Assembly (NCBI GenBank): GCA_014801955.1
Contig: JAAVDE010000041.1
Coordinates: forward strand, 50,870 to 114,869
From: Bacteroides sp.
GTDB lineage: Bacteria; Bacteroidota; Bacteroidia; Bacteroidales; Muribaculaceae
Direction: 5' to 3'
Length of the DNA stretch: 64,000 nt
Shown here: piece by piece, positions 1 to 64,000 of the stretch
Numbering within the stretch: position 1 is the first letter of the stretch
Layout: each line of letters begins with the position of its first letter
Notes under the pieces: model-generated
Databases searched by the model: none
Told to the model about the DNA's origin: nothing
The model's input: only the letters and a program-made list of their open reading frames with translations
Program-made: the position numbers and the translations under genes

Positions 1-2
1 GC

Positions 3-3000
3 GCCGGCGTGACCGCCACTTCCGCCGCCGGCGAGAGCCACGACGCGCAGGCATTCATTCCCTTTTTCCGCTACTTCATCGACGGCGAGGCCGGGCAGTA
101 TGTCAACGCCGCCACGCCGCCGCGCTTCACCCTTCGCAACGCCGCCGGCGCCGCAGTTGACCTGCCGCTGAAAATAACGCTGACAGCCAAGAGCGACACC
201 CTGGTGCCCGATTCGGCCTGGTCCAATATTCCGTCGGGGGCATATGACCTCAACGTTGAGGCCGAGGGCGCCCACCCGAGTCAGTTTGAAATCTGCGTTT
301 ACCGGCAGTCAGACCCGATGCCGCCGACCGAAAGCGGCCTGTTCATTCCCCGCAGCTCGGCTGCTCCGGGCGATAAGCTGCTGGTTGGCACGTCGTTTGC
401 CGACAGCCATATATTAATGGTAAAATGGACGCCCGACACTATTCTGGAGCAGCGCTGGCTGGAGCCGCAGCAGGGTAACTTCTTCGTTGACATTACTCTG
501 CCCGACTCCGTCGATGAGGCAACGCTGACGTTCCTCACCCTGCGCAACTACCGCTTTATCGAACGCATCGTCAGCATCAGCCGCCCCGACGCTCCCCGCT
601 CGCTGACAGTGGCCGTTGAGTCGCTGCGCAACAAAATGATTCCCGGCGAATCGGAGCGCTGGACGATTCGCGTTGACAACAACCTGGGCCGGGCACAGCA
701 GGCCGCGGTTATGCTCAACGTTTATTCGCGCGCGCTCGACGCCCTGCGCCCGCTGCAGTGGTCGTTCACTCCGCCGCCCGTTTGGGGCCGTAACCTCCAT
801 TTCAACAATGCTCCGAGCTATTTCGACGGCACTTTCAACAGCATGCCCTACTCTTTCGCGTCGCCGATAACCGGCACGCGACCGGGCTTTAACCTGTGGG
901 GCCAATCGTGGCCACGGGAAGAGGTTATGTTGTTTCGCAGCTACGGCTCCTCCAAAATGATGATGAAAGCCGCAGCGACCGGCGCAATGGCCATGAACGA
1001 CATGGCGGCAGCCGACACTGCCGTTGCCGAGTCGGCCGCCGATGGCGGCGAAGCCGACCTGGAGGAGTCGGCAGTGGAGGTTAACGGCGGCGCTCAGTCC
1101 GAGCCCGAGTCCGATGCATACCGCCTGCCTGAGGTGCCGGTGGCGCTCTGGCAGCCGGAGCTGACAACCGGCGCCGACGGCTCGGTAGAAGTGACCTTCA
1201 CCGCACCTGACGCCAACACAACCTGGGGTGTTAAGGCGCTGGCCTATAACCGCAATCTGCTCAGCGGCCTGTTCGGAGCCGACATTATTGCCTCGAAGCC
1301 GATAATGGTTCAGCCGGGGCTGCCGCGCTTCATGCGTCAGGGCGACGAAATCGAGCTGAAAGCCATGATTCAGAACGCAACCGATTCAGTTGCCGCAACA
1401 GTTTCGACCATAGAAGTCTTCAATCCGGCCAACGACTCGATTATTGCCCGCAGCGAGTTTTTTGACACCATAGCCGCGCAATCGTCGGCGCTGGTTTCGC
1501 GCATGTTCACTGCTCCCGCCTCCACGGCGGTTGTCGGCGTCAGAGTGCGCGCCACCGCTGGGCGCTTCACCGACGGCGAGCAGTCGCTCATCGCCATTCT
1601 GCCGTCGGAAATGACCGTAACCACCGGCACTCCGCTGTTTCTCCCCTCCGATTCGGTCGAGGCGACCGTTAACGTTCCCCGGGGCGGCACGCTGACCTTC
1701 ACGGCCAACGCCACCTGGGAGTGCGTTGCCGCGCTCCCCGCCCTGGCGGCGCCCGAGAGCCGCAGCGCCCTGACTGCGGCCAACGCCCTCTTTAGCGTGG
1801 CAACGGCCCGTGGCCTGCTCCGCGCCCATCCCGAAATCGCCCGCGCGCTCCATAGCTGGGAGGCCGGCGACTCAATGCTGGTTTCGCGCCTGATGCGCAA
1901 CGACGACCTGAAGCTCGCCCTGCTGTCGTCAACGCCCTTTGTCAACGCCGCCCAGAGCCAGACCGACCAACGCGCCCGCCTGTTGCTGCTCTTCAACAAT
2001 CGACTGATTGACAAAACCATCAACGAGGCCATAGCAATCCTTTCGAAGCTCAGCCGCAACGGCGGCCTGGCCTGGGTCGAGGGCAACTCGGAGCCGTCGG
2101 AATGGATTACCCTGCGCGTGCTCTCGACAATTGCCGACCTCAAACGCCTCGGCTACCTGCCCGACAGCAAGCAACTCTCGCGCCTGACAACCAACGCCGT
2201 TGAGTATCTCGACCGCGAGGTCGCCAAGGAATATGCCCGCAACAAAAAGGCCACGTTCCCGGCCTACGTCATGGTCCGCAGCCGCTTCCCCGAGGTTCGC
2301 CAGTCGGCCCCGGCGCGCCGCGCTGCCGCCGCCACCGTTCAGCAGCTCGTTGGCCACTGGCGCGACCTGCCGCTGGCATCGCTGGCTCCCGCAGCCATCA
2401 TTCTCAACGAAAACGGCTATCAGTCAACGGCCCGCCGGCTGCTCGAATCGCTGCGCCAACACGAAGCCTGGAATCAGACGCCGCTCGACGCCAACCTGCT
2501 CAATGCTTTCGCCTCCATAGAACCCGGATGCTCCGACGTTGAAACCATCCGCAACAGCTATCTGCGCCGCAAGCAGAGCGCCGACTGGGGTCGCGGAGCC
2601 GACGTCAGCGCCCTGGTGGCCGCCATTCTCAACAGCGGCGACACCTGGCTCATTCCCGCGGCCAACTCGCTGAGCGTTCAGGTCAACGGCCAACCGACCG
2701 ACGTTGCCCCCGAGCGCTTCACCGGCGAGTTCCGCCTGGATCTCCCCGAGGGCGGCCTCGTTGAAATCTCGAAGGGTCACTATCCGGCCTGGGGCGGCGT
2801 TTTCTCCGCCTCGGTTGACTCCATCGCCAACGTCGAGCCTTTTGCCGGCGAGGATCTCAAGCTAACCAGAAGCATCAGCGGCACGATGGCCCCGGGCGAA
2901 AAGGTGACCGTTACGCTCACTCTCGAAGCTTCGCAGAGCATTGACTACGTCCTCGTGACCCAGCCGCTTTGTGCCGCCTTCGAAGCCGTTGACCAACTGC

Positions 3001-3212
3001 CGGCAATGCGATGGACCGGGGTCACCTCCGTTTATCGCGAACCGCTGGCAAGCTGCGTCAACTGGTACCTCACGCGACTGCCCAAAGGCAAAACCATCCT
3101 GACCGAAACCTTCTACGTCACCGCCGACGGCACCTTCACCCTCGCTCCCGCCCAAGCCCAAAGCCAGTACGCCCCGCAATTCCAATCCCACACCGCCGGC
3201 CAAACTCTCTGA
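3..3212 (+). CDS. Alpha-2-macroglobulin family protein, C-terminal part (5' truncated by window edge)
   Basis: Open frame from the window edge; MG/A2M-like segments (LWQPELTTGADGSVEVTFTAPDANTTWGVKALAYN) and a terpenoid-cyclase-like helical C-terminal region; stop at 3210-3212. Confidence 0.8.
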   Translation, partial: AGVTATSAAGESHDAQAFIPFFRYFIDGEAGQYVNAATPPRFTLRNAAGAAVDLPLKITLTAKSDTLVPDSAWSNIPSGAYDLNVEAEGAHPSQFEICVYRQSDPMPPTESGLFIPRSSAAPGDKLLVGTSFADSHILMVKWTPDTILEQRWLEPQQGNFFVDITLPDSVDEATLTFLTLRNYRFIERIVSISRPDAPRSLTVAVESLRNKMIPGESERWTIRVDNNLGRAQQAAVMLNVYSRALDALRPLQWSFTPPPVWGRNLHFNNAPSYFDGTFNSMPYSFASPITGTRPGFNLWGQSWPREEVMLFRSYGSSKMMMKAAATGAMAMNDMAAADTAVAESAADGGEADLEESAVEVNGGAQSEPESDAYRLPEVPVALWQPELTTGADGSVEVTFTAPDANTTWGVKALAYNRNLLSGLFGADIIASKPIMVQPGLPRFMRQGDEIELKAMIQNATDSVAATVSTIEVFNPANDSIIARSEFFDTIAAQSSALVSRMFTAPASTAVVGVRVRATAGRFTDGEQSLIAILPSEMTVTTGTPLFLPSDSVEATVNVPRGGTLTFTANATWECVAALPALAAPESRSALTAANALFSVATARGLLRAHPEIARALHSWEAGDSMLVSRLMRNDDLKLALLSSTPFVNAAQSQTDQRARLLLLFNNRLIDKTINEAIAILSKLSRNGGLAWVEGNSEPSEWITLRVLSTIADLKRLGYLPDSKQLSRLTTNAVEYLDREVAKEYARNKKATFPAYVMVRSRFPEVRQSAPARRAAAATVQQLVGHWRDLPLASLAPAAIILNENGYQSTARRLLESLRQHEAWNQTPLDANLLNAFASIEPGCSDVETIRNSYLRRKQSADWGRGADVSALVAAILNSGDTWLIPAANSLSVQVNGQPTDVAPERFTGEFRLDLPEGGLVEISKGHYPAWGGVFSASVDSIANVEPFAGEDLKLTRSISGTMAPGEKVTVTLTLEASQSIDYVLVTQPLCAAFEAVDQLPAMRWTGVTSVYREPLASCVNWYLTRLPKGKTILTETFYVTADGTFTLAPAQAQSQYAPQFQSHTAGQTL

Positions 3213-3328
3213 CATAACGCATAAAAATTCTTAAATTGGCTGGAAATTTCATTTCGGCGCTGTTTAGATTAAAAAGTTTTTTAGTAACTTTGCAATCGCG
3301 AAGAATAATCATAACCTAAAATAGACCC

Positions 3329-5311
3329 ATGAGAACTAATCTTAGCTCTAAAATTAAACTTGATTCAATTCCCAGCCGCTATTATGCGCCGGAAGATGAA
3401 ATCGAACTCGCTGCCCTGACGCGCGAGGAGAAAATCGATACCCGCATTTATGAAACGTCGGCCGAGGGTGCCGAGGGCATTGCCGAACATGTTGTTCACG
3501 CAATGGAGCGCGCCGAGGCCAAACGCGGCAAATTCGTTATGGCTCTGGGCGCCGGCAATAGCGTCAGCGGCGTTTATGCCGAGCTGGTAAAGCTCCACCA
3601 GGCCGGCAAGGTGAGTTTCAAAAACACGGTTGTTTTCAACCTCTGCGATTTCTATAGCGAGGATGGCGAGTCAACTTCGACCATGACGCTTCTGAAGGAG
3701 AATTTCCTTGACCTGGTTGACATTCTTCCGGAGAATATCCACACGTTCAATACCTCGTGTCCGCGCCAGCAGGTCGGAGCAATGTGTCGCGACTACGAAG
3801 CGCGGATTGAAAACGCCGGCGGCCTTGACCTTTGCCTCTGCCAAATCGGCGCCCACGGCGCTCTGGGGCTGAACGAGCCCGGCTCAACGGCGTCGAGCGT
3901 TTGCCGACTGGTCCTGCTCAGCGCCGAGCAGCGCCAGAACGTTTCAAACACCTATAAGGTCAACAACGCTCCCACGACGGGTCTGACCCTGGGCATGAGC
4001 GACATCCTGGCCTCGCGCCGCATCATTGCAATGGCCTGGGGCGAGAACCGCTCGGCCATCGTTGCAAAGGCCGTTGAGGGCGAGGTTACCGCGTCGGTGC
4101 CCGCCTCGCTGCTCCAGACCCATTCGCGCACAACGCTGGTGCTCGACATCAATGCCGCCGAAGGCCTGACCCGCATTTCCCACCCCTGGCTCGTTACCAA
4201 CTGCGAGTGGAACGACAAGCTGATTCGCCGCGCAATCGTTTGGCTCTGCGAGCAGACCGGCAAACCGATTCTCAAACTCACCAACCAGGACTATAATGAC
4301 CACGGCCTGGGCGAGCTGCTGGCAATCTATGGCTCCGGCTATAACGTGAACATCAAGGTGTTCAACGAGCTCCAGCACACCATTACCGGCTGGCCCGGAG
4401 GCAAACCCAACGCCGACGACACCTATCGCCCCGAGCGCGCCACTCCCTATCCGAAGCGCGTAATCGTTTTCTCGCCCCACCCCGACGACGACGTAATCTC
4501 TATGGGCGGCACCCTGAAGCGCCTCGTTGACCAGGGCCACGACGTTCACGTTGCCTACGAAACCTCGGGCAACATCGCCGTCGGCGACGAAGACATGATG
4601 CGCTACATCATGCTCAACGACTACATTGCCCCGCTCTTTGGCTTCGACAACGAGAACTTCAAGCAGAAATCCAAGGAAATCCACGATTTCCTCGCCAACA
4701 AGCACGCCGGCGACATGGACTCCGACGACATCCGCACCATCAAGACCATGATTCGCCAGGCCGAGGCCCGCACCGCCTGCAAGTGGGTCGGCGTGAAGCC
4801 CGAAAACGTTCACTTCCTCCGCCTCCCCTTCTATGAGACCGGCGCCATTAAAAAGGGCGACCTGACGGAGAAAGACATTGAAATCGTTCGCAAGCTGATT
4901 ACCGACATCAAACCCCACCAGATTTTCGTTGCCGGCGACCTGGCCGACCCCCACGGAACCCACCGCGTCTGCACCGACGCCGTTCTGGCCGTCGTTGACG
5001 AATGTAAGGACGAGGAGTGGATGAAGGACTGCCGCATCTGGATGTATCGCGGCGCATGGGCCGAATGGGAAATCGACCATATTGAAATGGCAGTGCCAAT
5101 TTCGCCCGAAGAGCTCCGCTTCAAGCGCAACTCCATTCTCAAGCACCAGAGCCAGATGGAAAACGCACCCTTCCTGGGCGACGACGACCGCCTCTTCTGG
5201 CAGCGCGCCGAGGAGCGCAACCGCGCAACCGCAGCGCTCTACAGCTCCCTGGGCCTGGCCGACTACGAAGCCATGGAAGCCTTCGTGCAATACCACCCCA
5301 TCCCCGATTAA
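3329..5311 (+). CDS. Glucosamine-6-phosphate deaminase-like (NagB/SugI) domain fused to a PIG-L/LmbE deacetylase domain
   Basis: N-terminal NagB-like fold (GAGNSVSGVYAEL, LNEPGS) and C-terminal FSPHPDDDVISMGGT PIG-L motif; TAACTTTG promoter just upstream. Confidence 0.85.
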   Translation: MRTNLSSKIKLDSIPSRYYAPEDEIELAALTREEKIDTRIYETSAEGAEGIAEHVVHAMERAEAKRGKFVMALGAGNSVSGVYAELVKLHQAGKVSFKNTVVFNLCDFYSEDGESTSTMTLLKENFLDLVDILPENIHTFNTSCPRQQVGAMCRDYEARIENAGGLDLCLCQIGAHGALGLNEPGSTASSVCRLVLLSAEQRQNVSNTYKVNNAPTTGLTLGMSDILASRRIIAMAWGENRSAIVAKAVEGEVTASVPASLLQTHSRTTLVLDINAAEGLTRISHPWLVTNCEWNDKLIRRAIVWLCEQTGKPILKLTNQDYNDHGLGELLAIYGSGYNVNIKVFNELQHTITGWPGGKPNADDTYRPERATPYPKRVIVFSPHPDDDVISMGGTLKRLVDQGHDVHVAYETSGNIAVGDEDMMRYIMLNDYIAPLFGFDNENFKQKSKEIHDFLANKHAGDMDSDDIRTIKTMIRQAEARTACKWVGVKPENVHFLRLPFYETGAIKKGDLTEKDIEIVRKLITDIKPHQIFVAGDLADPHGTHRVCTDAVLAVVDECKDEEWMKDCRIWMYRGAWAEWEIDHIEMAVPISPEELRFKRNSILKHQSQMENAPFLGDDDRLFWQRAEERNRATAALYSSLGLADYEAMEAFVQYHPIPD

Positions 5312-5334
5312 TCCCAATTACCCCAATAAACTCC

Positions 5335-5372
5335 AAAAAAGCGCCTGTCATCGTCCGACAGGCGCTTTTTGT
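5335..5372 (+). terminator. Rho-independent terminator
   Basis: AAAAAGCGCCTGTC-atcgtcc-GACAGGCGCTTTTT perfect stem with T run. Confidence 0.9.
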
Positions 5373-5459
5373 TACCATTTTGACAAAAATGGATTCCCAA
5401 CGGGATAAATGTATGTTGGCGGAAATTGCTAACTTTGCGGCGGAAAAAAATTGTGAATT

Positions 5460-6932
5460 ATGAAAAGGATATTCATCACGTTTGTTGCCGGGTTGCTCGC
5501 AGTCGGGTCAGCCCGGGCCGAGGTGCTGACGCTGGAGCAGTGTCGGCAAATGGCATTGGAAAACAATAAGGCTATCCGAATGGCGTCGGCCGAGAAGCAG
5601 GCCGCATATTATCAGCGCAAGTCGGCGTTTACGAATTATCTGCCGAAGATCTCGGCGGCGGGCGGCTATATGTTCACGTCCGATGAGATTTCGCTGCTCA
5701 ACGATGAGCAGAAGCAAACGCTGCCCCACATCGGCGACGGCATTTCGGCATCGGCCCAGCAGTTAGGGGCCGCGCTGGCCGCCAACCCTCAGCTGGCACC
5801 GCTGCTCCAGGGGTTGCAGGCGCCGATGGGAGCCGCCGTCAAGGGGCTGCAAACGCAGCTCAACGGCGTTGGCCAGAGTCTGGTCGACGCTCTGACGACC
5901 GACACCCGCAACGCTGCGGCCATCACCCTGCAGCTGACCCAGCCGATCTACATGGGCGGCAAAATCATTGCCTATAACAAGATTGCGAAGCTGGCCGAGC
6001 AGGCCGCCGACGACAAAATGGAGATGGCGCGCCGCCAGGCCCTGGTCGAGGTCGACGAAACGTATTGGCAGATCGTTGCCCTTACGGCCAAAAAGGAGCT
6101 TGCCGAGAGCTATCTGAAACTGGTCAACGAGCTCGACGCCAACGTTAACGCAATGATTCAGGAGGGCGTTGCAACGCGCGCCGACGGTTTGAGCGTGAAA
6201 ATCAAGGCCAACCAGGCCGAGGTTGCGGTCATTCAGGTCAACAATGGCCTGAGCCTGCTGAAAATGCTCCTCTGCCAGCTGATAGGCCTGGAGGAGAGCA
6301 CGCAGCTGACCCTGGCCGACGAGAATATGCTCGACAATATCATGGCGGAGACAAACAGTTATGCCTCCGACGAATCCTGGCGCCAAAACCGCCCGGAGCT
6401 GCGGGCTCTTGGCCGCTCGGCCGAGGTGTTTCACCAGAAGGAGCGCCTGGCGCTGTCGGAAACGATGCCCACGGTCGCACTGACCGGCGGCTATTCGTGG
6501 ATAACTCCGGGGCTGTTTAACGGCTTCGAGAATAAGTTCAGGGGCTTATGGAACGTCGGCGTGGTCGTTAAGGTTCCGATTCTGACCTGGGGCGACCGGG
6601 TATATAAGGTGAAGGCCGCGCGGGCCAACACTCAGGTCGCACGCCTGAAACTCGAAGAAACCACCGAGAAAATACAACTGCAGATCGCCCAGAGCCGCAA
6701 CACGCTCGAAGAGTCGCGCAGCCGGCTGGTTGCCTGCGAGAGCGCCCGCACCGTTGCCGACGAGAACCTTCGCATGGCAACCCTGGGCATGAACGAGGGG
6801 GTTATTCCCGTTATCAACGTTAACGAGGCGCAAACCGCCTGGCTCAGCGCGCGCTCCGAGCTGATTGCCGCTCAGATTGACCTGAAACTCGCCCACGTTC
6901 ACCTGCAGAGCGCACTGGGCCTCATCAAATGA
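5460..6932 (+). CDS. TolC family outer membrane efflux protein
   Basis: Signal peptide, LTLEQCRQMALENN start motif, coiled-coil TolC repeats; promoter TAACTTTG at about 5430. Confidence 0.88.
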   Translation: MKRIFITFVAGLLAVGSARAEVLTLEQCRQMALENNKAIRMASAEKQAAYYQRKSAFTNYLPKISAAGGYMFTSDEISLLNDEQKQTLPHIGDGISASAQQLGAALAANPQLAPLLQGLQAPMGAAVKGLQTQLNGVGQSLVDALTTDTRNAAAITLQLTQPIYMGGKIIAYNKIAKLAEQAADDKMEMARRQALVEVDETYWQIVALTAKKELAESYLKLVNELDANVNAMIQEGVATRADGLSVKIKANQAEVAVIQVNNGLSLLKMLLCQLIGLEESTQLTLADENMLDNIMAETNSYASDESWRQNRPELRALGRSAEVFHQKERLALSETMPTVALTGGYSWITPGLFNGFENKFRGLWNVGVVVKVPILTWGDRVYKVKAARANTQVARLKLEETTEKIQLQIAQSRNTLEESRSRLVACESARTVADENLRMATLGMNEGVIPVINVNEAQTAWLSARSELIAAQIDLKLAHVHLQSALGLIK

Positions 6933-6964
6933 TTCAAAAATAACGTTAAAGCATTGTTTATAAT

Positions 6965-7963
6965 ATGGATAAACGAAAAAAATCGAATCTTTCGCTGGTT
7001 CTGGTAGCCGCAGCGATTGTTGTCGTAGTCATCATTGCCGTCATTATCGCAGGCCTGCGCATGAGCAGCCTGCCCGAACTGATTCAGGGCCAGGTTGAAA
7101 CCGCGACCTATCGCGTTTCGAGCAAGATTCCGGGCCGAGTTCTCGAAATCAGAGTCGAAGAGGGCGACACGGTTTGCGCCGGCGATACCCTCGTTATCCT
7201 CGAAGCCCCCGACATCGAAGCCAAGCTGGCGCAGGCCGACGCCGCCCGCCGCGCCGCCGAAGCCCTGCAACACAAAGCCCAGAAGGGCGCGCGCAGCGAG
7301 CAAATAGAGGGCGCCTTCCAGCTCTGGCAAAAGGCCAAAGCGGGAGTGGAGGTTGCCGAAAAGAGCTATAACCGCGTCAACCGCCTGTTTGAACAGGGCG
7401 TGCTCCCCGAGCAGAAGCGCGACGAAGCCTATGCGCAATATCAGGCTATGGTTGCCAGCGAAAAGGCCGCCAAGAGCCAATATGATCTTGCAGTCAAAGG
7501 CGCCCAGGCCGAAGACAAGGAAGCCGCCGGCGCCCAGGTTGCGCGCGCCGAGGCTGCCATCAGCGAGGTCAACTCCTATTTGGCCGAAACGGTTCTGACG
7601 GCGTCGGAGAGCGGCATCGTTACTGAAATCTATCCCCGCGTGGGCGAGCTCGTCGGCTCGGGCGCTCCGCTGCTCAACGTTGCGATGATCAACGACATGT
7701 GGTTCGTTTTCAACGTTCGCGAAGACCGCCTGCCGGGCCTGACCGCCGGCACGGAGACCGAGGTCTACGTTCCTGCCTTCGACAAGAACGTTAAGGTGCG
7801 CATTGCGCGCGTAAAGGAAGTTGGCAGCTACGCCGTTTGGAAAGCGACCAAGGCGCTCGACCGCTACGACCTCAAGACCTTTGAACTGAAAGCCGTTCCG
7901 GTTGACTCCGACCCGCTGCCGGGCGTTCGCCCCGGAATGTCGGCAATTCTGAACGCTGACTGA
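6965..7963 (+). CDS. HlyD family membrane fusion protein
   Basis: N-terminal TM, biotinyl-lipoyl-like halves, coiled coil (KIPGRVLEIRVEEGDTVCAGDTLV). Confidence 0.88.
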   Translation: MDKRKKSNLSLVLVAAAIVVVVIIAVIIAGLRMSSLPELIQGQVETATYRVSSKIPGRVLEIRVEEGDTVCAGDTLVILEAPDIEAKLAQADAARRAAEALQHKAQKGARSEQIEGAFQLWQKAKAGVEVAEKSYNRVNRLFEQGVLPEQKRDEAYAQYQAMVASEKAAKSQYDLAVKGAQAEDKEAAGAQVARAEAAISEVNSYLAETVLTASESGIVTEIYPRVGELVGSGAPLLNVAMINDMWFVFNVREDRLPGLTAGTETEVYVPAFDKNVKVRIARVKEVGSYAVWKATKALDRYDLKTFELKAVPVDSDPLPGVRPGMSAILNAD

Positions 7964-7971
7964 CAACGGCA

Positions 7972-9156
7972 ATGAAGCGCAAAAACGTTTTTGCGAGGCT
8001 GTGGACACTGTGGATGAGGGAGTTGTATTTCTTCTCCCATCGTCCGCTGATGCTGGTCGTTATGTTCATCGCGCCGATTCTGCTGCTGATTTTCTTTCTG
8101 TCGCTGATGGGCGCGGGACTGCCGACCGACCTGCCGGCGGGGATTGTTGACGAAGACGACACGTCGACGACCCGCACTCTGGTCCGCACGCTCGACGCCA
8201 TGGAAAACACCGACCTGCGCCACCGCTACCACAGCTTCAGCGAGGCTCGCGACGCCATGCAGCGCGGCGAAATCTACGCCTTTTTCCATATTCCCGAAGG
8301 AACTACGGAGCAGGCCCTGGGCCAGCGCCGGCCCAAAATCGGGTTCTACACGAACGAATCCTACTTCATTGCCGGTTCGCTGCTGATGCGCGACATGAGA
8401 ACCGCCGCCGAAATGATCGGCATGGGCGTGTCGCGCCAGACCTTTCTGGCCAAGGGCATGACCGACGACGCCGCCATGGCCGCGGTTCGCCCCATCGTTA
8501 TCGAAGCCCACCCGCTGGGCAACCCGGTGCTCGACTATTCGGTTTATCTGAGCAACATAATCGTTCCGGGGTGCATTCTGCTGCTGGTTCTGATTTTCAC
8601 GCCCTACACCATTGGCCTCGAATGGAAACGCGGCAAGCAGCGCCGGGTCTACAATGACCTGGCCGGGGGCTCGTCAACGGTGTTTCTCGCCGGCAAGCTC
8701 ATTCCGCAGGCTCTGCTGTTCTCGCTGATGATGCTGCTCTGCGACGTTGTTTTCTACAAGTATCTCCACTTTCCCTGTCGAGGCGGCCTCGGAATGATGT
8801 TTCTCATCGGCGTTCTCTGCATTCTGGCCGCGCAGTCGTTCGGAGTGTTCGTCTACGGTCTGCTGCAGGGCAACATGCGCTTCTCAATGTGTGTGTGCTC
8901 GCTGTGGGGCATCGTTTCCTTCTCGATTTCGGGCCTATCGTTCCCGACCATGGCCATGGACCCGATTCTCCAGGCCGCCGCGTGGCTCTTTCCGCTGCGC
9001 CATTACTATCTTCTCTATGTCAATCAGGCGCTGCATGGCTATCCGCTGCTCTATGCGTGGCCCTCGGTCGTTGCCCTGCTCTGCTTTTTGCTGCTGCCGG
9101 TGCTGACCCTGCCGCTCTATCGCCATGCTTTCCGCCACGCCCGCTATAAACCATGA
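7972..9156 (+). CDS. ABC-2 type transporter permease
   Basis: N-terminal TM, large extracytoplasmic domain, C-terminal TM cluster; operonic with the HlyD-like gene. Confidence 0.85.
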   Translation: MKRKNVFARLWTLWMRELYFFSHRPLMLVVMFIAPILLLIFFLSLMGAGLPTDLPAGIVDEDDTSTTRTLVRTLDAMENTDLRHRYHSFSEARDAMQRGEIYAFFHIPEGTTEQALGQRRPKIGFYTNESYFIAGSLLMRDMRTAAEMIGMGVSRQTFLAKGMTDDAAMAAVRPIVIEAHPLGNPVLDYSVYLSNIIVPGCILLLVLIFTPYTIGLEWKRGKQRRVYNDLAGGSSTVFLAGKLIPQALLFSLMMLLCDVVFYKYLHFPCRGGLGMMFLIGVLCILAAQSFGVFVYGLLQGNMRFSMCVCSLWGIVSFSISGLSFPTMAMDPILQAAAWLFPLRHYYLLYVNQALHGYPLLYAWPSVVALLCFLLLPVLTLPLYRHAFRHARYKP

Positions 9157-10328
9157 CTTCCCGGTTCAACAACATATTTCGCGTTTGCTCAATCGAGTTC
9201 CGCAACATAATGCGCGACCACGGCGTAGTGCTGTTCGTGTTTTTCGTTCCGCTGCTCTATCCGCTGCTCTATGCGTTTATCTACACGAACGAAACCGTTC
9301 GCGACGTTCCCGTTGCCGTTGTCAACGACTCCGGCTCGGCGCTGTCGCGTCAGTTCGTCAGAATGCTCGACGCCACCCCCGAGGTTCGGGTCGTTGCCTC
9401 CTGTACCGACGTCGCCGAGGCCGAGCACCTGAACCGGCTGGGCGAAATCTATGCCTTCGTCGTTATTCCCGCCGACTTTGACCGCACGCTCGACCAGGGG
9501 CGCCAGGCGGTTATCGGTGTGTATGCCGACATGGCCGGCATGCTCTACTACAAGTCGGCGCTGCTGGCCGCCACCAACGTTTCGCTCGCCCTGAACAAGG
9601 AGCTGAAAGTCGAGCGCTTCTACACCGGCGCCACCCCGCGCCAGGAAGCCATTGCAACGCAGCCGGTCGACTATGACTACGTTGCGCTCTATAATCCCCA
9701 GAGCGGCTTCGCCTCCTTCCTGATGCCGGCGGTTATGATGCTCATTATCCAGCAAACGCTGATGCTCGGAATCGGCATGGTCGGCGGCGGAATCCGCGAG
9801 CGCTTCAATGGCCGCGCGCTGCCGCCGATGCGCGCTTTCGGCAATCCGCTGGCCGTTACGTTCGGCAAGACCATCGTTTATTTCGCAATCTATATCATCA
9901 TCGCCGCCTATATGTTCACGGTGGTGAACTACCTGTTCGGGCTGCCGGCGCGAGGCCGCTTCGTGACCTACATCGCCTTCATCGTGCCCTACATCCTGGC
10001 CTGCATCTTCATGGGCATCACCTTCTCGTCGTTTCTCTACCGCCGCGAGGACTGCATCGTTCTGTTCGTGTTCATGTCGGTTCCGCTGCTCTTCATTTCC
10101 GGCATTTCCTGGCCGGGAGCGGCGATTCCGCGGTTCTGGCAGTGGGTCGGCATGCTCTTTCCGTCGACCTATGCGGTCAACGGCTATGTGCGCATCAACT
10201 CAATGGGCGCCTCGCTCGGCCAGGTGGCTCATGAGTTCACGGCCCTTTGGATTCAGACGGGTGCCTACCTGCTGCTCGCCATTTTGTTTTACCACCTGGC
10301 AATCCGCCGCAACTCACTCCGCCGATGA
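9153..10328 (+). CDS. ABC-2 type transporter permease
   Basis: Same architecture as the upstream gene; ATGA overlap at 9153-9156. Confidence 0.85.
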   Translation: MTSRFNNIFRVCSIEFRNIMRDHGVVLFVFFVPLLYPLLYAFIYTNETVRDVPVAVVNDSGSALSRQFVRMLDATPEVRVVASCTDVAEAEHLNRLGEIYAFVVIPADFDRTLDQGRQAVIGVYADMAGMLYYKSALLAATNVSLALNKELKVERFYTGATPRQEAIATQPVDYDYVALYNPQSGFASFLMPAVMMLIIQQTLMLGIGMVGGGIRERFNGRALPPMRAFGNPLAVTFGKTIVYFAIYIIIAAYMFTVVNYLFGLPARGRFVTYIAFIVPYILACIFMGITFSSFLYRREDCIVLFVFMSVPLLFISGISWPGAAIPRFWQWVGMLFPSTYAVNGYVRINSMGASLGQVAHEFTALWIQTGAYLLLAILFYHLAIRRNSLRR

Positions 10329-10837
10329 AGTTTACCTACTGCCCCGACTGCGGCTCGCGGCTCTCGGCCCGCGAGCTGGGCGACGAAGGTGCCGTTGCCT
10401 GGTGTGACCGCTGCGCCAAGCCCTGGTTCGAAGTCTTTCCAACGGCGACCATCGCCCTGGTCTATAACGACAGCGGCCAGGTTCTGCTGCTGCGCCAGAA
10501 CTATATCTCCACTCAGTTCCGCAACCTCGTTTCGGGCTATATTCAGCCCGGCGAGGACGCGGAAACGACCGCGCGCCGCGAAATTCTCGAAGAAACCGGC
10601 CTGGAGGTCGACCGGCTCGAATTGCGCATGACCCGCTGGTTTCCGAAAAAGGAGATGCTGATGATTGGCTTCTTTGCCCACGCCCTGCCTGACCAACAGC
10701 TGCGCCTATCGGCCGAGGTTGACGGAGCCGAGTGGGTCAACGCCTCCGAAATCCTCGGTCTGCTCCATGACTCCCCGACCTCGACCTCTCGCGCGCTGGC
10801 GCTCGAGTTCCTCGGCAGGTATCAGCCTGATTTTTGA
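10325..10837 (+). CDS. NUDIX hydrolase with N-terminal zinc ribbon
   Basis: CPDCGSRL...CDRC zinc ribbon and Nudix box GYIQPGEDAETTARREILEETGLE; ATGA overlap with the upstream gene. Confidence 0.88.
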   Translation: MKFTYCPDCGSRLSARELGDEGAVAWCDRCAKPWFEVFPTATIALVYNDSGQVLLLRQNYISTQFRNLVSGYIQPGEDAETTARREILEETGLEVDRLELRMTRWFPKKEMLMIGFFAHALPDQQLRLSAEVDGAEWVNASEILGLLHDSPTSTSRALALEFLGRYQPDF

Positions 10838-10921
10838 GATTTTGCAATCTCAAAAAATAATCGTAACTTTGCAGCGTTGATTTTAGAATTTAACACACAT
10901 CCCCACCCCCACACACTACTC

Positions 10922-11410
10922 ATGAAAAAACGTCTGCTATTCATTATGCTGCCCCTGCTCGCCGGCCTGTTCAACAGCTGCTCGGAGGAGGATGCCGCCT
11001 TGCAGTTTGAAACCGAAAGCGTCAGCGACTCCAAGAACGTTCAGATCGACTATCATTCTCCCGACCCCGGTTCCGTTGCCAAGCAATATTACATCACCGC
11101 CAACAGCAAGGCGAGCGAAATCAAAATCAAGTGTAAGAGCCACAACGCCATCTACTTCGACAGCAACGACCCCGGGCTCGCACTTGACCCGGCGGTACGC
11201 ACCTCGCAAACCGGCCACTGGACCGCACGCGTCAGCTCGCCAAACACCATAACCTTTACCTTTAACCGAGTCAACACCTCCGCCGAAACAGAAAACTTTG
11301 CCAGCGGATGGATAATGGTTTCGGCCAATAGCGACGACGAGGAGAAAGCCTCGACCTTCTTCAGCATCACGCGCCTGCTGCGCAGCGACGACCCGCTCGA
11401 CGAAATCTAA
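10922..11410 (+). CDS. Hypothetical lipoprotein
   Basis: MKKRLLFIMLPLLAGLFNSC lipobox; promoter TAACTTTG at 10864-10871. Confidence 0.6.
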   Translation: MKKRLLFIMLPLLAGLFNSCSEEDAALQFETESVSDSKNVQIDYHSPDPGSVAKQYYITANSKASEIKIKCKSHNAIYFDSNDPGLALDPAVRTSQTGHWTARVSSPNTITFTFNRVNTSAETENFASGWIMVSANSDDEEKASTFFSITRLLRSDDPLDEI

Positions 11411-12456
11411 TTGCGGGCGCCGAGCAGGCGGCGATAAATGGCTTCATAGTCCGTTACCATCCGCTTGACGGAATATTTTGCCTCAACATGCTCCCGGGCG
11501 CTGACCGCAAGGTTCAGCGCCTTGTCGTAGTTGTCCAACACCCGCGCAATGGCGTCGGCACAGCTGAGGGCGTCGCCATTGTCAAACGTTTCACACAGCC
11601 GCCCGCAATCGGCGACCTCCCACGGGCCCCCACCCTGAGGCACCACCAGCGGCAGCCCCGCGGCCATGCCCTCGGCCACCGTCAGGCCGAAGCCCTCGAA
11701 GCGCGCCGGGTGACACATCAAATCATAATCGGCCAGCTGCGCGTAGATTTCGCCGCGAGGCATGTTGCCGGTGAACCTGACGGCGTCGGCAACGCCCTTC
11801 GCTTCGGCCAGCCGGCGCAGCTTTTTCAGGTCCCTGCCCCCGCCGATAAACGTTGCCTCGACCTCATAGCCCCGACCGCGCAGAATGGCAACGGCCTCAA
11901 TCAGAATATCCTGACCTTTCTTGTCGCTAACGAGGCGCGACACCTGAACTATCCGCGCCGGCGAGTGCAGGCCGCCGGCAGGCCGCGGGCGAACGGCCTC
12001 GGTGTTTATGCCGTTGGTTACCACGCTGATTTTCGCTCCGGCAACTCGCGAGCGAACGTCGTCGGCAACGGCGTCGGAGATGGCCGCCATGTTGCTGCGC
12101 GCGGCATATGTCATCGGAACGTTCAGATCATGAACGGTGAAGAGCGTGCGCGACCTCATTACCCTCAGCAACCCGGTCAGCTTATGGAGATGCAGATGCA
12201 CGATGTCGGGCCGGCTGCGGAGCATATAGAGGTTAAGGCGCGCCATCAGCAGCAGCGGCGCCGCCCCCTGCTTGCGGTTAAAGCGAACAACCCTGACCGC
12301 GGGCAGCAGCGCACCGACAACGTTGGCATCCTCGCCGCGGTTAACAATCAGGATTTCGACCTCATGGCCGCGAGAGGTCTGCTCGTTGGCAATATCAACG
12401 AGCATCGTTTCCGCTCCGCCCGTCAGCATCTGGAAAATAACATGTACAATCTTCAT
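11407..12456 (-). CDS. Glycosyltransferase family 4 (GT-B)
   Basis: MKIVHVIFQMLTGGAETMLVDIANE start and EGFGLTVAEGMAAGLPLVVPQGGG C-terminal GT4 motif. Confidence 0.88.
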   Translation of the reverse strand: MKIVHVIFQMLTGGAETMLVDIANEQTSRGHEVEILIVNRGEDANVVGALLPAVRVVRFNRKQGAAPLLLMARLNLYMLRSRPDIVHLHLHKLTGLLRVMRSRTLFTVHDLNVPMTYAARSNMAAISDAVADDVRSRVAGAKISVVTNGINTEAVRPRPAGGLHSPARIVQVSRLVSDKKGQDILIEAVAILRGRGYEVEATFIGGGRDLKKLRRLAEAKGVADAVRFTGNMPRGEIYAQLADYDLMCHPARFEGFGLTVAEGMAAGLPLVVPQGGGPWEVADCGRLCETFDNGDALSCADAIARVLDNYDKALNLAVSAREHVEAKYSVKRMVTDYEAIYRRLLGARN

Positions 12457-12624
12457 AGCCCCAAAGTTACGAAAATTTTCCGACACCAACGGCGCTATCA
12501 TAATTTTTTTTACGGAATAATTGCTGCCGTTTCATGAAAATTATCTATATTTGCGGCTTCGACCCGAACATCTAAGCCAAACATAATCTAAAAGTTCCAT
12601 ATAATTAACCAATCATTTTGTGCA

Positions 12625-15600
12625 ATGAAGAAATTTTTACTCTTTGCAGTGATGGCTTCGGCCATGCTGGCCGGCAGCGCCATGCTTCCGGAACGCAGCA
12701 TCGGCTCAGGCCGTCAGATGAAGACGCTCGACCGCGAAACCGCGCGAGTGCAGCAGCGCAACGCAGTGCGCCGCGCAGCCGATGGCGATTCCGAAACCGC
12801 CATCGCCGTTCCGTTCACCCACACCCTGGGCAAGAACACCGAAGTCAACGACTATCTCATCATCGACGCCAACGGCGATGGCCGCACCTGGAAGCCGGGC
12901 GGCTTCACCTCCTACTCCGTTTGCATGGCTCCGAACTCAGCCGACGTTGACGCAGCCGACGACTGGATGATTTCGCCCGCCGTGCGCCTCGAGGCCGGCG
13001 TGTTCTACACCGTTTCCTACGAGGAGGACATGACCCTCAACAAAACCGAAGATAAGCTCGGCCTCTTCGCCGGCACCGAACGCTCGGCCGAAGGCATGAC
13101 CATCACCGTTATCGACGAACACGCCTATGGCTATACCAACAAGGTGTTCACCAAAAAGGAGACTCAGTTCTCCGTTGCCGAAACCGGCAACTACTATTTC
13201 GGTTTCCACTGCACTTCCGAAAAGGCCAACTCCGGCACTCCGAAGGTTTGCAACTTCTCGATCCAAGTGTGTGAGAACCCGGTCGTTGCCCCCGAAAAGT
13301 TCGTTGAAGTTCCGTTCACCCACACCCTGGGCAAGAACACCGAAGTCAACGACTACATCATCGTTGACGCCGACAACGACACCCGCACCTGGAAGCCGGG
13401 CGCCTTCACCGGCTACTCCGTTTGCATGAAGCCCACCGACGGGGAGGCAAACAATGACTGGCTCATTTCGTTGCCGGTTCATCTGCTCCCGGGCGTGAAC
13501 TATACTCTCAGCTATGAAGAAGGATTCACCCTCAGCTCGGGCAAAGAAGACATGCTCGGCATCTACTACGGCACGGAACCCGAGCCTGCAGCCCTGACGC
13601 TCCCGGTTGTTCCGGCCCACGCGATAACCGCCCGCGATTTCGCCGAGAAGAAAACCGACTTCACCGTTGCCAAGGAGGGCTACTACTATTTCGGCTTCCA
13701 CTGCACCTCCGAAACCGCCAACTCCGGCAATCTGAAAATCTGCAACTTCGCAATCAAGGAGAGCGCCGAAGATATTGTTCCGCCCGCAGCAGGCACACTC
13801 GAAGTTACGCCTGCCCCCCTGGGCGAGCTGAAAGCAACGGTTAAATACACCGCTCCGACCGTCAACGCCAACGGCGAACCGCTCTCGCAGCTCTCAAAGG
13901 TTATCATAACCACCAACTGGGCGTTCAAGACGGAGCTGACCGAAGTGGTTCCCGGCGGAGAATACACGATTGAGACCACCGACGTTTACAACAACGCCTA
14001 TAACCGCGTTGAAGCCGTTGCCTATCTCGGCGACGTTGCCGGCGAGGCAGCCCTGGTGACCGACCTGTTCTTCGGCATGGATAACCCCCGGCCGGTTACC
14101 GGCGTAAAGGCCGTTCTCTCCGATGATTTCAAAACCGTTACGCTCAGCTGGGAGCCCATCTCCGAGGTAGGCGAAAAGGGCGGCTATGTCGATGCGTCGA
14201 AAGCCGTCTACTACGTTTTCGACGCCTTCGGCTCATATTACGACCCCGCCCTCATCACCACCACCGAAACCTCGGCGACCTTCGACTACTCCGACGCCGA
14301 GGAGCAGGATTTCGTTGCCTTTCAGGTAACCGCCGGCATCGACGAAACCTACTACTCGCTCGACGCCAGCTCCAACATCGTTGTTATCGGCCGGCCCGAC
14401 GCCCTTCCTTTCCATGAAAGTTTCGCCGACGGCTACTACACTCAGATGTGGGTCGTTGACCCCGAAAGCCAGGGCCAGGTAATGAACGGCACCATCTGCG
14501 ACAACGAGCTGCAGACCAACACCGACGCCGACGAAGGCGTTGAGCCCGAATATCTGAACTCCCACGACGCCGACAACGGCTTCTTCCTCTTCATGCCTAT
14601 CGACGTCAACTCCTCCCACGGCTTCTACTCGGCCAAAATCAGCCTCGAAGGCGCCGAAAACCCGGTGTTTGAGTTCTGGTATCAGGGCAAAGGCAGCGTT
14701 CTCGACGCCAAGCTCGGCGTTGACGGCGGCGAAATGGAAACCATCAGCTCCATTGACCTCAAGGAAAATCCGACCGACGACTGGACCCTTGCGCGCATCG
14801 ACCTCACCCCCTACAAGTCGGCCAACTACATTCAGGTCGGCGTTATGGTCCGCGCTATCCACAACACCGACGACCAGACCTGGAGCGTGCCCTTCGATAA
14901 CCTGCGCGTCATTGACCTCAAAGACGAAGCGCTGCGCGTTTCGGTGGCCGCCATCCCCGACGCGGTTAAGTCAGGCGAGGAACTGCCCGTTTGCCTGACC
15001 GTTGAAAACATCGGCCGCAACGCCCTGACCTCGGCCCGCATCGCAGTCAGCGCCGACACCCTTGAGCTCGAGCCGATTGCAATCGAAAGCCTCGCGCCCG
15101 GCGCCATAGCAACGGCCAAGGCCACGATTGCCACCTCGGTGCTGTCGCCCGACGCCATCCATGTCGTTGCCTCGGCCATGACCAACGCCGAAACCGCCGC
15201 ATTCACTATCGAAAAAGATGTTACCATCCAATTCCCGGCTCTGCCTTATCCTACCGATATATATGAAGCCATGACCTCCGACGGCTTCGTCCGTGGCGTT
15301 TATCTCGCCTGGGAAAAACCTGAGTTTATCGAGCTCACCAAACCCAAAGTTATCAACGAAGACTTCGAAAACTCCGACTATGAACCCTTCACCTATTCCG
15401 ACTTCGCCGGATTCAAGTTCGTTGACATCGACGGCAAGGCAAACTATACGTTCCTCGACGACGTCAACAACCCCTACCGCACTCAGCCGATGGCCTATCA
15501 GCTCTTCTCGCCCGAGGCCTCAGGCATGCCCCAGGAGAATCTGGCCGACTGCCCGACCCACAGCGGCAACACCATGCTGGTTGCCTGGTCAAACAACGGC

Positions 15601-16329
15601 CAGAACGCCAATCTGCTCATCTCGCCCGAGCTGACCGGCAAGGCTCAGACCATCTCCTTCTGGGCCCGCGGCTTCACTGTGGCCTCCGGCCTGAACGAAA
15701 CGTTCTCCGTTTGGGTTTCCGACACCGACACCGAAGTCAAGTCCTTCACCCAGCTCCACGAAGTCGAGAACTATCCCGAAAACGGCATCGTTCCCGAAGA
15801 GTGGACCGAGTTCAAGGTAACCGTTCCCGAAGGCACCAAGTATTTCGGTATTCTCCACGATTCCTATGATTCCTACGCCCTGTTCATCGACGACATTACC
15901 TTTAAGGCCGCAGGCGTTCTGCCCTCCGACACCAAGCTGACGGGCTACAACGTATATTGCGACGGTAAACTGCTTCCTGACATGCCAACCGACAGCCAGT
16001 GTATTTTCCACGATCCCGGCGAAAACGGCATTTACAACTACCGCGTGTCGGCACTCTATAACTATGGTGAATCGCGAGCCTCGGAACCTTATGTCGCTAA
16101 CTTCCATCGCGTATCTATTGCCGAAATCGAAGGCACGGGAATCACCATGAAGTGCGAAAATCGCGTTCTGACCGTTAACGCTCCCGAAGGCACGGCCATC
16201 AACGTTATCGACATCGCAGGCCGCATCATCGCCTCCGGCACCACGAGCCTCAGCGCGGCAGTGCCCGCCTCCGACGCAGTCGTGTTGGTAACCGTTGGCT
16301 CCCACGTTGTCAAAGCCCTCGTTAAATAA
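12625..16329 (+). CDS. Large secreted protein with duplicated choice-of-anchor J/cleaved-adhesin-like domains, fibronectin-like segments and T9SS-like C-terminus
   Basis: Signal peptide; repeated VPFTHTLGKNTEVNDY(L/I)I module; further jelly-roll region near 15350-15920; C-terminal ...HVVKALVK. Confidence 0.75.
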   Translation: MKKFLLFAVMASAMLAGSAMLPERSIGSGRQMKTLDRETARVQQRNAVRRAADGDSETAIAVPFTHTLGKNTEVNDYLIIDANGDGRTWKPGGFTSYSVCMAPNSADVDAADDWMISPAVRLEAGVFYTVSYEEDMTLNKTEDKLGLFAGTERSAEGMTITVIDEHAYGYTNKVFTKKETQFSVAETGNYYFGFHCTSEKANSGTPKVCNFSIQVCENPVVAPEKFVEVPFTHTLGKNTEVNDYIIVDADNDTRTWKPGAFTGYSVCMKPTDGEANNDWLISLPVHLLPGVNYTLSYEEGFTLSSGKEDMLGIYYGTEPEPAALTLPVVPAHAITARDFAEKKTDFTVAKEGYYYFGFHCTSETANSGNLKICNFAIKESAEDIVPPAAGTLEVTPAPLGELKATVKYTAPTVNANGEPLSQLSKVIITTNWAFKTELTEVVPGGEYTIETTDVYNNAYNRVEAVAYLGDVAGEAALVTDLFFGMDNPRPVTGVKAVLSDDFKTVTLSWEPISEVGEKGGYVDASKAVYYVFDAFGSYYDPALITTTETSATFDYSDAEEQDFVAFQVTAGIDETYYSLDASSNIVVIGRPDALPFHESFADGYYTQMWVVDPESQGQVMNGTICDNELQTNTDADEGVEPEYLNSHDADNGFFLFMPIDVNSSHGFYSAKISLEGAENPVFEFWYQGKGSVLDAKLGVDGGEMETISSIDLKENPTDDWTLARIDLTPYKSANYIQVGVMVRAIHNTDDQTWSVPFDNLRVIDLKDEALRVSVAAIPDAVKSGEELPVCLTVENIGRNALTSARIAVSADTLELEPIAIESLAPGAIATAKATIATSVLSPDAIHVVASAMTNAETAAFTIEKDVTIQFPALPYPTDIYEAMTSDGFVRGVYLAWEKPEFIELTKPKVINEDFENSDYEPFTYSDFAGFKFVDIDGKANYTFLDDVNNPYRTQPMAYQLFSPEASGMPQENLADCPTHSGNTMLVAWSNNGQNANLLISPELTGKAQTISFWARGFTVASGLNETFSVWVSDTDTEVKSFTQLHEVENYPENGIVPEEWTEFKVTVPEGTKYFGILHDSYDSYALFIDDITFKAAGVLPSDTKLTGYNVYCDGKLLPDMPTDSQCIFHDPGENGIYNYRVSALYNYGESRASEPYVANFHRVSIAEIEGTGITMKCENRVLTVNAPEGTAINVIDIAGRIIASGTTSLSAAVPASDAVVLVTVGSHVVKALVK

Positions 16330-16349
16330 CCCTACCCTATCCAAATCAA

Positions 16350-16390
16350 AACAGGCCGCATCTTTCTTTCAGATGCGGCCTGTTCATTTT
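16350..16390 (+). terminator. Rho-independent terminator
   Basis: AACAGGCCGCATCT-ttctttc-AGATGCGGCCTGTT perfect stem. Confidence 0.85.
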
Positions 16391-16426
16391 CAAGTTTCGG
16401 GAATTTTGCGTAACTTTGCCGTTGCT

Positions 16427-17197
16427 ATGGATTTTTTTCTTTTTCAACCACATAATTTCCAGGTATTTCTCTGGATTATGGCCGCGACGGCAGTCGTCGT
16501 GTTTCTGGCCCTGCTGAAAATCGAGGCCGGCTATGGTATTGCCTACACTCCCAAGTGGGGCCCGTCTGTCAACAATAAGCTCGGCTGGGTGCTGATGGAA
16601 GCCCCGGTGTTCATCATCATGCTGATTCTCTGCCTGGCGTCGCCGCGCCGTACCGAGGCCGCCCCGCTGGCAATGTTTCTGATTTTCGAGCTGCACTATT
16701 TCCAGCGCTCGTTCATCTTTCCGCTGATGATGAAAGGCAAGAGCCGCATGCCTCTGGCAATTATGCTGATGGGCATGCTCTTCAACTCGCTCAACGCCCT
16801 GATGCAGGGCGGGTGGATTTTCTTTGTCAGCGCCCCGGACCGCTATCCGGCTTCGTGGCTCGGTTCGTGGCAGTTCATCCTGGGAACCATCGTGTTCTTC
16901 TGGGGCATGGCCACCAACCTCCACAGCGACCACATTATCCGCAACCTGCGCAAGCCGGGCGACACGCGCCACTACCTTCCGCGCGGAGGCATGTTTCGCT
17001 TCGTAACCTCGGCCAACTACCTGGGCGAACTGATGGAATGGGTTGGCTTCGCAATCCTGACCTGGAGCTGGTCAGGCGCCGTGTTCGCGCTCTGGACCTT
17101 TGCCAACCTCGCCCCGCGCGCACTGAAAATCAACGCGCGCTATAACCGCGAATTCGGCCCGCTGAACCAAAAGGCCATAATTCCGTTTATCTTTTAG
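16427..17197 (+). CDS. 3-oxo-5-alpha-steroid 4-dehydrogenase-like / DUF1295 membrane protein
   Basis: Multi-TM; C-terminal GGMFRFVTSANYLGELMEWVGFAILTWS motif typical of the steroid-reductase family. Confidence 0.8.
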   Translation: MDFFLFQPHNFQVFLWIMAATAVVVFLALLKIEAGYGIAYTPKWGPSVNNKLGWVLMEAPVFIIMLILCLASPRRTEAAPLAMFLIFELHYFQRSFIFPLMMKGKSRMPLAIMLMGMLFNSLNALMQGGWIFFVSAPDRYPASWLGSWQFILGTIVFFWGMATNLHSDHIIRNLRKPGDTRHYLPRGGMFRFVTSANYLGELMEWVGFAILTWSWSGAVFALWTFANLAPRALKINARYNREFGPLNQKAIIPFIF

Positions 17198-17234
17198 GAA
17201 TAATCCGCTGAAATCAATTTAATTGCAAATAATT

Positions 17235-17738
17235 ATGAAGAAACTGCTATCACTGTTGCTGCTAACCCTCGCCGTTAGCTTCGGAGCCTGCGCCCAGGCT
17301 CCCTCTCCCGGCATTCCCGACGGAACCGCCGCCCCTAACTTCACCCTGCCCGACGCCCAAGGCAAGGAAATCAGCCTGTCGGACCTCAAGGGCAAATGGG
17401 TAGTTCTGGACTTTTGGGGCTCATGGTGCCGCTGGTGCATCAAAGGCTTCCCCCAGATGAAAGAAAACTACGCCAAGCTGGGCGACAAGGTTGCCTTTGT
17501 CGGCGTTGCCTGCCGCGACTCCAAAGAAAACTGGCTCAAGGCCCTCGACCAATATAAGCTCCCCTGGATTAACCTCTGGGCCAACGACGACAACCTGAAA
17601 AAAATCTCTGCCGACTACTCGCTGCGCGGCTTCCCGACCAAGCTCATCATCGACCCCGCAGGCAAAGTGCGCAACACGACCATCGGCGAAGACCCCGCCT
17701 TCTACGACACCCTCAACTCTCTCATCTCCGGCAAATAA
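17235..17738 (+). CDS. TlpA/AhpC-TSA-like thioredoxin-fold protein
   Basis: Signal peptide/lipobox; APNFTLPDAQGKEISLSDLKGKWVVLDFWGSWCRWC active-site CxxC. Confidence 0.88.
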   Translation: MKKLLSLLLLTLAVSFGACAQAPSPGIPDGTAAPNFTLPDAQGKEISLSDLKGKWVVLDFWGSWCRWCIKGFPQMKENYAKLGDKVAFVGVACRDSKENWLKALDQYKLPWINLWANDDNLKKISADYSLRGFPTKLIIDPAGKVRNTTIGEDPAFYDTLNSLISGK

Positions 17739-17761
17739 TCCCCTCCCGAACCGACCCCAAC

Positions 17762-17812
17762 AACCGGAGGTAAACACCCGCAAGCGGCGTTTACCCCCGG
17801 TTTCACTTTCCC
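17762..17812 (+). terminator. Likely Rho-independent terminator
   Basis: aaccggaggtaaac ... gtttacccccggtt stem-loop after the TlpA-like gene. Confidence 0.6.
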
Positions 17813-17908
17813 GATATTACAATTTCATCACAAACCCGCCTAAAATTTTGGCTGACACGAGAAAAATGCCTAACTTTGGGCATTTCACGTTTTCAACATT
17901 ATCGTATT

Positions 17909-20900
17909 ATGAGTAAGAGTATTATGATTAAAGGACTTTGCGGATATTCGTTTCGTATGTTTATGGTTGTGCTCTTGGTCATCTGCACATTCACGCCGGG
18001 CATAGCTTCGCCCAGAAAGAGCCGAACTATTGAGCTTCATGTTGTTGATGCGGAAACTAAAAAGCCGTTAATGGCAAGAGTTACGATTTTTCGATATACC
18101 GACACGATTACCAAACGGGCTGAACAGGTCGGCGATGCGCTTATCGGTGTTGACGGAGTTGCTCAGGTCCGGCTGCGTACTCCAATTCAAGCAGGCGAGC
18201 GATATAGAGTTCATACACTTCCGGTCAGCAAATATACCTATGTTGCCGGAGTAAAAAAGCCGACTATTGCCCGCTATTACCATGTTTCAATTGACCCATT
18301 CAATATCCCGGACGATTTCGGAGACGTAGTCGTTTTCCCCGTTATTGAGGCGAAGAAACTTTCCCCGGAGGAATTGGCACTCGCCCGAGAGTATAATAAA
18401 CGTACACCCTACGACGATTACGGCGATGAGGAGGCTGATGATTCCGAAGTTGAGGGAACGGGGAAGATGCTCAACGAGGTAACGGTTTCGGCTACGAAGA
18501 TTGAGTTTTATCAAAAGGGAGATACGTTGATTTATAATGCCGACGCATTTAAGTTGGGAGAGGGAGCCACACTCGACGCTCTGCTGGCAAAAATGCCGGG
18601 CATTGAGCTGCGAAGCGGGGGCGTTATTTACTGCAACGGTCGCAGGCTGGAGCGGTTGCTGATTAATGGCCGAAATCTTTTTAATGGCCGCAACGAACTG
18701 ATGCTGGAGAATATAGCCGCTTATACTATCAAGGATATTGCCGTCTACGACAAGCGAGGACGAATCTCGGAGCTTATGGGTCGCAACACCGGCGATTCAA
18801 ATTATGTTATGGACGTTAGGCTGAAACGCGAGTATTCGATGGGCGGAACGCTCAACGCCGAGGCCGGATATGGAACAAAGAACCGCTACACGGGGAAATT
18901 GTTTGGAATGTGGTATTCGGACTTCGTTGCGCTGAACGCCTATGGGAACATGAATAATCTGTCGAACGACAAAATGCCCGGCGCCAAGGATGATTTCACG
19001 GTCGAGGATATTCACAACCGCCCCGGAGAGATGACTACCAAGGCCGGGGGCCTGAGCTATAATGCAAAGCAGTTTCGCGGGCAGTGGGAGCTGTCGGGGA
19101 GCGTCGACGTTAAGGACCGCAACGTTATTGACCGGCGCCAAAGCCAGCAGGAGTCGTTTTATCAGGCAGGTAATATTTTCGACTACTCATGGGCCGACGC
19201 AAACCGCCGCGATTTCTCGGTTGCCACCCAACATAATTTCTTTACCAAGCTCGGCTCGCGGGCCATTCTGGAGATTAAGCCGTCGTATAGCTACGGCAAC
19301 GAACGCCGGAGCAGCAACAGCGTTTCCGGCCAGTTCCGGCGCGAAATGGAGGGGCTGACCGCGGGCAACATCGAGGATTCCTTCAAGTCGCGCGCCGAGG
19401 AGCAAACGGAAGCCGACTCGGCTGCGATTAACCGCCGCGTTAATGAAGCGGCGTCGTTCAAGAAGGTTCATCGGGCAAAGCTGGTCGTTTCGTCGAACAT
19501 AAAGGTGTTCGACATCGGTGCGCAGCCTTCGATGCTGACCGTCGGGGCCTCGGGGGATTACAGCGGCAACCGGGGCGACTCCTTTCAGCGCTACCGCTAT
19601 AACTTCGGCGACCCGGAGCAGGCTCCGCTGCTGTCTCATCTATATCACCGCAATCGGCCCGACGACCGCAAGGCGGTTTCGGCCTGGGCGGGGCTAACGA
19701 CGTTTTTGGATTTTCTGCGTATTTTCATTCCCGTCAACTATACGTTTGACCACGAGGAAATCAAGCATCATTCGTCGGCCTACCTGCTGAGTTCGCTGAA
19801 TGACTACGACGCCATTGAATGGCCTCTGGATTCGGTTCCACCGGCCGATGTTTATCAACCGGTGATTGACCCCTCGCAGGGCTATGAAAGCCGCGAGGTC
19901 ATAACCTCACACCGCATCGACGCCTTCATGAACCAGTCGATGGCCTATTTCCCCAAACCGGATTCGCGCTATGGGTTCAGCGTGGTTCCGGGCGCATCGG
20001 TGACGTTCAAGCATAGCAGCTATGAGTATTTCACCAACGGAGAGCAGCAGCATATAAATCGCACCACCGCTTTGCCCCGCCTGAGCCTTGCGTTCGGAGT
20101 TGAGCGGCGGCAGTCGTGGAAACATAGCATCGGCGCAGACTGGTCGCTATCCGACAGTCCGCTCTACCAGTTCGTTAACCGTCCGTCCGACGGCCTGACG
20201 CACTATATCGGCAATAACGAGGTTAAAAACAGCGGACAGCTGACGCTGCGCTACTCCTACTATCTCAGAAAGCCCAGGATTCAACACGACGTTGACGCCA
20301 GGTATATCCGCCGGACCAATTCGCTGGTGCTGACCAGCGCCTTCGACCGGCAAACAGGCGAAACATTCTGGATGCCACGCTATGCGGGCGGCAATTTCGA
20401 CATAATAGCTTCTTATCGGCTGTTCAGCTATCTGGACCGCGACCGCCGCTGGTCGATTTCGTCAAAAACACAGTTGCGCATGGACCGCACCTCGGACTTC
20501 TCAACGTCGTTCAACAGCGGCGACGTCGACCTGACGGCCGAAACCGCGCAGTATAGCATTCACCGCTACACGGCCGAAGAAAACCTCAGAATCAGCTGGC
20601 GAAAGGGAGTGGCGGACCTCAGTGCGTTTGCCGACGTTAAATTCAACCGCTACACCGGCGAGCGCGATAATTTCATTCCGTTCAACTCCCAAATCTACAA
20701 CTACGGAGCAACGGCGACGCTTTCGCTGCCCAAGGGGTGGAGCGTTCAAACCGACATGACCGTTTATACCCGCCGCGGATTCCTCGATTCGCGCGCCAAC
20801 ACGACCGACTTCGTTTGGAATGCCCGCCTGGCCAAGTCGATTCTCAGCGGCTCGCTGACCTTCATCATCGACGGCTACGACATTCTTAATCAGCTGAGCA

Positions 20901-21053
20901 ACAATAACCTACACGGTCAACGCGCAGGCCCGCACTGTTGTGACGACCAACGTTCTGCCGTCGTATTTCCTGATGAGGGTGGTCTATCGCTTCCACCGGG
21001 GGCCGAAAGTTCAGGTTCAGCAACTCGACAGAGGAACGACCATCAACCTCTGA
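17909..21053 (+). CDS. TonB-dependent-receptor-like outer membrane beta-barrel protein, apparently frameshifted near the 3' end
   Basis: Signal peptide, CarboxypepD_reg-like N-terminus, plug-like region (LNEVTVSATKIEFYQKGDTLIYNADAFKLGEGATLDALLAKMPGI), barrel. A +1 frame change near 20905-20910 restores YTVNAQARTVVTTNVLPSYFLMRVVYRFHRGPKVQVQQLDRGTTINL*. Confidence 0.8.
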
Positions 21054-21065
21054 CAACCCCTGCCG

Positions 21066-22256
21066 TCAGGCCAGGGGGAACTGGAGGCGGAAGGTGGTTG
21101 CGCGGTTGGGCTCGGAGGCCTTGACGAAGATGTGGCCGTGGTGGTAGTCGTCGACTATCCGCTTGGCCAGGGTCAGGCCGAGGCCCCAGCCGCGCTTCTT
21201 GGTTGTGTAGCCGGGATTGAAAATAGTTTTGAAATCCTTGCGGGCAATGCCCTTGCCGGTGTCGGTTACTTCAACAACGGCGTCCGAGCCGTCGACAAAG
21301 GTTGTGATTTCAATGGAGCCGTGGCCTTCCATTGCGTCAACGGCGTTTTTAATCAGGTTTTCGAGCACCCAGGCGAGCAGGTCGGTCGAGAGCTCAACGC
21401 GCAGCGGCTCGGCGGAGGTTGTCAGCGTCAGCCTCACGCCGGATGAGATGCGCGTTCTCATGTAGTCGACCGCGTGTTCAACAACCGAGTTCAGATCGGC
21501 AGCGACCATTACCGGCGGCGAGCCGATTTTTGAGAAGCGCGAGGCAATGACGTTCAGGCGGTTAACGTCTTTGTTCATTTCGGCAACCACGTCGGAATCA
21601 ACGCCGTAGCCGGGAAGGATTTCGACCCATGCCATCAGCGAGGAGATGGGAGTTCCGAGCTGGTGGGCGGTTTCTTTCGACAGGCCGACCCAGACCTTGT
21701 TTTGCTCGGCGCGCTTGGTTGCGGAAACGGCATAGTAAACAACGAAGATGAAGCCGGCCATGACGGCCAGCTGAACGTAGGGGTACCAGCTGAGGCGGCG
21801 CAGCAGCAGGGAGTCTTCGTAGTAGAGATGCTGGTTAATGCCCGGGGCGATAACGATTGTTATTACGTTTTCAGACTTTTTCAGCGACGCCAGGTGCTCG
21901 CGCAGGAAGCGTTCGTTTTCGGCCGTGAGCTCCCAGGGGGGGAGTGTGTCGTTATTTTCGGGCAGGTTGAAGTTCAGGTGGTCGAGAATGTTGTCGCTGT
22001 CGTCGACCAGAATGACGGGAATGGTAGAGTTTCCCTTGATGATGGAGAGGAGAAAGTCGAGGTTAGTCGACGAATCGGCCGAGGCGATTTCGCGGGTTGC
22101 GTCGGCCCAGATTTGCATGCGCGCGCGCTCCTGGGCCGACAGGTCATTGACCAGGCGGTCCGACACCCATAAAAAAGCGGCCACCACGGCCACTGTGGCG
22201 AGCATGAACGCCAGAGTGCCGCGGCGGCGTATGTCGTAGAGATTAGGCATTCGCAA
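21066..22256 (-). CDS. Sensor histidine kinase
   Basis: Two TMs, H-box KETAHQLGTPISSL, N/G boxes (LIKNAVDAM, VTDTGKGI, GWGLGLTLAKRIV). Confidence 0.9.
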   Translation of the reverse strand: MRMPNLYDIRRRGTLAFMLATVAVVAAFLWVSDRLVNDLSAQERARMQIWADATREIASADSSTNLDFLLSIIKGNSTIPVILVDDSDNILDHLNFNLPENNDTLPPWELTAENERFLREHLASLKKSENVITIVIAPGINQHLYYEDSLLLRRLSWYPYVQLAVMAGFIFVVYYAVSATKRAEQNKVWVGLSKETAHQLGTPISSLMAWVEILPGYGVDSDVVAEMNKDVNRLNVIASRFSKIGSPPVMVAADLNSVVEHAVDYMRTRISSGVRLTLTTSAEPLRVELSTDLLAWVLENLIKNAVDAMEGHGSIEITTFVDGSDAVVEVTDTGKGIARKDFKTIFNPGYTTKKRGWGLGLTLAKRIVDDYHHGHIFVKASEPNRATTFRLQFPLA

Positions 22257-22632
22257 TAGCCTCGGCTATGCGTTGCATCTCTTCGGGGGCGATTTGGCGC
22301 TTGGGGGCGCGGAAGTCCATGTCGGCCTCGGTCTGAAGCGGAACGAGGTGGATATGGGCGTGAGGCACCTCCATTCCAAGCACGGCAACGCCGACGCGCT
22401 GACAGGGCATGGCTTTCTTGACTTTCAGCGCCACCTTGCGGGCAAATTCCATCAGCGCGCCATATTCCTCGGGCTCGAGGTCAAACAGGTAGTCGACCTC
22501 GCGGCGGGGAATCACGAGCACATGGCCCGGCGCCATCGGGTTGATGTCGAGAAAGGCGAAGTGGCGGTCGTCTTCGGCCACCTTATAGGAAGTAATCTCG
22601 CCTGCGGCGATTCGCGAAAAAATCGAGGCCAT
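22243..22632 (-). CDS. HIT family protein (histidine triad)
   Basis: MASIFSRIAAGEI...HAHIHLVPL triad. Confidence 0.93.
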   Translation of the reverse strand: MASIFSRIAAGEITSYKVAEDDRHFAFLDINPMAPGHVLVIPRREVDYLFDLEPEEYGALMEFARKVALKVKKAMPCQRVGVAVLGMEVPHAHIHLVPLQTEADMDFRAPKRQIAPEEMQRIAEAIANA

Positions 22633-23102
22633 CAGATTGCAATTTCAACGATTTCGAACTTCATCATGCCGGCGGGCACGCGGATGTCAACAACGTCGCC
22701 GAGCTTATGGCCGAGCAAGCCCTGGGCGATAGGGGTTGAGGTTCCGATTTTTTTCTCCTTGAGGTTGGCCTCAGAGTCGGCAACGATGGTATATTCGGCA
22801 ACGGCGCCGTTGGCGTGGTTTTTGATTTTGACGCGGTTCATTATCTGCACCTCGTCGGTGTTGAGTTTGCTTTCGTCGATGATGCGCGCGTTGGCCACGA
22901 GGTCCTTGAGCTGGGCGATTTTCATTTCGAGCAGGCCCTGAGCCTCCTTGGCGGCGTCGTATTCGGCGTTTTCAGAGAGGTCGCCCTTGTCGCGGGCTTC
23001 GGCGATAGCGGCAGAGATTCTCGGACGTTCAACGGATTCCATGTAGGCGATTTCTTCCATTTTTTTCTTGTATCCGTCTTTGGTCATGTAAGTTATAGCC
23101 AT
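22632..23102 (-). CDS. greA: Transcription elongation factor GreA
   Basis: Coiled-coil N-terminus with RDKGDLSENAEYDAAKEAQG and C-terminal FKBP-like domain (IAQGLLGHKLGDVVDI). Confidence 0.95.
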   Translation of the reverse strand: MAITYMTKDGYKKKMEEIAYMESVERPRISAAIAEARDKGDLSENAEYDAAKEAQGLLEMKIAQLKDLVANARIIDESKLNTDEVQIMNRVKIKNHANGAVAEYTIVADSEANLKEKKIGTSTPIAQGLLGHKLGDVVDIRVPAGMMKFEIVEIAI

Positions 23103-23256
23103 GATAAGATGTTAAATAAGGTTGTTCAATAATAGTAAAAAAATAATCTCGCGGCGTTTGCGCCGTCGAGACCCTGAGGGCAATAGCACCGGCGAGCCGG
23201 CGCGATTAACGGCGCAAAGTTACGCAAAAAACTCCAAACTAAAAAACTTTTCTTCA

Positions 23257-23382
23257 AAATTAGTAATTAGGAATTAGTAATTAGTAATTGGGAGCGAAGA
23301 AGCTGGATTCAGGAATTGCTAATTGCTAATTACTCATTACTAATTGAAAAATTACTAATTACTAATTACTCATTACTAATTC
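23257..23382. repeat. AT-rich heptameric (TAATTAG/CTAATTA) repeat cluster forming an imperfect long inverted repeat
   Basis: Direct reading: aattagtaattaggaattagtaattagtaattg ... aattgctaattgctaattactcattactaattgaaaaattactaattactaattactcattactaattc. Confidence 0.85.
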
Positions 23383-25951
23383 ACTTGGTGAGGCGGCCGG
23401 AGGGGGTGAGGGCGGTGGCGTCGACGTTGAAGGTGCGGGCCGTGGAGTTGTTGTAGAACCGGATGCGGGCCGAGCCGGTGGCGTCGGGCCGCAGGTCGGG
23501 ATTCCAGTAGAGGGTGCGGCGATAGTCGGGTTCCACGGGGGGCACCGTCGAGTAGTCGGGCGAGTAAAACTCAACAGCCGGAACGGTGTAGCCCTCGATA
23601 ATGTCGCGGCGAACGCCGTTTTGAACCGTTGAGCGGCGGTCGGGATAAAACTCGATAAAGACCACGCAGCCATAGGTTTTGGAGGCATCCTTGAGAGTGT
23701 CGAAGCGCGACTTGCCGGTTCGGTCAGCCATTCGGGCGGCGCAGGCAACCATTGCATCGGCGCGATTGTTGATAAAGATGTTTTTAACGTAGTCGGCGGG
23801 GATTTTTCCGAGATAGGGAGAGTGCATGGACATGTCGCCGTCGGAGGTTGTCATAACGTCGTCAACGCCCATGATTTCGTCGAGCACGGCCTTGTTTGAC
23901 CCGAAGTCGGGGTCGGCGAAGAGCAGGGCGAGCTTGCCGTCGTAGCAGAGCGAGTCGTTTTTATCGACGTAGAACTTGCTGTCAATCTGAGGAAGCACGT
24001 CGTTGAGCGTTCGCAGGCGGCGTTTGCCTTTGTCGCGCAGGGAGTTGACCTCCTTCATGATGTCGTAGGCCGCAAAGGAGGTTTCCATGTAGCCGGCCAT
24101 TTCCTGCGAGGCGGTATATTCGGCGGTGACCTCGACCTCGTTGAGAGTCTTCATGCCGGGAATCACCAGGTTGGAGGCGGCGGAGTCGGCGGCGACGAGG
24201 TCGGCGCCCGGAGCAATGATAACGCTGTCGATAACAACCTCCGACTCGCCCAGCTCATAGCGGCGCGGCGCGGGGTGTTCGCTCAGGTCAAGAAAGATTC
24301 GGTTGCTGCTGACCTTGTCCTTGTTCGAGGAGGAGATGATGGTCAGCCAGTTGCCGGCGAGACTGTCGCGGAAGGTGAAGCGACCGTCGGCGTCGGTCGT
24401 GAAGGTATAGGTTTTCATAACGCCGGTAGTGTCCGTGCGGCTGAGCATGGCCGACACCGAGATGTTGGCCTTGGGCTTGTTGCGGTAGCGCTCGAGAATA
24501 CGTCCGCGAACCTCGATGGCCTGCTCGGGCATGGAGTCGAGGCGCACGGGTTCCATGCCGGCGAGCTCGCTCCAGGAGTAGCGGCGCCAGCCCTGAACCA
24601 TCAGCAGGTTGTCGAGGTCGGCTTCGTGGCCCGGCTCGAAATAGTAGGCGGGATTATGGAGGTAGCCGCGGATTTCGGAGGCCAGCAGCAGGTCGGCCAT
24701 GATGTTGGAGCCGTAGGCGGCATGGTTGTCTGCGTCGGTAACGGAGATTGAGAAGGGGGTCGTCACGGCGGCGCCGGTCTTGGCGTCGGCGAGCTTGACG
24801 CTGAGGTCCACGGGTTCGAAGGGTTGGTATTGAGCCTTGTTGAACGAGTAGTCAACATCGATGTAGTCGCCCCGGTTATGGAAGAAGAGGCGGTCGGCCA
24901 CGGGCAGGCCGGCGGCGTTGAAAATGGTTAGCTGGGCAACTCCCGAGGGCATTTTGAGGGTCGACATGCTGAAGGTGGCCGATGGCTCCTCGGTGAGGTC
25001 AACGATCGTTCGGCCATAGAGCTCGCCGCGACAGGTCAGGCTGACGCCCACGGTCTGCGTCGGGCAGCCGGGGGTGCGGCTGAGGGTAACTTCGATGCCG
25101 TTAGGGTTCTGCAGGGCGTCGACGGCCAGGGCAATGCCTTCGGGCTCAACGGCGGGGAGGTCGCGACGATACTGCTTGCCATCGACGGTCAGCTCGGCAA
25201 CATAGCGATCCGCGGCGGCGGGGGTGAACTCAACGGTTCCGCGCCCCATGTGGCCGCTGCTGAAGGTGGCGACCTCGTTGCCGGCGCGGTCGAGGATGCG
25301 CCCCTGAGCCTCGACGAGCGGGCGCCCGGAGGCGGTCAGCTCAAAGGCCACGCGGGCGGGGAGGCCGCCAACGAGGTGGCCGCCCTCGGGATAGAATTTC
25401 ATGTCAACCTTTTCGGCCTTGAGCTTCGCGGGGCGGAGCATGGGAACGTTTTTGAACTGCTGGTTCAGGATTGTTCGCTCGGCCCAGTCGCCTTCGGTTT
25501 TGGGCGCCGCGAAGATAGGCACCACCCGCGAATAGATTGCCTCGGGGCCGAAGTTGAGCATATAGCGCGTGTAGGCGCGGATTTCGTAGTAGCCGGAATA
25601 GAAGGGAGTTTCGTTAGCCAGCAAAGAGCCGCTGCAGCGGCCATCGACGGCGTTGAGCACGCAGCGGTCAATAATCTTGCCGCCGGGGTTGAGCAGCTCA
25701 ACGTAGACGGTGCGGCTGAGGCTCGAGGGTTTGAGTTTGCCGGAGGTTACGAGGTAGCAGGCGAAATAGATTCGGTCACCGCGATAGTAGGAGTTATTGT
25801 CGAGGTGGAGATAAATCATTTCCTGGGGAATCAGACCGGAGTGGCGCGCGGTCGTTGCATGATAAACGGTCAGCGAGTCAATCGCGGTTTCCTGGCCGAA
25901 CGAAACGAGCGGCAGCAACAGAGCAATAAGCGAAACGAATAATGAGCGCAT
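23381..25951 (-). CDS. Secreted MG2/TonB-plug-domain-like protein without obvious beta-barrel
   Basis: Signal peptide MRSLFVSLIALLLPLVSFGQ; MG2-like segments (IYLHLDNNSYYRGDRIYFACYLV) and plug-like LNEVEVTAEY... region; ends without barrel-length sequence. Confidence 0.7.
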   Translation of the reverse strand: MRSLFVSLIALLLPLVSFGQETAIDSLTVYHATTARHSGLIPQEMIYLHLDNNSYYRGDRIYFACYLVTSGKLKPSSLSRTVYVELLNPGGKIIDRCVLNAVDGRCSGSLLANETPFYSGYYEIRAYTRYMLNFGPEAIYSRVVPIFAAPKTEGDWAERTILNQQFKNVPMLRPAKLKAEKVDMKFYPEGGHLVGGLPARVAFELTASGRPLVEAQGRILDRAGNEVATFSSGHMGRGTVEFTPAAADRYVAELTVDGKQYRRDLPAVEPEGIALAVDALQNPNGIEVTLSRTPGCPTQTVGVSLTCRGELYGRTIVDLTEEPSATFSMSTLKMPSGVAQLTIFNAAGLPVADRLFFHNRGDYIDVDYSFNKAQYQPFEPVDLSVKLADAKTGAAVTTPFSISVTDADNHAAYGSNIMADLLLASEIRGYLHNPAYYFEPGHEADLDNLLMVQGWRRYSWSELAGMEPVRLDSMPEQAIEVRGRILERYRNKPKANISVSAMLSRTDTTGVMKTYTFTTDADGRFTFRDSLAGNWLTIISSSNKDKVSSNRIFLDLSEHPAPRRYELGESEVVIDSVIIAPGADLVAADSAASNLVIPGMKTLNEVEVTAEYTASQEMAGYMETSFAAYDIMKEVNSLRDKGKRRLRTLNDVLPQIDSKFYVDKNDSLCYDGKLALLFADPDFGSNKAVLDEIMGVDDVMTTSDGDMSMHSPYLGKIPADYVKNIFINNRADAMVACAARMADRTGKSRFDTLKDASKTYGCVVFIEFYPDRRSTVQNGVRRDIIEGYTVPAVEFYSPDYSTVPPVEPDYRRTLYWNPDLRPDATGSARIRFYNNSTARTFNVDATALTPSGRLTK

Positions 25952-26136
25952 AGCAAAAATAACGAAATGAATGGTTGGTGGATTGATTAACAGCGACAAA
26001 GTTAAGCATTTTTTGGCAAAAAACAATATCTTCGGGCAAAAACCGCCGGTTTTAATAATTTCGGCCTGATCTTTATGGTTAAATTTATATAATTTCGTAA
26101 CTTTGCAGAGATTTCAAATGTTGATTCAATCAGATT

Positions 26137-27909
26137 ATGAAAGATTTCAGTTTAGAAGACATCAAGACCCCTGCCGACATCCGCGAAATGGACGTTGAGC
26201 AGCTGACGCGACTGGCCGCGATGATGCGCTCGTCGCTTTTGAAGAAACTGTCGGCCCACGGCGGCCACATCGGTCCGAATCTCGGCATGGTCGAGGCAGT
26301 TATTGCGCTCCACTACGTTTTCAATACTCCGACCGACAAGATAGTTTTCGACGTTTCTCACCAGACGTACCCCCACAAAATGCTGACCGGGCGCATGGAC
26401 GCCTTTACCGACCCGGCGCACTACGACGACGTTACCGGCTATACCAACCCCGCCGAGAGCGACTACGACCTCTACTCGCTGGGCCACACCTCGTCGGCCG
26501 TAGCCCTGGCCGCCGGCCTTGCAATGGCCCGCGACCTGAAGGGCGACAAGGAGAACGTCGTTGCCGTTATCGGCGACGGCTCGCTCAGCGGCGGCGTTGC
26601 CTTTGAGGGGCTCGACACCGGCGCCACTCTCGGCTCGAACTTCATCGTGGTGGTCAACGACAACCAGATGAGCATCGCCGAAAACCACGGCGGCATCTAC
26701 TCCAACCTTGAGCTGCTCCGCTCAACCAACGGCCAAGGCGAGCCGAACCTGTTTCGCTCGTTTGGCTATGACTACCACTATGTTCGCTACGGCAACGACC
26801 TCCACAGCCTCATCGAGGCCTTCCGCGCGGTCAAGGATTCGACGCGCCCGGTAGTGGTTCACATCAACACGATGAAAGGCATGGGTCTGCCCGCCGCCGA
26901 AGCCAACAAGGAGGAGTTTCACTATAGCGGCCCGTTTGACCTGAAAACCGGCGCTCCGCTCCACGAGGAGCTGCCGCAAACGGCACCCAAGACCTACGAC
27001 GACCTCTTTGCCGACACGATGCTGCGCCAAATGAAGGCGAACCCCGGCGTCGTTGCCATCACGGCGGGCACTCCGGGCGTTTTGGGCTTCACCCCCGCGC
27101 GCCGCAAGGAGGCCGGTCGCCAATTCGTTGACGTAGGCATTGCCGAGCAGGCGGCGGTTGACCTGGCCAGCGGCCTGGCCAAAGGGGGCATGCGCCCGGT
27201 TGCAGGCTTCGTCAGTAGCTTTTTGCAGCGCGCCTACGACCAGTTCAGCCAGGATATTGCCCTTAACCGCCAGCCGGCAACGTTCGTTGTGTTCTACGGC
27301 TCGATGTTTGGCATGAACGACGAAACGCACCTCGGCTTCTTCGACATTGCGCTTCTGGCCAACATTCCCGACCTGTTGGTTCTGGCGCCGACATGCCGCG
27401 AGGAGTTCGAGTCGATGCTCGACTGGGCCATCGGCCAGAAGGAGCTGCCGGTAGTTATCCGCACTCCGGGAGCCGTTGCGGTTTCGAATCCGCAGATTGA
27501 ACCGGCAACTGACTATTCGCGCCCGGCCTATCAGATTGTGCGCCAGGGTTCGGAGGTTGCTCTCATCGGCGCAGGCCTGATGTTCGGCATCATGGCTCAA
27601 GCCGCCGACCTGCTGGAAAAACAGGGCGTCAAGGCAACTTTGATTAACCCGCGCGAGCTGTCGGCGCTCGACACCGCCACGCTCGACTCCCTCAAGGGCT
27701 ACAAGGCCGTCATCACCGCCGAAGACGGCATTATCGACGGCGGCTTCGGCCAGAAGGTCGCCTCCTATTTGGGCCAGGCGCCGGCAAAGGTCGTTAACCT
27801 CGGCCTGCCCAAGGAGTTCCTGAACCGCTACGACTACTCCGAGCTTCAGACCCGCTGCGGCCTGACCCCGCAGCAGATTGCCGACCGCGCAATCAGCGAG
27901 CTGAAGTAA
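26137..27909 (+). CDS. 1-deoxy-D-xylulose-5-phosphate synthase family protein (divergent, about 590 aa)
   Basis: TPP-binding GDGSLSGGVAFEGLDTG...VVNDNQMSI, transketolase central (FVDVGIAEQAAVDLASGLAKGG) and C-terminal domains. Confidence 0.85.
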   Translation: MKDFSLEDIKTPADIREMDVEQLTRLAAMMRSSLLKKLSAHGGHIGPNLGMVEAVIALHYVFNTPTDKIVFDVSHQTYPHKMLTGRMDAFTDPAHYDDVTGYTNPAESDYDLYSLGHTSSAVALAAGLAMARDLKGDKENVVAVIGDGSLSGGVAFEGLDTGATLGSNFIVVVNDNQMSIAENHGGIYSNLELLRSTNGQGEPNLFRSFGYDYHYVRYGNDLHSLIEAFRAVKDSTRPVVVHINTMKGMGLPAAEANKEEFHYSGPFDLKTGAPLHEELPQTAPKTYDDLFADTMLRQMKANPGVVAITAGTPGVLGFTPARRKEAGRQFVDVGIAEQAAVDLASGLAKGGMRPVAGFVSSFLQRAYDQFSQDIALNRQPATFVVFYGSMFGMNDETHLGFFDIALLANIPDLLVLAPTCREEFESMLDWAIGQKELPVVIRTPGAVAVSNPQIEPATDYSRPAYQIVRQGSEVALIGAGLMFGIMAQAADLLEKQGVKATLINPRELSALDTATLDSLKGYKAVITAEDGIIDGGFGQKVASYLGQAPAKVVNLGLPKEFLNRYDYSELQTRCGLTPQQIADRAISELK

Positions 27910-27936
27910 TCGCCGCCCCATCTATCGTATTAACCC

Positions 27937-27980
27937 GCGAGCCCCGACGCATTCAACGCCGGGGTTCGCCGTTTTTTTCG
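27937..27980 (+). terminator. Rho-independent terminator
   Basis: GCGAGCCCCG ... CGGGGTTCGC stem followed by gtttttttc. Confidence 0.7.
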
Positions 27981-28054
27981 GCGAGAAAGGCGGTGGAGTC
28001 GCTTTTTTTCCGTATCTTTGCGCTAAATAAGTCAATACCATTCATTATCAGGCT

Positions 28055-31000
28055 ATGAATCATTTAAGCAGAATAATCACTGCGGGGCTGAGCGCACTGA
28101 GCGCGCTGATGGCCGCCGCAGCCGTTGATAATCCGCAGAGCGTCAAAGATTTGCTCGACCGCATCGGCGGCGCGGGCACGTCGGCAAAAATCGAAACCAC
28201 GGTCGACGACGGCTATAAGTCGGCGTCGGGCGCGGAGATGTTTGCCATCTCAACCAAGAACGGCAAGCCGTGGGTCAAGGGAACGACGCTGTCGGCCGTG
28301 ACCACCGGCCTGGGCTGGTATCTGAACCACACGGCCAACGTTAACCTGTCGTGGAACTACCCGACAACGACGCTCACCTCCCTGCCGCTGCCGCAGGGAA
28401 CGGAGGAACACACCACCTCGGCCGACTATCGCTATTATCTGAACTACTGCACGTTCAGCTACTCAATGAGCACCTGGACCTGGGAACGCTGGCAGCAGGA
28501 AATCGACTGGATGGCGCTGCGCGGCATCAACATGCCGCTGCAAATCATCGGCCTGGAGGAGGTGTGGCGCAAAATGCTCACGGAGGACTATGGCTACACC
28601 AAGGCCGAGGCCAACGACTTTGTCGGCGGCCCCTGCTTCATGGCCTGGTTCGGCATGAACAACCTCCAGGGCTGGGGCGGCCCGAATCCCGACTGGTGGT
28701 ATGAACGCCAGGCGGAGCTGGGACGCAAAATCAGCAGCCGCATGCGCGACCTGGGCATCGAGCCGGTGCTTCCGGGCTTCGCAGGCATGGTTCCGAGCAA
28801 CTTTGCATCGAAAACCGGCATAGCCGCGTCGGGCCAGGGCAACTGGTGTGGGTTCACGCGCCCCTACATCGTTGACTCAACCGGCCCGGGCTTCGCATCG
28901 GTCGCCGCCAACTACTATAAGCGCCTGAAGGAGGTTATGGGCGAGAGCAAATATTACTCTATCGACCCCTACCACGAAGGGGGCGCCGCGCCGGCCAACC
29001 CCGGCAACGGCTATCGGAAAATGAACGAGGCGCTCCATGCGGCCAAACCCGACGCCAAGTGGGTTATTCAGAGCTGGCAGTGGAGCGGAGCGCAGCGCAC
29101 CTGCCTGGATAATATTCCGGTCGGCGAACTGATCGTGCTCGACCTTTATAGCGACGGCAATCCGAACTATCGCGGCTATAAAGGCCACGAAACCGTTTAT
29201 TCAACGATTTTTAACTTCGGCGGTCGCACCGGCTTTTTCGGCCGCGTTCAAAAGATTATCGACGGCTATTTCGACGCTCGCACGGTCAGCTCGGTCAAGG
29301 GCATAGGCGCCGCGCCGGAAGCCATTGAGCAAACGCCGGTTATGTATGACCTGCTGTTTGAGCTCCCCTGGCTGGCATCGAAGCCCGACGCCGCCGGGTG
29401 GATTGCCGGCTATGCCCGCCGCCGCTATGGCGCCGACAATGACGATGCCCGTCAGGCATGGGAGCTGCTGCGCACTTCGGCGCTCGACTGCCAGACCGGC
29501 CTCCAGGGCCCCCACGAGGCGGTAATGTGTGGCCGCCCGGCACTGAATATCAACAAGGTGTCGAGCTGGGGCGGCAGCGAAATTTTCTATGACCAGAACA
29601 AAACCGCCTCGGCGGCCTATAAGCTGCTGCGCTCGGGCCTGAGCGGCAACAACTATGACTATGACCTGACCGACCTGGTGCGTCAGGCCGTTACCGACTA
29701 TTCGAAATCGCTGCTGGCCGAGCTCAACAGCGCCAACGCCTCGGGCAACACCGAGCGCTTCAACAGCCTGAAAGACGCCTTTCTGGAGCTGATGCTCGGT
29801 GTCGATGAGCTGCTCTGCACCCATCCCGACTTCATGCTCGGCCACTGGACCGAGCGCGCCCGCTCGATGGCCGACGAGGTCGGCGCCACGACCGACGCCG
29901 ACCGCAACTGGCTGGAGCTCAACAATGCCCGCACTCTGATTACCACCTGGGGACCGCAGGCGGCGTCAGAAAACGGCGGCCTGCGCGACTACAGCTATCG
30001 CCAGTGGGGCGGAATGGTCAAGGATTTCTACTATCAGCGCTGGAAAACATGGTTCGACAACGGAATGCAGGCTCCCGCCGGGGGCTGGTTCCAGTGGGAA
30101 CACAACTGGGCCACCAACGCAAACAAGCGATTCCCGACCGAGCCCACGGGCAACACAGCCGAGGTTGCGACGCGCCTGCTGGGCCGCTATTTACCGGAGC
30201 TGACGTCGGCCAAAGCCGGCCAGGAGCCCGCCTATCTGAAGGCAATGACCGAAAATGACCTGCGCGGCAAATGGTTTGACCTCTGCAATCCCGAGAGGGT
30301 TTACACGCCCGCAGTAACGGGCGAGGTTGCCGAAATCGCCATCGACTTCAGCAAAAACGGCCGCTATGAGAGCGACGAAACCGTTGCGGGCAGCTCGTTT
30401 GCCATTCCGGCCGACGCGCCGATCGGCGAGCGCACCTGCCGCATAACCCTGGCCGACGGCACCGTTGCCGGCTTCACGCTGCAAATCGTCGTTGACATAA
30501 CCGAGCCGCGCACCGTCAGCGTCAGCTCCGCCGACCCGACTCAGGGTTCGGTCAGCATTGACGGCTCCGACGCCCTGAGCGTCACGACCAAAGACTACGT
30601 CACCGTTCGCGCCACCCCGACGAGCATCTATGATTTCAGCCACTGGACCGACGCCGCCGGCAATAACCTCGGAGGCGACAATCCGCTGACCTACTATGGC
30701 CGCGAAAACATCGAGCTGACGGCGCATTTCATCGTTAACAAATGGGGAGTGCCGCCAACCGACGGATACAAGGATAAAGCCACCATCGAGAGCTATCGCC
30801 AATACGTTAAGAGCATGAGCGTTACGCAAAACGGCGAAACCACCCCGCTCTACGAAACCGCCTCCGTGCCCGACTATCAGTTCGTTCAGATCCCGATGCG
30901 CATCTATGCGGCTCCGGGCGGCGAGTTCACCCTGAACTGGACCGACGCCGGCGGTTTGCGCTACCTGTTTTTGAGCGCCTATTGCGACCTGAATAACGAC

Positions 31001-33226
31001 GGTAAGTTCAACGTTGAGCGCAACGGCGAACTGCTCGGCACCCTGGGCAAGTATCAGAACGACAATAACGCCGACGTTGCCGCCGGCGAGTTCAAGGTTC
31101 TGCTCCCCTACGAAACCGCCCGGGGCACTACCCACCTTCGCCTGCGCTTCGACTCTTCGTGGAACACTCAGGCATGGAACGCCGCCGCGGGCTGTTTCAC
31201 CCCCGACGGCACCACCAACCGCCTGGTCTACGAGTTGCTGCTCGACGTCGTTGACTCGCCGAAACATGCCTGCACCGTTACCTACCGCAGCAACGACCCC
31301 TCGATGGGTTCGATGCGCTCCGAAAACGAGTCTATGGTCTATAATCCGGGCGAAACGGTTATCATAACGGCCTTCCCCGCCGCCGGCTGCCGCGTTGCCC
31401 GCTGGGTCGACAACCACGGTCGCCAACTCCCCGCCGATTGGGTTAGCGCCGACGGCAACAGCGTTAGCTTCCGCGTTTTCGACAACGCTGAAATCACCGC
31501 CGAGTTCGAGCGGGTGCCGATTGAGATTTCGGGCTGGCAGTTCGAATGGGAGCCGCTGAGCAACGGCAGCATCGCCCTGACCGCCATCGCCGGCGAAGGC
31601 AGCGAGGAGCTGGACCTGAATTCGGCAAACCCTACCGTCGGGTCGGTCACTCCGGGGCTCTTCGCAGCAACTGAGCGGCTGACCCGCGTAACCCTCCCCG
31701 CCGCCGGCATGGTTGCCGACGGTTCGGTCAAGCTCTTTGAAACGAAAGTCACCGGCGACGGCACCGAAAATAAAATCTATCAGCTCGGAAGCACTATCGA
31801 GGGCAACCGCGACTACACGATGACGATTGTCGGAACCAACAGCGGCGCGGCCTTCAACGCCTGGGGCTCGGCCATCTGGGCCAACGGCACCAACGGCCTG
31901 GCAAATGACTACACCAACGGCTGGAGCCAGTTCTACATTTCGAAAGACGGCTTCCTGACGGTTAAGTGGGACGCCAACGACGCTACCAAAAAGACCTTCG
32001 GCGACGTTTGTCTGATAGGCTCGTTCAAGATAGTGGCCGCCTACGACGCCTCGGCCAAGAAGCTGGCCGTTACGGTTAGCAACGGCGCCGGTCAGTCGCA
32101 GTCAATAACGATTGCCAACAGCTCTACGATGCAAAACATTACGCGCTTCGCAACCAACTTGCCCGCCGGCATTGACTACACGGTCACTTTTACGCGCGGC
32201 GGCCTTACGGAGCAGGCTCCGGGCGATGCGTTTGCCGGCTGCCGCTCGCTGGCGGAGTTTAACGTTCCCGCCGGCTCGAAGGCCTATAAGAGCGGCAGCG
32301 GCCCGGTCGTTACTACCTCGAAGGGGCGCATCGTGGCCGTTGCCGAAGGAGCCATGCAAACCTATCCGTTCACCCTCGGCGCCTCAGCCGGGCTGCTCGG
32401 CGCCACCCCCCGTCTCAGCGGCGACGAGCTGACTGAGGGCGGCATTTCCTTTGGCAACGCCGACGGGTTCAACACGCTCTGGACCCTGAGCCACTCGTCG
32501 ACGCAGTCGGCCCTGAAGCACTTCAATTCCGAAACCTACGCCGCAGGCCGTAGTCTCGCCGCCGAGCCTGCCGCCGCGACCTACACCATAGATTATAGCG
32601 GCCAGACTCCCGCAATCACCGTCAAAACCGGCTCAACAACCGTTGGCTCGGCAAAGATGACGCTCGGTCTGCCCCTGGCGGCCATTGAGCTGACCGCCCC
32701 GGCAGCCGTGTTTGCGCTGACCGTGCCGGGCCGAACCGTTGGCCTGCCCGACGGAGTGATCGCCAACCGAATCGTCGCCGCCGTCGAAAAAGGCGCCGAA
32801 ATGGCTCCGTGTGACCGCCTGATTGCGGGCCACACGCCCGTAATCATTACCGGCGCCACTGCCGGCGCGCCGCTGCTGCTAACCATCGAGGCTTCCGCCG
32901 AGCCGATCGAACCGGGCGCCAATCTGCTGCGCGGAACGTGCGTTGCGCTGACCGCCACGGAGCCATACTATCTGCTCGGCAGCGACAACCGCTTCCGTCG
33001 CTGCGAGGCCGCAACCGTTATTCCCGCCAACGCGGCCTATATTCTCGCCTCAGACCTCCCCGCCGATACCGGCAGCAGCTTTCCGCTCTCGCTGCCCGAC
33101 GGCATTGACGAAATCCACGGCAACGGCGGCGACGGCGCCCCCATGCCCATGTATGACCTCGGCGGCCGCCCCGCAAAACGCGGCTATGTCGTAACGGCCA
33201 ATGGTCAGAAAATCCTCGTTAAATAA
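28055..33226 (+). CDS. GH89 alpha-N-acetylglucosaminidase (NAGLU) multidomain secreted protein with T9SS-like C-terminus
   Basis: NAGLU hallmarks ([67 protein letters not shown]); C-terminal bacterial-repeat domains; ends [14 protein letters not shown]. Confidence 0.9.
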   Translation: [1723 protein letters not shown]

Positions 33227-33229
33227 CCA

Positions 33230-35926
33230 ATGGAAAAACTTTTTCTACTCGACGCATATGCGCTGATTTATCGCGCCTACTATGCCCTGTTTCGCAATCC
33301 GCGCGTAACGTCGGCGGGCATGAACACCTCGGCCATTTTCGGCTTTATCAACACTCTCGACGACCTCATCAAAAAGGAACAGCCAACGCACCTGGCCGTG
33401 TGTTTCGACCCGCCGGGCGGCCACACTTTCCGCCACGAAATGTTTGCCGACTACAAGGCAGGCCGCGAAAAGCAGCCCGAAGACATTACCGTAGCCATCC
33501 CCTATATCAAGCGCGTTCTGGAGGCGATGTGCATCCCGGTCGTGGAAATAGCCGGCTATGAGGCCGACGACGTTATCGGCACTTTGGCCACCCGCGCCGC
33601 CGCCGAAGGCTACACGGTCTACATGATGACCCCCGACAAAGACTATGGTCAGCTCGTCAGCGACTCGATTTTTCAATATCGTCCCGCGCTGAAGGGCCAG
33701 GGCTTCGAGGTGCGCGGCCCGCAGCAGGTTTGTGAACGCTACGGCATTGACCGCCCCTCGCAGGTAATTGACCTGCTGGCGCTTGAAGGCGATGCCAGCG
33801 ATAACATTCCCGGCTGTCCGGGCGTCGGCGAGAAAACCGCCGTTAAGCTTATTTCGGAGTTCGGCTCGGTCGAGGGCCTGCTCGAAAACACGTCCAAGCT
33901 CAAAGGCGCTCTGAAAACCAAGGTTGAAGATAACCGCGAACAGATTCTGCTGAGCAAAGACCTCGCAACCATCCGCACCGGCCTCGACATTGACCTGCGC
34001 ATTGCCGATCTGCGCCGCTGCGAGCCGAACTTCGGCGAGCTGCGCAAAGTCTACGAGGAGCTGGAGTTCCGCTCGTTCATTGCCAAGCTCCCGGCCGAAA
34101 ATAAGAAGGCCGACACGCCGCCGGCAGTCGAACCGAGCCTCGGCGGCCTGTTTGACATGGCCGAGCCGGAGCCGGCAGCCGAAATTCCGCTCGGCAACTA
34201 TTCGGCCGACGCCGCGCCGCTGCTGGCCGAAGCCCTGCGCGCCGAACGCATTGCCCTGGCGCTCTATGCGGTCGGCGAGGAGGCGATGACCGCCGACCTG
34301 CGCGGCGCGGCAATCGCCGTTGAGCCGGGGCGCGCAGCCTTTATTCCCGCCGCGCGCATCGGCGAGCTCGCCCCGGTTCTGGAGCGACGGGAGCTGACGG
34401 TCGTTACCCACGATTTCAAGCGCGACATGCTCCTTCTGCGCCGCCACGGCGTTGAATGGCACGCCGGCCACTACGACACGTCGCTGGCCCACTATCTCCT
34501 CCAGCCCGAAATGCGCCATTGGCTCCCCGACGTTGTTCAGGAAATCCTGAATCTCAAAACGTTAGATGCCGACGACCCGGCCCTTGCGCGCAAGTTCAAG
34601 GAAATACCCGCCGAAATGGAGGTCAACCTGCTGTGTCAGCGCGCCGACATGGCCCTGCAGCTCTACGAGCCTCTGCGCTCCGCCCTGCGTCGGGCCGAAA
34701 TCTCGCCCGAACTCGAACAGCTCGAACAAGACCTCGCCCCGGTGCTCGCCGAAATGGAATGGACCGGAGTGCGCATCGACCCGTCGATACTCGCCGAGCG
34801 CAGCCGCGTGCTCTCCGAGCGCGTAGAGCAAATGGAGCAGCAAGCCTATGAAATGGCAGGCCGGTCGTTCAACATCAGTTCGCCGTCGCAGGTCGGTCAG
34901 GTGCTGTTTGGCGAACTGCTCCTCGACGCCAAGGTCAAGCGAACCAAAACCGGCGGCTATTCAACGACCGAAGAAACCCTCGAGAAATATCGGTCGGCTC
35001 ACCCGCTGGTTGACCTGATTCTTCAGATTCGCGGCCTTCGCAAACTTCTGGCAACCTACATCAACGCCCTACCCGCCCTCATCAACCCGCGCGACGGCAA
35101 AATCCACACGACCTACAACCAGACCGGAACCGCCACGGGCCGCCTGTCGTCAACCAACCCGAACCTGCAAAACATCCCCGTCAGAACCGACGAAGGACGC
35201 GAAATCCGCCGCGCCTTCATCGCCGACCCCGGCTGCCTGCTCCTGGCCGCCGACTACTCTCAGATTGAACTGCGGCTGATGGCCGACATTTCCGGCGACG
35301 AAGCAATGATCGAAGCCTTCCGCGAGGGCGAAGACATTCATCGCGCAACGGCGGCAAAAATCTACCACGAAAACCTCGCCGACGTTAGCGACACCCAGCG
35401 ACGCAACGCAAAAACCGCCAACTTCGGCATCATCTACGGCATTTCAGCCTTCGGACTGAGCGAACGCCTGAAAATTCCCCGCCCCGAAGCCAAGCAGCTC
35501 ATCGACGGATATTTCCGAACCTATCCCGGCGTTAAGCAATACATGACGGACACGGTTGACCACGCCCGCGAGCGCGGCTACGTCACGACCGTTATGGGTC
35601 GCCGCCGCATGTTGCCCGACATCGCGTCGCGCAACGCCGTTGTTCGCGGCTACGCCGAACGCAACGCCATCAACGCGCCGCTCCAAGGCTCCGCCGCCGA
35701 CATAATCAAGGTAGCGATGGTTCGCATAGCCGCCGAGATGCGCGCCCTCGGCCTCCGCTCAAAAATGATAATGCAAGTCCACGACGAACTCGTTTTCAAC
35801 GTTCTGCCCGACGAACTTCCCCGGCTCCAAACCCTCGTGGTCAGCCTGATGGAAAGCGCCTACTCAGGCCGCGTCCGCCTCTCGGTCAGCGCCGGCGCCG
35901 CCCCCAACTGGCTCGCCGCCCACTAA
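33230..35926 (+). CDS. polA: DNA polymerase I
   Basis: 5' nuclease (LFLLDAYALIYRAYYAL), degenerate 3'-5' exo domain, polymerase motifs A/B/C (LLAADYSQIELRLMADISGD, RRNAKTANFGIIYG, MQVHDEL). Confidence 0.96.
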   Translation: MEKLFLLDAYALIYRAYYALFRNPRVTSAGMNTSAIFGFINTLDDLIKKEQPTHLAVCFDPPGGHTFRHEMFADYKAGREKQPEDITVAIPYIKRVLEAMCIPVVEIAGYEADDVIGTLATRAAAEGYTVYMMTPDKDYGQLVSDSIFQYRPALKGQGFEVRGPQQVCERYGIDRPSQVIDLLALEGDASDNIPGCPGVGEKTAVKLISEFGSVEGLLENTSKLKGALKTKVEDNREQILLSKDLATIRTGLDIDLRIADLRRCEPNFGELRKVYEELEFRSFIAKLPAENKKADTPPAVEPSLGGLFDMAEPEPAAEIPLGNYSADAAPLLAEALRAERIALALYAVGEEAMTADLRGAAIAVEPGRAAFIPAARIGELAPVLERRELTVVTHDFKRDMLLLRRHGVEWHAGHYDTSLAHYLLQPEMRHWLPDVVQEILNLKTLDADDPALARKFKEIPAEMEVNLLCQRADMALQLYEPLRSALRRAEISPELEQLEQDLAPVLAEMEWTGVRIDPSILAERSRVLSERVEQMEQQAYEMAGRSFNISSPSQVGQVLFGELLLDAKVKRTKTGGYSTTEETLEKYRSAHPLVDLILQIRGLRKLLATYINALPALINPRDGKIHTTYNQTGTATGRLSSTNPNLQNIPVRTDEGREIRRAFIADPGCLLLAADYSQIELRLMADISGDEAMIEAFREGEDIHRATAAKIYHENLADVSDTQRRNAKTANFGIIYGISAFGLSERLKIPRPEAKQLIDGYFRTYPGVKQYMTDTVDHARERGYVTTVMGRRRMLPDIASRNAVVRGYAERNAINAPLQGSAADIIKVAMVRIAAEMRALGLRSKMIMQVHDELVFNVLPDELPRLQTLVVSLMESAYSGRVRLSVSAGAAPNWLAAH

Positions 35927-35955
35927 TTCCTTCCCCCACCCCCACGAAAAAACCT

Positions 35956-35997
35956 CCCCCCTCGCTCATTACCCAAAGCGAGGGGGGATATATTTTT
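35956..35997. terminator. Bidirectional terminator between polA and DUF4834-like gene
   Basis: CCCCCCTCGCT-cattacccaa-AGCGAGGGGGG 11-bp perfect stem then T-rich. Confidence 0.8.
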
Positions 35998-36313
35998 AGG
36001 GGAGGTCTTCCCAGGTTATGTCGGTGATTTGCGATTCGGTTTCGGTGGTAGTGGTGCGGGTGGTGCCGTCGGCGGAGGTGGTTGAGCGGGTAGAGGTGGT
36101 TTCGGTAAATTCAACGTATTCGCCAACGCCGGGGTCTATTTTCTTTTTGGGACGCGGGGGTTGCTGTTGGCGCTGTTGTTGCCGGCGGCGCGCACGGGTT
36201 TGCTCTTCGGCGGCTTTGCGCCAGCTGCGCGAAACGCGCAGGAGCTTGATGAACGGGCCTATTATCGCGGCCCACACCATCAGGAGGATGCAGATGACTA
36301 TGAACGTAACCAT
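35996..36313 (-). CDS. DUF4834-like membrane-anchored protein
   Basis: N-terminal TM, charged linker, C-terminal YVEFTETTST...ITDITWEDLP; operonic with pssA. Confidence 0.7.
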   Translation of the reverse strand: MVTFIVICILLMVWAAIIGPFIKLLRVSRSWRKAAEEQTRARRRQQQRQQQPPRPKKKIDPGVGEYVEFTETTSTRSTTSADGTTRTTTTETESQITDITWEDLP

Positions 36314-36316
36314 CGG

Positions 36317-36994
36317 TCAGCGGCGGTTGGCCAGGGTGGAGATTGCACCGTAGAGGAAGTAGAGGGCAATGGCGGCGGCAAAGCCTGCCATGCCTAACCA
36401 GGCAACGAGGGCTACGGTAATTATTATAGTGAGGTAGCGGGGGTTGTTTTCGCGACCGAGTTTGAAGTCGTGGAATTTGAGCGAGGGGAGGTGAACGGGG
36501 GCTACCATCGCGAGGGCCACGAGGACGACCATCAGGGCGTAGGTCCATGCGCTTTCAGCCGCCGGGGGGCAGTTCTGCCAGAAGGCGGCCATGCCGATCC
36601 AAAAGAGGGCGTTGGCGGGGATGGGGAGGCCGATGAAGCCTTCGACCTTGGAGGTTTCAACGTTGAAGCGGGCCAGGCGCAGGGCGCCGCAAACGGGGAT
36701 TGCGAGGGCGAAGTAGCAGGCGGGAGCGGGGAGGAGGGTGTATACGATGGCCGCCGGGGCAACTCCGAAGCTGACCACGTCGCAGAGCGAGTCGAGTTCG
36801 GCGCCGATGGGCGAGTAGGCTTTGAGGGCGCGGGCAACGGCGCCGTCGAGGAAGTCGAAAACGGCGGCGGCGATGATGGCCACGGAGGCCCACTGGATGT
36901 TTCCGCTAAATGCCAGTGCAAGGGCTATGCAGCCGGAGGTTATGTTGAGGCAGGTAACGGCGTTGGGAATCGATTTTACGATTATGTTACTCAT
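36317..36994 (-). CDS. pssA: CDP-diacylglycerol--serine O-phosphatidyltransferase
   Basis: CDP-alcohol phosphotransferase motif (FDFLDGAVARALKAYSPIGAELDSLCDVVSFG). Confidence 0.93.
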   Translation of the reverse strand: MSNIIVKSIPNAVTCLNITSGCIALALAFSGNIQWASVAIIAAAVFDFLDGAVARALKAYSPIGAELDSLCDVVSFGVAPAAIVYTLLPAPACYFALAIPVCGALRLARFNVETSKVEGFIGLPIPANALFWIGMAAFWQNCPPAAESAWTYALMVVLVALAMVAPVHLPSLKFHDFKLGRENNPRYLTIIITVALVAWLGMAGFAAAIALYFLYGAISTLANRR

Positions 36995-37703
36995 TTTTGA
37001 GGAGTTGAGGGTCGGTTGATGGATTAAGGCGGCCAACGATGGTCATGCCGCCAACGGTTCGGTCGCCGATTTTGGCAAAGATTTCGGTTCCGAGGGGGAG
37101 GTAGAGGTCAACTCGCGAGCCGAGTTTGATGAAGCCCATGTGGTCTTCGATGTTGGCGGCGGTGTCGGGCTCGGCGTAGGTAACGATTCGGCGGGCCATA
37201 GCGCCGGCAACCTGGCGCATGAGGACGAGCTGGCCGTCGTCGGTCCGGATAACAACGGTTGAGCGCTCGTTTTCGGTCGAGGATTTCGGGAGCCAGGCCG
37301 ACATGAAGCGGCCGTCGTGGTGCTTGACGTAGATAACTTCGCCGTCGACGGGAAACCAGTTGGCGTGAACGTCGATCGGGCTCATGAAAACGCTGAGCTG
37401 AATGCAACGACACTTGAGGTATTCGCTTTCGTAGGTTTCCTCGAGGGCAACCACCTTGCCGTCAACGGAGGAAACGACAACGTTTTCGCGGCGCCCGGTG
37501 AAATGTCGTTTCGGGGAGCGGTAAAAGTTAACCAGCAGCAGGTAGAGGATAGCGGATATGACTGTTACTGCGATGCCGACAGGAGTCGACATCCACCAGA
37601 CGAGCACGTTGAACGACACTAAGAACGCAAGGGTAACTAACAAGATGTCAGTACCTTCACGATGGAGCCGCACGCGTTTCAGTGTTCTTCTTACTTTTCC
37701 CAT
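36987..37703 (-). CDS. psd: Phosphatidylserine decarboxylase
   Basis: Short Psd with SPIDVHANWFPVDGEV and C-terminal KLGSRVDLYLPLG autocleavage-region motif; adjacent to pssA. Confidence 0.93.
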   Translation of the reverse strand: MGKVRRTLKRVRLHREGTDILLVTLAFLVSFNVLVWWMSTPVGIAVTVISAILYLLLVNFYRSPKRHFTGRRENVVVSSVDGKVVALEETYESEYLKCRCIQLSVFMSPIDVHANWFPVDGEVIYVKHHDGRFMSAWLPKSSTENERSTVVIRTDDGQLVLMRQVAGAMARRIVTYAEPDTAANIEDHMGFIKLGSRVDLYLPLGTEIFAKIGDRTVGGMTIVGRLNPSTDPQLLKNE

Positions 37704-37797
37704 AATATTTTTTTAGTACGCAAAGTTACGAAAATTTTCTTAAAAACAAATAATTGCGTAACTTTGCAGTCAAAAATAAAGTTTTTCACGAAAAAAT

Positions 37798-39279
37798 ATG
37801 GCAGTAGAACTCCAACACCTGACTAAACGCAGCGAAAACTATTCGCAATGGTATAACGACCTGGTTGTCAAAGCCGACCTGGCCGAGCAAAGTGCAGTTC
37901 GCGGCTGCATGGTCATCAAGCCCTATGGCTATGCCATCTGGGAGAAGATGCAGCAGCAGCTCGACAAGATGTTTAAGGAAACCGGCCACCAGAACGCCTA
38001 TTTCCCGCTTTTGATTCCCAAGTCGTTTCTTTCGCGCGAGGCCGAACACGTTGAGGGCTTCGCAAAGGAGTGTGCGGTCGTTACGCACCACCGACTGATG
38101 AACGACCCCAACGGCGGCGGCGTTGTTGTTGACCCGGAAGCGCGCCTGGAGGAGGAGCTGATTATCCGCCCCACGTCGGAAACCATCATCTGGAACACCT
38201 ATAAGAATTGGATTACCTCATATCGCGACCTGCCTATTCTAGTTAACCAGTGGGCCAACGTTATGCGCTGGGAAATGCGCACGCGCATGTTCCTGCGCAC
38301 CGCCGAGTTCCTCTGGCAGGAGGGCCACACCGCCCACGCCACCTCCGACGAAGCTCAGGAGGAGGCCGTTAAGATGCTGAACGTTTACAAAACGTTTGCC
38401 GAAAAGTATATGGCCGTGCCGGTCGTTACAGGCGTTAAGACCGCCAACGAGCGCTTTGCCGGCGCCATTGAAACCTACACCATCGAGGCGATGATGCAGG
38501 ACGGCAAGGCTCTTCAGAGCGGCACTTCCCACTTCCTGGGCCAGAATTTCGCCAAGGCGTTTGACGTTAAGTTCGTTAACAAGCAGAACGAGCCGGAATA
38601 CGTTTGGGCAACCTCCTGGGGCGTGTCGACCCGTCTGATGGGCGCGCTGATCATGACCCACTCCGACGACAACGGCCTGGTCCTTCCGCCCCACCTGGCT
38701 CCGATTCAGGTTGTTATCGTTCCCATCTACAAGAACGACGAGCAGCGTCAGGCCGTTACCGAAAAGGTTATGCCAATCGTTGAAGCCCTGCGCGCCAAAG
38801 GCATTTCGGTTAAATATGACGACGCCGACAACCGCCGCCCCGGCTTCAAGTTTGCCGACTATGAGCTCAAGGGCGTGCCCGTTCGCCTGGCTATCGGCGC
38901 CCGCGACCTGGAGAACGGCACCGTTGAGGTTATGCGCCGCGACACTCTCGAAAAGGAAATCGACAGCCTCGACAGCATTACCGAACGCATCCCCGCCCTG
39001 CTCGAGGAAATTCAGGACAATATTTTCCAAAAAGCTCTGAAGCAGCGCGAGGCAATGACCTATAAGGTCGACAACTACGAGGACTTCAAGGCTCAGATCG
39101 AAAAGGGCGGCTTTATCCTGGCCCACTGGGACGGCACCCCCGAAACCGAAGAGCGCATCAAGGAGGAGACCAAGGCAACCATCCGCTGCATCCCCCTCGA
39201 CGCACCGGAGGAAGAGGGCGTTGACATGCTGACCGGCAAGCCTTCGAAGCGCCGCGTCATCTTTGCCCGCAACTATTAA
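37798..39279 (+). CDS. proS: Prolyl-tRNA synthetase
   Basis: Class II motifs ([24 protein letters not shown]), eukaryote/archaeal-type, C-terminal ProRS domain. Confidence 0.95.
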
Positions 39280-39310
39280 CGGAACACTGATTCATTTCTA
39301 AGACATATTA

Positions 39311-39710
39311 AGAGAGAAAGAGGGGCCGTCGGGCCGTCCGTCGCGCGCCGCCCGGTTCGGCGCGAGGAAAGTCCGGGCAACATAGAGCACCATATTATCT
39401 AACGGATAGCTGTCGGAATAAATAACGGCAGAGTAGCGTGACAGAAAATAACCGCCCGCGCGACCAACGCGCCGCGCAGGCAAGGGTGAAAAGGTGGGGT
39501 AAGAGCCCACCGGGGCCGATGGCGACATTGGCTGCCGCACGCCTTATGGGTTGCAAGGTCAAGTATACCGGCAATTAAGGGTTGCTCGCCCGCTGCCGGG
39601 GGGTAGACTGCGTCAGATAAATGACGGACCGCGGGGCCGTTTGCCTAAAAGCAATAACGACTTCCGACGACATAACCCGGCTTACAACCTGACCGCCCCT
39701 CTTTCTCTCT
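39311..39710 (+). ncRNA. rnpB: RNase P RNA (bacterial class A)
   Basis: GAGGAAAGTCCGGGC (CR-I), ACAGAAA, AAGGGTGAAAAGGTGGGGTAAGAGCCCACCGG, GGGTAGACTGCGTCAGATAAATGACGG, ACATAACCCGGCTTAC; terminal helix AGAGAGAAAGAGGGGC / GCCCCTCTTTCTCTCT. Confidence 0.95.
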
Positions 39711-39727
39711 TATTTTATTTTTCAGCG

Positions 39728-40135
39728 ATGAGTGTAGACGATATTCTTGAACGGGCCGGAGTGCGACCCACGGCCAACAGGGTTTTGGTTTTCAAGGCCC
39801 TGCAGGCAGCCCGCTCGCCGATGAGCCTGATTGAGCTGGAAACCGCGCTGGAAACCCTGGAGCGGTCGAGCGTTTTGCGCGCGCTGACCGTGTTTGCCGA
39901 CAACGACATCGTTCACCTGCTCGAGGATGGCCGCGGAGTCACCAAATATGAGCTCTGCCACAGCCACGACCACTCCTCGCTCAACGACCAGCACCCCCAT
40001 TTTTACTGCGAAAAATGCCAGCGGGTCTACTGCTTTGACTCCGAAGCGGTTCCGCCCGTCAATATGCCCGCCGGCTTCAGCGCCCGCTCGGTCAACTACA
40101 TGATCAAGGGCCTCTGCCCGCATTGCGGCGGCTGA
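39728..40135 (+). CDS. Fur family transcriptional regulator
   Basis: Winged helix RPTANRVLVFKALQAARSPMSLIELE, HSHDHSSLNDQHPHFYCEKC and CPHC zinc motifs. Confidence 0.9.
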   Translation: MSVDDILERAGVRPTANRVLVFKALQAARSPMSLIELETALETLERSSVLRALTVFADNDIVHLLEDGRGVTKYELCHSHDHSSLNDQHPHFYCEKCQRVYCFDSEAVPPVNMPAGFSARSVNYMIKGLCPHCGG

Positions 40136-40203
40136 CTCCGCCGAATTTATTTTTGGGGATTTCGGATTTTTTTCATAACTTTGCGTGCAATTTTACACCC
40201 TAA

Positions 40204-41697
<1,494 letters not shown>

Positions 41698-41702
41698 AGA
41701 AA

Positions 41703-43577
41703 ATGAAAAAATTCATTGTTCCCTCTCTCATTGCCCTGGGCGTGCTGACCCTCGCCGCCAAGGCTCCCAAAGACCCGGTTCTGCTAACCGTTAACGGCAC
41801 TCCCGTTACGCTCGGCGAATTCGAATATTACTACCACAAGAACGACGGCAACGAAGTTGACCACGAAACGCCCGAACAATACCTCCAGCGCTTCATTGAC
41901 TACAAACTGAAGGTTGAACGCGCCCGCGACGAACGCCAGGACACTACCTCCGGCTTCCGCAAGGACTTCCGCGACTATCGCCGCGAGCTGGCCGAGCCCT
42001 ACATGTCGGACACGACGGTCTATAACCAGTTGCTCGAAGCCGGCTATCAACACACGCTCAAGGAGGTCAAAGTTGACCACCTGATGCTCCCCCTGGGCAA
42101 AAACGCCCTGGCCGACTCCCTGCGCCAAGCTCTGGTCGGCGGCGCTGACTTCGAGGCCATCGTTGCCGAATATTCCATCGACCCGCAGGCGCGCGTTGAC
42201 CACGGCCACTATGGCTTCATCCACGCCGGCGACTTCCCCTACGAGTTCGAAGAAATCGCCTTCGAAACCCCGCTGAACCAGTGGAGCGAGGTGGCTCAGA
42301 CCCCCTATGGCCTCCATATCGTGCGCCCCGTTGACGAACGCCCCAACATCGGCGAAATCCACGCCGCCCACATCCTGGCCCAGGTTGAACAGGGCGCCGA
42401 CGACGCCGAGGCAAAGCAGCGCATCGACTCCATCTATAACCTGCTCGAACAGGGCTACTCGTTCGAAGTGCTCGCAAAAACCTGCTCCGACTGCCCCTCA
42501 AAGGCAAAAAGCGGCGACCTCGGCTTCTTCAACCGCGGCCGCATGGTTCCGGAGTTCGACGACGTTGTTTTCAGCCTCGAAAACAACGCCTACTCCAAGC
42601 CGTTCCGCACCCGCTTCGGCTGGCACATCGCAAAAAAATATGAGGAACGCAAGTCATCGCCTTCCGAAGTCAAGGGAATGATTAAAGGCATGATGAAACG
42701 CGACTCGCGCAACATCCGTCCGCGCCTGGCCCGCGCCAAGCAGCTCCGCGAAGAGTATAACTCACGCTTCGACAGCAACGTTTTCGACGCCCTGCTGCAA
42801 CAGGTTGACCAACTGGGCTACGACTCGGTGATGACCCTGCGCGCCGCCGACCCGACGCCTCTGATTTTCGTTGCCGACTCAACCGTTACGGTTGGCGAAT
42901 TCCTCGGCTCAAACTATCGCCTCAACCCCAACGACAAGGCCTCGACTCAGCTCGCCAACCGCATGGACACACGCCTCAACGCCGTTACCATCGCCTACGA
43001 AGACGCCCACCTCGAGCAGAAATATCCCGAGTTCCGCAACCTTTCAAACGAGTATCGCGACGGCCTCATGCTCGTTTCCTCGCTGGAAAAGAACGTTTGG
43101 AACCGCCCGGCCGAAGACCCCGAAGGCCTCAAAGCCTACTTCGAAGCCAACCGCGAGAAATATGCTTTCAGCGAACCCCGCTGGAAAGGCTATATCATCT
43201 ACTCGCTGACCGATTCCATCATCGGCGAAATCGATGCCTACCTGGCCCGCGTCAAGCCCACCCCCGAGCAGCTCAACGACTCGCTGCGCGCCAACTTCCC
43301 CGGCGAAGTGCGCATCGAGCGCGCAGTGCTCCCCAAGGGCGAAAACCAGGTCGTTGACTTCATTGCCTTCGGCGGCATCCGTCCTAAATTCTCAAACCGC
43401 TGGAACCACTTCACGACCTATATGGGCGGCCTCATCAACGGCCCCGAAGAGGTTGCCGACGTGCGCAACCGCGTGACCAACGATTGGACCGCGGCGCTCG
43501 AAGAAGAATTCGTTGCCGAACTCCGCAAGGCCTACCCCGTTAAGGTCAACAAAAAAGTACTGAAAAAAGCCAAATGA
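41703..43577 (+). CDS. SurA/PpiC-type peptidylprolyl isomerase
   Basis: Signal peptide, SurA-N region, two parvulin domains (DLGFFNRGRMVPEFDDVVFSL). Confidence 0.9.
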   Translation: MKKFIVPSLIALGVLTLAAKAPKDPVLLTVNGTPVTLGEFEYYYHKNDGNEVDHETPEQYLQRFIDYKLKVERARDERQDTTSGFRKDFRDYRRELAEPYMSDTTVYNQLLEAGYQHTLKEVKVDHLMLPLGKNALADSLRQALVGGADFEAIVAEYSIDPQARVDHGHYGFIHAGDFPYEFEEIAFETPLNQWSEVAQTPYGLHIVRPVDERPNIGEIHAAHILAQVEQGADDAEAKQRIDSIYNLLEQGYSFEVLAKTCSDCPSKAKSGDLGFFNRGRMVPEFDDVVFSLENNAYSKPFRTRFGWHIAKKYEERKSSPSEVKGMIKGMMKRDSRNIRPRLARAKQLREEYNSRFDSNVFDALLQQVDQLGYDSVMTLRAADPTPLIFVADSTVTVGEFLGSNYRLNPNDKASTQLANRMDTRLNAVTIAYEDAHLEQKYPEFRNLSNEYRDGLMLVSSLEKNVWNRPAEDPEGLKAYFEANREKYAFSEPRWKGYIIYSLTDSIIGEIDAYLARVKPTPEQLNDSLRANFPGEVRIERAVLPKGENQVVDFIAFGGIRPKFSNRWNHFTTYMGGLINGPEEVADVRNRVTNDWTAALEEEFVAELRKAYPVKVNKKVLKKAK

Positions 43578-44440
43578 CCCCGGTCATTTTCAAACTCAAC
43601 CGCGCGGCCATCGTTGCGGGTGCCCTGGCGGCACTCTCGGCGATGGCCGCCTGCCATAAGGAGCAACCCCTGGGCGACGACGCCGTTGCGGCCATCGGAG
43701 GCGAAATCCTGACCGCCGACCAAGTGCGCCGCGCGATTCCCGCCGGCCTCGGCGGCGCCGACAGCACGGCCTTTGCCGAAGCATGGATCAACGCCTGGGT
43801 CAACGACCGGCTGCTCGACCACGAAGCGTCGCGCCACCTGCGCGACCGCGACGACATTGACCGCCGCGTTGCCGACTATCGCCGCAACCTGATTGCCTGG
43901 GAATATCGCCGCCTGGCCGTGGCCACCGACTCCACCCTCGCCCCGACCGACTCGGCCATGCGCGCCTACTATGACCTCCACCCCGACGAAATGCGCCTGA
44001 CAGACCCGCTCGTCCGCGGCATCTACATCAAGCTCGAAAGCAAAGACCCCGCCCTGGCAACGGTTCGACGGCTCTATGCCTCGCAGAAGGCCGACGACAT
44101 TGACCGCCTCGAAAAAGTAGGCCTCAACTCCGCCGTTCACTATGACTACTTCCGCGACCAGTGGATACCCTTCGAGCGGATAATATCGAAAATCCCCCAC
44201 CCGGTCGATCCCTCGGCTCTGCGCGCCGGCTATAAACTCGACGTTGAAATCGACGGCTTTACCTACCTTCTCAGCGTCAGCGACCTGCTCCCCGCAGGCG
44301 CAACCATGCCCTACGAAGCCGCCAAACCGCGCATCCGCCAAACCCTCGAAACCCTAAACTCCGCCGCTCTCGACGCCGCCCTGCTCCGCCGTCTGCGCGC
44401 CGACGCCCTCAGCTCCGGCCGCCTGCAACTCAAAAAATAA
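43574..44440 (+). CDS. SurA-N-domain-like periplasmic lipoprotein
   Basis: Lipobox (LSAMAAC), chaperone-like helical region; ATGA overlap with the upstream PPIase. Confidence 0.7.
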   Translation: MTPVIFKLNRAAIVAGALAALSAMAACHKEQPLGDDAVAAIGGEILTADQVRRAIPAGLGGADSTAFAEAWINAWVNDRLLDHEASRHLRDRDDIDRRVADYRRNLIAWEYRRLAVATDSTLAPTDSAMRAYYDLHPDEMRLTDPLVRGIYIKLESKDPALATVRRLYASQKADDIDRLEKVGLNSAVHYDYFRDQWIPFERIISKIPHPVDPSALRAGYKLDVEIDGFTYLLSVSDLLPAGATMPYEAAKPRIRQTLETLNSAALDAALLRRLRADALSSGRLQLKK

Positions 44441-44458
44441 CCACAAAATTTAAGAAAA

Positions 44459-44498
44459 ATTTGCGCATGTCGCGAAAAATTCGTTACTTTGCAGTCGG
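44459..44498 (+). promoter_or_regulatory. Extended promoter of rpmB operon (33/40 identical to SRP RNA promoter)
   Basis: ATTTGCGCATGTCGCGAAAAATTCGTTACTTTGCAGTCGG compared with 58518-58557. Confidence 0.7.
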
Positions 44499-44638
44499 TT
44501 TAGCGGCTTCCCTTCCGGGAAAGCCGGCGAAAAGTGATGCGTTCGCCGGCGATATGAGCGAAGGCCGGGACTCCGCAAAGCTCCACTCCGAGAATTAAAA
44601 TAATAATATAACCAGTTAGAATACAACACCCTACAGCC
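44499..44638 (+). promoter_or_regulatory. Structured 5' leader of rpmB operon
   Basis: Hairpin 44505-44525 (GGCTTCCC/GGGAAAGCC) overlaps the 5' arm of hairpin 44523-44550 (GCCGGCGAA/TTCGCCGGC). Confidence 0.55.
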
Positions 44639-44902
44639 ATGTCAAAAATGTGTCAAATCACTGGCAAAACTGCCATGACGGGTAACAACGTTTCGCACTC
44701 GAAGCGTCGCACCAAGCGCAAATTCAACGTGAACCTCTTCACCAAGAAGTTCTACTGGCCCGAACAGGAAATGTGGATCTCCCTGACCATTTCCGCCAAG
44801 GGTCTTCGCACCATCAACAAACTCGGTCTGAACGCCGCCCTGCTGCAGGCTGCCGAGAAGGGATATCTGAATGATAACGACATTAAATGCATTGGATTTT
44901 AA
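44639..44902 (+). CDS. rpmB: 50S ribosomal protein L28
   Basis: [33 protein letters not shown]. Confidence 0.97.
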
Positions 44903-44905
44903 GTC

Positions 44906-45094
44906 ATGGCAAAGAAAGCAAAAGGTAACCGCGTGCAAGTAATCCTGGAGTGCACCGAACACAAAGCCAGCGGAATGCCCGGCACTTCCCGCTACATCAC
45001 CACCAAGAACCGCAAGAACACCACCGAACGTCTTGAGCTGAAAAAATACAACCCCATCCTCAAGCGCGTGACCGTTCACAAAGAAATTAAGTAA
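44906..45094 (+). CDS. rpmG: 50S ribosomal protein L33
   Basis: [50 protein letters not shown]. Confidence 0.97.
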
Positions 45095-45119
45095 TTCACC
45101 CCCCTAAGACCTACAGGAA

Positions 45120-45269
45120 ATGGCAAAGAAAACCGTCGCCTCACTTCAGAAGGGTGAAGGCCGCACTTTTAGCAAAGTAATCAAGATGGAACGCTCGCCC
45201 AAAACCGGCGCCTACATCTTCAAAGAAGAAATGGTTCCCAACGACGCTGTTAAGGCAGCTCTGAAGTAA
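45120..45269 (+). CDS. DUF4295 family small basic protein (49 aa; missing from the supplied ORF track)
   Basis: MAKKTVASLQKGEGRTFSKVIKMERSPKTGAYIFKEEMVPNDAVKAALK; conserved position after rpmG in Bacteroidetes. Confidence 0.9.
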   Translation: MAKKTVASLQKGEGRTFSKVIKMERSPKTGAYIFKEEMVPNDAVKAALK

Positions 45270-45462
45270 TCATTTTCGATTCCAAAACCGGGCATTTTAT
45301 CCCCAAATATGTTAAAAAGCACCTTTTTTGAAGAATTTCCAAAAAAAATCTTAAAAAAAGTTTGAAGATTAAAAAATTTGGCATAACTTTGCACCGGTTT
45401 TAGAACACCACATCAAACAAAGACAATATTTACTAATCGTTTCATAATAAAATTTTAGAAAG

Positions 45463-45663
45463 ATGAAAAAGTACATCCTCATGCTCGCCGTAGCAGCCGC
45501 TTCCACCCTCGTAGCTTGTGGCAACAAAGAAGCTGCCGTTGAAGAAACCGAAGCTCCCGCAGTAGAAGAAGCTGTTGAAGTTGTTGAAGAAGTAGCTGTT
45601 GACAGCATCGCTGCCGACACCGTAGCTGCTGCTGCTGCTGACAGCACCGTAGTTGCTGAATAA
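45463..45663 (+). CDS. Small acidic Ala/Glu/Val-rich lipoprotein (66 aa)
   Basis: MKKYILMLAVAAASTLVAC lipobox, own promoter TAACTTTG at 45384-45391, own terminator. Confidence 0.8.
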   Translation: MKKYILMLAVAAASTLVACGNKEAAVEETEAPAVEEAVEVVEEVAVDSIAADTVAAAAADSTVVAE

Positions 45664-45684
45664 TCTGAGCAATCAAGAGAATGT

Positions 45685-45727
45685 AATAGCCGGTCTTGAC
45701 GCGAAGTCAAGTCCGGTTATTCATTTT
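45685..45727 (+). terminator. Rho-independent terminator
   Basis: AATAGCCGGTCTTGAC-gcga-AGTCAAGTCCGGTTATTCATTTT. Confidence 0.85.
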
Positions 45728-45741
45728 AACTCCCTTTGACA

Positions 45742-46563
45742 ATGAAAATCAGCGAACTGGTCAGCGAGGTCAGAAAAACGCTGGGCGCAATCGACGACGC
45801 CCGCGGGGTTGAACGCGAGCTGTTTGAACAGCTGGCGCTGATGCGCCCGGTCGACGTTGTTGTTAACCCCGAGCGCGAGCTGCCCGACTTTGTTGAGCAA
45901 AAGATTTTGGCCGCAGCAGCGCGCGTTGCCGCCGGAGAGCCGGTGCAGTATGTGCTGGGCCACGCCCGCTTCTACGGTATGGACCTCAGCGTTGCACCCG
46001 GCGTTTTGATTCCGCGCCCCGAAACCGCCGAGCTGGTCGACCTGATAGTCGACCGCTATGGCAATCGACCTGACTTGCGCGTCATTGACCTCGGAACCGG
46101 CAGCGGAGCAATCGCCATTGCCCTGGCGCGCACGCTGAAGTTCGCCGACGTAACGGCGGTCGACATCTCGGACGAAGCCCTGGCCATAGCCCGCAAAAAT
46201 GCTGCCGACCAGCGCGTTAAGATCAACTTCGTTAAGGCCGACGTGTTGACCTACCGTCCGAGCGAGCGGTTTGACATCGTTGTCAGCAACCCGCCCTACG
46301 TTCTCGAATCGGAACGCGCCGAAATGGAGCCGCGGGTGCTCAACAACGAGCCGGCGCTGGCCCTGTTCGTGCCCGATTCCGACCCGCTGCGATTCTACTC
46401 GGCGATTCTGAAAAACTTCGCCGGCATGGCTTCGGCGTTCTACTTCGAAATCAACCCGATGCAGGCTTCGGCCTATCGCGGCGCGGAAATCGTTCGCGAT
46501 TCATTCGGAAAACTTCGTTTTGCAATCTATGACCCGGCAACTAACGCCCCGGCAGGCCTTTGA
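45742..46563 (+). CDS. prmC: Peptide chain release factor N5-glutamine methyltransferase
   Basis: GVLIPRPETAELVD, DLGTGSGAIAIALA, DIVVSNPPYV motifs. Confidence 0.95.
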   Translation: MKISELVSEVRKTLGAIDDARGVERELFEQLALMRPVDVVVNPERELPDFVEQKILAAAARVAAGEPVQYVLGHARFYGMDLSVAPGVLIPRPETAELVDLIVDRYGNRPDLRVIDLGTGSGAIAIALARTLKFADVTAVDISDEALAIARKNAADQRVKINFVKADVLTYRPSERFDIVVSNPPYVLESERAEMEPRVLNNEPALALFVPDSDPLRFYSAILKNFAGMASAFYFEINPMQASAYRGAEIVRDSFGKLRFAIYDPATNAPAGL

Positions 46564-47014
46564 GCGCCTGGCCGACAGGGCTGCGACAACAGAAATGTGT
46601 TCGACCGAGGCCGAACAAAAGCTGCGCGACTGGCAAATCGCGCCGGAGGAGGCCGACGCTATCATTGACCGCCTGATAGCCGAGCGATATATCGACGACC
46701 GACGCTTCGCCCATGCCTACGTCCGCGACCGCATTAACAACGCCCGCTGGGGTCTGCTGAAAATCCGCCGGGCAATGCGCCTCAAGCGCCTGCCCAACTC
46801 GCTGATTGAAGAGGCAATCGACACCGAGCTCAACGATGAGACCTACTGCCGGAACCTCGCCGCCGCCCTGCGGTCGAAGGCGCGCTCAATGGAGCAGCCG
46901 CTGCTGCCGGCCGACCGCGCCAAGCTGGTTCGATTCGCCGCGTCGCGCGGCTATGAGCCGGATCTGATTCTCGAAATGGTCGACGATGAGGAATATTGGC
47001 GCAACGCTGACTGA
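46529..47014 (+). CDS. recX: RecX family regulatory protein
   Basis: RLIAERYIDDRRFAHAYVRDRINNARWGLLKIRRAMRLKRL. Confidence 0.9.
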   Translation: MTRQLTPRQAFERLADRAATTEMCSTEAEQKLRDWQIAPEEADAIIDRLIAERYIDDRRFAHAYVRDRINNARWGLLKIRRAMRLKRLPNSLIEEAIDTELNDETYCRNLAAALRSKARSMEQPLLPADRAKLVRFAASRGYEPDLILEMVDDEEYWRNAD

Positions 47015-47693
47015 GGCTCTGCTGTCGGTGTTGTTTCCGCCGCTCTGCCCATGCTGCGGGGCAACTATGGTGCGCGGCGAAAAGCCGCTGTGTCTGAGTT
47101 GCCGGATGAAGCTCCCGTTGACCGGCCACGAAAAGTCACCCACCTCCAACGACCTGATTAACAAGCTCCAGGGAATCATCGCCTTTGAGCGCGCCGCGGC
47201 CTACTTCACCTATCGCCGCGAGGCACCGCAGGCGCGGTTGCTCCACGACATGAAATATCATGGCCGCCCCGAAATTGGCCGACAGCTGGCCGCCGAGTAT
47301 TCCCGAACGCTCCTCGCCGCCGGCTTTTTCGATTCAATCGACGCCGTTGCGCCGGTTCCGCTGAACTTCTGGCGCCACTGCCGCCGAGGCTACAACCAGT
47401 CGGCCCACATCGCCGCCGGCGCCGCATCGGCTCCGGGACTGCCGGTCATCGACGCCCTCAGGGCCCGGCACCACAGCTCGCAAACGCGCCTGAGCGCAAC
47501 GGGCCGGCTCGAAGCACTGAAGGGAATTTTCAGCGCCCGCCCCGACTCGCTCCGCGGCATTAATCACCTGCTACTGGTCGACGATATTTGCACCACCGGC
47601 GCCACTCTCTATGCCTGCGCCGAGGCCCTGCGGGCCGTGCGTCCCGATTTGCGCATATCGGCCTTCGTGCTGGCAAGCACCTCGCTGCTCTGA
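46986..47693 (+). CDS. ComF family phosphoribosyltransferase
   Basis: Zn cysteines FPPLCPCCGATM...CLSC and PRTase motif LLLVDDICTTGATL. Confidence 0.93.
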   Translation: MRNIGATLTEALLSVLFPPLCPCCGATMVRGEKPLCLSCRMKLPLTGHEKSPTSNDLINKLQGIIAFERAAAYFTYRREAPQARLLHDMKYHGRPEIGRQLAAEYSRTLLAAGFFDSIDAVAPVPLNFWRHCRRGYNQSAHIAAGAASAPGLPVIDALRARHHSSQTRLSATGRLEALKGIFSARPDSLRGINHLLLVDDICTTGATLYACAEALRAVRPDLRISAFVLASTSLL

Positions 47694-47760
47694 CGCAAAA
47701 AAATTGCTAAAAATCGGTTACAATTCTGTTAAGCAATTGCCGCTTTTGAGATTTGTTTAG

Positions 47761-47768
47761 TAACTTTG
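47761..47768 (+). promoter_or_regulatory. -7 promoter element TAACTTTG, 6 nt before the ATG
   Basis: taactttg-catcgt-ATG. Confidence 0.7.
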
Positions 47769-47774
47769 CATCGT

Positions 47775-48119
47775 ATGAACGAAACGCAAAAGAATAAACG
47801 TGCACTTGTGGCCACCGACGACCATTCTCTGCCCGCAGTTCTCACTGCAATGCTCGCTCCTACAGGCATTGAAGTGCAGTGCGTCGACAGCCAAAGTATG
47901 CAACCCTACGCCGAAAGCGGCTACACGGTTGTTATGGTCGATGGTAACCCCCTCGGAGAGGTTGGCCAGGGTTTGCCGGCAATGGTTGTAATTTCGCCCG
48001 ACGACCCCATAAACGCCTATGATTCAGGCGCTGACTTAGTCATAGACAAACCGCTGCGCACCAACGTGCTGCTGGCGAAGCTGCGTTCTGTGCTCCGCCG
48101 CTACGGCGTTAACATATGA
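47775..48119 (+). CDS. Truncated stand-alone response-regulator receiver-like protein
   Basis: ALVATDDHSL...VVMVDGNP...MVVISPDD...GADLVIDKPLRTNVLLAKLRSVLRR keeps the DD, D, S/T and K pattern. Confidence 0.65.
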   Translation: MNETQKNKRALVATDDHSLPAVLTAMLAPTGIEVQCVDSQSMQPYAESGYTVVMVDGNPLGEVGQGLPAMVVISPDDPINAYDSGADLVIDKPLRTNVLLAKLRSVLRRYGVNI

Positions 48120-48721
48120 ACCATCCCCCGCTGCTGCCCACCTCCTTCCAGACCGAACTGCTCGAAGCCGGCTGCGACGAGGCCGGACGCGGATGTCTGG
48201 CCGGTCCGGTATTTGCCGCCGCCGTCATTCTTCCGCCCGGATTCTCCCATCCGCTGCTCCACGACTCCAAGGCTCTCAGCCACCGGCAGCGGCTCGAGGT
48301 GCGCGAAGTGATTCAGCGAGAGGCCGTCAGCTGGGCCGTTGGCTCCTGCTCTGCGGCGGAAATCGACGAAATCAACATTTTGCGCGCATCTATCCTTGCA
48401 ATGCACCGCGCGCTCGACGCTCTCAGCGTTGAGCCCCAACTGATTGCAGTCGACGGCAACCGATTCACGCCCTGGCGCCTCGGCGTTCCGTTCACAACCA
48501 TCGTTAAAGGCGACGCCAAGTTCGCCAACATTGCCGCCGCCAGCATCCTTGCAAAAACCTATCGCGACGAATTCATGGCCGACGCCGCCCGCCTGTATCC
48601 CGCCTACGGCTGGGAACAAAACAAAGCCTACCCCACCGCCGCCCACCGCGCAGCCATCGCCGCCAACGGCCCCTCGCCCCTCCACCGCCTGACCTTCCGC
48701 CTCCTCCCCACCCCCAAATAG
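48116..48721 (+). CDS. rnhB: Ribonuclease HII
   Basis: AGCDEAGRGCLAGPVFAAAVIL, DSKALSHRQR, KGDAKFANIAAASILAKTYRDEFM. Confidence 0.95.
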   Translation: MNHPPLLPTSFQTELLEAGCDEAGRGCLAGPVFAAAVILPPGFSHPLLHDSKALSHRQRLEVREVIQREAVSWAVGSCSAAEIDEINILRASILAMHRALDALSVEPQLIAVDGNRFTPWRLGVPFTTIVKGDAKFANIAAASILAKTYRDEFMADAARLYPAYGWEQNKAYPTAAHRAAIAANGPSPLHRLTFRLLPTPK

Positions 48722-48739
48722 TTTTTCATCACTCCTCCT

Positions 48740-50290
48740 ATGGCAGAATTTGATATTTCCAAACTCGGAGTCTACCGAGAACATAACCGACTCGAAGCCA
48801 AATCGGCAAAAGGCGGATTCCCGGGTTCATTTTGGGAAACCTTCTCGGCATTCGCCAATACCGACGGCGGAATCATTCTGCTTGGAGTCAAAGAAGAGAA
48901 AGACGGACGTCTGACACCCGAAACTATCGATGCGGAAAAACTGCGCAAGGATTTTTGGAATATGGTTAACAACCGACAGAAAATCAGCGCAAATATCGTA
49001 ACGGACAGTATGGTAAAAATCGAGCAACTCAATGGCAGAGATATTCTCGTTGTTGATGTTCCTCGAGCCGACAGAACAGCCCGCCCGGTCTACATCGGAT
49101 CTAATCCGAAATCAGGCACCTTCCGCCGCAACCACGAAGGCGACTACCATTGCTCTGTTGAAGAGATGGCACTGATGTTTCGCGATGCGGCTTTTGTTAC
49201 ACAAGATGCAAAGGTCCTTGAACTGATGGATATTGACGTTTTCTGCAGCGAAACCATCAGGCGCTATCGGAACTTTTTCCGCTCGGCCCACACAAACCAC
49301 CTCTGGAACAACGAAGACGACGAAATCTTTCTCCGTAAAATCGGAGCCATCGGCATTGGCAACGACCGCAAATATCACCCGACTGCCGCCGGGTTGCTGA
49401 TGTTCGGCCATGAATATGAGATAGCACGCGAATTTCCAAACTATTTCCTTGATTATCAAGAGAACCGTTCAGTCGGCTCCCTTCGTTGGACAGACCGGAT
49501 AGTTTCTACATCGGGCGACTGGAGCGGTAATGTGTTCGACTTCGTAATAGAATCTTTGCAACGCATGCAACAAGGACTGAAAGTGCCTTTTGTGCTGAAA
49601 GGAAATACTCGCGTTGACGACACGCCTATCCACAAGCTGCTGCGCGAGGCCATTACCAACAGCGTTGTTCATGCCGACTTCTATGGTCGACAAGGCCTGG
49701 TTATCCAAAAATCTGCCAACGGTTATAGATTCGCAAATCCCGGAACAATCCGGATTTCAATTTCAGAAGCAGTTGGCGGAGGCATCTCTGACCCGCGCAA
49801 TGGAATAATGCTAAAGATGTTTTCCCTAATCGAATTTGGCGAACGCGCAGGCAGCGGACTCAGCGGAATCTGCAACGTTTGGGAGAAAGTTTACCACACC
49901 CCGGCAACAATCGAAGAAACGCACTCCAACGGAGTTGACCGCACGGTTCTGACCCTCAGGACCGAAGGTCGAGAACAAGACATTGACGCCATGCTTGAAC
50001 TCTACGACGGGGTAATCACTACCCCAAACACTACCCCGAGCACTACCCCGAGCACTACCCCGAACACTACCCATTCCTCTACCCCGACTACTACCCAACT
50101 TCTGCCAATACAAGACCGAATTATTGCTGAACTGAAAGGAAACCCCCGGCTGAGCCGAAAAGAACTGGCCGCAATAATAGGTTCGATTTCTGAAGATGGC
50201 ATAAAATATCACCTGAAGAAACTGCAATCAAAAGGTCTTATCCGCAGGGACGGGCCAAACAATGGCGGCCAATGGACTATTCTCCGATAG
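48740..50290 (+). CDS. AlbA_2/Schlafen-AAA_4-type ATP-binding protein with C-terminal winged helix
   Basis: ESNRLEAK-like RLEAKSAKGGFPGSFWETFSAFANTDGGIILLGVKE; HKLLREAITNSVVHADF; C-terminal wHTH after the TTPN repeat. Confidence 0.88.
   Translation: MAEFDISKLGVYREHNRLEAKSAKGGFPGSFWETFSAFANTDGGIILLGVKEEKDGRLTPETIDAEKLRKDFWNMVNNRQKISANIVTDSMVKIEQLNGRDILVVDVPRADRTARPVYIGSNPKSGTFRRNHEGDYHCSVEEMALMFRDAAFVTQDAKVLELMDIDVFCSETIRRYRNFFRSAHTNHLWNNEDDEIFLRKIGAIGIGNDRKYHPTAAGLLMFGHEYEIAREFPNYFLDYQENRSVGSLRWTDRIVSTSGDWSGNVFDFVIESLQRMQQGLKVPFVLKGNTRVDDTPIHKLLREAITNSVVHADFYGRQGLVIQKSANGYRFANPGTIRISISEAVGGGISDPRNGIMLKMFSLIEFGERAGSGLSGICNVWEKVYHTPATIEETHSNGVDRTVLTLRTEGREQDIDAMLELYDGVITTPNTTPSTTPSTTPNTTHSSTPTTTQLLPIQDRIIAELKGNPRLSRKELAAIIGSISEDGIKYHLKKLQSKGLIRRDGPNNGGQWTILR
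50018..50097 (+). repeat. 12-bp in-frame tandem repeat (actaccccgaRc), about 4 near-perfect plus 3 degenerate units
   Basis: actaccccaaac actaccccgagc actaccccgagc actaccccgaac actacccattcc tctaccccgact actacccaactt. Confidence 0.9.
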
Positions 50291-50391
50291 ATGGATGGCC
50301 TAACCGACATATTAACCCCACAATTTTGCATTGGGCTTTTAAGTTTTCATTTTTTTTAGTAACTTTGCGCTTGCATTTGCTAATACTCTAA

Positions 50392-51558
50392 ATGAACAAC
50401 CAAGAATTCAACGATATTGCTCCGTTCGACGACGGGCCCGATTTTCACCAACATATTGAGCGTTTGGTGGCCGAACCGCAGTTTGAACACGCCGTTAAAT
50501 GGGTGCTTCCCGGCGTTGATTACCACGAGTTTTCAAAAAAACTCCTTGATTGCCATACGCAACAGGAATTTCAGCATCGAATAATGCTCCCTTTCCTGGC
50601 AAATCTGGAAGCTAAAACCACTCAGGGCGTTACCCTGACCGGTATTGAGAATTACGAGCCCGACAAGAGCTACGTTTTGATTTCCAATCATCGCGACATT
50701 GTTCTGGACGCGTCGTTTCTGAACCTGGGAATGGTGCGCGGCGGCCGACAGACGTGTGAAGTGGCCATCGGCAACAATCTGCTGATTCTTCCGTGGATCG
50801 ACGAGCTGGTAAGACTCAACAAGAGTTTCATAGTTAAGCGCGACAACGGCATACGCGGTGCCCTCGAGGCCGCCAAGCACCTGAGCGCCTATATTCACTA
50901 TTGCATCAACGAAAAGGGCCAGAGCCTCTGGATCGCCCACCGCGAAGGGCGCGCCAAGGACAGCAATGACCGAACCCAGGAGGGCCTGATCAAAATGCTG
51001 ACGCTCGGCGGCTCCGGCTCGCCGCTGGAAAGTATCGGCGAGGTTCGCCTGCTGCCGGTCAGCATCAGCTATGAGTTTGACCCCAACGACTATCTGAAAG
51101 CGCGCGAGTTCCTTTGCAAACGCAGGGACCCGAACTTCAAAAAGTCGGAACACGACGACCTGCTGAGCATGGAAACCGGAATCATGCAGCAGAAAGGGCG
51201 CGTTCATTTCGCTCTGACCGAGTGCATCAATCCCGAGCTCGACGCTCTGCCGGCGGGGTTGAACCGCTCGGAAGCGTGTGAACACGTTTGTAAAATCGTT
51301 GACAACCATATCCACCGCAACTACCGGATATATCCGATAAACTACGTTGCCCACGACCTGCTCAGCGGCGAGCATCGCTTTGCCGACCAGTATAGCGAGG
51401 CCGACGTTGCCGCCGTTAACGAACGCCTGGCAACGCAGCTGGCAAAAGTAGACCTCCCCGACATCACCGCCGATGAAATGCAGTTCATGCGCGAAATGAT
51501 GTTAACAATGTATGCCAATCCATTGAGCAACAAAATAGCTTCACTGTCGAATTCCTAA
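50392..51558 (+). CDS. Lysophospholipid/1-acylglycerol-3-phosphate-type acyltransferase
   Basis: SNHRDIVLDASFLN (HxxxxD-like) and LWIAHREGRAKDSNDRTQEG acyltransferase motifs. Confidence 0.8.
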   Translation: MNNQEFNDIAPFDDGPDFHQHIERLVAEPQFEHAVKWVLPGVDYHEFSKKLLDCHTQQEFQHRIMLPFLANLEAKTTQGVTLTGIENYEPDKSYVLISNHRDIVLDASFLNLGMVRGGRQTCEVAIGNNLLILPWIDELVRLNKSFIVKRDNGIRGALEAAKHLSAYIHYCINEKGQSLWIAHREGRAKDSNDRTQEGLIKMLTLGGSGSPLESIGEVRLLPVSISYEFDPNDYLKAREFLCKRRDPNFKKSEHDDLLSMETGIMQQKGRVHFALTECINPELDALPAGLNRSEACEHVCKIVDNHIHRNYRIYPINYVAHDLLSGEHRFADQYSEADVAAVNERLATQLAKVDLPDITADEMQFMREMMLTMYANPLSNKIASLSNS

Positions 51559-52754
51559 TGCGAATTTCTTTGATTCTTGCCGCCTCGGCGCTGATTTTTC
51601 AGCTGCTTGTCGACACTTATCTCTACCTGATTGCCAAACGCCGCTGCCACCAACCGGGTCCGGCCAGGTTCCAACTCTTTCAGGGCGCATTTTTTCTACT
51701 CTACGCCCTGGTAATCTTCTTTATTCCGGCGCGCAGGGCGTCGGATTCCGCAGGCCTGGGCATAGTAATGTGGATGGTGTTCGGCTATCTGACGGTCTAT
51801 GCCGCCAAGCTGACGTTCATTATCTTTGACCTGGCGGCCTCGGTTCCGCTCCTGTTCCGGCGCCGGCGCCTGCGGTGGCTGAGCCGCGCGGGCATAGCTG
51901 CGGCGGCGGTCGTTGCGCTAACGATGCTCTGGGGGGCATTCGTTAACCGCAAACATATTCAAATCAACGAAGTCAACGTTAAAATAGCCTCGCTGCCCGA
52001 CAGTTTCAACGGCTACCGCGTGGCTCAGATTTCAGACCTCCACCTGGGAACGTTTGGCAACGACACCACCTTTATTTCCCAACTCGTTGACTCCATCAAC
52101 GCCCTGCAGCCCAACATCATAGTATTCACCGGCGACCTCGTTAACCAGCGGGCCTCGGAAGCCGAACCGTTCATTGCCCCGCTGGGGCGCCTCGAGGCTC
52201 CCGACGGCGTTTTTTCCATTCTCGGCAACCACGACTATGGCGACTACGTTCAATGGCCGAGCGAGACCGAAAAGGAGGAAAACATGGAAATGCTGATGGA
52301 TCATCAGATTGCAATGGGCTGGGAATTGCTGACGAACTCGTCGGAGGTAATCTATGGCAACGCGCCGGGCGACTCAATCGTCATTGTCGGCGTTGAAAAC
52401 TGGGGCGACCCGCCATTTCCGCAATACGGCAACATCGACCTGGCCTATCCGACCTCGGGCGACTCAGCCACAAAAATCCTGCTGACCCACAATCCGCGCC
52501 ACTGGACCGACCTGGTCGCCCCGACCGACTCGCTGCGCTACGCCCTGACTCTCAGTGGCCACACCCACGCGATGCAATTCCAAATCGGACGGTTCAGCCC
52601 GGCTCAGTTCCGCTACCCCGACTGCTGGGGAGGGCTCTACACCGCCCCCGACGGACAGCGACACCTCTACGTCAACATCGGCGCCGGCACCGTTGGCTTT
52701 CCGATGCGCATCGGCGCCACCCCTGAAATAACGCTCTTCACTCTCACTAAGTAA
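51558..52754 (+). CDS. Membrane metallophosphoesterase (calcineurin-like)
   Basis: N-terminal TMs; ISDLHLG, FTGDLVNQ, LGNHDYG, LSGHTHAMQ. Confidence 0.93.
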   Translation: MRISLILAASALIFQLLVDTYLYLIAKRRCHQPGPARFQLFQGAFFLLYALVIFFIPARRASDSAGLGIVMWMVFGYLTVYAAKLTFIIFDLAASVPLLFRRRRLRWLSRAGIAAAAVVALTMLWGAFVNRKHIQINEVNVKIASLPDSFNGYRVAQISDLHLGTFGNDTTFISQLVDSINALQPNIIVFTGDLVNQRASEAEPFIAPLGRLEAPDGVFSILGNHDYGDYVQWPSETEKEENMEMLMDHQIAMGWELLTNSSEVIYGNAPGDSIVIVGVENWGDPPFPQYGNIDLAYPTSGDSATKILLTHNPRHWTDLVAPTDSLRYALTLSGHTHAMQFQIGRFSPAQFRYPDCWGGLYTAPDGQRHLYVNIGAGTVGFPMRIGATPEITLFTLTK

Positions 52755-52760
52755 TAACTC

Positions 52761-54896
52761 ATGAGAATCCCTTCTACCGACCTGCCTTCGATAATTGCAG
52801 AAGACCTGAATCTGACCCGCAAACAGGCCAACGCAACAATCAAACTGCTCGACGACGGCGCAACAGTGCCTTTCATTGCCCGCTACCGAAAGGAAGCTAC
52901 CGGCGATCTCGACGAGCTGATGGTCTACCAAGTCAGCCGCCGCCTGGCCGCACTGCGCGAGTTCCTGAAACGCCGCGAATTCATTGTTGAGCAAATCAGG
53001 GGCGCCGGAGCGCTGACCCCCGAGCTGGCCGACCGCATTGAACACACTTTCGACCCCGCAACGCTCGAAGATATTTACCTGCCCTTCAAGCCCAAGCGCC
53101 GCACCCGCGCCGAAATGGCCCGCGAGCGCGGCCTCGAGCCGCTGGCAAAAATCATAATGGCGCAAACAACGTTGATTCTCAAACGAACAACAAAGAAATA
53201 CGTTGACAAGGTTGAAGTGCCAACGGCTGCAGATGCGATTGCCGGCGCGCTCGACATCATTGCCGAGTGGATGAGCGAAAACGAAAAGGTGCGCAACCTG
53301 ATTCGCGCAAAATTCCAGCGCTCGGCAGAATTTTCGACCAAGAAGGCTAAAAACGCAAACGACGAGAACGAGCTCTACGCCTCGTTCTATGATTATTCGC
53401 AGCCGTTGCGCCTGGTGCCCTCCCACCGCTATCTGGGCGCGCGCCGCGGCGAAGAGGCCGGGATTCTGAAAGTCTCCATCGCCATCAACGACGACGAAAT
53501 GATCGAGCGCCTCGGCCGCTTCTTTATCAAACCGGGCGCCAATCCGGAGTGTGCGGAACTGGTCGGCCAGGCCATCCGCGATTCCTATCGCCGCCTGCTG
53601 CGCCCGTCGATTGAAAACGAAATCGCCGCCGCCGCCAAGGAAAAGGCCGACTCCGCGGCCATCGATAATTTTGCCTACAACCTGCGGCAGCTGCTGATGA
53701 CTCCGCCGCTCTTTGGCAAGCGAGTAATGGGCATCGACCCCGGCTTCCGCAGCGGATGCAAGGTCGCCTGCCTCGACGAGCAGGGCAACCTCCTGGCCGA
53801 CGACATTTTCAATCTCTCCGACCCCCACGGCGCCGCCTATCTGATCTGCTCGATGATAAGCACCTTCAACATTGACGTCATTGCGCTCGGCTCGGGCACT
53901 GCGGGCCGCGAAACCCAGCGCTTCCTCAACGACGTTCGCATGCCGCGCCCTGTGCAGATTGCGATGGTCAACGAAGATGGCGCCTCGGTCTACTCGGCCA
54001 GCGAAATCGCCCGCGAGGAGTTTCCCGACAAAGACATTACCGTTCGCGGCGCCATTTCCATCGGCCGCCGCCTGCAAGACCCCCTGGCCGAGCTGGTTAA
54101 AATCGACCCCAAGAGCATCGGCGTCGGCCAGTATCAGCACGACGTTGACCAAACGCGCCTGAAAGAATCGCTCGACTTCACGGTTGAAAGCTGCGTTAAC
54201 TCCGTAGGCGTCAACGTTAACACCGCGTCGGCCGCCCTGCTCAGCTACGTCAGCGGCATCGGCCCCGCCCTGGCGCGCTACATTGTTGACTACCGCAAGG
54301 AAAACGGCCCCTTCCGCCGCCGCACCGACCTGATGAACGTTTCGCGAATGGGCGAAAAGGCCTTTCAGCAATGTGCGGGCTTCCTGCGCATCCCCGACGC
54401 AGAAAACCCGCTCGACAACACTGCCATCCACCCCGAGCGCTACGAGCTGGTGATGCGCATGGCCCGCGACCTGCGAACCTCAACCGCCCAGCTGGTCAAC
54501 AATCCCGCCCTGGCTTCCAACATCGAAATCGCAAAATATCTCGATAAAGATACCGGCGTTCCGACCCTGAAACTCATAATCGAGGAGCTGTCGAAGCCCC
54601 GCCGCGACGCCGCCGAGGAGGTAGCCAACGCCGAGTTCGACGAAAACATCAGCTCCATCAACGACATCCGCCCCGGAATGACCCTGACCGGCAAGGTCAA
54701 CAACATTACCAATTTCGGCGCGTTCGTTGACCTGGGAATCAAGGAAAACGGTCTGCTCCACGTTTCGCAAATGAGCGAACGCTTCGTCAACTCGCCGTTT
54801 GAGGTAGTCAGCATGGGTCAGACAATCCGCGCGCGAGTAATGGACGTTGACCCCCTGCGCGGTCGCATTGCCCTAACTCTCAAGGGCCTGGAGTAA
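52761..54896 (+). CDS. tex: RNA-binding transcriptional accessory protein Tex
   Basis: Tex-N, YqgF-like (MGIDPGFRSGCKVACLD), HhH, C-terminal S1 domain (GMTLTGKVNNITNFGAFVDLGIKENGLLHVS). Confidence 0.95.
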   Translation: MRIPSTDLPSIIAEDLNLTRKQANATIKLLDDGATVPFIARYRKEATGDLDELMVYQVSRRLAALREFLKRREFIVEQIRGAGALTPELADRIEHTFDPATLEDIYLPFKPKRRTRAEMARERGLEPLAKIIMAQTTLILKRTTKKYVDKVEVPTAADAIAGALDIIAEWMSENEKVRNLIRAKFQRSAEFSTKKAKNANDENELYASFYDYSQPLRLVPSHRYLGARRGEEAGILKVSIAINDDEMIERLGRFFIKPGANPECAELVGQAIRDSYRRLLRPSIENEIAAAAKEKADSAAIDNFAYNLRQLLMTPPLFGKRVMGIDPGFRSGCKVACLDEQGNLLADDIFNLSDPHGAAYLICSMISTFNIDVIALGSGTAGRETQRFLNDVRMPRPVQIAMVNEDGASVYSASEIAREEFPDKDITVRGAISIGRRLQDPLAELVKIDPKSIGVGQYQHDVDQTRLKESLDFTVESCVNSVGVNVNTASAALLSYVSGIGPALARYIVDYRKENGPFRRRTDLMNVSRMGEKAFQQCAGFLRIPDAENPLDNTAIHPERYELVMRMARDLRTSTAQLVNNPALASNIEIAKYLDKDTGVPTLKLIIEELSKPRRDAAEEVANAEFDENISSINDIRPGMTLTGKVNNITNFGAFVDLGIKENGLLHVSQMSERFVNSPFEVVSMGQTIRARVMDVDPLRGRIALTLKGLE

Positions 54897-55261
54897 TGCG
54901 CTACCTGCTGAGTTTCGGAAGCAATGCCCCCGGGCGCGAGCAGTTCATGGAACGCGCCCGCCAATGGCTCGCCCAGAATTTTGCCAACGTTGAAAGCTCG
55001 GACATTTACTCGTCGCCGGCCCATAACGGCGTTGCTCCCGATTATCTCAACATGGTTGCCCGCGGCGACTCGGAGCTGAGCGTCACCGACCTCACTGCCG
55101 CCGCCAAAGACTTTGAGCGGCAGCAGGGCCGCACTCCCCAAAGCAAACAGCGCGGAGCAATCGAGCTCGACATCGACATCATCGCTGCCGGCCCGACCAT
55201 TCTCCGCCCTGCCGAATATACCCGCCCCTATTTTCTGCGCGGGCTCGAAGCCCTCGGCTAA
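54896..55261 (+). CDS. FolK-like (HPPK) short protein
   Basis: SFGSNAPGREQF...YLNMV...GRTPQSKQRGAIELDIDIIAAG HPPK motifs. Confidence 0.75.
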   Translation: MRYLLSFGSNAPGREQFMERARQWLAQNFANVESSDIYSSPAHNGVAPDYLNMVARGDSELSVTDLTAAAKDFERQQGRTPQSKQRGAIELDIDIIAAGPTILRPAEYTRPYFLRGLEALG

Positions 55262-55644
55262 CTGCGCCGCGCGGCACCCAGGATGTAGCATCCAGCCGCA
55301 ATCAGCAGCCAGCACCATATCGGAGGTCGCCAAGCACCGCTGCCGCCACCGGCGCGTACGGGCTCCGACAGCTCTCGGCGCTCCATAGCTGCCGAATCGG
55401 TCGCAACGGCCTCGACCTTCGCCTCCCGGCGCCGCTCAACCCTTGCACTCCGCGCCTCAATGCGGCAGCCGCCGGAATCGGGCGGAATAATCCTGACGTC
55501 GTCGAGCCTGACGGTCAGCTCTTCGCCGAAAAGCGCCCGAACGGAGTCGTGGCGCTCATAGCGCACCCGCTCGCCGACGCTATGGCTGGGCGATGAGCAA
55601 GCCCACAAAGCCAGCGCTACTCCAACACACGCCGCGCACCTCAT
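55258..55644 (-). CDS. Lipoprotein with C-terminal TM (u-spanin-like topology)
   Basis: MRCAACVGVALALWAC lipobox, charged central region, C-terminal PPIWCWLLIAAGCYILGAARRS TM; overlaps the lysozyme gene. Confidence 0.6.
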   Translation of the reverse strand: MRCAACVGVALALWACSSPSHSVGERVRYERHDSVRALFGEELTVRLDDVRIIPPDSGGCRIEARSARVERRREAKVEAVATDSAAMERRELSEPVRAGGGSGAWRPPIWCWLLIAAGCYILGAARRS

Positions 55645-56078
55645 TGCCGCCCCCCTTCGCTGAAATAAACCTCGGCCTCGCGCCGACGCCGGCGCACGAG
55701 CCCCTGCAAAACGCGTCCGCCACCATAGATCCAGCGCATGAACTCAGCCTCGATAGTCGGGTCGGAAGCATTGCTCCGCACTTTGCGCAAAAGCGTTGAC
55801 CGCCTCAGGGCATCGACCCCGACGTTAAACCCGAAGCTCACCAGGGCGGCGCGCTGCTGCGGCGTCAGCTCAACTCCGCGCAACGCCCTGTCAACGATAT
55901 CCGCGTCGGCGCGAAGCAGCCTCTCGGCCTCGGCAACAGTAATTTTCATATCCGGGCGAACGCTTGCGGTATGACCCCAGCCGATGGTCCACACCCCCGA
56001 CGGGCAACGATATGCCTCCAGGCGCAAGCCCTCGAACTCCTTAATCAGATTCAGTGCGTTTTCCATCGCTCCCCTCAC
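55641..56078 (-). CDS. GH24 phage-type lysozyme (endolysin)
   Basis: LIKEFEGLRLEAYRCPSGVWTIGWGHT fits E-8aa-C-5aa-T; no signal peptide. Confidence 0.93.
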   Translation of the reverse strand: MRGAMENALNLIKEFEGLRLEAYRCPSGVWTIGWGHTASVRPDMKITVAEAERLLRADADIVDRALRGVELTPQQRAALVSFGFNVGVDALRRSTLLRKVRSNASDPTIEAEFMRWIYGGGRVLQGLVRRRRREAEVYFSEGGRQ

Positions 56079-56266
56079 TTCCTGTAACGGTAGTCAATTC
56101 CGAGGAGCGACCCCGCAAAGGTCATACACTCGCCGAAGCCAATCAGCACGGACTGATGAATCCGGCCCGGAGGCTCCACACAAAATCCGGCGACCAACAG
56201 GCCGCACCCGACAACCGCAACGGCCACCGCCGCCCACAGCTGCATACTCTTAAATTCATTCTTCAT
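56075..56266 (-). CDS. Small two-TM holin-like protein
   Basis: MKNEFKSMQLWAAVAVAVVGCGLLVAGFCVEPPGRIHQSVLIGFGECMTFAGSLLGIDYRYRK; first gene of the lysozyme operon; promoter TAACTTTG 8 nt upstream. Confidence 0.65.
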   Translation of the reverse strand: MKNEFKSMQLWAAVAVAVVGCGLLVAGFCVEPPGRIHQSVLIGFGECMTFAGSLLGIDYRYRK

Positions 56267-56324
56267 AACGCCCGCAAAGTTACGCTCCCCACCCCCTTCC
56301 CAACCGTATAATCCTAAAAAAGAA

Positions 56325-57035
56325 TCACTGCCGGCGGGCAACGGCATTGATTATCTGCGAGGCCAAAACGAGGCCCCAAACGGCGGTTATCTGCATCAGC
56401 GAGCCGTTTGGGCCTGAGGCCGGGGCGGGCAACACTTCGTCGGAAAACACTGCCTTGAACTTGCGGCGCGGCCAGCGGCCAATGCGCTTGAAGCGCGAGC
56501 GCAGCGCTGCCGCGAGCGGGCAGCCCTTGACGTCGGCAAACTCGCGCACCTGAACGCGCAGCGGATCGGTTTTGCGCGCCGCGCCCATCGAGCTGACCAA
56601 TTTTGGCTTCGAGCCGAGCGACGTTGCCAGCAAAATCAGCTCTGCCTTGTCGGCCACGGAGTCGATTGCGTCAACAACGAAATCATAGCTCCCGAGGTCG
56701 AAGTCCGCGGCGCTTTCCGCCGTGAAGCGGCGCTGCAGCGCCGTAATCTCGGCCTGCGGGTTAACCTCCAGCAAATGGCGACGCATCGCCTCGACCTTCG
56801 GCTCGCCGATGGTTGCGGTCGTTGCCGGCAGCTGGCGGTTAACATTGCTCGGCGCAACGTCGTCCATGTCAACAATCGTCAGCGAGCCAACTCCTGTGCG
56901 CACCAGCGCCTCGGCGCACCAGCTGCCGACGCCGCCGACGCCAAACAATATCACGCGCGTCTGCGCCAGGCGTTCCATAACCTCCGCTCCGAGCAGAATC
57001 TCGGCGCGGTCAAAGATTTCGGGTGAGTTCAACAT
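56325..57035 (-). CDS. tcdA: ThiF/E1-like tRNA threonylcarbamoyladenosine dehydratase
   Basis: RVILFGVGGVGSWCAEALVRTGVGSLTIVDMDDVAPSNVNRQLPA. Confidence 0.9.
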   Translation of the reverse strand: MLNSPEIFDRAEILLGAEVMERLAQTRVILFGVGGVGSWCAEALVRTGVGSLTIVDMDDVAPSNVNRQLPATTATIGEPKVEAMRRHLLEVNPQAEITALQRRFTAESAADFDLGSYDFVVDAIDSVADKAELILLATSLGSKPKLVSSMGAARKTDPLRVQVREFADVKGCPLAAALRSRFKRIGRWPRRKFKAVFSDEVLPAPASGPNGSLMQITAVWGLVLASQIINAVARRQ

Positions 57036-57861
57036 CCTTATTGATAGCGTTTTTGAGTTCATCGAGCGAAGCGAATTTCTGCTCGCCGCGCAGCCGGCGC
57101 GTGAACTCCAGTTCAACATGGCGGCCATAGAGGTCGCCCGAAAAATCGAGCAGATGAGCCTCGATGCTCAGCGGGGCGTCGGTGCGGCCTTCAACAGTCG
57201 GGCGGCGCCCCACGTTGATTACCGCCTTATGACCCAACATGCGCCCGGCATAGACGCCAACGGCCGGAATCGCCGCATTGGGCGCCGGCTCGACATTCGC
57301 CGTCGGGAAGCCGATCGTGCGCCCCAACTGCCGGCCACTAACAACCGTTCCCTCAACGGCAAAGGGCCTGCCCAACATGCGGGCCGCGGCCTCAACGTTG
57401 CCCTCGGCCAGCGCCAGGCGTATGCGCGACGAGCTGACAAGCAGCTCCGGATGCTCGGTCGCCGCAACGACCTCCACGCCGCCAATCCGCCGGCCTGCCA
57501 GCGACTCAGCGCCCGCGCGGTCCGACCCGATGCGATTGTTGAAGCCGAGCAAAAACAGCTCAACGCCGTAGCGTCGATTCAGCATGGTCAGGAACTCCTC
57601 GGCGGTCATTGCGCGCAGAGCTTCGTTGAACTCAAGCATCTCAACCTCAACGCCCTCCGCCTCGAGCAACGCCCGGCGCCGGGCCGCAGACGTCAGCTCG
57701 GGAGGCACACGGTCGGGAGCCATCAGCGCCAGCGGATGTTCATTAAAGGTCAGCACCATCGGCTCCAGCCCGCGCTCAGCCGCGCGGCTGCGCAGAGCGT
57801 CGAGCAAAAAGCGATGGCCCAGATGAACACCATCGAAGGTTCCGGTTACCGCCGCCTTCAT
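57010..57861 (-). CDS. ribF: Bifunctional riboflavin kinase/FAD synthetase
   Basis: VTGTFDGVHLGHRFLLD, GRTIGFPTANVEP. Confidence 0.93.
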   Translation of the reverse strand: MKAAVTGTFDGVHLGHRFLLDALRSRAAERGLEPMVLTFNEHPLALMAPDRVPPELTSAARRRALLEAEGVEVEMLEFNEALRAMTAEEFLTMLNRRYGVELFLLGFNNRIGSDRAGAESLAGRRIGGVEVVAATEHPELLVSSSRIRLALAEGNVEAAARMLGRPFAVEGTVVSGRQLGRTIGFPTANVEPAPNAAIPAVGVYAGRMLGHKAVINVGRRPTVEGRTDAPLSIEAHLLDFSGDLYGRHVELEFTRRLRGEQKFASLDELKNAINKDVELTRNL

Positions 57862-58472
57862 TCCTTTTCGGTCAGCTTCATGAATGAATTTTCGGCGGTC
57901 ACGGTTTCGGCATGGAAGCCAAGCGCCTGAGCGGCACGGCAGTTAGCCTCGCTGTCGTCGTAGAAAGTCGTGTCGTCGGGGCGGATACCGAACTTCTCGG
58001 CCGCGAGGTAGAAAATTCGGGCGTCGGGCTTGCATACCTTAACGTCGAACGACGCAATCACTCCGTCGAAATAATCTTCAATCGACCCTCCGAGCTTGCG
58101 GAACTCATTGAGAATAAAACCGTTCCACATTATCGGATTCGTGTTGCTCAATAGATAAACGCCGTGGCCGGCCTCGCGCAGCGCCTTCAGGCGCTCCAGG
58201 CGCTCCGCCGGGATTCCGATCAGAAAGCGGTCAAGGCCGCGGTCAATTTCCTCATCGGTTACCGGGCGACCGAACAGCGGGCGAACAGCGCTTCGAAACT
58301 CCTCGGCCGAAATAGCGCCCTCCTCCAGCTGCAAAAAATATCCGCGCTGGCAATAAGGGTCAAAAAAAGCATCGGCGTTAGCCATACCGAGTTCGGCAAA
58401 CGCCCTGACGGCGCGCGTGCGGTCAATATCCATTATCACGCCGCCCAAATCAAACATCAAATTCTTGGTCAT
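57858..58472 (-). CDS. HAD family hydrolase (HAD-IA)
   Basis: MFDLGGVIMDID, LLSNTNPI, PDDTTFYDDSEANCRAA. Confidence 0.92.
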   Translation of the reverse strand: MTKNLMFDLGGVIMDIDRTRAVRAFAELGMANADAFFDPYCQRGYFLQLEEGAISAEEFRSAVRPLFGRPVTDEEIDRGLDRFLIGIPAERLERLKALREAGHGVYLLSNTNPIMWNGFILNEFRKLGGSIEDYFDGVIASFDVKVCKPDARIFYLAAEKFGIRPDDTTFYDDSEANCRAAQALGFHAETVTAENSFMKLTEKE

Positions 58473-58517
58473 AATCTGCCTGCAAAGTTACGACATTTCC
58501 GGGAAGTGGCAAAAAAG

Positions 58518-58555
58518 ATTTGCGTATGTCGGAAAAATGTTGTAACTTTGCAGTC

Positions 58556-58557
<2 letters not shown>
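58518..58557 (+). promoter_or_regulatory. Promoter of SRP RNA
   Basis: ATTTGCGTATGTCGGAAAAATGTTGTAACTTTGCAGTCGG immediately upstream of the RNA. Confidence 0.8.
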
Positions 58558-58657
<100 letters not shown>

Positions 58658-58682
58658 TTTGTTTCCCCTTGTTTACATTGAT

Positions 58683-59621
58683 TTATACGGGCTCGGAGCG
58701 GTAGGCATAGCCATTGCGCAGGGCTTCGAACGCGCCGGGGTTGGCGCGCAGCGCGGCAGTGTCGGCCAGCGGATCGTAGGACTCGACTATTGCGCGGAGC
58801 GTCGGAGCGTCGGCAACCGGCGGCAGCTCAACGGCCAGGGTCGGGTCAACGGCGTGGAGCGCCATAGCGGTTGCGCGCTGTTTGCCCTGGAGCGAATAGC
58901 CGGCAACGTGGGGCGTTGCAACGCGGGCGAGTTCCAGCAGCGGGCGCGAGATTTCCGGCTCCCCCTCCCAGCAGTCTATGGCGGCATCGACGCGGCCCGA
59001 GCGAATGGCGTCGACGAGCGCGGGGGTGTCGACGATTGCTCCGCGGGCGGCATTGATAATCAGCGGGTGGCGGGCGCAGCGAGCCAGAAAGTCGGCATTG
59101 ACCATATGGCGCGTGGAGTCGTCGAGAGGAGTGTGGAAAGTAATAACGTCGGCCTGCTCGGCAAGGGTTTCGAGCGGCGTAGTGAGGCCGAGCGGCGGGT
59201 CGCAGAGCAGGGTCTTGAAGCCGTTGGCCAGCGCCCAGCGGTTAACGATTGAGCCGACGTGGCCAACGCCGACGATGCCGATGGTGCGTGCCTGCGGACG
59301 CAGGGCAGCGATGGTCGACAGAACATATTGCGCCACTCCGGGCGCATTGCAGCCGGGGGCGTTGCTGACCTTGATTCCGCGGCTGCGGCAGTAGTCGAGG
59401 TCAATATGGTCGGTGCCGATAGTCGCGGTTGCAACGTGGGCCACGCGCGAGCCGTCGAGCAGCCGCCGGTCGCAGCGCGTGCGGGTTCTGACAATCAATG
59501 CGTCGGCCTCCCTAACCGCTTCGGGCGTAATCGCCTCGGGGGGCAGGTAGCTGACGCGATGGCCGGCGGCCTCGAGGCGCCCCTGAATGAACGGAATATG
59601 ATTTTCAACTATAATATCCAT
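58683..59621 (-). CDS. pdxB: 4-phosphoerythronate dehydrogenase (short form)
   Basis: D-isomer 2-hydroxyacid DH motifs (GIVGVGHVGSIVNRWA, HTPL, INAARGAIVDTPAL); PdxB-like N-terminus. Confidence 0.88.
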   Translation of the reverse strand: MDIIVENHIPFIQGRLEAAGHRVSYLPPEAITPEAVREADALIVRTRTRCDRRLLDGSRVAHVATATIGTDHIDLDYCRSRGIKVSNAPGCNAPGVAQYVLSTIAALRPQARTIGIVGVGHVGSIVNRWALANGFKTLLCDPPLGLTTPLETLAEQADVITFHTPLDDSTRHMVNADFLARCARHPLIINAARGAIVDTPALVDAIRSGRVDAAIDCWEGEPEISRPLLELARVATPHVAGYSLQGKQRATAMALHAVDPTLAVELPPVADAPTLRAIVESYDPLADTAALRANPGAFEALRNGYAYRSEPV

Positions 59622-60459
59622 AAACGACGGCGAGAATCAATATCAGCAGGACCGCCGGCCAGCCGAAGCGGCGCGTGGCGGCGAAGTGGCTCACCCAGTA
59701 GGCGGTCGAAAGGTTTATGAGCGCCAGGTAGTCATAGCCGTTGGCGGAGTCGCCGATGGCCATCAGCAGCGAGCAGCCGGTCAGGGTCATCATCGCCAGG
59801 TTGCGGGCGCGCTGCTTGGCCGGATAGCCATAGCTTTGCAGAAACATTGCCAGCGCAAACACCGCCGCCGGGGCCGCAGCAATCAGCGCCGGCAGGTAGA
59901 AGCCGCTGAACCACCGCCCGCCATAGACCTCGGCCAGGTGGTGAGGGTCATAGACCCCGAAACCGGCCAGGATAATCAGAGGCGTCAGCAACCCCAGGAC
60001 CGAGGCCACGAAGCCGCGCATCGAGAATGCCCGCAGGCAGATCAGAGCAATCATCAGCGCTCCGGCCAGCAGCAAGAAGCAGCGGGCACCGAGCGCGCCG
60101 AGGCCGCAAACGAGCATCATCAGGAAAATCAGCCGCGTTTGACCGCGCTGCTGGAAGCAGAGCATGGCTCCAATCATCGCCGGCAATGCAACCGCGGCCA
60201 GCACGGTGGAGGTCAGCGACGGACGCACCGCCGCCTGAAGCACCATGAACAGCCCGGCGAACGGAAAATTAGGCCCTTTATAGAGGCCGCGCCCTTTGAT
60301 TTGGTAAACGGCGAGCGCAGCGATGGCGAGCGACAGCAGGCCGTCGAGCCAGCCGCCCGGATAGAGCGCCATCACTCCCAGGCCGACCAGCGCAAAAACA
60401 ACGCTGACAATCGGCCCGAGGATAATGCTCTGAATCAACGACCCTCGCTCGCTGCGCAT
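59605..60459 (-). CDS. Polytopic membrane protein (DUF6427-like)
   Basis: About 8 hydrophobic segments; no catalytic motif recognised. Confidence 0.55.
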   Translation of the reverse strand: MRSERGSLIQSIILGPIVSVVFALVGLGVMALYPGGWLDGLLSLAIAALAVYQIKGRGLYKGPNFPFAGLFMVLQAAVRPSLTSTVLAAVALPAMIGAMLCFQQRGQTRLIFLMMLVCGLGALGARCFLLLAGALMIALICLRAFSMRGFVASVLGLLTPLIILAGFGVYDPHHLAEVYGGRWFSGFYLPALIAAAPAAVFALAMFLQSYGYPAKQRARNLAMMTLTGCSLLMAIGDSANGYDYLALINLSTAYWVSHFAATRRFGWPAVLLILILAVVYGYYS

Positions 60460-60477
60460 CTTTCAGCCGGCGTGGAA

Positions 60478-61755
60478 TCAGAGAGCCTGAAGGTCGCGCG
60501 CAATGTCGCGACGATAATATTTGCCTTCGAAGTCAAGAGCTTCGATGGCCTTGAATGACTTGGCGGCAGCCGAGGCAATGTCAGGGCCATAGCTGGTTGC
60601 GGCAATGACGCGACCTCCGGAGGTAACAAGTTGACCGTCGGCGTTGAGAGCAGTGCCGGCATGGAAGAGCAGGCTTTCGCCGGCTCCGTCGAGGCCGCTG
60701 ATTGCCTTTCCTTTGGCGTAGCTGCCGGGATAGCCGCCGCTAACGGCCATGACGGTCACGGCAGTGCGCGGGTCCTCGGCCAGCTCCAGGTCGCCGAGGT
60801 TGCCTTTGGCGGCGGCAACCAGCAGCGGCAGCAAGTCCGAAGCGACGCGAGGCATAACGGCCTCGGTTTCAGGGTCGCCCATGCGAACGTTATATTCAAT
60901 AACCATCGGCTCGCCTTCAACATTTATCAGGCCCAGGAAAATAAAGCCGCGATAGTCGATGCCGTCGGCGATTAGGCCGCTGACGGTCGGCTTAACAATG
61001 CGCTGCTCAACCTTTTCCATAAACTCGGCGTTGGCAAACGGAACGGGGCTGACGGCGCCCATGCCGCCGGTGTTGAGGCCGGTGTCGCCCTCGCCGATGC
61101 GCTTATAGTCTTTCGCAACGGGCAGAATGCGATAGTTGCCGGCGCCGTCGGTTAAAACGAACACCGAGCACTCGATGCCCGACAGGAACTCCTCGATAAC
61201 GACCGTTGCCGAAGCCTTGCCGAACATTCCGCCGAGCATTTCGCGCAGCGAGGCCTTGGCTTCCTCCAGCTCGGAGATAATCAAAACGCCCTTGCCGGCA
61301 GCCAGGCCGTCGGCCTTCAGAACGTATGGGGCTTTCAGGCTTTCCAGGAAGCGGCAACCGTCGTCGACGGTCTCAGCCGTAAACGAGCGGTAGGCAGCCG
61401 TCGGAATGCCGTGGCGCGCCATGAACTGCTTGGCAAAGTCTTTGCTGCCCTCCAGCGCCGCGCCAACCTTTCCGGGGCCGACGAGCAACATTTCGGGCAT
61501 ACGCTCGGCGAAGTAATCGCGAATGCCGGCAACCAGCGGGTCTTCGTTGCCAACAACTATCATTTCAACCCCGCGCTCGCGACAAAAGTCCTCGATTGCA
61601 GGAAAGTCTACCGGGCTCAGAGCCACGTTGGTGCCATAGGCGCCGGTGCCGCCGTTGCCGGGGGCGATGAAAAGGTGTGAGCACTTGGGGCTTTGGCTGA
61701 TTTTCCAGGCCAGGGCCGATTCGCGGCCTCCGCTGCCGAGGAGCAGAATTGTCAT
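60478..61755 (-). CDS. purD: Phosphoribosylamine--glycine ligase
   Basis: ILLLGSGGRESALAWKISQSP, ATP-grasp, GFIFLGLINVEGEPMVIEYNVRMGDPETEAVMPR. Confidence 0.97.
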   Translation of the reverse strand: MTILLLGSGGRESALAWKISQSPKCSHLFIAPGNGGTGAYGTNVALSPVDFPAIEDFCRERGVEMIVVGNEDPLVAGIRDYFAERMPEMLLVGPGKVGAALEGSKDFAKQFMARHGIPTAAYRSFTAETVDDGCRFLESLKAPYVLKADGLAAGKGVLIISELEEAKASLREMLGGMFGKASATVVIEEFLSGIECSVFVLTDGAGNYRILPVAKDYKRIGEGDTGLNTGGMGAVSPVPFANAEFMEKVEQRIVKPTVSGLIADGIDYRGFIFLGLINVEGEPMVIEYNVRMGDPETEAVMPRVASDLLPLLVAAAKGNLGDLELAEDPRTAVTVMAVSGGYPGSYAKGKAISGLDGAGESLLFHAGTALNADGQLVTSGGRVIAATSYGPDIASAAAKSFKAIEALDFEGKYYRRDIARDLQAL

Positions 61756-61826
61756 AACTTAAACGGGGGGATATAAAATGATTAATCTTTTGAAATTTCT
61801 TTAACTGCTATTGAGGCGCCGCCGGA

Positions 61827-63311
61827 TTATTGTTCATCCTTGGGGCCACGCCAGCCCTTGCGGGCCGAAATGCGAGGCTGCTTGCCGGTAATGGCCTCCA
61901 GAGCCTTAATGTTGCGGCGCTTTGCCAGCGGATTTTCCGACTCGGGCTGCTCGGGGCGTTCCTCGCGGTCGAAGTTGCGGTCGAACTTGCGGTCAAACTT
62001 GCGGTCGCGGTCGAACTTGCGGTCACCTCGATCGAACTTGCGGTCGCCGTGGCCGAACTTGCGGTCGCCGCGGTCGAATTTCTCGTCCTTGTTAAACGGA
62101 CGGGCCTTGCGGAACGGGCGGTCGGTTCGGCGGCTCTCGGTCGAGCCTCCGGCGGCTCGGAAGCTCGCGCGGTCGCCGTCGAAAATAATATATTCGCGCA
62201 GCTCGCACTGGAGCGAACCGTTCAGGAGCGTGTCGCGCGACGACGGACGCAAGCCAATGTGCATCATATCCTCGTCGCGATAACCGATAACCCAGGCATG
62301 ATACCCAGTGAACACATGTTTCAACTTGTTGCCCAGCAGGTCATAGAGACCCTCGATATCGGCCGGACGCAGACGCTCGCCATAGGGCGGATTGGTAACC
62401 AGCACGCCTCCCGCCGGAGCCTCGGCCCAGGCGCTCAGCGGCTTCAGCTGAAGGTCAACATATTTTGCAACGCCGGCACTCTTCAGGTTCTCGCGAGCAA
62501 TCGCAACGGCTTTCGGCGAAATATCCGCGCCAATAATCTGACAGGTGATTTCGCGCTCTGCCGAATCGTCGTTATAGATCGTTTCAAACAGCTCGCGGTC
62601 AAAGTCGGCCCACTGCTCAAAGGCAAAACCCTTGCGAAAAATGCCGGGCGCAATGTTGGCCGCAATCAGCGCGGCTTCGACCAGGAAAGTGCCCGACCCA
62701 CACATCGGGTCAACAAACGGACACTCGCCTCTCCAGCCGCTCTTCAAAATAATTCCGGCAGCCAAAACCTCGTTGATAGGAGCTTCGGTCTGCGCCTCGC
62801 GCCAACCGCGGCGGTGCAGGCTGGTGCCCGACGAATCCAGGCTCAGCGTAACCTCCGAGCCGGAGATGTGAACGTTGATAACAACGTCGGCGTCAGTCAG
62901 TCTGACGCCCGGACGGCGGCCCTGAGGATCGCGGTCGCGAAACCAGTCGGCGATTGCATCCTTAACCTTATAGGTAACGAAACGCGAATTCGTGAAATTA
63001 TCCGAATTCACCGTAACTTCAATTGCAAAAGTCTTTTCGGGACTGAGCAGCTGCGCCCAGTCATACTCTTTGACGCGGTCATAAAGTTTATCGGCATCAT
63101 AGGCCTTGAACGTATAAAACGGTTTCAAAATGCGCAACGCCGTGCGGCAACATAGATTTGCCTTATACATCATTGCCTTATCGCCCTGAAACGACACCAT
63201 GCGTCGGCCGGGTTCAACGTTCTCGGCTCCGAGATTGCGGAGCTCCTCGGCCAGCACCTCTTCCAAACCCTGGAAGGTCTTCGCCACCATGTCAAACTTG
63301 TCAGTGTTCAT
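61827..63311 (-). CDS. THUMP-domain class I SAM-dependent RNA methyltransferase (RlmL/YcbY N-terminal type) with repetitive charged C-tail
   Basis: THUMP, DPMCGSGTFLVEAALIAANIAPG, VTNPPYGERL; C-terminal (D)RKFDRG repeats. Confidence 0.93.
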   Translation of the reverse strand: MNTDKFDMVAKTFQGLEEVLAEELRNLGAENVEPGRRMVSFQGDKAMMYKANLCCRTALRILKPFYTFKAYDADKLYDRVKEYDWAQLLSPEKTFAIEVTVNSDNFTNSRFVTYKVKDAIADWFRDRDPQGRRPGVRLTDADVVINVHISGSEVTLSLDSSGTSLHRRGWREAQTEAPINEVLAAGIILKSGWRGECPFVDPMCGSGTFLVEAALIAANIAPGIFRKGFAFEQWADFDRELFETIYNDDSAEREITCQIIGADISPKAVAIARENLKSAGVAKYVDLQLKPLSAWAEAPAGGVLVTNPPYGERLRPADIEGLYDLLGNKLKHVFTGYHAWVIGYRDEDMMHIGLRPSSRDTLLNGSLQCELREYIIFDGDRASFRAAGGSTESRRTDRPFRKARPFNKDEKFDRGDRKFGHGDRKFDRGDRKFDRDRKFDRKFDRNFDREERPEQPESENPLAKRRNIKALEAITGKQPRISARKGWRGPKDEQ

Positions 63312-63578
63312 CAATTTTTCTCTCTATTTTTACGCCTGCAAATTTACGCAAAAAATCCCAATAATCACCTATGGTCCCCATAATTTCCCAATCCGCCATC
63401 CGCGTTTCTTGGTTTTCTGTTCAATTCTAACTGCAAATGTACGAATTTTTTCTGGCATTCCCCGTCTTTTACCCAATGGCAATAACCATTCTTTGCAAGG
63501 ATCGGATCCAAGACATCATATTTCCATACAAAATTACCTCAGTTAATGATTTATATTTGAAATTATTGTTTTTTTTAT

Positions 63579-64000
63579 TACATTTGCACCCGAAATAGTC
63601 CGTTTTTAAGATTGCCTAAGAGAAGGAAATCAACTACGGAATTTATACATAAGAAAGGCGTTTATTGGCGCTTGATTCTTGACTCATAGAAACTTCGCAA
63701 CTTTCTTAATCATCGTCAAGAACAAAGCAACGATAGATGTCCACTATCATGATTATATACGTATGCCGACAAACATGAGCGGCATACAATAGTCATATAA
63801 GCGTGGGCTTCTGCAGTTGCTCGTTCCAACGATGATGGGCAATGCGAAGGCCTCTATGAGTAGGAACGGGCAATAATACAGTTCCTACGTATTCTATGCT
63901 AAAATCCAAATATTTTTTGAATTTTTTTATGTTATGCGTGCGAAAATTGTTTATTTAGTCTGTTACTATATAATTTATATGCTTCAGGGTCATAAGTTGA
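63579..64000 (+). promoter_or_regulatory. Promoter TACATTTG (63579-63586) and long structured noncoding leader or ncRNA running off the window
   Basis: No plausible ORF; hairpins GTATGCCG/CGGCATAC (63761-63787) and GTAGGAAC/GTTCCTAC (63860-63888). Confidence 0.5.

What the first reader, a model, noticed from the sequence alone, without database searches (positions are those of the whole stretch)
55258..56290. Stand-alone holin / GH24 endolysin / u-spanin-like lysis cassette in a housekeeping neighbourhood
Seen: three overlapping minus-strand genes driven by one TAACTTTG promoter. Gene 1 is a 63-aa protein with two hydrophobic segments. Gene 2 is a signal-less GH24 lysozyme with an exact E-8aa-C-5aa-T triad (EGLRLEAYRCPSGVWT), so it would need a holin for export. 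Gene 3 has an N-terminal lipobox, a charged periplasmic-length middle and a C-terminal TM followed by RRS. Established: T1-type unimolecular spanins are OM lipoproteins with a C-terminal inner-membrane TM. Inference: this is a complete gram-negative lysis module. No integrase, terminase, capsid or tail gene occurs in the window, and it is wedged between folK-like and tcdA. It may be domesticated for programmed lysis, release of vesicles or proteins, or large-protein export.
Basis: partly seen in the sequence, partly recalled or inferred. Interest (0 to 1): 0.78.

Follow-up and report, generated by a model that had tools for sequence, protein, structure and literature searches.

The report
Lysis module of scattered phage-derived particle system
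Three small genes that would burst the bacterial cell sit alone among housekeeping genes, but they share a distinctive promoter with virus-capsid and DNA-packaging genes scattered over the same chromosome, so they look like the release module of an undescribed gene-transfer-agent-like system kept by nearly all Muribaculaceae gut bacteria.

Summary
A holin-like, GH24 lysozyme and u-spanin-like cassette lies between folK and tcdA with no other phage gene in the window. 'Stand-alone' is misleading. All 11 genus genomes carry the cassette, linked in 10, among varying housekeeping neighbours, under one promoter ((A/T)(T)CTACG-N22-TAnnTTTG-N4-9-ATG). A genome-wide search with that promoter gave, as the three best hits in the window's own genome, the capsid operon (scaffold-MCP-connector-portal), this cassette, and a lone terminase large-subunit gene. 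These lie on different contigs among housekeeping genes. In sister genome G008 the loci spread over one 1.27-Mb contig. Each species uses its own promoter variant at its particle loci (0 of 20,000 permutations as extreme). MCP and TerL occur, mostly single-copy, in 263/297 and 181/198 Muribaculaceae genomes. MCP also occurs in six other Bacteroidales families. Cassette divergence tracks MCP and TerL divergence. Best reading: the lysis module of a vertically inherited, chromosomally dispersed, phage-derived particle system that works like a gene transfer agent. I found no GTA described in Bacteroidota in the papers held. Packaging of host DNA, lysis and transfer are inferred, not shown; tail genes and a small terminase are unidentified.

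The parts
56275..56311 (-). Shared particle-regulon promoter: TTATACGGT-N20-TAACTTTG, ending 8 nt before the holin ATG (near-leaderless mRNA inferred)
   Evidence: Only match in the window, 0.06 expected; conserved in the other genus genomes with variants; genome-wide the top three hits are MCP operon, this site and TerL
56075..56266 (-). Holin-like protein, 63 aa, helical hairpin
   Evidence: Homologues in 71 phage records, nearly all Bacteroides/Porphyromonas (weak E-values per hit), beside an annotated endolysin gene in BT401P2; present in all 11 genus genomes at 52-81% identity; AF2 hairpin pLDDT 78; fold search found no significant match
55641..56066 (-). GH24 lysozyme/endolysin without a predicted signal, triad E12/C21/T27
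   Evidence: Pfam PF00959 1e-38, phrog_7 8.6e-53; nearest solved structure 6h9d 1.6e-20; invariant triad; only GH24 gene found in this genome
55258..55644 (-). u-spanin-like lipoprotein, 128 aa: N-terminal lipobox Cys16, beta-strand middle, C-terminal TM, RRS
   Evidence: Cys invariant and C-terminal hydrophobic segment kept in 9 aligned sequences despite 18-43% identity; AF2: SP helix, strands 35-53 and 61-79, helix 109-127, low pLDDT 63; no family hit

Best explanation
The cassette is the host-lysis module of a chromosomally dispersed, vertically inherited, phage-derived particle system that works like a gene transfer agent. When an unidentified regulator acts on the promoter (A/T)(T)CTACG-N22-TAnnTTTG, the cell transcribes scaffold-MCP-connector-portal (G000:C45), the terminase large subunit (G000:C37), a 500-630-aa structural-like protein ('tailX', G000:C45) and the lysis cassette (window). 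TerL fills P22/SU10-type heads, probably with host DNA because the genes lie far apart and no prophage surrounds them. The holin then permeabilises the inner membrane, GH24 cuts peptidoglycan and the u-spanin fuses inner and outer membranes, releasing the particles. Shown: dispersal, shared promoter, conservation, co-divergence. Inferred: expression, assembly, packaging of host DNA, lysis, transfer.
For: Genome-wide in G000 the three best promoter matches (0, 1, 2 mismatches) precede MCP, lysis and TerL. TerL phrog_2 2e-22; portal phrog_156 4e-31 and P22_portal; MCP SU10_MCP 2e-46. All sit among housekeeping genes. In G008, on one 1.27-Mb contig: lysozyme-spanin 0.4 kb, holin 108 kb, TerL 470 kb, MCP operon 1.21 Mb, tailX 1.27 Mb. 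Promoter variants are species-specific and shared among particle loci: within-genome distance 0.75 against 2.2, 0/20,000 permutations. MCP in 263/297 and TerL in 181/198 Muribaculaceae. MCP stands in non-prophage context in the other genera fetched and readable. Cassette distances correlate with TerL (r 0.81-0.82) and MCP (r 0.65-0.70). Walker-like, LSEVA and DVGG motifs kept in all genus TerLs examined. The ordinary related prophage is elsewhere, on C44.
Against: No particle, transcript or packaged DNA was observed. No small terminase or firm tail gene found; tailX and the 117/140-aa proteins match no family. TerL was not found in G004 and G007, nor MCP in G007 (83-85% complete MAGs). Gene 3 is missing in G001 and G009. 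In G008 the holin is unlinked from the lysozyme, though each has its own promoter copy. The tailX promoter in G000 is weak (a mismatch level at which the control also gives hits). MCP of G001/G005/G009 has a different upstream box. Holin and spanin assignments rest on topology and position.
Confidence: 0.75

Rival explanations
1. A phage-derived particle system with the same genes and lysis module, but whose particles are bactericidal or otherwise not DNA-transferring (PBSX-like), or empty shells with another cargo.
For: Tail and DNA-delivery genes are not identified; FpGTA authors raise the same caveat by comparing with PBSX (PMC12946183).
Against: TerL is retained under purifying selection in about 91% of Muribaculaceae genomes with conserved motifs, together with a portal; both would be expected to be kept only if DNA is packaged.
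Confidence: 0.15
2. A stand-alone domesticated lysis cassette for vesicle release, eDNA release or large-protein export (type 10 secretion-like), unrelated to particles.
For: Complete holin/endolysin/spanin set beside housekeeping genes; a large divergent secreted protein adjoins it in three relatives (L044, L046, L050).
Against: The shared species-specific promoter ties it to capsid and terminase genes; the large secreted protein is not beside the window cassette.
Confidence: 0.07
3. A decaying prophage remnant or independent captures of phage lysis genes.
For: The holin and lysozyme have relatives in Bacteroidales prophages, including extra copies in some of the same genomes.
Against: 11/11 genus members, overlapping chains of shared flanks, pN/pS well below 1, invariant catalytic residues, conserved promoter, co-divergence with MCP/TerL.
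Confidence: 0.03

Closest known systems
RcGTA of Rhodobacter capsulatus (with CcGTA and BaGTA)
   Same: Particle genes of phage origin in several chromosomal loci under common trans control; RcGTA release by a holin-endolysin mechanism (stated in PMC13236601); CcGTA uses a main cluster plus distal co-induced loci (PMC9632790).
   Different: Different phylum and phage ancestor (P22-type portal, SU10-type MCP); no large core cluster, terL/MCP/lysis are separate loci; shared near-leaderless Bacteroidota-type promoter; u-spanin in the lysis module.
FpGTA of Faecalibacterium (PMC12946183)
   Same: Gut, podovirus-like GTA-like element with TerL, portal, scaffold and MCP, in two operons about 125 kb apart.
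   Different: Gram-positive host, operon of ten genes; its particles and packaged DNA were observed, ours were not. That paper reports only lateral transduction for Bacteroidota.
Bacteroides phages BF1-TP2, BS-TP4, BKO1-TP3
   Same: Nearest relatives of MCP (36-39%) and TerL (32-33%) in the phage collection.
   Different: Contiguous 64-68-kb phage genomes; no homologue of connector, tailX or the small proteins in the stretch of BF1-TP2 compared.
T1 gp11-type unimolecular spanin
   Same: N-terminal lipobox, C-terminal TM, beta-rich middle (definition in PMC6139136).
   Different: No sequence similarity detected; function untested.
Holin/endolysin/spanin export systems (type 10 secretion, from memory)
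   Same: Three-function lysis cassette without surrounding phage genes.
   Different: No associated cargo; promoter shared with capsid and terminase genes.

Membership tests
GH24 (phage lysozyme, PF00959) | Family profile match above cut-off | tested here: met
   132.9 bits against cut-off 22.3
GH24 (phage lysozyme, PF00959) | E-8-D/C-5-T catalytic triad | tested here: met
   E12, C21, T27 invariant in 10 sequences
Holin | Small membrane protein with one or more TM segments beside an endolysin | tested here: met
   Two predicted helices; beside the endolysin here and in phage BT401P2
Holin | Membrane permeabilisation and timed lysis | not testable with these tools
   Needs expression; no holin family or significant fold match
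Unimolecular spanin | N-terminal lipobox plus C-terminal TM in one protein | tested here: met
   Invariant Cys and C-terminal hydrophobic segment in 9 proteins
Unimolecular spanin | Beta-rich periplasmic domain | tested here: inconclusive
   Two long strands in a model of pLDDT 63
Unimolecular spanin | Disrupts the outer membrane / complements RzRz1 | not testable with these tools
   Experiment needed
Gene transfer agent | Phage-derived structural and packaging genes (MCP, portal, TerL) | tested here: met
Gene transfer agent | Long-term vertical inheritance with purifying selection in a bacterial lineage | tested here: met
   263/297 and 181/198 genomes; genus monophyletic in both trees; low pN/pS
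Gene transfer agent | Genes not packaged as a unit: loci dispersed, no integrase/prophage block | tested here: met
   Separate contigs or up to 1.2 Mb apart on one contig, housekeeping neighbours
Gene transfer agent | Common regulation of the loci | tested here: met
   Shared promoter with species-specific variants; expression not measured
Gene transfer agent | Particles package random host DNA | not testable with these tools
   Needs particle sequencing
Gene transfer agent | Transfer of DNA to recipient cells | not testable with these tools
   Needs a marker-transfer assay
Type 10 secretion-like export | Cargo enzyme or toxin encoded with the cassette | tested here: not met
   No cargo gene adjoins the window cassette; large secreted neighbour in only three relatives

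The most novel reading that the evidence does not exclude
An ancient gene transfer agent of Bacteroidota, kept by nearly all Muribaculaceae and at least six further Bacteroidales families, whose genes have scattered over the chromosome. In some species (G001, G002, G006, G009, G010) it also commands several dispersed phage-type replication initiator genes, which may fire local replication and amplify host DNA for packaging before the lysis cassette opens the cell.
Probability: 0.3. Interest if true: 0.95.

Novelty: new variant of a known kind. Interest (0 to 1): 0.86.

Why it matters
Muribaculaceae are major gut bacteria, especially of mice, and the family carries, nearly universally, capsid, portal and packaging genes that do not form a recognisable prophage. 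If they make particles that move host DNA, this would be a large undescribed route of gene transfer in the gut and, as far as the papers held show, the first GTA-like element in Bacteroidota. Each species' own promoter variant gives a way to list the regulon and find its regulator, and particle sequencing makes the function directly testable.

Tried and rejected
A prophage remnant was rejected (genus-wide conservation, no phage neighbours). A generic sigma-70 scan found no promoter; the full Bacteroidota-type promoter appeared only after comparing relatives. Matching the holin by fold gave nothing significant. PHROG, Pfam and NCBIfam gave no identity for gene 3; PHROG and Pfam gave none for tailX, connector or the 117/140-aa proteins. 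Stand-alone holins in other genera (L084, L098, L099, L102, L103) were looked at, but their promoters do not clearly match the MCP promoter of the same genome, so I do not claim a family-wide lysis module. Viral-contig search with the holin alignment gave only three loci and was not pursued. The divergent large secreted protein as export cargo was dropped because it is not adjacent in most genomes.

Full report
WHAT IS THERE. On the minus strand, between folK (54896-55261, +) and tcdA (56325-57026, -), lie three genes: a 63-aa protein with two hydrophobic helices, a 141-aa GH24 lysozyme (Pfam 1e-38, phrog_7 8.6e-53) and a 128-aa protein with a lipobox, a beta-strand middle and a C-terminal TM helix. 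Genes 2 and 3 overlap by ATGA; genes 1 and 2 are 8 nt apart. The lysozyme triad E12/C21/T27 is intact. No other ORF of the window matches the prophage or particle proteins assembled here.

KINSHIP OF THE PARTS. The 63-aa protein has homologues in 71 phage records, nearly all of Bacteroides and Porphyromonas (weak E-values), and in BT401P2 it sits directly before an annotated endolysin. A prophage of a relative carries the same order: holin-like, lysozyme, lipoprotein with C-terminal TM (G008pro). Kongari et al. define u-spanins by an N-terminal lipoylation signal plus a C-terminal TM, and describe a mainly beta periplasmic domain for T1 gp11 (PMC6139136); gene 3 has this architecture, and its relatives keep the cysteine and the C-terminal hydrophobic segment at 18-43% identity.

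NOT A STRAIN-SPECIFIC REMNANT. Lysozyme and holin occur in all 11 genomes of the genus. The stand-alone genus copies have no phage neighbours in the stretches read; neighbours differ but form overlapping chains (folK/tex shared with G004; a large secreted protein in G003, G004, G005; one gene downstream in G001, G005, G009; recO near G003, G006, G008), as expected for vertical descent with rearrangement. Prophages with their own lysozyme exist separately in G001, G006 and G008. Mean pN/pS is 0.33 for the holin, 0.47 for the lysozyme and 0.78 for gene 3. Gene 3 is absent in G001 and G009. In G008 the holin and the lysozyme-spanin pair are 108 kb apart, and each has its own copy of the promoter.

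THE PROMOTER IS THE KEY. Upstream of the holin, genus genomes with otherwise unrelated flanks share (A/T)(T/A)CTACG or a near variant, 22 nt, TAnnTTTG, then 4-9 nt to the ATG (G001/G009 TTTTGCG, G005 AATACG and G007 TTCTCC depart from it). The -7 box is the Bacteroidota type (from memory); its closeness to the start codon implies a near-leaderless mRNA (inference). In the window it occurs once (0.06 expected). Genome-wide in G000 the three best matches to TTCTACGGT-N20-TAACTTTG are C45:26990 (0 mismatches), this cassette (1) and C37:5554 (2); all other hits need 3.

WHAT ELSE CARRIES IT. C45:26990 heads an operon of a ~70-aa scaffold-like protein, a 392-aa major capsid protein (SU10_MCP 2e-46, phrog_26635 1e-73), a 171-aa connector-like protein and a 429-aa portal (phrog_156 4e-31, P22_portal). 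C37:5554 heads a lone 574-aa terminase large subunit (phrog_2 2e-22) beside tsaD. C45:10349 (weaker promoter) heads a structural-like protein, tailX, near smpB. Sister genomes repeat this: MCP-portal in G003, G004, G006 and G008, TerL in G003, G006 and G008, tailX in G004, G006 and G008, at separate housekeeping sites with the promoter. On G008's 1.27-Mb contig the loci lie at 0.4 kb, 108 kb, 470 kb, 1.21 Mb and 1.27 Mb. The promoter drifts between species but is shared within a genome: for 28 boxes, mean distance is 0.75 within and 2.2 between genomes, 0 of 20,000 permutations as low. That is what co-evolution with one regulator would give. The boxes were read off by hand, and sister species are not independent.

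HOW WIDE. The MCP is found, mostly once per genome, in 263 of 297 Muribaculaceae genomes over all 30 genera sampled (a minority of these, in g30 and a few others, are weak matches), and TerL in 181 of 198 (134 of 141 high-quality genomes), mostly at another site (G105: 0.18 and 2.73 Mb of one contig; G017: 0.60 and 1.56 Mb). The contexts of the MCP operon in other genera that I could read are non-prophage (output partly cut). In the order, MCP matches at 47-53% identity recur in six other families. MCP and TerL distances correlate across 17 genomes (r 0.67). Lysozyme and holin distances correlate with TerL (r 0.82, 0.81) and MCP (r 0.70, 0.65). The genus is monophyletic in both trees, and the phage and the G000 prophage pair apart in the TerL tree. 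Part of such correlation is simply shared ancestry, which is the point: vertical co-inheritance.

MECHANISM. Most likely: one regulator switches on head, packaging, tail-like and lysis loci; heads assemble on the portal and are filled by TerL; with no linked prophage to package, the DNA is mostly host chromosome; holin, GH24 lysozyme and u-spanin lyse the producer and free the particles. Location, promoter sharing, conservation and family identities are shown. Expression, assembly, DNA content, lysis and transfer are inferred.

A FURTHER ODDITY. In G001, G002, G006, G009 and G010 the same promoter precedes several dispersed genes with a Lin1244_N / phage replication-initiator domain (phrog_2562 2e-15, phrog_16706 6e-16). 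Local replication to amplify host DNA, as I recall for BaGTA run-off replication, is a speculation worth testing. G000 has only one Lin1244_N gene, on prophage contig C44.

COMPARISON. By anatomy this works like a GTA. R. capsulatus also uses holin-endolysin lysis, while Caulobacter uses LypABC (PMC13236601). CcGTA has distal co-regulated loci (PMC9632790). FpGTA is described as the first such element found in the human gut microbiome and has podovirus-like morphology (PMC12946183); that study highlights lateral transduction, not GTAs, in Bacteroidota. No paper held contains both 'gene transfer agent' and Muribaculaceae. Membership in GTAs is not claimed as proven, because packaging and transfer could not be tested. 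Most subscription papers and preprints were not searchable.

Noticed in passing
L362-L366, L368, L369 (G001); L354, L355, L357-L361 (G002); L338, L346, L348, L350 (G006): Multi-copy, dispersed phage-type replication-initiator genes (Lin1244_N), most with their own copy of the particle promoter; 3-9 per genome in one part of the genus.
   Followed up: partly
L336, L343, L344, L353 (G006): Multi-copy family of about 200-aa Arg-rich proteins behind the same promoter, no known family.
   Followed up: partly
L332, L335, L339, L340, L341, L347, L349, L351, L352 (G006): A repeated element of about 300 bp that begins with the particle promoter and lies in front of unrelated genes.
   Followed up: no
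L447, L450, L451, L456, L457, L460: In six other Muribaculaceae genera the major capsid ORF has an N-terminal hydrophobic extension of about 60-80 aa; start sites not verified.
   Followed up: no
L103 10050-11105 (G024): Stand-alone holin-amidase-u-spanin-like cassette in another genus, with an amidase in place of GH24 and a near-leaderless TAACTTTG promoter.
   Followed up: partly
L084, L098, L099, L102: Holin-like genes alone among non-phage genes in other Muribaculaceae genera.
   Followed up: no
L462 (G000:C44): Ordinary prophage contig with portal and TerL related to the dispersed ones (34-38% identity); G000's single Lin1244_N gene also lies on this contig.
   Followed up: partly
L291 4158-4936, L342 6594-7355, L371 1739-2420: A conserved pair of small genes (about 140 and 117 aa) that travels near the MCP or tailX loci; probable further particle components.
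   Followed up: partly
window 58549-58657 (+) and 39325-39700 (+): Bacteroidales small SRP RNA and RNase P RNA; the SRP RNA family points to Bacteroidales.
   Followed up: yes
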